NCBI GenBank assembly: GCA_003160265.1
Contig: PLQY01000100.1
Coordinates: 8,223-22,432 of the forward strand
Length of the DNA stretch: 14,210 nucleotides
Direction of reading: 5' to 3'
From: Peptococcaceae bacterium
GTDB lineage: Bacteria > Bacillota > DSM-12270 > Thermacetogeniales > Thermacetogeniaceae
This document shows positions 1-14,210 of the stretch, piece after piece; position 1 is the stretch's first letter, and each line of letters begins with the position of its first letter. The notes below the pieces were generated by a model, which was not told the origin of the DNA, did no database searches, and saw only the letters and a list, made by a program, of their open reading frames with translations. The position numbers and the translations under genes were made by a program.

Positions 1-399
1 GTGCTGGGCTGCACCCACTATCCCTTCCTGGCGCCGGTGATCAGGGATCTGGCCGGAGAGGCTGTGGAAGTGGTGGACCCGGCCGAAGAGACGGTAAAAG
101 AATTGGCTGTCCTGCTCTCCTTACAGACGGACGCCACCGATGAAGATGGCTGCGCCAACGCCCGGCGGGCGCCTGCTCGCGGACCCGGTACCGCTGCTTA
201 CGGGAGACGGGTGCCGCGCCCAGAGGGCACCCAGGCGGGCGAGGCAGCGCGGGGCGGGGCAGAGCATCGCTTCTTCGCCAGCGGCGCCACCGCCTCGTTT
301 TACTCCTCCGGCAGGCAGTTTCTGGGTGATTTCTCCTTCCAGGTCGAGCAGGTTAGCCTTAACGAGAGTGATTGCGAATGTGGCACAGGAGGAACGTAA
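1..399 (+). CDS. murI: Glutamate racemase, C-terminal part (5' end outside the window)
   Basis: This enzyme interconverts L- and D-glutamate in the cytoplasm and supplies D-glutamate for peptidoglycan. The visible part opens with LGCTHYPFL, which holds the second catalytic cysteine of the Asp/Glu racemase family. DPAEETVKEL follows, and the protein ends with the family-typical tail HRFFASGATASFYSSGRQFLG...VEQVSL. The first codon in the window is internal, because the family reads [LV]-LGCTHYP here. About 50 residues lie between VLL and HRFF, where relatives such as B. subtilis RacE have roughly 15-20. The excess is an Ala/Gly/Pro/Arg-rich stretch, described separately. The frame stays open across it and resumes the correct C-terminus, so the insert is in frame. 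The TAA stop lies one base before the fumarase alpha ATG, so the genes are probably co-transcribed. Whether the enzyme is active with the insert cannot be judged. Confidence 0.9.
   Translation: MLGCTHYPFLAPVIRDLAGEAVEVVDPAEETVKELAVLLSLQTDATDEDGCANARRAPARGPGTAAYGRRVPRPEGTQAGEAARGGAEHRFFASGATASFYSSGRQFLGDFSFQVEQVSLNESDCECGTGGT
130..265 (+). repeat. GC-rich in-frame insert in murI (candidate dispersed element)
   Basis: This segment codes for a linker rich in Ala, Arg, Gly and Pro that MurI proteins normally lack, between the DPAEETVKEL helix and the HRFFASG motif. It contains an inverted repeat, GGGTGCC at 209-215 with GGCACCC at 226-232. The 24 bases at 181-204 match 20 of 24 positions, with four transitions, to the minus strand of 3513-3536, which lies in another insert inside a glycosyltransferase gene. 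Both copies are read in the same frame and give GPG-x-AA-x-GR. Boundaries are approximate. Chance similarity between GC-rich low-complexity sequences is the main alternative. Confidence 0.5.
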
Positions 400-400
400 C

Positions 401-1252
401 ATGCGGGAACTCGGCGTAGACCTGATAGCAGCCAGGGTGGCTGTCCTCTGCCGGGAGGCTAGTTTTGACCTCCCGCCGGATGTGCTGTCTGCCCTCGATA
501 AAGCCGGGCAGCAGGAGGATTCCCCCACCGGGCGGCGCATTCTGAACGAACTCTGCGCCAATGCCGGAATTGCTGCTTCGGAGCGGGTCCCCCTCTGTCA
601 GGATACCGGAATGGTGCTGGCCTTCGTAGAGGTTGGGCAAGATCTTCATATCACCGGCGGGAGCCTGGGTGAAGCCATCAACCGGGGGGTGGCCCGGGGC
701 TACCGGGACGGCTATCTCCGCGCCTCGGTGGTTGTCGATCCTTTGCGCAGGGTGAACACCGGCGACAACACCCCGGCGGTGGTCTATTACGACATCGTGC
801 CCGGGGACGGCTTCCGCATCACCATCATGCCCAAGGGGTTCGGCAGCGAGAACTGCACCGCCCTGGGCATGTTGAAACCTGCGGAGGGATTGGCAGGGGT
901 CAGGCAGTTCGTGCTGGCGGCAGTGGATCGGGCCGGAGCAAACCCCTGCCCTCCGGTAGCGGTGGGAGTAGGCCTGGGAGGAACGGCGGACAAGGCCCTG
1001 CTTCTGGCCAAGAAAGCCTTGCTGCGGCCCTTGGATGAGCCCAATCCGGACCCGGAACTAGCTGCCCTGGAAAATGATCTGAAAGTGGCGATCAACGGCC
1101 TGGGTTACGGCCCCGAGGGGTTTGGCGGCCGGGTGACCGCCTTGGCCGTGCACGTGGAGACCTATCCGACCCACATCGCCGGGCTGCCGGTGGCGGTGAA
1201 TATCAGTTGCCACGCCCTGCGTCATAAAACCTGGACCTGGGATGGTCAATAG
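401..1252 (+). CDS. fumA: Fumarate hydratase, class I [4Fe-4S], alpha subunit
   Basis: This is the alpha subunit of the two-subunit, oxygen-sensitive class I fumarase (TtdA/FumA N-terminal family). It reversibly hydrates fumarate to malate in the cytoplasm, in the TCA or methylmalonyl-CoA route. The 283-residue length fits the family (about 280). Visible signatures are CQDTGM (C66), GSLGEAINRGVARGY, NTGDNTPAV, PKGFGSEN, NPCPPV (C183), GIGGT-like GLGGTADKA, and VETYPTHIAGLPVAVNISCHA (C270). C66, C183 and C270 correspond to the three cluster-ligating cysteines of class I fumarases. The ATG at 401 is chosen because AGGAGG ends about seven bases upstream and family members begin with MRE-like sequence; the frame is open further upstream but lacks similarity there. 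The beta subunit follows after 16 bases. L-tartrate dehydratase is homologous and cannot be excluded by sequence alone. Confidence 0.93.
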   Translation: MRELGVDLIAARVAVLCREASFDLPPDVLSALDKAGQQEDSPTGRRILNELCANAGIAASERVPLCQDTGMVLAFVEVGQDLHITGGSLGEAINRGVARGYRDGYLRASVVVDPLRRVNTGDNTPAVVYYDIVPGDGFRITIMPKGFGSENCTALGMLKPAEGLAGVRQFVLAAVDRAGANPCPPVAVGVGLGGTADKALLLAKKALLRPLDEPNPDPELAALENDLKVAINGLGYGPEGFGGRVTALAVHVETYPTHIAGLPVAVNISCHALRHKTWTWDGQ

Positions 1253-1268
1253 CAGGAGATGTTTGTAA

Positions 1269-1841
1269 ATGGATGAATGCATACGGATAAGGTCGCCCTT
1301 TGATGCGGCAACGGCCGGGGTGCTGCAGACCGGCCAGCAGGTACTGCTATCCGGAGTGATCTTCGGGGCGCGCGATCAGGCGCACCGGCGTTTTGCCGAA
1401 GCCCTGGCTCGAGGCCGGGACCTGCCGGTAGATCTGAGAGGGCAGATCATCTACTACGTGGGACCGACTCCGGCGCCTCCAGGCCGGGCTATCGGAGCGG
1501 CGGGACCTACCACCGGCGGGCGAATGGACACCTTCACGCCGCAACTGCTCGCCTATGGGCTACGGGGTATCATCGCCAAGGGCAACCGCAGCCCCGAGGT
1601 GATTGCGGCCATCGTGCAGAATGGCGCCGTTTACCTGGCGGCCACCGGTGGGGCTGGCGCCCTGCTGTCGCGTTGCATCAAAGAGGCACAGGTGGTCGCC
1701 TATCAGGACCTGGGCACCGAGGCGCTGTGGCGCTTCGTGATTGAGGACTTCCCCGCCATTGTGGCCATCGACAGCCGCGGCCGGAACCTATATCAGATAG
1801 GCCCTGCCGGCTATCGCCAGTCCCATGCCAACTCCCGGTAA
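1269..1841 (+). CDS. fumB: Fumarate hydratase, class I, beta subunit
   Basis: This is the TtdB/FumA C-terminal-type partner of the preceding gene. The two subunits together form the active hydro-lyase, with the cluster ligands in alpha and substrate-binding residues contributed by beta. The 190-residue protein shows the family hallmarks: LSGVIFGARDQAHRR, YYVGPTPAPPGRAIGAAGPTTGGRMD, GIIAKGNRS, and FPAIVAIDSRGRNLY near the end. The start ATG has AGGAG at 1254-1258, ten bases upstream, and lies 16 bases after the alpha stop, which indicates one operon. No terminator is evident directly downstream. The next promoter-like sequence begins 17 bases after the stop. Confidence 0.93.
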   Translation: MDECIRIRSPFDAATAGVLQTGQQVLLSGVIFGARDQAHRRFAEALARGRDLPVDLRGQIIYYVGPTPAPPGRAIGAAGPTTGGRMDTFTPQLLAYGLRGIIAKGNRSPEVIAAIVQNGAVYLAATGGAGALLSRCIKEAQVVAYQDLGTEALWRFVIEDFPAIVAIDSRGRNLYQIGPAGYRQSHANSR

Positions 1842-1857
1842 TCGTTTTTAGCCAGGC

Positions 1858-1885
1858 ACCCCTTTAATCCCCGGAACATATACTA
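1858..1885 (+). promoter_or_regulatory. Sigma-K-type promoter of the cysteine-rich gene at 1936
   Basis: AC at 1858-1859, a 17-base spacer, then CATATACTA at 1877-1885. This fits the Bacillus/Clostridium sigma-K pattern AC-N16/17-CATAnnnTA exactly. It sits 50 bases before the ATG of the next gene. The same architecture recurs upstream of other genes here. Confidence 0.55.
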
Positions 1886-1935
1886 TTAGCGGATTTAGCA
1901 TTAGATTTACAGATTTGTTTAAGGGGGGTATAAAA

Positions 1936-2460
1936 ATGCCATTAATTAAGATTTGTGCCTATGAAGTCACCTCATTCGATCCGGTCTTACCCATAACGTT
2001 GACCTGTTGCGACCCTCACTTCACGCCTGTCGCACCGGGTGACCAGTGCAATGTTTGCTGCTATGATGCCAAACTGGATTTGAGCACAACGCCGCCGATG
2101 CTGTGCTTTTCCTATGATGCCCAGTTTGAATATGCCTATCTCGACAAGCGCCACTACGAGAAGGGCGAAGCTGAACATAAATGCGCCTGTTCGTGCACCT
2201 TTCTGGATTTCTGCGATATAACCGGACAGTCGGCTTGCATTACTCTGCCTGCCGGCGCCACTCTCTGTCCGTGTGGGTGCGGCGAGCCCAAAGTGACCTG
2301 CTCTGCCACTTGTGACCCCGGCAGCATCGAAACGACGCCGAATTCTGTTTCAGGCCATGTTACCATCTCCCTTCACGTGACCAATCTTTGCGATCCCACG
2401 ACTGTTTGCGTAGAAACTGCTCCGTGCATTGATGACCGGATCAAATACTACGCTGGATGA
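1936..2460 (+). CDS. Cysteine-rich putative spore-envelope protein (174 aa)
   Basis: I do not recognise a named family. The 174-residue product has 20 cysteines (about 11%), many in close groups (TCCD, NVCCY, KCACSC, CPCGCG), and no signal peptide or membrane segment. That profile suits a cross-linked structural protein made and assembled inside the mother cell, such as a coat or exosporium component. The motif ITLPAGATLC (residues 102-111) recurs as VTIPAGATVAC in the larger cysteine-rich protein at 6773, linking the two. The ATG at 1936 is chosen because six G residues (1923-1928) lie seven bases upstream; a TTG at 1915 is in frame but has no ribosome binding site. A sigma-K-type promoter precedes it and a terminator follows. 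The spore role is inferred from composition and promoter. Confidence 0.8.
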   Translation: MPLIKICAYEVTSFDPVLPITLTCCDPHFTPVAPGDQCNVCCYDAKLDLSTTPPMLCFSYDAQFEYAYLDKRHYEKGEAEHKCACSCTFLDFCDITGQSACITLPAGATLCPCGCGEPKVTCSATCDPGSIETTPNSVSGHVTISLHVTNLCDPTTVCVETAPCIDDRIKYYAG

Positions 2461-2542
2461 TCAGGGGGCATAGCTTGGCTTGGCCGGCTGGTTGAGAATC
2501 GCTCACATTGCGCTTCTAAAAAAGTTGAGGTTGAAACCTAAG

Positions 2543-2569
2543 CCCGGGATGTATCATGCCCCGGGTTTT
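2543..2569 (+). terminator. Intrinsic terminator after the cysteine-rich gene
   Basis: CCCGGG at 2543-2548 pairs with CCCGGG at 2560-2565. The stem can continue through ATG/CAT with a two-base bulge and is followed by TTTT. It lies about 80 bases after the stop and just before the convergent glycosyltransferase gene, so it also insulates the two converging genes. Confidence 0.7.
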
Positions 2570-2585
2570 GACGTGCTTGGACAGT

Positions 2586-4988
2586 TCACCAGATCGCGGG
2601 TTCAGCGCCCGGCGCCGGGCCGCGGCAGAACATCTTGATCAGCAGGTCGATGGCCTGCATGATGCAGGTGAAGTTTCTCGGCGCCGGCCCCTTGACAACC
2701 TCGTCGCAGGCCATGTCCAGGTAGCGCAGGCTGTCCTGGAAGCGCAGCATTTTGGCGCAGGTTTTGGCGGCGGTGCTGATGCTCACTGGATTAAGGAGCC
2801 CCTTCTCCTCTAATATCTGCTCCAGCGGGACAGCCAGTTTATCGCTCAAAATGACGATGCCTTCAATGGCTTGCTCAAATCCCCCGGGTAGGGCGGTGGC
2901 TTGAAAAAGCAGGTCGGCGGCTTCGGAGAAGCGACCCTGCTGCGCCAGGACCGTCCCCAGGGAGTGCATTGCCTTGAAGCTTCCCGTCCCCGGGCTGGCG
3001 AGGTACTTCTGCCAGGGGGCGTTACCCAGTTCCAGGCAGCGGCGCAACAGCGTTTCTGCAGCCTCTGTGTTCCCCAGGGCGCTCTGGGCAACTGCCAGCA
3101 AGTAGATCAGATCGGTATAATCCGGGAAGAGTTCCGATGACTCCTCCAGGATTCCCGCTGCGCAGTTGTAATCCCGGGTATTGATTAGGGACAGGGCGTA
3201 GTAATAGAAAAAGGCCGGCGTACCGGACATATCGTTCAGCTTGCGGCAGGCTGCAAAGCGGTCTGCCGCGGCGGCGAACTCCCGGGCATAGAAAAGCTCT
3301 TTGCCCAGCAAGTAGTTGCAGGTGAGGCGATCTTCCCGCAAACCCTGGTTGATGGCATCGATTTTCCACTGTCTTTTTCGGGCGATGCTCTTTGGTTCTG
3401 ATTGGTAGTGCAGGTGGTTGACGGTGATCTCTGCCGGGGCAACAGTTTGGCCGGATGCCTGCAGGGATGTAGCTACCTCTCCACCGACCGCCCCCTGGTA
3501 GCGGGCGCCGCGCCCGCAAGCGGCGGCGCCGGGTCCGGCGGCACCCGCAAAAGCGTCGGTGGACACGGCGCGGGCGCGCCGGAACAGCCTGCAGCATCCG
3601 GTTATGTGGCAGTTGACAGGGGATACGCTGCTATCGAGGAAGGTGCAGATTTTCAGGATATACCCGCCCTCATCCGGCGGCGCCTTCTTGAGCAACTCCG
3701 CAATCTGTTTTTTGCTCTCTTCAGGCAGCATCTCATCGGCGTCCAGAACCAGGATCCACTCTTCTAAAGCCTGATCGAGGGCATAATTACGTGCTTCGGA
3801 GAAATTCCCGGGCCACTTGATGGGGAAGATCTTTGCTCCATGCTGGAAAGCGATGGCCAGGGTATCATCGGTGGAGCCCGTATCGACATAGATCACCTCC
3901 CGGGCGATCTCGTTGATGCTGTGAATGCAGTGGCGAATATGGTCTGCCTCGTCCCTGCCGATGATGCAGACACTGATCCCCGGATAATCCTTGGGGATGG
4001 GGCGCCCCTGGAGCCAGTCCCTGTATTCTTCGGCCGAAGCCCCGCAGTAGTTCGTTTCTGTTGGATACCAGGCGGGAGCGGGAGGCATGGCGAAATACCT
4101 CTGCAGGCAGGCGCTGGCCTGGGAGTACCAGCCGGAGTGCAGGTAACAGAGCATCTCCAGGAGAAACAGGTCGTTGTAATTCCCGTAAATACCCTGGTAG
4201 TATTTCAGGTGCCTGATGGCATCACGATACCTGGACAGGTCCATCAGGGTGGCGGCGGTTCTGAGAGCGAGGATTGGGGCATACCCCAGGTTGGCCGCCG
4301 TCAGTTTGGAAGCTTTTAAAAAGCAATTGAGGGCTTTTTCCATTTCCCTGAGGCGGAGGTGCTCCACGCCCAAGTTGTAATAGAAGAAACCGTCTTTTTC
4401 TTGATCTGCCGTGATGCCCAGGAGTTTCAGGTTTCTCCTGATTTTTGCCTGGATGTTGTACTGCTTCCCATTGTACCCGTGGTGGATGATCGAGATGCTG
4501 CACTGCCCGATGCCCTGCTGACCGTGATTGGCAATGATCGAGATGGCGATCTGCTCGTGGATCCGGCCCTCAAAACGAAAGATTTTTCGGTTCCTGAACA
4601 GGCGTACGCTGGGAGCGAGAAGCTTGGAATCCGTTTCTGTCAGGTTGGCCACCTGGATGAAGTAGGCTTCGTAGCGGCTGTCCCGGATCAGAGCCCGCAG
4701 TTCGGAGCCGCTCCCGGGGGCCAGTTCCTCGTCGCAGTCAAGGAATAGGATCCAGTTCCCAGTCGCCCTATCGAGTGAGACGTTGCGGGCGAGGCTGAAA
4801 TCATCCTGCCATTCCGCCTCGATCACCGTTGCCCCCATGCGCCGGGCAATGTCTACGGTATCGTCGGTGGAGCCGGTGTCGACGACGATGATCTCGTCCA
4901 CAAACTCCTTGGCGCTCTGCAGGCAGCGCCCAATATTCCCGGATTCGTTTTTGGCGATCATGCAGAGGCTCAGAGTCACCTGTTCCAT
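2586..4988 (-). CDS. Tandem GT2-TPR glycosyltransferase (two GT2 domains, 800 aa)
   Basis: This is a cytoplasmic, GT-A fold family 2 glycosyltransferase with tetratricopeptide repeats. Domain 1 (about residues 4-230) has LSLCMIAKNE, DTGSTDD, the metal-binding DCDEE (84-88) and FEGRIHEQI. Helical TPR-like repeats follow to about 330. Domain 2 starts at GISVCIIGRDE (about 337) with DTGSTDD (369) and DADEM (416-420), and TPRs follow from about 555 to the end. Domain 2 has a GC-rich insert (about residues 472-496), and the motif matching FEGRIHEQI reads YQGAVGGEV, so the conserved His-Glu is lost and this domain may be inactive. Start: the ATG at 4988 has GGAGG five bases upstream; the ATG at 5000 has none. 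It lies 13 bases after the stop of the paralogue at 5002. Related GT2-TPR proteins (SunS-type and uncharacterised firmicute enzymes) modify proteins or peptides. The acceptor here is unknown, and neighbouring envelope proteins are candidates. Confidence 0.9.
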   Translation of the reverse strand: MEQVTLSLCMIAKNESGNIGRCLQSAKEFVDEIIVVDTGSTDDTVDIARRMGATVIEAEWQDDFSLARNVSLDRATGNWILFLDCDEELAPGSGSELRALIRDSRYEAYFIQVANLTETDSKLLAPSVRLFRNRKIFRFEGRIHEQIAISIIANHGQQGIGQCSISIIHHGYNGKQYNIQAKIRRNLKLLGITADQEKDGFFYYNLGVEHLRLREMEKALNCFLKASKLTAANLGYAPILALRTAATLMDLSRYRDAIRHLKYYQGIYGNYNDLFLLEMLCYLHSGWYSQASACLQRYFAMPPAPAWYPTETNYCGASAEEYRDWLQGRPIPKDYPGISVCIIGRDEADHIRHCIHSINEIAREVIYVDTGSTDDTLAIAFQHGAKIFPIKWPGNFSEARNYALDQALEEWILVLDADEMLPEESKKQIAELLKKAPPDEGGYILKICTFLDSSVSPVNCHITGCCRLFRRARAVSTDAFAGAAGPGAAACGRGARYQGAVGGEVATSLQASGQTVAPAEITVNHLHYQSEPKSIARKRQWKIDAINQGLREDRLTCNYLLGKELFYAREFAAAADRFAACRKLNDMSGTPAFFYYYALSLINTRDYNCAAGILEESSELFPDYTDLIYLLAVAQSALGNTEAAETLLRRCLELGNAPWQKYLASPGTGSFKAMHSLGTVLAQQGRFSEAADLLFQATALPGGFEQAIEGIVILSDKLAVPLEQILEEKGLLNPVSISTAAKTCAKMLRFQDSLRYLDMACDEVVKGPAPRNFTCIMQAIDLLIKMFCRGPAPGAEPAIW
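2607..2620. repeat. Perfect 14-bp GC palindrome near the glycosyltransferase 3' end
   Basis: GCCCGGCGCCGGGC is a perfect palindrome coding part of the C-terminal tail RGPAPGAEPAIW. Its CCCGGCGCCG core is shared with the insert at 3501-3575 of the same gene, so it may be a remnant of the same element. Confidence 0.4.
3501..3575 (-). repeat. GC-rich palindromic in-frame insert in the second GT2 domain
   Basis: Aligning the protein's own two GT2 domains shows about 22 extra residues (Ala/Gly-rich) in domain 2, between LFRRAR and RYQGAVGGEV. The DNA has an 11-base inverted repeat, 3501-3511 with 3538-3548, with one G-U-type mismatch. A tighter hairpin, GCGGGCG-CCG-CGCCCGC, lies at 3501-3517. The core at 3513-3536 matches 20 of 24 bases of the murI insert in the same reading frame. 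This resembles, in concept, the Rickettsia palindromic elements that insert in frame into genes. Homology to those is not implied. Confidence 0.5.
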
Positions 4989-5001
4989 TGCAACCTCCAT
5001 T

Positions 5002-6546
5002 TTAGTAATCAGTGGTTGGAGGAGTGGCCAGCAGGCCCTGTTTGAGCCGTTGTGCCTTGTGTCTCAAGGATGTCAACCTGAACAGCTCCTTGCGCAGTTC
5101 CACCGGTCCATTTTCCAGCTCAAGCATCCTGGTGATGTGCAGCAGGCACTGGCTGGCAAGCTGTTCCAGAGAGCAGGCGGCATAGAGTTCATTGACGGGC
5201 TCCTGCAGACCAGCTTGAGCGAAGTACACGAAGGCCTGGTCGTGCCTGTCGAGATTGTCGCAGGCCGTGCCGAGCAGGTAGTAGACACCGGCTGTGGCGA
5301 TACCGCTGTGCAGGGCGTCCTCCAGTTGTCGCAGGTCCTCCCGGCTGTAGCCCGCCTCCTTGATGTCAAACAGCAACCGGGCAATTGCAGCGTGGTCGAG
5401 GTGGAAGCTGTTCTCCAGGTATGTTGCCACCTCCCCCTCAGCAAGGCCCTTTTGTCTCATCAGCGAGCATAACTGGGCAAACAATTCATCTGCAGGCCTG
5501 ATTCTCAATGCCTGTTCGAGATAGGCCGCGGCCTGATCGAGATCCTGTTGACGGGCGCAGACCTCGGCCAGATTCTGAAGCGCCAGGTGGCCGGTGACCC
5601 CCTCGGTGGTGACATATTCCGGCAGGGTATGGAAGCGAAGGCACTTTAAGAAACTGTCTTTTGCCTGCGCCATCAGGTTCAGGTCAAAAAGAAGCTCTCC
5701 CTTGATAAAGTACAGGTCGGGATAGTCGGGAAAACAGGCCAGGCCCTCGTCGATCAGGTTGAGCGCTTGCTCGAAGTCACCCAGGTCGCCCAGGCAGATG
5801 GCGTAGTTTCGGAAAAACGCCGCAGTAAACATGTCTCCGGGATCGAGATGCTGCCTGACCGCTTCATAATGGTGGCGGGAGTTTTCCAGATCTCCCAGGG
5901 TATAGAAGCTGAGGCCGAGATTGTAGCCCAGGAAGGGATCGCCAGGTCTCTCCGCCAGTGCCTGCTTGAGGATGGAGATGTTGCGCAGCGTCTTCTCCCT
6001 GCGCTGCCCGGCGTGCTGCCTGTATCCGTAGTGCATGATCTCCGCATTTGCATGGCGAATGGCGGCAGTGGGATTTGCCCTGAGGATGCTTGGCGTGATC
6101 TGCTCGTGGATCCTTCCTTCGAAGAAGTAAGCCTCTCTGTTCTTGAACATGCGTAGCCCGGGGTGTCTGATCCGCTGGCCGGACTGGTTTGAAGGGCAAG
6201 GGCTGATGATCGAGAAGGTCCAGGCCTCTATATCGCGGCAGGAGGCCAGGCGTCGCAAGTTATGGGCGGCTTCCGGCGGCAGTTCCTCGTCGGCGTCCAG
6301 GACCAGCACCCACTCCCCGATCGCTTGTTTCAGGCTCTCATTCCTGGCTTGCGAGAAATCATCCTGCCAGGGGAGATGGCATACCCGTGCGCCGTAGCGA
6401 TTGGCGATGGCGGGAGTGGCATCCCGGGAGCCGGTATCCACGACGATGATCTCGTTTACAAAGCCGCAGACGCTCTCCAGGCAGTGCGCCAGATTATCTT
6501 CCTCGTCCCTGACGATCATGCAGAGGCTGATCGTGCTCACATCCAT
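5002..6546 (-). CDS. GT2-TPR glycosyltransferase (514 aa)
   Basis: This is a single-domain relative of the downstream gene and a GT-A fold family 2 enzyme expected in the cytoplasm. The N-terminal GT2 domain has ISLCMIVRDEE, IIVVDTGSRD, the metal-binding DADEE (84-88), LRMFKNREAYFFEGRIHEQI with the His-Glu pair at about 147-148, and MHYGY. From about residue 190 the protein is all helical TPRs (for example PGDPFLGYNLGLSFYTLGDLENS and YPDLYFIKGELLFDLNLMAQA). The ATG at 6546 has AGGTG eight bases upstream and is preferred over the GTG at 6555, which is too close to that site. It is the first gene of a two-gene minus-strand operon and has a sigma-K-type promoter 40 bases upstream. Donor sugar and acceptor are unknown. 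Unlike domain 2 of its neighbour, this catalytic domain looks intact. Confidence 0.9.
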   Translation of the reverse strand: MDVSTISLCMIVRDEEDNLAHCLESVCGFVNEIIVVDTGSRDATPAIANRYGARVCHLPWQDDFSQARNESLKQAIGEWVLVLDADEELPPEAAHNLRRLASCRDIEAWTFSIISPCPSNQSGQRIRHPGLRMFKNREAYFFEGRIHEQITPSILRANPTAAIRHANAEIMHYGYRQHAGQRREKTLRNISILKQALAERPGDPFLGYNLGLSFYTLGDLENSRHHYEAVRQHLDPGDMFTAAFFRNYAICLGDLGDFEQALNLIDEGLACFPDYPDLYFIKGELLFDLNLMAQAKDSFLKCLRFHTLPEYVTTEGVTGHLALQNLAEVCARQQDLDQAAAYLEQALRIRPADELFAQLCSLMRQKGLAEGEVATYLENSFHLDHAAIARLLFDIKEAGYSREDLRQLEDALHSGIATAGVYYLLGTACDNLDRHDQAFVYFAQAGLQEPVNELYAACSLEQLASQCLLHITRMLELENGPVELRKELFRLTSLRHKAQRLKQGLLATPPTTDY

Positions 6547-6586
6547 ACGATCCACACCTGTTTATCCATAGTTGATGGTCACCTAA

Positions 6587-6614
6587 TACGATATGAAAAT
6601 ATTAGGAGAACTGT
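6587..6614 (-). promoter_or_regulatory. Sigma-K-type promoter of the glycosyltransferase operon
   Basis: On the minus strand, AC (6614-6613), a 17-base spacer, then CATATCGTA (6595-6587). This is an exact match to AC-N16/17-CATAnnnTA. It lies 40 bases upstream of the ATG at 6546 and is the only good promoter candidate for the operon. Confidence 0.55.
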
Positions 6615-6677
6615 TACCTGGGGGGTGTGGCGCCGATCGCTTGGGAACTGCAGCGGGGCTATAAAAAAATATTCAGA

Positions 6678-6707
6678 ATCACACTTTTTTAAGACTACCA
6701 TATAATG
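6678..6707 (+). promoter_or_regulatory. Promoter of the large cysteine-rich gene (sigma-K-like or sigma-A-like)
   Basis: AC (6681-6682), a 16-base spacer and CATATAATG (6699-6707) match the sigma-K pattern with one deviation in the last base. The same bases include a perfect TATAAT (6701-6706), 17 bases after ATCACA (4 of 6 to TTGACA), so a vegetative promoter reading is also possible. It lies about 65 bases before the ATG and diverges from the glycosyltransferase promoter. Confidence 0.45.
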
Positions 6708-6772
6708 TATTACCAGTCACTATAAACCAAATGACTGTACGCTTAAAAAATCTTCATCAGGAGGGAAATCAT

Positions 6773-7792
6773 ATGCCAATTACACCAGGCGAATGCGGAT
6801 TTACAGTAGTCGCAGGGGTGACCATTCCAACCTGCCCGCCGTTTACCGCCAAGGATTGCATCCTGGTCAACAAGGTCTACGACCAGTGCTTTACCGAGGA
6901 ACTCGTCACCAGCCAGATACCTGTTTCATCGGCCTGCCCGGGCGTCACCATACCGGCGGGCGCCACCGTTGCCTGCATCCCTATTCCTGGTAGCGCAACC
7001 TGCACCTTCGCCGGGACGGTAGCGGTGACACCGCCGCTGACGCCGTATTTCGAAGAGGTGCTGGTGATCAACTCCTTCGACATCAGCGCTCCCATTCTCG
7101 TAGCCGGGGTAACGGTCTGCGCACCCACTCTCACCCTGACGGGAGCGGCGCGGGCAGATCTGTGGGTACCGCCCGGAACCACCGTCAACTGCGATATCCT
7201 GGCCTTCGGCGACTGCACCTGCACCCTGCTCGCCAGCCCGACAGGCCTGCCGGTAGTGATCGCCTGCACCGGCAAGATCTGCAAGGAGCTCCAGATAACC
7301 GCCCCCGTGAAACTGCTGGTGCCGACCTACGGCTTCTGCGAGGTTCCGGCATGCACCTTCTTGGCACAGCCCGGGTTCGTATGCCCGCCCATGCCGCTCT
7401 TCCCGCCGGATCTTTGCCAGGGCACCCCGACAGTCGTCCTGTTGGGCCTGGAGGGCGCTCCTATTTCGGGCGTGGTGGTTACCGTCGTCAGGACGATACT
7501 CGGCGTTCCTACAGCGATCGCTAACGCAACCACCAGCCTTACCGGAACAGCGACCTTCCCCACGATCGGCGGCTTAGAGGGCGCCATTGACGTTGTAACA
7601 TTCACATATTTGGGCAAACTGGTATCGTTCCCGATCCCGATCGAATTCGTCGACGTTGTGGGAGTTGCCCACGACAGCGCCACAACCTGTTCGCTCATCT
7701 TCACACAGACCGGAACCACCACGACAGGGTTGCCCATCCTCACCGTCACCATCAACGGCTTCGTGGAGGCGGGGACAGTCGACCCCAGGTAA
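6773..7792 (+). CDS. Cysteine-rich structural protein with C-terminal Ig-like domain (339 aa)
   Basis: I do not recognise a named gene. Residues 1-215 are rich in Cys, Pro, Thr and Val (17 of 18 cysteines). They contain KDCILVNKVYDQC (28-39); KVYDxC segments occur in uncharacterised spore-surface-type proteins of Clostridia, recalled rather than verified. The motif PAGATVAC (61-68) has a second form PPGTTVNC (133-140) and a relative in the protein at 1936. Residues about 216-297 (VVLLGLEGAPISGVVVTVV...TSLTGTATFPTIGG) look like a carboxypeptidase-regulatory/transthyretin-type beta sandwich. The tail is Thr-rich. There is no signal peptide. The ATG at 6773 has AGGAGGG (6759-6765) seven bases upstream; an in-frame ATG at 6731 has no such site. 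It diverges from the glycosyltransferase operon, so its Thr-rich parts are candidate acceptors. A spore coat or exosporium role is inferred. Confidence 0.8.
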   Translation: MPITPGECGFTVVAGVTIPTCPPFTAKDCILVNKVYDQCFTEELVTSQIPVSSACPGVTIPAGATVACIPIPGSATCTFAGTVAVTPPLTPYFEEVLVINSFDISAPILVAGVTVCAPTLTLTGAARADLWVPPGTTVNCDILAFGDCTCTLLASPTGLPVVIACTGKICKELQITAPVKLLVPTYGFCEVPACTFLAQPGFVCPPMPLFPPDLCQGTPTVVLLGLEGAPISGVVVTVVRTILGVPTAIANATTSLTGTATFPTIGGLEGAIDVVTFTYLGKLVSFPIPIEFVDVVGVAHDSATTCSLIFTQTGTTTTGLPILTVTINGFVEAGTVDPR

Positions 7793-7815
7793 GGCTCAGA
7801 CCGGGTATCGCAGGC

Positions 7816-7845
7816 AAAGGCAGCGGTTGTCCGCTGCCTTTTCTT
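7816..7845 (+). terminator. Intrinsic terminator after the large cysteine-rich gene
   Basis: GGCAGCGG, loop TTGT, CCGCTGCC: an eight-pair perfect stem extended by AAA/TTT and followed by TTTTCTTTG. It lies 27 bases after the stop. Confidence 0.9.
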
Positions 7846-7875
7846 TGCTTCATCATTTTATTTGCATGCTTCCTC

Positions 7876-7914
7876 CTCCGCATCCGGGCTGCGCCCGGCC
7901 TGAAGAATGCGGAG
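7876..7914. repeat. Two-tier intergenic stem-loop
   Basis: CTCCGCAT (7876-7883) pairs with ATGCGGAG (7907-7914) and encloses a second stem, CCGGGC (7884-7889) with GCCCGG (7893-7898), around a TGC loop. It has no T-tract on either side, so it is not a standard terminator. It lies between convergent genes and about 100 bases beyond the minus-strand stop at 8013. It could protect a 3' end or be a REP-like element. Confidence 0.5.
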
Positions 7915-8012
7915 CACAGGAGCAGTCAGGGCTTTTCAGGAGGATGGGAGCGGATCTTGCTCAGGAATTCACAGGGGTTCTCCACCCAACTGGGCAGATT
8001 GACTGTGCCTTC

Positions 8013-9143
8013 TCACCCGCTGGCGCCAGGCGGTTTCGGCGGTGGATTATGAATGATTGCTTCGAAACCGGGCCGGCTGGGGATCTGCTCCAATGGCAGC
8101 GAAGCAGGCGCCGGCGGTTGCATGCCCGCCCGGTATCCGGTACGAGCAGGGTACTGGGCACCCCCTGGGTGGGAGACGTTGAAATGCGCCTGGCTTTCCA
8201 TTCCAGCGGGATACTGCGGCAGGTGTTGTTCCCGTCTGGCCATTGCAGCCTCACGGGCGCGCAGGATATTCAACACCAACTCAGTCACTTTGGCCGCATT
8301 CAATACCTCGGGCTGTTCCTGAACAGGCGGTATTGCAGGCTTCGGGGCACCTGGCTGCCCTGAATCCCGGCAGGCTGTCTCATCGATGGCCGGCTTTTCC
8401 TCCTGGCGTTGGCTGATGATTTTCTGCACCTGTTTGGCCAGCGCCTCCAGATCGATAACGGGCTTTTCCTCCTTGTGCTGGCTGATGATTTTCTGCACCG
8501 ACTCAGCCATCGCCTCCAGATCGATGGCCGGCTTTTCCTCCTGGCGTTGGCTGATGATTTTCTGCACCTGTTTGGCCAGCGCCTCCAGATCGATAGCCGC
8601 CTCTTTTTGCTGTAGGGCCGTGTCATCTTGTTCTGCAGTTGTGGTTCTGATTTGCAGCAGAGGTTCCATTAAATCCAGGTTCGCGTTGTAGTGTCCGGGT
8701 GTGATCTCTGCTGCGATTTGACCTTCTACAAATACTTCAACCCATGTTTTGCGTGAGATAAAGCTTTTTAAAAGTTCCCAGGGCTTCAAGTTCAAAGGCT
8801 TGCCAAGCTTGATCCGCGCATGTAACGGTTGGACAAAACCCGGCTGAATATCGATTGTCCCCGCAGACAGCATTTCAAGTGTGTCCGACCCGGTGAGCAA
8901 GATGGATTCACAAAAAGTACGGGTTAAACTCGCGGTGTCGTATACAGGTTCAAGCTCGTTTACTGTACTTGGATAGCAGAAAACCAGATCGTATTTTCCG
9001 AAAACTAGGATATTTTTTTTAAAAATAAGCTCGCAGTACGTGGTTACGTTGTCGATTTGATAGGAAATGGGGTAACCTGGAAGAGGAATATAAAATATGG
9101 ATAGGAAGTCCTTTTCAACAGAGGAGCTGATCTGTCCGGCCAC
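8013..9143 (-). CDS. Repeat-containing putative coat-type protein (376 aa)
   Basis: I do not recognise the family. Residues 1-160 form a compact, beta-rich-looking region (FYIPLPGYPISYQIDN, ILVFGKYDLVFCYPS). It loosely recalls spore coat CotE/SPOCS-type domains in pattern, but no motif proves this. Residues 183-251 are three 23-residue helical repeats (core IDLEALAKQVQKIISQ), probably coiled coil. The tail from about 265 is rich in Pro, Gln, Ala, Gly and Met. There is no signal peptide. The start is uncertain: GTG at 9143 has GAGG eight bases upstream, whereas TTG at 9215 has no ribosome binding site and would lie inside a candidate -10 element. A weak AC-N17-TATATATTG (9240-9213) precedes it, two bases off the sigma-K pattern. 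The upstream minus-strand gene is separated by a terminator. Confidence 0.75.
   Translation of the reverse strand: MAGQISSSVEKDFLSIFYIPLPGYPISYQIDNVTTYCELIFKKNILVFGKYDLVFCYPSTVNELEPVYDTASLTRTFCESILLTGSDTLEMLSAGTIDIQPGFVQPLHARIKLGKPLNLKPWELLKSFISRKTWVEVFVEGQIAAEITPGHYNANLDLMEPLLQIRTTTAEQDDTALQQKEAAIDLEALAKQVQKIISQRQEEKPAIDLEAMAESVQKIISQHKEEKPVIDLEALAKQVQKIISQRQEEKPAIDETACRDSGQPGAPKPAIPPVQEQPEVLNAAKVTELVLNILRAREAAMARREQHLPQYPAGMESQAHFNVSHPGGAQYPARTGYRAGMQPPAPASLPLEQIPSRPGFEAIIHNPPPKPPGASG
8391..8597 (-). repeat. Three 69-bp tandem repeats within the coding sequence
   Basis: The units are 8391-8459, 8460-8528 and 8529-8597. The outer two differ at only one base of 69, while the middle one has diverged at several. 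Each encodes 23 residues of the form [AV]IDLEA[LM]A..VQKIISQ..EEKP. The A-B-A pattern suggests recent duplication or gene conversion, with copy number likely to vary between strains. Confidence 0.95.
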
Positions 9144-9221
9144 TGTACTCACCTCGTTTTGGTCGTTGGCCTGCCGCCCACCACCAACCGCTAAATGCGA
9201 TTCTCTAGTTTTCAATATATA

Positions 9222-9249
9222 GAAATAAGGGAGGATCTGTGCTCCTCCC
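9222..9249 (-). terminator. Intrinsic terminator after the proline-rich CxxC gene
   Basis: Read on the minus strand: GGGAGGA (9249-9243), a seven-base loop, TCCTCCC (9235-9229), then TTATTTC. It lies about 40 bases beyond the stop of the gene ending at 9289 and separates it from the next minus-strand gene. Confidence 0.75.
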
Positions 9250-9288
9250 GTTTAACTGCTTGCGACACCTGCCGCTTTAGCGTCCGCC

Positions 9289-9714
9289 TCAGCGTTTCGG
9301 AGCGGCATGAACAGGACTGACCGGTACGGGACCAGCATAGGTGTGGCATTTCGAGCATTTGTTGATCGGCCTGGGAGCTACATAAACAGGCTGTGCGGGG
9401 TTTGGCCTCATTATGGGAGTGGCGTAAACTGGGCGTCCGGGGTTTGTAATGGGTGTGGGAGCGGTAGAAACTGGGCGTCCTTGGTTTGTATTCAGTATTG
9501 GAGGTCGTGAATTATATTGGGCCAGCACCTGATCCGGCCCCACCGGAATTCCATGGTCCACGGCAATCGGCTTACATGCACAATAAAGTTCCAGTTTTGG
9601 TACCGGTTCCTCTTCAAGCTGCAGCAGATTGCAGTTGGGGCACTGCTGCGTTTCGGTGACTTCCGGAACTTTCTCTGCGAATGGGTCAACGTGGTTCTTA
9701 TCGGCGGGGATCAT
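9289..9714 (-). CDS. Proline-rich protein with two CxxC pairs (141 aa)
   Basis: I do not recognise the family. The N-terminal third has CPNC (about residues 25-28) and CAC. The middle is a degenerate repeat (GRPVSTAPTPIT, GRPVYATPIMR, AQPVYVAPRPI). CSKC precedes a Pro/Val tail. The cysteine pairs could bind zinc or form disulphides, and the PVYxxP repeat suggests an extended structural segment. There is no signal peptide. The ATG at 9714 has AGGAG (9726-9722) seven bases upstream. Upstream on the same strand is CATATAATA, a sigma-K-type -10. A terminator follows. The composition suits a small envelope or coat protein, but this is inference. Confidence 0.75.
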   Translation of the reverse strand: MIPADKNHVDPFAEKVPEVTETQQCPNCNLLQLEEEPVPKLELYCACKPIAVDHGIPVGPDQVLAQYNSRPPILNTNQGRPVSTAPTPITNPGRPVYATPIMRPNPAQPVYVAPRPINKCSKCHTYAGPVPVSPVHAAPKR

Positions 9715-9760
9715 CTATAATCTCCTTTCATGATATATTCTGGGTAATTGGTATCCTGGA

Positions 9761-9788
9761 TATTATATGCAATACTGGAACAAATGCT
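9761..9788 (-). promoter_or_regulatory. Partial sigma-K-type promoter of the proline-rich gene
   Basis: On the minus strand CATATAATA (9769-9761) fits CATAnnnTA exactly, but the bases 17 upstream are AG rather than AC. It lies 46 bases before the ATG at 9714. Confidence 0.4.
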
Positions 9789-9889
9789 ACATTTAGCTCC
9801 TACGGAGGAACGTCCCCTCTGGAGTTTTTTGTGCCAACCGGAAAAGGAAATAGTAACTAAATTATGGTAACCACCAGATAATGTGATGG

Positions 9890-9911
9890 AAGTCCAGAAT
9901 AAACTGGACTT
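9890..9911. promoter_or_regulatory. Perfect inverted repeat AAGTCCAG-N6-CTGGACTT
   Basis: An eight-base perfect dyad with an AATAAA spacer, 16 bases upstream of the ribosome binding site (9928-9933) of the gene at 9942. There is no T-tract, so it is not a terminator. It could be a protein-binding operator or a 5' leader hairpin. A very weak AC-N17-CAGATAATG lies just upstream (9856-9883). Confidence 0.45.
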
Positions 9912-9941
9912 AACTCCATAATATAGCAAGGAGTGGTGTGC

Positions 9942-10421
9942 ATGTCTAACCTGATCCAAAACCCCAGTTTTGAGGAGGGACTGAGCTTCTGGAGTGCGCA
10001 TAATGCCTCCGTCAGCGACAACAATCCCTTCGAAGGAACAGCGACTGCCCGTTTGGGGCCCGGAATCGCCAGCATAACCCAGGATGTTTTGCTGGGCATC
10101 CCCAGGTCGTCCCTGCTGTTGAGCTTCACCGTGGAAGCACCTGCAAGCACTGATCCGGGCAATCTGACGGTGAACGTCAAGTGGCTGGATAAACATCACC
10201 TGGAGATCGGCACTGGTTTGAGCATGTTAATTCCTTCGGCGACCATCGGGAGACAACTTCTCTGGTTGACCGAGGTCAACGTCACCGATCTTGCTCCGGA
10301 GAATGCGTGCAAGGCGCGGGTCATCTTCAGCAAATCGGAAGGCACGGGGTGCAATAACTTCATCGATCTCGACCTTGTCGTGCTGACCAAGGTCGCCATG
10401 CTGGTGCAAGGGGTGAGTTAG
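9942..10421 (+). CDS. Jelly-roll, NTTRR-F1-like surface protein (159 aa)
   Basis: The protein starts NLIQNPSFEEGLSFWSAHNASVSDNNPFEGTATARLG and ends with a beta-strand-like NNFIDLDLVVLTKV. This N[LI]I.N.sFE.G..W pattern is typical of carbohydrate-binding-module-like jelly rolls. It also resembles the NTTRR-F1 domain found at the N-terminus of collagen-like spore-surface proteins in Firmicutes, an assignment from memory. No collagen (GXY) repeats follow, so it would be a stand-alone domain. There is no signal peptide. The ATG at 9942 has AAGGAG (9928-9933) eight bases upstream; an upstream in-frame GTG overlaps that site. The next ORF begins on the base after its TAG stop, implying translational coupling. 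A role in binding envelope glycans is plausible given the neighbouring glycosyltransferases. Confidence 0.8.
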   Translation: MSNLIQNPSFEEGLSFWSAHNASVSDNNPFEGTATARLGPGIASITQDVLLGIPRSSLLLSFTVEAPASTDPGNLTVNVKWLDKHHLEIGTGLSMLIPSATIGRQLLWLTEVNVTDLAPENACKARVIFSKSEGTGCNNFIDLDLVVLTKVAMLVQGVS

Positions 10422-10595
10422 ATGACTTCGATGCCTGTTCATGGAATCAGTAAAGCCGAGCTCTTCGAGGAACTACAAACAGAATCAAAACCTGAGATCA
10501 TAAGTCGTTTATTGAAAGCCAAAGGGTCAATAAAGGACCTTGCCGCCGATACCGGTTCTGACGAAGATCAAAACTACAAGCAAGTAATACTCTAA
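10422..10595 (+). CDS. Small 57-residue ORF coupled to the jelly-roll gene
   Basis: The ATG directly follows the TAG of the preceding gene, and AAGGGG (10408-10413) lies eight bases upstream, so translation coupling is likely. The product has a helical, charged core (KAELFEELQTESKPEIISRLLKAKGSIKDLAAD) and a short polar tail, with no cysteine, signal peptide or membrane segment. I do not recognise it. A strong terminator follows 30 bases after its stop, which supports it as the last gene of a two-gene transcript. It may be a small partner of the upstream protein. Confidence 0.6.
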   Translation: MTSMPVHGISKAELFEELQTESKPEIISRLLKAKGSIKDLAADTGSDEDQNYKQVIL

Positions 10596-10625
10596 CTTAC
10601 AATCCAGGAAGGTCGGCGCTAGTCG

Positions 10626-10657
10626 GGAGGAAGCCGGAAAGGGGGCTTCCTCCTTTT
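10626..10657 (+). terminator. Intrinsic terminator of the 9942-10595 transcript
   Basis: GGAGGAAGCC (10626-10635), an eight-base loop, GGCTTCCTCC (10644-10653), then TTTT. The ten-pair stem is perfect. Confidence 0.85.
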
Positions 10658-10682
10658 GATTGAAGACACAGATGCAGGAATG

Positions 10683-10702
10683 GCTTGCCGGATCGGGCAA
10701 GC
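10683..10702. repeat. Small intergenic hairpin
   Basis: GCTTGCC (10683-10689) pairs with GGCAAGC (10696-10702) around a six-base loop, between the terminator and the next promoter. No T-tract follows. I see nothing else in 10658-10762. Confidence 0.35.
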
Positions 10703-10762
10703 AGAGAGGCGTCCAACCGGCTGACGTCGCCCGGAAGCAGGAAAACCGTCCACACGCTTCTA

Positions 10763-10790
10763 ACGCTCTGAAGAACCGGCGCATATATTG
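10763..10790 (+). promoter_or_regulatory. Sigma-K-like promoter of the gene at 10836
   Basis: AC (10763-10764), a 17-base spacer, CATATATTG (10782-10790). One base deviates from CATAnnnTA, the same final-base change as in the promoter at 6678. It lies about 45 bases before the GTG start. Confidence 0.5.
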
Positions 10791-10835
10791 ATATACAGCG
10801 TTCAAGTTTGGTCTCCAATCAAGGAGGGATAGAAA

Positions 10836-11258
10836 GTGATCGAGAATGATTCGTCGCTGAGATTCCAATTTAAGCACAGTCTGAATAGGCTGCGGATGAG
10901 AGCCAGGGAAGTGCTGGCAGGCGCCCAGCCGGAACGGCGGCCCAATATCTCTGAAACCACAGTTGGTGATGATAGCGTGAGGGTCGATGGGGATGTTCCG
11001 GCTGCCCCCGAACCGGATCAGATCATACACCTGGTGATGCATCACCAGCCCTGGCTTAAGCCGCCCGGACAGCCGGTCGAATGCCCCCGGGAAAATGATG
11101 ACGCCGTAAGCGAATACGAAGATGTGACTTCGGGGCTATCATCCCGGGTAAAGCAATCCCTGACCTCCCGGGAGCCTCAAAAAGAAGACAAGAGCGAGGT
11201 CTTGCAGTGTTTAATGGATGGCAAGCAGGCAGGATGGGACGGCGAATATAAAATATAA
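10836..11258 (+). CDS. Acidic protein of unknown function (140 aa)
   Basis: The GTG start is supported by AAGGAGGG (10821-10828), seven bases upstream. The N-terminal 30 residues are basic and helical (FQFKHSLNRLRMRAREVLAG). The rest is hydrophilic, rich in Asp, Glu, Pro and Ser, and probably disordered apart from DQIIHLVMHHQPWL in the middle. There is one Cys pair (C82, C125 approximately) and no signal peptide. I do not recognise the family. Its own sigma-K-like promoter and the promoter of the next gene frame it, so it appears to be an independent unit of the same putative regulon. It is a hypothetical protein, but the strong ribosome binding site and promoter make expression likely. Confidence 0.65.
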   Translation: MIENDSSLRFQFKHSLNRLRMRAREVLAGAQPERRPNISETTVGDDSVRVDGDVPAAPEPDQIIHLVMHHQPWLKPPGQPVECPRENDDAVSEYEDVTSGLSSRVKQSLTSREPQKEDKSEVLQCLMDGKQAGWDGEYKI

Positions 11259-11275
11259 AACGGGAGCATTTTCGA

Positions 11276-11303
11276 ACATCAGGCAAGAACCTGGCATATA
11301 TTA
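11276..11303 (+). promoter_or_regulatory. Sigma-K-type promoter of the gene at 11344
   Basis: AC (11276-11277), a 17-base spacer, CATATATTA (11295-11303): an exact match to AC-N16/17-CATAnnnTA, 40 bases before the ATG. Confidence 0.55.
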
Positions 11304-11343
11304 GTCATGAAAGTTAAATATGTAATATCAAGGAGGAACGCAG

Positions 11344-11577
11344 ATGGGTACTCTTGTTGATGATATGAAAAGCCTCGCCGACGAAGTGATCGGATCATTT
11401 ATCAAGCGTAGACAAGATCTGCAGAAGCTTGACCGGGATGTCAACGACATGATAGCCCGCTATGAAGCGGAACGCCAAAAAATGGGCGTCGAACTTCAGA
11501 AAAAGCTGGCCCGGTCCCTCTCTCATTGGCTCCATATTGCACCACCGCTGTCAAAATTGACATATTCTGCAGCATGA
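11344..11577 (+). CDS. Short coiled-coil protein (77 aa), possibly truncated
   Basis: The ATG has AAGGAGG (11330-11336) seven bases upstream. Residues 1-57 (MGTLVDDMKSLADEVIGSF..., DRDVNDMIARYEAERQKM) form one long charged amphipathic helix with a heptad-like pattern. This resembles the start of uncharacterised coiled-coil proteins of about 100 residues or more in other bacteria, recalled and not verified. After KKLARSL the sequence changes to SHWLHIAPPLSKLTYSAA, which does not continue the helix, so the gene may be truncated or frameshifted. I could not find a convincing continuation in the other frames of 11500-11700. It has its own sigma-K-type promoter. Confidence 0.65.
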   Translation: MGTLVDDMKSLADEVIGSFIKRRQDLQKLDRDVNDMIARYEAERQKMGVELQKKLARSLSHWLHIAPPLSKLTYSAA

Positions 11578-11789
11578 TCTTCGCCCGTTGTATTTGGCGC
11601 CAACGGCGGCGATATATGCCGACTCCGCCATCAAGGGCGGGGACGGAGAGGATATTTGTTCTAGAGGATACCCGTTTTCTCATGGCCCTTCTTATATAGT
11701 TATGTTTGCCGAAGCCAAAATGACTCCAACTGGGATAAAGGGGTAATTTGCCAGGCAGAGATGAGTTGCGCCGCGACAGGCTCCTCCGG

Positions 11790-11829
11790 AATAAGAAGGG
11801 ACTGCCCCGAATTATTTCGTGGCAGTCCC
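11790..11829 (-). terminator. Intrinsic terminator after the CAP-domain gene
   Basis: GGGACTGCC (11798-11806) pairs perfectly with GGCAGTCCC (11821-11829), and an inner CGAA/TTCG stem caps it. On the minus strand the hairpin is followed by TTCTTATT. It lies about 40 bases beyond the stop at 11870. The rest of 11578-11789 contains nothing I can identify. Confidence 0.8.
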
Positions 11830-11869
11830 ATTAGCCCTGTTCTGATTACTTGATAAGCAACTGTTTGTT

Positions 11870-12652
11870 CTAGCCGATAAACTCCTCTACGACCACCTCA
11901 TAGCCGTTGTATGGAATGACACCCACGCCGACTTGAGTGAAAGACGGGTCCAGGATAATAGCCGAGTGGCCGGAGTCGGACATGAAATCCGAGTTTGCCA
12001 CCTCCACATTTGCCACCTCTGCTATGTTCTCGCCGGTGACCGTGTAGGTGACGCCGAATTCGGTGAGCATCTGACTGGGCATGCCGTAGGTTGGCGAATC
12101 GTGGCCGAAGTAGTCGTTGGTGATCATATCCTGTACCTTTGCTGTGGCGGCCTCCGTGGCGGTCATATTGACAGTAACGGTACTTACACCATAGTCTGCC
12201 CGGTCCTCGTTAATAAGATCGACGAGGGTCGCCTCATCGGCAGTCAGGCCTGAAGTATTTACAGGAGTTGGAGTTACTGTAGTCCCGGTAGTGCCGGTAG
12301 TCGTTGTAGGAGTCGTTGGAGAAGTGTAGACTACGGGCGTCGGAGTGTAGCTCACCGGCAGCGGGCTGGCAGTACTGTTGTTTACAACCGGTGACGGCTG
12401 GGAAGCAGTCGGAGTTGTCGTACCGGTGGTCGTTGTCCCGGTTGTTGTAGTTCCACCGGACTGGGTAGTCGTTGTGCCGCTAGTCGTAGAGGTTGTTGAA
12501 CCGGAAGAAGAATTGTTTTGAACGACTACGGGCGTCGGATTGTAGCTCACCGGCAGTGGGCTGGCGGCGAAGGCGCCGGATACGGAGAAGCCTAACACGA
12601 GAAGACCGAAAAGCAACAAGGGGATGCCAATCTTCCATATGGCTCTCTGCAA
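11870..12652 (-). CDS. Secreted CAP-domain protein with Thr-rich stalk
   Basis: This is a YkwD-like CAP/SCP-PR1 family protein exported by a signal peptide (AIWKIGIPLLLFGLLVLGFSVSGAFA, cleavage before ASP). A Thr/Ser/Gly/Pro linker follows (residues about 30-135), with two copies of ASPLPVSY-x-PTPVV and runs of TTTTG. The C-terminal CAP domain (about 137-260) keeps YFGHDSP (H184), GENIAEV (E208) and SGHSAIILDPSFTQVGVG (H229), the cavity His/Glu residues of the family. The usual final Gln-Phe motif reads EEFIG. CAP proteins in Firmicutes are commonly linked to the cell wall and spores, but their activity is unsettled. The TTG at 12652 is preferred because AGAGGTGAGG lies just upstream; a GTG at 12661 is in frame but sits inside that site. 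The Thr-rich stalk is a natural O-glycosylation target for neighbouring glycosyltransferases, which is inference. Confidence 0.88.
   Translation of the reverse strand: MQRAIWKIGIPLLLFGLLVLGFSVSGAFAASPLPVSYNPTPVVVQNNSSSGSTTSTTSGTTTTQSGGTTTTGTTTTGTTTPTASQPSPVVNNSTASPLPVSYTPTPVVYTSPTTPTTTTGTTGTTVTPTPVNTSGLTADEATLVDLINEDRADYGVSTVTVNMTATEAATAKVQDMITNDYFGHDSPTYGMPSQMLTEFGVTYTVTGENIAEVANVEVANSDFMSDSGHSAIILDPSFTQVGVGVIPYNGYEVVVEEFIG
12329..12567 (-). repeat. 44-bp direct repeats bracketing the Thr-rich stalk
   Basis: The copies at 12329-12372 and 12524-12567 match at 41 of 44 bases and lie 195 bases (65 codons) apart, so recombination between them would keep the frame. They encode ASPLPVSY-x-PTPVV. 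The stalk length could therefore vary by deletion or duplication. Confidence 0.85.
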
Positions 12653-12843
12653 AAACCTCACCTCTTTCTAAAATTTTAGATAATATGAAGCTCTGTACCT
12701 AGATTGTATCCGCGGGCTTGGCCGGACTGCAAACCAGCATAGCGGGCGAGAGACCAGGCTCGTCTAAAAGACAACCTCACATATCTTTGAGAGTTGTATT
12801 TACTCAGAAATAGAGGGGCATGGAATACTTTAGGGGCTTGAGA

Positions 12844-14154
12844 TTACTTTCTTTCAGGACCAATCTGGCCTATTCCGCGCTTTCTTTCCCATAAGAGTTG
12901 ATAAACGCCGTGAATGCTCCGGATCTCTTCATCAAGAGTGGGCACCGCGGTAGCAGCGGCGCCGTGCTTCAGCCGGGACAGCAGCGCCCGATCGGCAATC
13001 AGGGCTGTGACGCGCTCCCGGAGCGCCTCCTGATCCCCGATATCGATCAGGAACCCGTTGTCACCGTCTGCGACGATCTCCGATCCGAAGAATTTGGTGG
13101 CTATTACCGGACGTCCGCGGGACAAAAACTCGCGCAGCACGCGCGAATAACCTTCGAAATACGATGGGACAATGCCCACGTCTACTTCTGCCATAATTTC
13201 ATCGATGTCATCAAAGGCGCCCCGGTGTTGCACGCAAGGGATACTTATGAGCTCCTGCACCAGTGCGGTGCTGTAATAATAGCCATAGATGAGCAGTTGC
13301 GCCAGATCGGGTTCGATATTCCGGAATGCATGGGAGAGGAGTTCGATGCCCTTGCGGACGGCAGTTGTCCCGACAAAGCAGAAGTTGACAGGCTTGACTT
13401 CTGACATCTTGCTTCTGATATCTGATACCGCAGCCCTGTTCCTTGGCGGCTGGATGCCATGGGGAACAAGGAACATTTTATGCTCCGGAATGCGGATGAA
13501 ATGGGTGAAAAATCTCTGAAACGCGCCGCTGGCGAAGAACACCCCGTCGACTACCCTGTCGTAGAGGAACTGGATATACTGGCGCCAGGCCTGAATGTTT
13601 ACCGTCAGGGATCCCTCGTCCCAGGGGATGGACCAGTCTGGCCTCTGGATGTACTTGGTGATGCACCGGTCGCACTTCGCCGGACTGGTCGGCCCCGTGC
13701 AGGGCTGACGCAATTCGGCCAGGAAGGGTTCAATCCGCAAGCATAACTCTTCAGTATGGAAGGCGTGGCGCATGACGATCGCTCCACTGTCCGAGGCGAT
13801 CTGCAACACCTGGGGAGGGAGACAGACATAATCCACAACATGAGCGAAATCCGGCTTAAAGTCTTGCAGCACTTCTTTAACGGGTTGGAGCGGCGTCATG
13901 TCCTTCAGGAGGCCGCTGCTGAGGTTGAGGCCGAGCTGGTTAAAACCCATCACCCGGTATAACCTGACGTCTTCCTGCTCCTCGCTCTTGAACGGTCCGG
14001 GAGATTCAGCCGGAGTGAGATTGGGAATCATGACTCCCACCCGGTACCCCAGGCTCTGCAACCCCAGGGCGTAATCCCGGGTGACCAGCGGTGTTCCCGT
14101 ATACTCATACGGCGGCAGGCTGTGACAGATCAACAGTACCGAACGACCGTTCAT
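12844..14154 (-). CDS. GT4-family glycosyltransferase (436 aa)
   Basis: This is a GT-B fold, family 4 (glycogen phosphorylase/glycosyltransferase superfamily) enzyme in the cytoplasm. The N-terminal Rossmann half starts with VLLICHSLPPYEYTGTPLVTRDYALGLQSLGYRV. The C-terminal half has VNFCFVGTTAVRKGIELLSHAF, VDVGIVPSYFEGYSRVLREFLSRGRPVIAT with the EX7E pair (E334, E342), and a helical C-terminus. A CTGPTSPAKCDRC segment (three Cys, about 152-164) in the N-terminal half may bind metal; similar cysteine motifs occur in some GT4 enzymes. The ATG at 14154 is chosen because AGGAG lies 12 bases upstream; the GTG at 14166 is only one base from it. The upstream promoter is outside or at the edge of the window. 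The sugar and acceptor are unknown. It may act with the GT2-TPR enzymes on surface glycans. Confidence 0.9.
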   Translation of the reverse strand: MNGRSVLLICHSLPPYEYTGTPLVTRDYALGLQSLGYRVGVMIPNLTPAESPGPFKSEEQEDVRLYRVMGFNQLGLNLSSGLLKDMTPLQPVKEVLQDFKPDFAHVVDYVCLPPQVLQIASDSGAIVMRHAFHTEELCLRIEPFLAELRQPCTGPTSPAKCDRCITKYIQRPDWSIPWDEGSLTVNIQAWRQYIQFLYDRVVDGVFFASGAFQRFFTHFIRIPEHKMFLVPHGIQPPRNRAAVSDIRSKMSEVKPVNFCFVGTTAVRKGIELLSHAFRNIEPDLAQLLIYGYYYSTALVQELISIPCVQHRGAFDDIDEIMAEVDVGIVPSYFEGYSRVLREFLSRGRPVIATKFFGSEIVADGDNGFLIDIGDQEALRERVTALIADRALLSRLKHGAAATAVPTLDEEIRSIHGVYQLLWERKRGIGQIGPERK

Positions 14155-14191
14155 GCTGGTGGACACTCTCCTGTTTAACTAGTTCTTGGCG

Positions 14192-14210
14192 TCAGTGGGG
14201 AAACCACTGA
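14192..14210. repeat. Hairpin at the right window edge
   Basis: TCAGTGG (14192-14198) pairs with CCACTGA (14204-14210) around a GGAAA loop, about 25 bases upstream of the GT4 ribosome binding site. The stem may extend beyond the window. It could be a leader hairpin or an upstream terminator, and no T-tract is visible on the minus strand. Confidence 0.4.

Follow-up and report, generated by a model that had tools for sequence, protein, structure and literature searches.

The mother-cell sigma factors σE and σK have a CATAnnnT -10 element in common, and the promoter type that concerns us here is itself already well known. The σK regulons of C. difficile (PMC3789822) and B. subtilis (PMC517825) use an AC -35 element and a CATAnnnTA-type -10 element about 17 bp apart; in C. 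difficile the -35 element is AC for σK and ATA for σE, and dpaA, the second sigK promoter and the collagen-like bclA1-3 genes are under σK (PMC3789822), and in B. subtilis the -35 elements of the two factors differ at one base, which is read by Gln in σE and by Arg in σK (PMC517825). The locus that we have analysed resembles these regulons in its motif, which dpaA and sigK carry in its own clade too, and it resembles the BclA-type exosporium glycoproteins in that collagen repeats are likewise encoded beside glycosyltransferases. It differs from the known σK regulons, however, in that none of the proteins A, D, F, G and C reaches the cut-off of a named family and in that an operon of TPR-containing glycosyltransferases lies behind one of the sites, all of this being known here from sequence, and it differs from the BclA systems in that the collagen gene lies outside the analysed stretch and is interrupted by an N, the pairing of enzyme and substrate being one of proximity only. 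Among the titles listed in a limited literature search, none concerned the spore-surface genes of this bacterial family.

The window, by which we mean the whole stretch of 14,210 nucleotides that was analysed, spans positions 8223-22432 of one contig (C91) of the draft genome of an uncultured Peptococcaceae/Thermacetogeniaceae bacterium (G000; 1.78 Mb in 120 contigs, 84.7% complete). The explanation that best accounts for the observations as a whole is that this window forms the core of a spore-surface cluster driven by σK late in sporulation, a reading to which we give a probability of roughly 0.78. On the plus strand the window carries gene A (1936..2460; a Cys-rich protein of 174 aa), gene B (6773..7792), gene E (9942..10421), gene F (10836..11258; an orphan of 140 aa) and gene G (11344..11577; an orphan of 77 aa that looks helical by inspection). 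On the minus strand lie GT1 (2586..5000; two glycosyltransferase-2 stretches, both PF00535, E 5.3e-39, and TPR repeats) and GT2 (5002..6555; a family-2 glycosyltransferase, PF00535, E 1.8e-21, also with TPR repeats), which are separated by 1 bp and form an operon, together with gene C (8013..9143), which converges on B, the proline-rich gene D (9289..9714; family unassigned), gene H (11870..12661; a YkwD/CAP-domain protein) and gene I (12844..14166; a group-1, GT4-type glycosyltransferase, PF13692, E 8.2e-22). In the congener G001 the GT2 ortholog lies within a frame of 1037 aa, roughly double the length of GT2.

Pfam assigns no family to A, B, E or F, and for A neither Pfam nor NCBIfam gives a match; G has no family with E < 0.05 in either collection. 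Gene E resembles the NTTRR-F1 domain below threshold (NF033675, 61.9 bits against a cut-off of 70), and H scores 122.6 bits (E 9e-36) against TIGR02909, which is likewise sub-threshold (cut-off 171), and also matches PF00188. Among 25 other genomes an ortholog of A was found in G001 only (63% identity) and F has no relative; D has orthologs in the second congener, G002 (78%), and in G001 (50%). No relative of E, F or G was found in the fetched regions of other genomes, which for G were searched with tblastn.

The sequence-only reading of this DNA had proposed that a shared σK-type promoter links at least five transcription units into a late, mother-cell set, and all seven sequences that it quoted exist on the strands that it named. 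The exact pattern AC-N17-CATAnnnTA occurs three times in the window, as that reading had it, and at no other place there: before A (1858..1885, plus strand; AC at 1858 and CATATACTA at 1877-1885), before the GT2-GT1 operon (6614-6587, minus strand; CATATCGTA, set inside GTAACA...CATATCGTATTA) and before G (11276..11303, plus strand; CATATATTA). Two one-base variants ending in CATAnnnTG are also present as quoted, one before B (6681..6707, plus strand), in which AC at 6681 is followed after 16 bases by CATATAATG (6699-6707), and the other before F (10763..10790, plus strand; AC-N17-CATATATTG). Before D (9761..9789, minus strand) the -10 element is CATATAATA at 9769-9761 and the -35 element reads TAGCA, with GC in place of AC. 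The sequence-only reading had put the sites about 40-75 bases before their starts; counted from the C of the CATA element, the start codon lies 40 (GT2), 49 (G), 54 (F), 55 (D), 59 (A) and 74 (B) bases away. In our assessment three of the proposed units stand firmly (A, B and GT2-GT1), D is probable, and F and G, judged from their letters, have possible mother-cell-type promoters; a seventh, gene C, drops out.

The sequence before C (AC-N17-TATATATTG, minus strand, with a -10 element that starts at 9221, 78 bases from the start codon) is present as described, but we reject it as a promoter and regard σK as a very improbable factor for this gene. Its AC falls within GGGAGGAGCACAGATCCTCCC, a terminator-like hairpin (9229-9249) behind gene D, and any [C/T]ATAnnnT within 170 bp is absent from all nine other C upstream regions, which comprise two congeners and seven other family loci and in three of which the start codon is approximate. 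Two further candidates were also set aside: CATAATATA before E (9917), which is merely 25 bp from the ATG, and CATATTATC before H, which is merely 26 bp from the start and was not found in the G001 ortholog. We note that a perfect inverted repeat without a T-run, AAGTCCAG-AATAAA-CTGGACTT (9890-9911), lies 30 bp 5' of gene E and is a possible operator. Another inverted repeat, around TCAGTGG..CCACTGA and with GCCAAGAACTAGTTAA, lies upstream of gene I (14170-14210), and a similar stretch is found on contig C16 of the same draft (L013).

To calibrate the motif we used promoters, from the same clade, of genes whose sigma factor is established in other organisms. Of 17 dpaA loci fetched, 16 could be parsed, and an AC-N16..18-CATA arrangement is found in every one of these (N17 in 15 and N18 in one) and in all eight sigK loci (N17 in seven and N16 in one). 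A σK matrix made from these 24 promoters, none of them from the window, was run over 371 kb of G000, a kind of scan that the sequence-only reading had suggested as a check. For A and B the outcome was favourable, these being the best (28.9) and second best (25.2) sites, with nothing in the 292 kb of background reaching either score and with held-out congener dpaA and sigK promoters scoring 24.6-29.7; for the others it was less so, with scores of 13.1 (D), 11.5 (GT2), 10.2 (F) and 4.4 (G), of which the last three lie under the lowest leave-one-out score of the training promoters (range 13.5-26.9). Because of these lower scores D, GT2, F and G are not proven by the matrix alone.

The strongest competitor is that the sites are σE promoters and the genes early mother-cell genes, which we consider improbable. 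The σE matrix is a weak one, built from 10 spoIVA sequences (effective number 3.9; 10 of 12 parsed rows from 20 loci, two rows at the wrong CATA having been left out), and on it A scores 1.3, B 1.9 and GT2 6.7, so that likeness to the σK rather than the σE promoters of the clade is clear for A and B and modest for GT2. These three sites also have AC and lack the ATA that is the σE hallmark at -35, and the parsed spoIVA loci of the clade carry -35 boxes of the AATA type ahead of CATATAAATA or sequences like it. For F and G the σE idea fares better: the hallmark is ambiguous in both, and their scores on the σE matrix (10.4 and 12.6) are no lower than those on the σK matrix, so that these scores do not separate the two factors and make σE possible for G. 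In addition, the third best σK-type site in the 371 kb (22.3) lies before yunB (PF09560), a σE gene in B. subtilis, and the matrix may therefore not fully separate both factors. We hold σK rather than σE to be quite likely the factor for A, B and GT2 and, with less assurance, the probable factor for D; for F and for G, each taken singly, the chances of σK are a little short of even.

The σE reading also draws on the content of the draft, in which SigE is present and sigK has no match over the cut-off, a point against the σK reading. The missing sigK means little, however, because the draft is 84.7% complete, dpaA has no match over its cut-off either and spoIVA is itself divided between two contigs; sigK is intact in both congeners. 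What the draft does hold is a sigE-sigG pair, preceded by a spoIIGA-like gene (named by inspection), and the -35-reading helix of its SigE is GISQSY where seven SigK proteins from relatives have GISRSY, the same Gln/Arg difference by which the two factors are told apart in B. subtilis (PMC517825).

Elsewhere in the family sigK is split in seven members (L190-L196, in G007, G013, G008, G010, G012, G005 and G004). The gap is about 1.7-2.3 kb in G007, G008, G012 and G013, where the largest gene within it encodes a recombinase-like protein of 503-521 aa, of the serine type by inspection, and it is 3.7 kb, with a similar recombinase-like gene, in G005. The split lies near residue 70 in G010 and near residue 140 in G004, and the differing positions imply at least three insertion sites. 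These interruptions look like minimal skin elements, although a skin element has been described as an exception among clostridia (PMC5025042).

The sites of B, GT2, A and D are conserved before orthologs; several of the compared genomes are near relatives, so that the counts that follow are not independent events. Before B the string CATATwATrTA is kept in all 12 upstream regions, from 10 genomes; upstream of it the letters of ACA are kept in 11, 12 and 12 of the 12, followed by a less conserved spacer, and AC stands at N16 in 11 of them, one G001 copy having lost it. The GT2 operon site is kept in all three congeneric genomes. The A site is kept in both species that have the gene, with AC-N17-CATATACTA also preceding the G001 ortholog and the -35 region differing between the two species (GCACC and GTAACA). 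The D site, with its variant TAGCA, is kept in all three genomes compared (the window, G002 and G001).

These same alignments bear on a second alternative, that some of the sites, above all that of B, which reads GTAACA-N17-TATAAT in relatives, are ordinary σA promoters expressed in growth. Such a reading can point to the perfect TATAAT within CATATAATG and to the fact that GTAACA, with its 17-bp spacer, fits TTGACA at four of six places by inspection. We nevertheless find it highly improbable: CA precedes TATA in each of the 12 regions of B and likewise in the sites of A, GT2 and D, and among these last three TATAAT is present in D alone; three B regions (L088, L090 and L091) have TATTAT yet keep both CA and TAACA; the -35 element lacks TTG; and several of the neighbouring genes are of spore type.

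The sequence-only reading had estimated that fewer than one exact match would be expected by chance, and the three observed compare with a mean of 0.10 in dinucleotide shuffles of the whole window, none of 200 of which reached three. We also shuffled the 130-bp upstream regions of ten window genes (A, GT2, B, C, D, E, F, G, H and I, the last shortened by the window end). The exact motif lies 35-85 bp before the start in three of the ten (shuffle mean 0.014), AC-N16..18-CATAnnnT[A/G] lies at promoter distance in five (0.060) and CATAnnnT alone does so in six (0.81), and none of 2000 shuffles equalled any of these counts. Among 136 other G000 genes with a free upstream region, which unlike the ten window genes had passed a length and ribosome-site filter, the corresponding numbers are one, two and six (Fisher P 9e-4, 1e-5 and 1e-5), and one of the two genes with the relaxed motif is yunB, a sporulation gene. 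All three tests are post hoc, the window having been chosen for its motifs; as controls they exclude chance for the set of sites.

Genome-wide density, which the sequence-only reading had suggested comparing, told against the motif as a stand-alone predictor, and we reject it in that role: the whole draft holds 24 exact matches against 33 for the reversed control, and 12 of the 24 lie inside an open frame (as called by a crude gene caller that yields some spurious frames). Three of the 24 are those in the window, all 5' of genes, and a fourth lies 2.4 kb beyond its end. The exact pattern is not enriched genome-wide, and on its own it does not define a regulon; what does so is where the sites lie, how well they are conserved and how they cluster locally. 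That the sites are merely CATA-type strings of the kind that AT-rich gaps in a GC-rich genome yield, a view which that absence of enrichment favours and which accounts for the sequence before C and could account for F or G alone, is scarcely credible for the set given the shuffles, the two control genes in 136 and a conservation that reaches across genera while the spacer is kept less well; for A, B, GT2 and D, conservation already tells against it.

Gene B appears from its sequence to encode a remote relative only of the BMQ_0737 spore-coat family (NF052457; 22.4 bits, E 1.2e-4, against a curated cut-off of 71), with residues 29-206 aligning to positions 2-186 of the 199 in the model, and 21 of 22 aligned B sequences match the same model at E up to 0.01 (best 1.1e-13). 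BMQ_0737 itself was reported to be one of the outermost proteins of the B. megaterium spore (PMC4656864). B differs from it in falling far under the cut-off and in having an extra C-terminal part that is beta-rich in the predicted structure (pLDDT 82, pTM 0.45), for which many of the weak structural matches are transthyretin-like. Neither this structure nor that predicted for C (pLDDT 59, pTM 0.39) has a PDB match at E <= 0.001, and a profile comparison of B with C revealed no relation. The two genes lie close together with their ends facing in all nine other genomes in which both were found, with a gap of up to 1.1 kb in G005; in G001 what adjoins C is a C-terminal fragment of B, where a contig ends.

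Gene C contains three tandem 23-residue units of IDLEALAKQVQKIISQRQEEKPA type (window 8390-8610; starting at residues 184, 207 and 230). B is seemingly multiplied in G001 (L081, L082 and L083), as a single complete copy together with fragments at contig ends, two of them N-terminal and one C-terminal. We also note a hairpin repeat, GCATCCGGGCT..CCGGCCTGAAGAATGC, 3' of B (7880-7910), which is by its sequence a putative REP-like element; it occurs five times in G000, another copy lying 3' of a small hydrophobic protein gene on contig C90, four times in G002 and not at all in G001 and three other genomes.

Some of the sites share a longer -35 region, and this form extends beyond the window. TAACA-N14..16-CATAnnnTA, a pattern settled on once the G000 sites were known, is found 19 times across the three congeneric genomes and its reverse three times (five, ten and four in G000, G001 and G002 against zero, three and zero), and when the orthologs of the window sites (A and GT2) are removed the counts are eight against three in G001 and three against zero in G002. 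It is not enriched in ten other family genomes (19 against 21 reversed), so that we reject it as a family-wide signal, nor in seven genomes outside the family (50 against 47). The five G000 sites precede a collagen-like gene, its paralog, the gene of a small hydrophobic protein (which matches nothing in Pfam and which we take to be YjcZ-like), the GT2-GT1 operon and a family-less gene that heads the next glycosyltransferase cluster. The two paralogs begin MSEKPTEC, in the protein with collagen repeats (PF01391, E 3.7e-8), and MCEEPTEC, in one cut by a contig end; the promoter site of the former lies 2.4 kb past the window end. The cluster-heading gene has its site about 220 bp away, and the site recurs 85 bp upstream of its G001 ortholog.

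Sites before genes of these kinds make up three of four in G002 and five of ten in G001, and of the remaining six in these two genomes two are inside genes, two are before other genes and two are before no called gene. From the window end to 32 kb the contig encodes glycosyltransferases of family 2 (two) and of group 1 (three), along with a radical-SAM protein and one protein that has no match in Pfam, and the whole is bounded, as in G001, by sugar epimerase-like and RNase PH-like genes (named by inspection). It is conceivable, if unlikely, that GTAACA-N-CATAnnnTATTA represents a genus-specific sub-class of σK promoter for an undescribed glycosylated spore surface. Such a sub-class would tie coat proteins of the B type to collagen-like proteins and TPR glycosyltransferases over 22 kb or more, and an additional activator might recognise the bases conserved near -35 and immediately behind -10. 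Against this, gene A has GCACC in one of its two species but GTAACA in the second, so both forms may simply be interchangeable.

We therefore return to the σK-driven spore-surface cluster, which would occupy roughly 22 kb (about 10.1-32.3 kb of the contig) in a sporulating member of the family. Late in sporulation, in the mother cell, σK RNA polymerase would initiate at AC-N16/17-CATAnnnT sites before A, B, GT2-GT1 and, in all probability, D; outside the window it would do so before the collagen-like gene and the further glycosyltransferase cluster. The products would include structural proteins of an outer coat or exosporium-like layer (B, the collagen-like proteins and the Cys-rich A), and the glycosyltransferases would glycosylate proteins of that layer; that they act on A, B or the collagen-like proteins is a guess from proximity. 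The spore-surface role is one that we infer from family, neighbours and promoter type, as we do activity in sporulation and the location of the proteins. In so far as the sequence-only reading claimed a late mother-cell set of σK type, it holds for A, B and GT2-GT1, through a matrix trained elsewhere, conservation or both.

Since these neighbouring genes appear to have a common late-sporulation switch, their products probably act jointly in assembling and decorating the surface of the spore. Promoter models of the clade, with dpaA and sigK set against spoIVA, help to tell σK sites from σE sites by the -35 element. If our reading is right, the locus would provide a testable sporulation regulon in an anaerobe lineage known mostly from metagenomes, and would tie a group of family-less proteins, and the glycosyltransferases encoded among them, to the surface of the spore.
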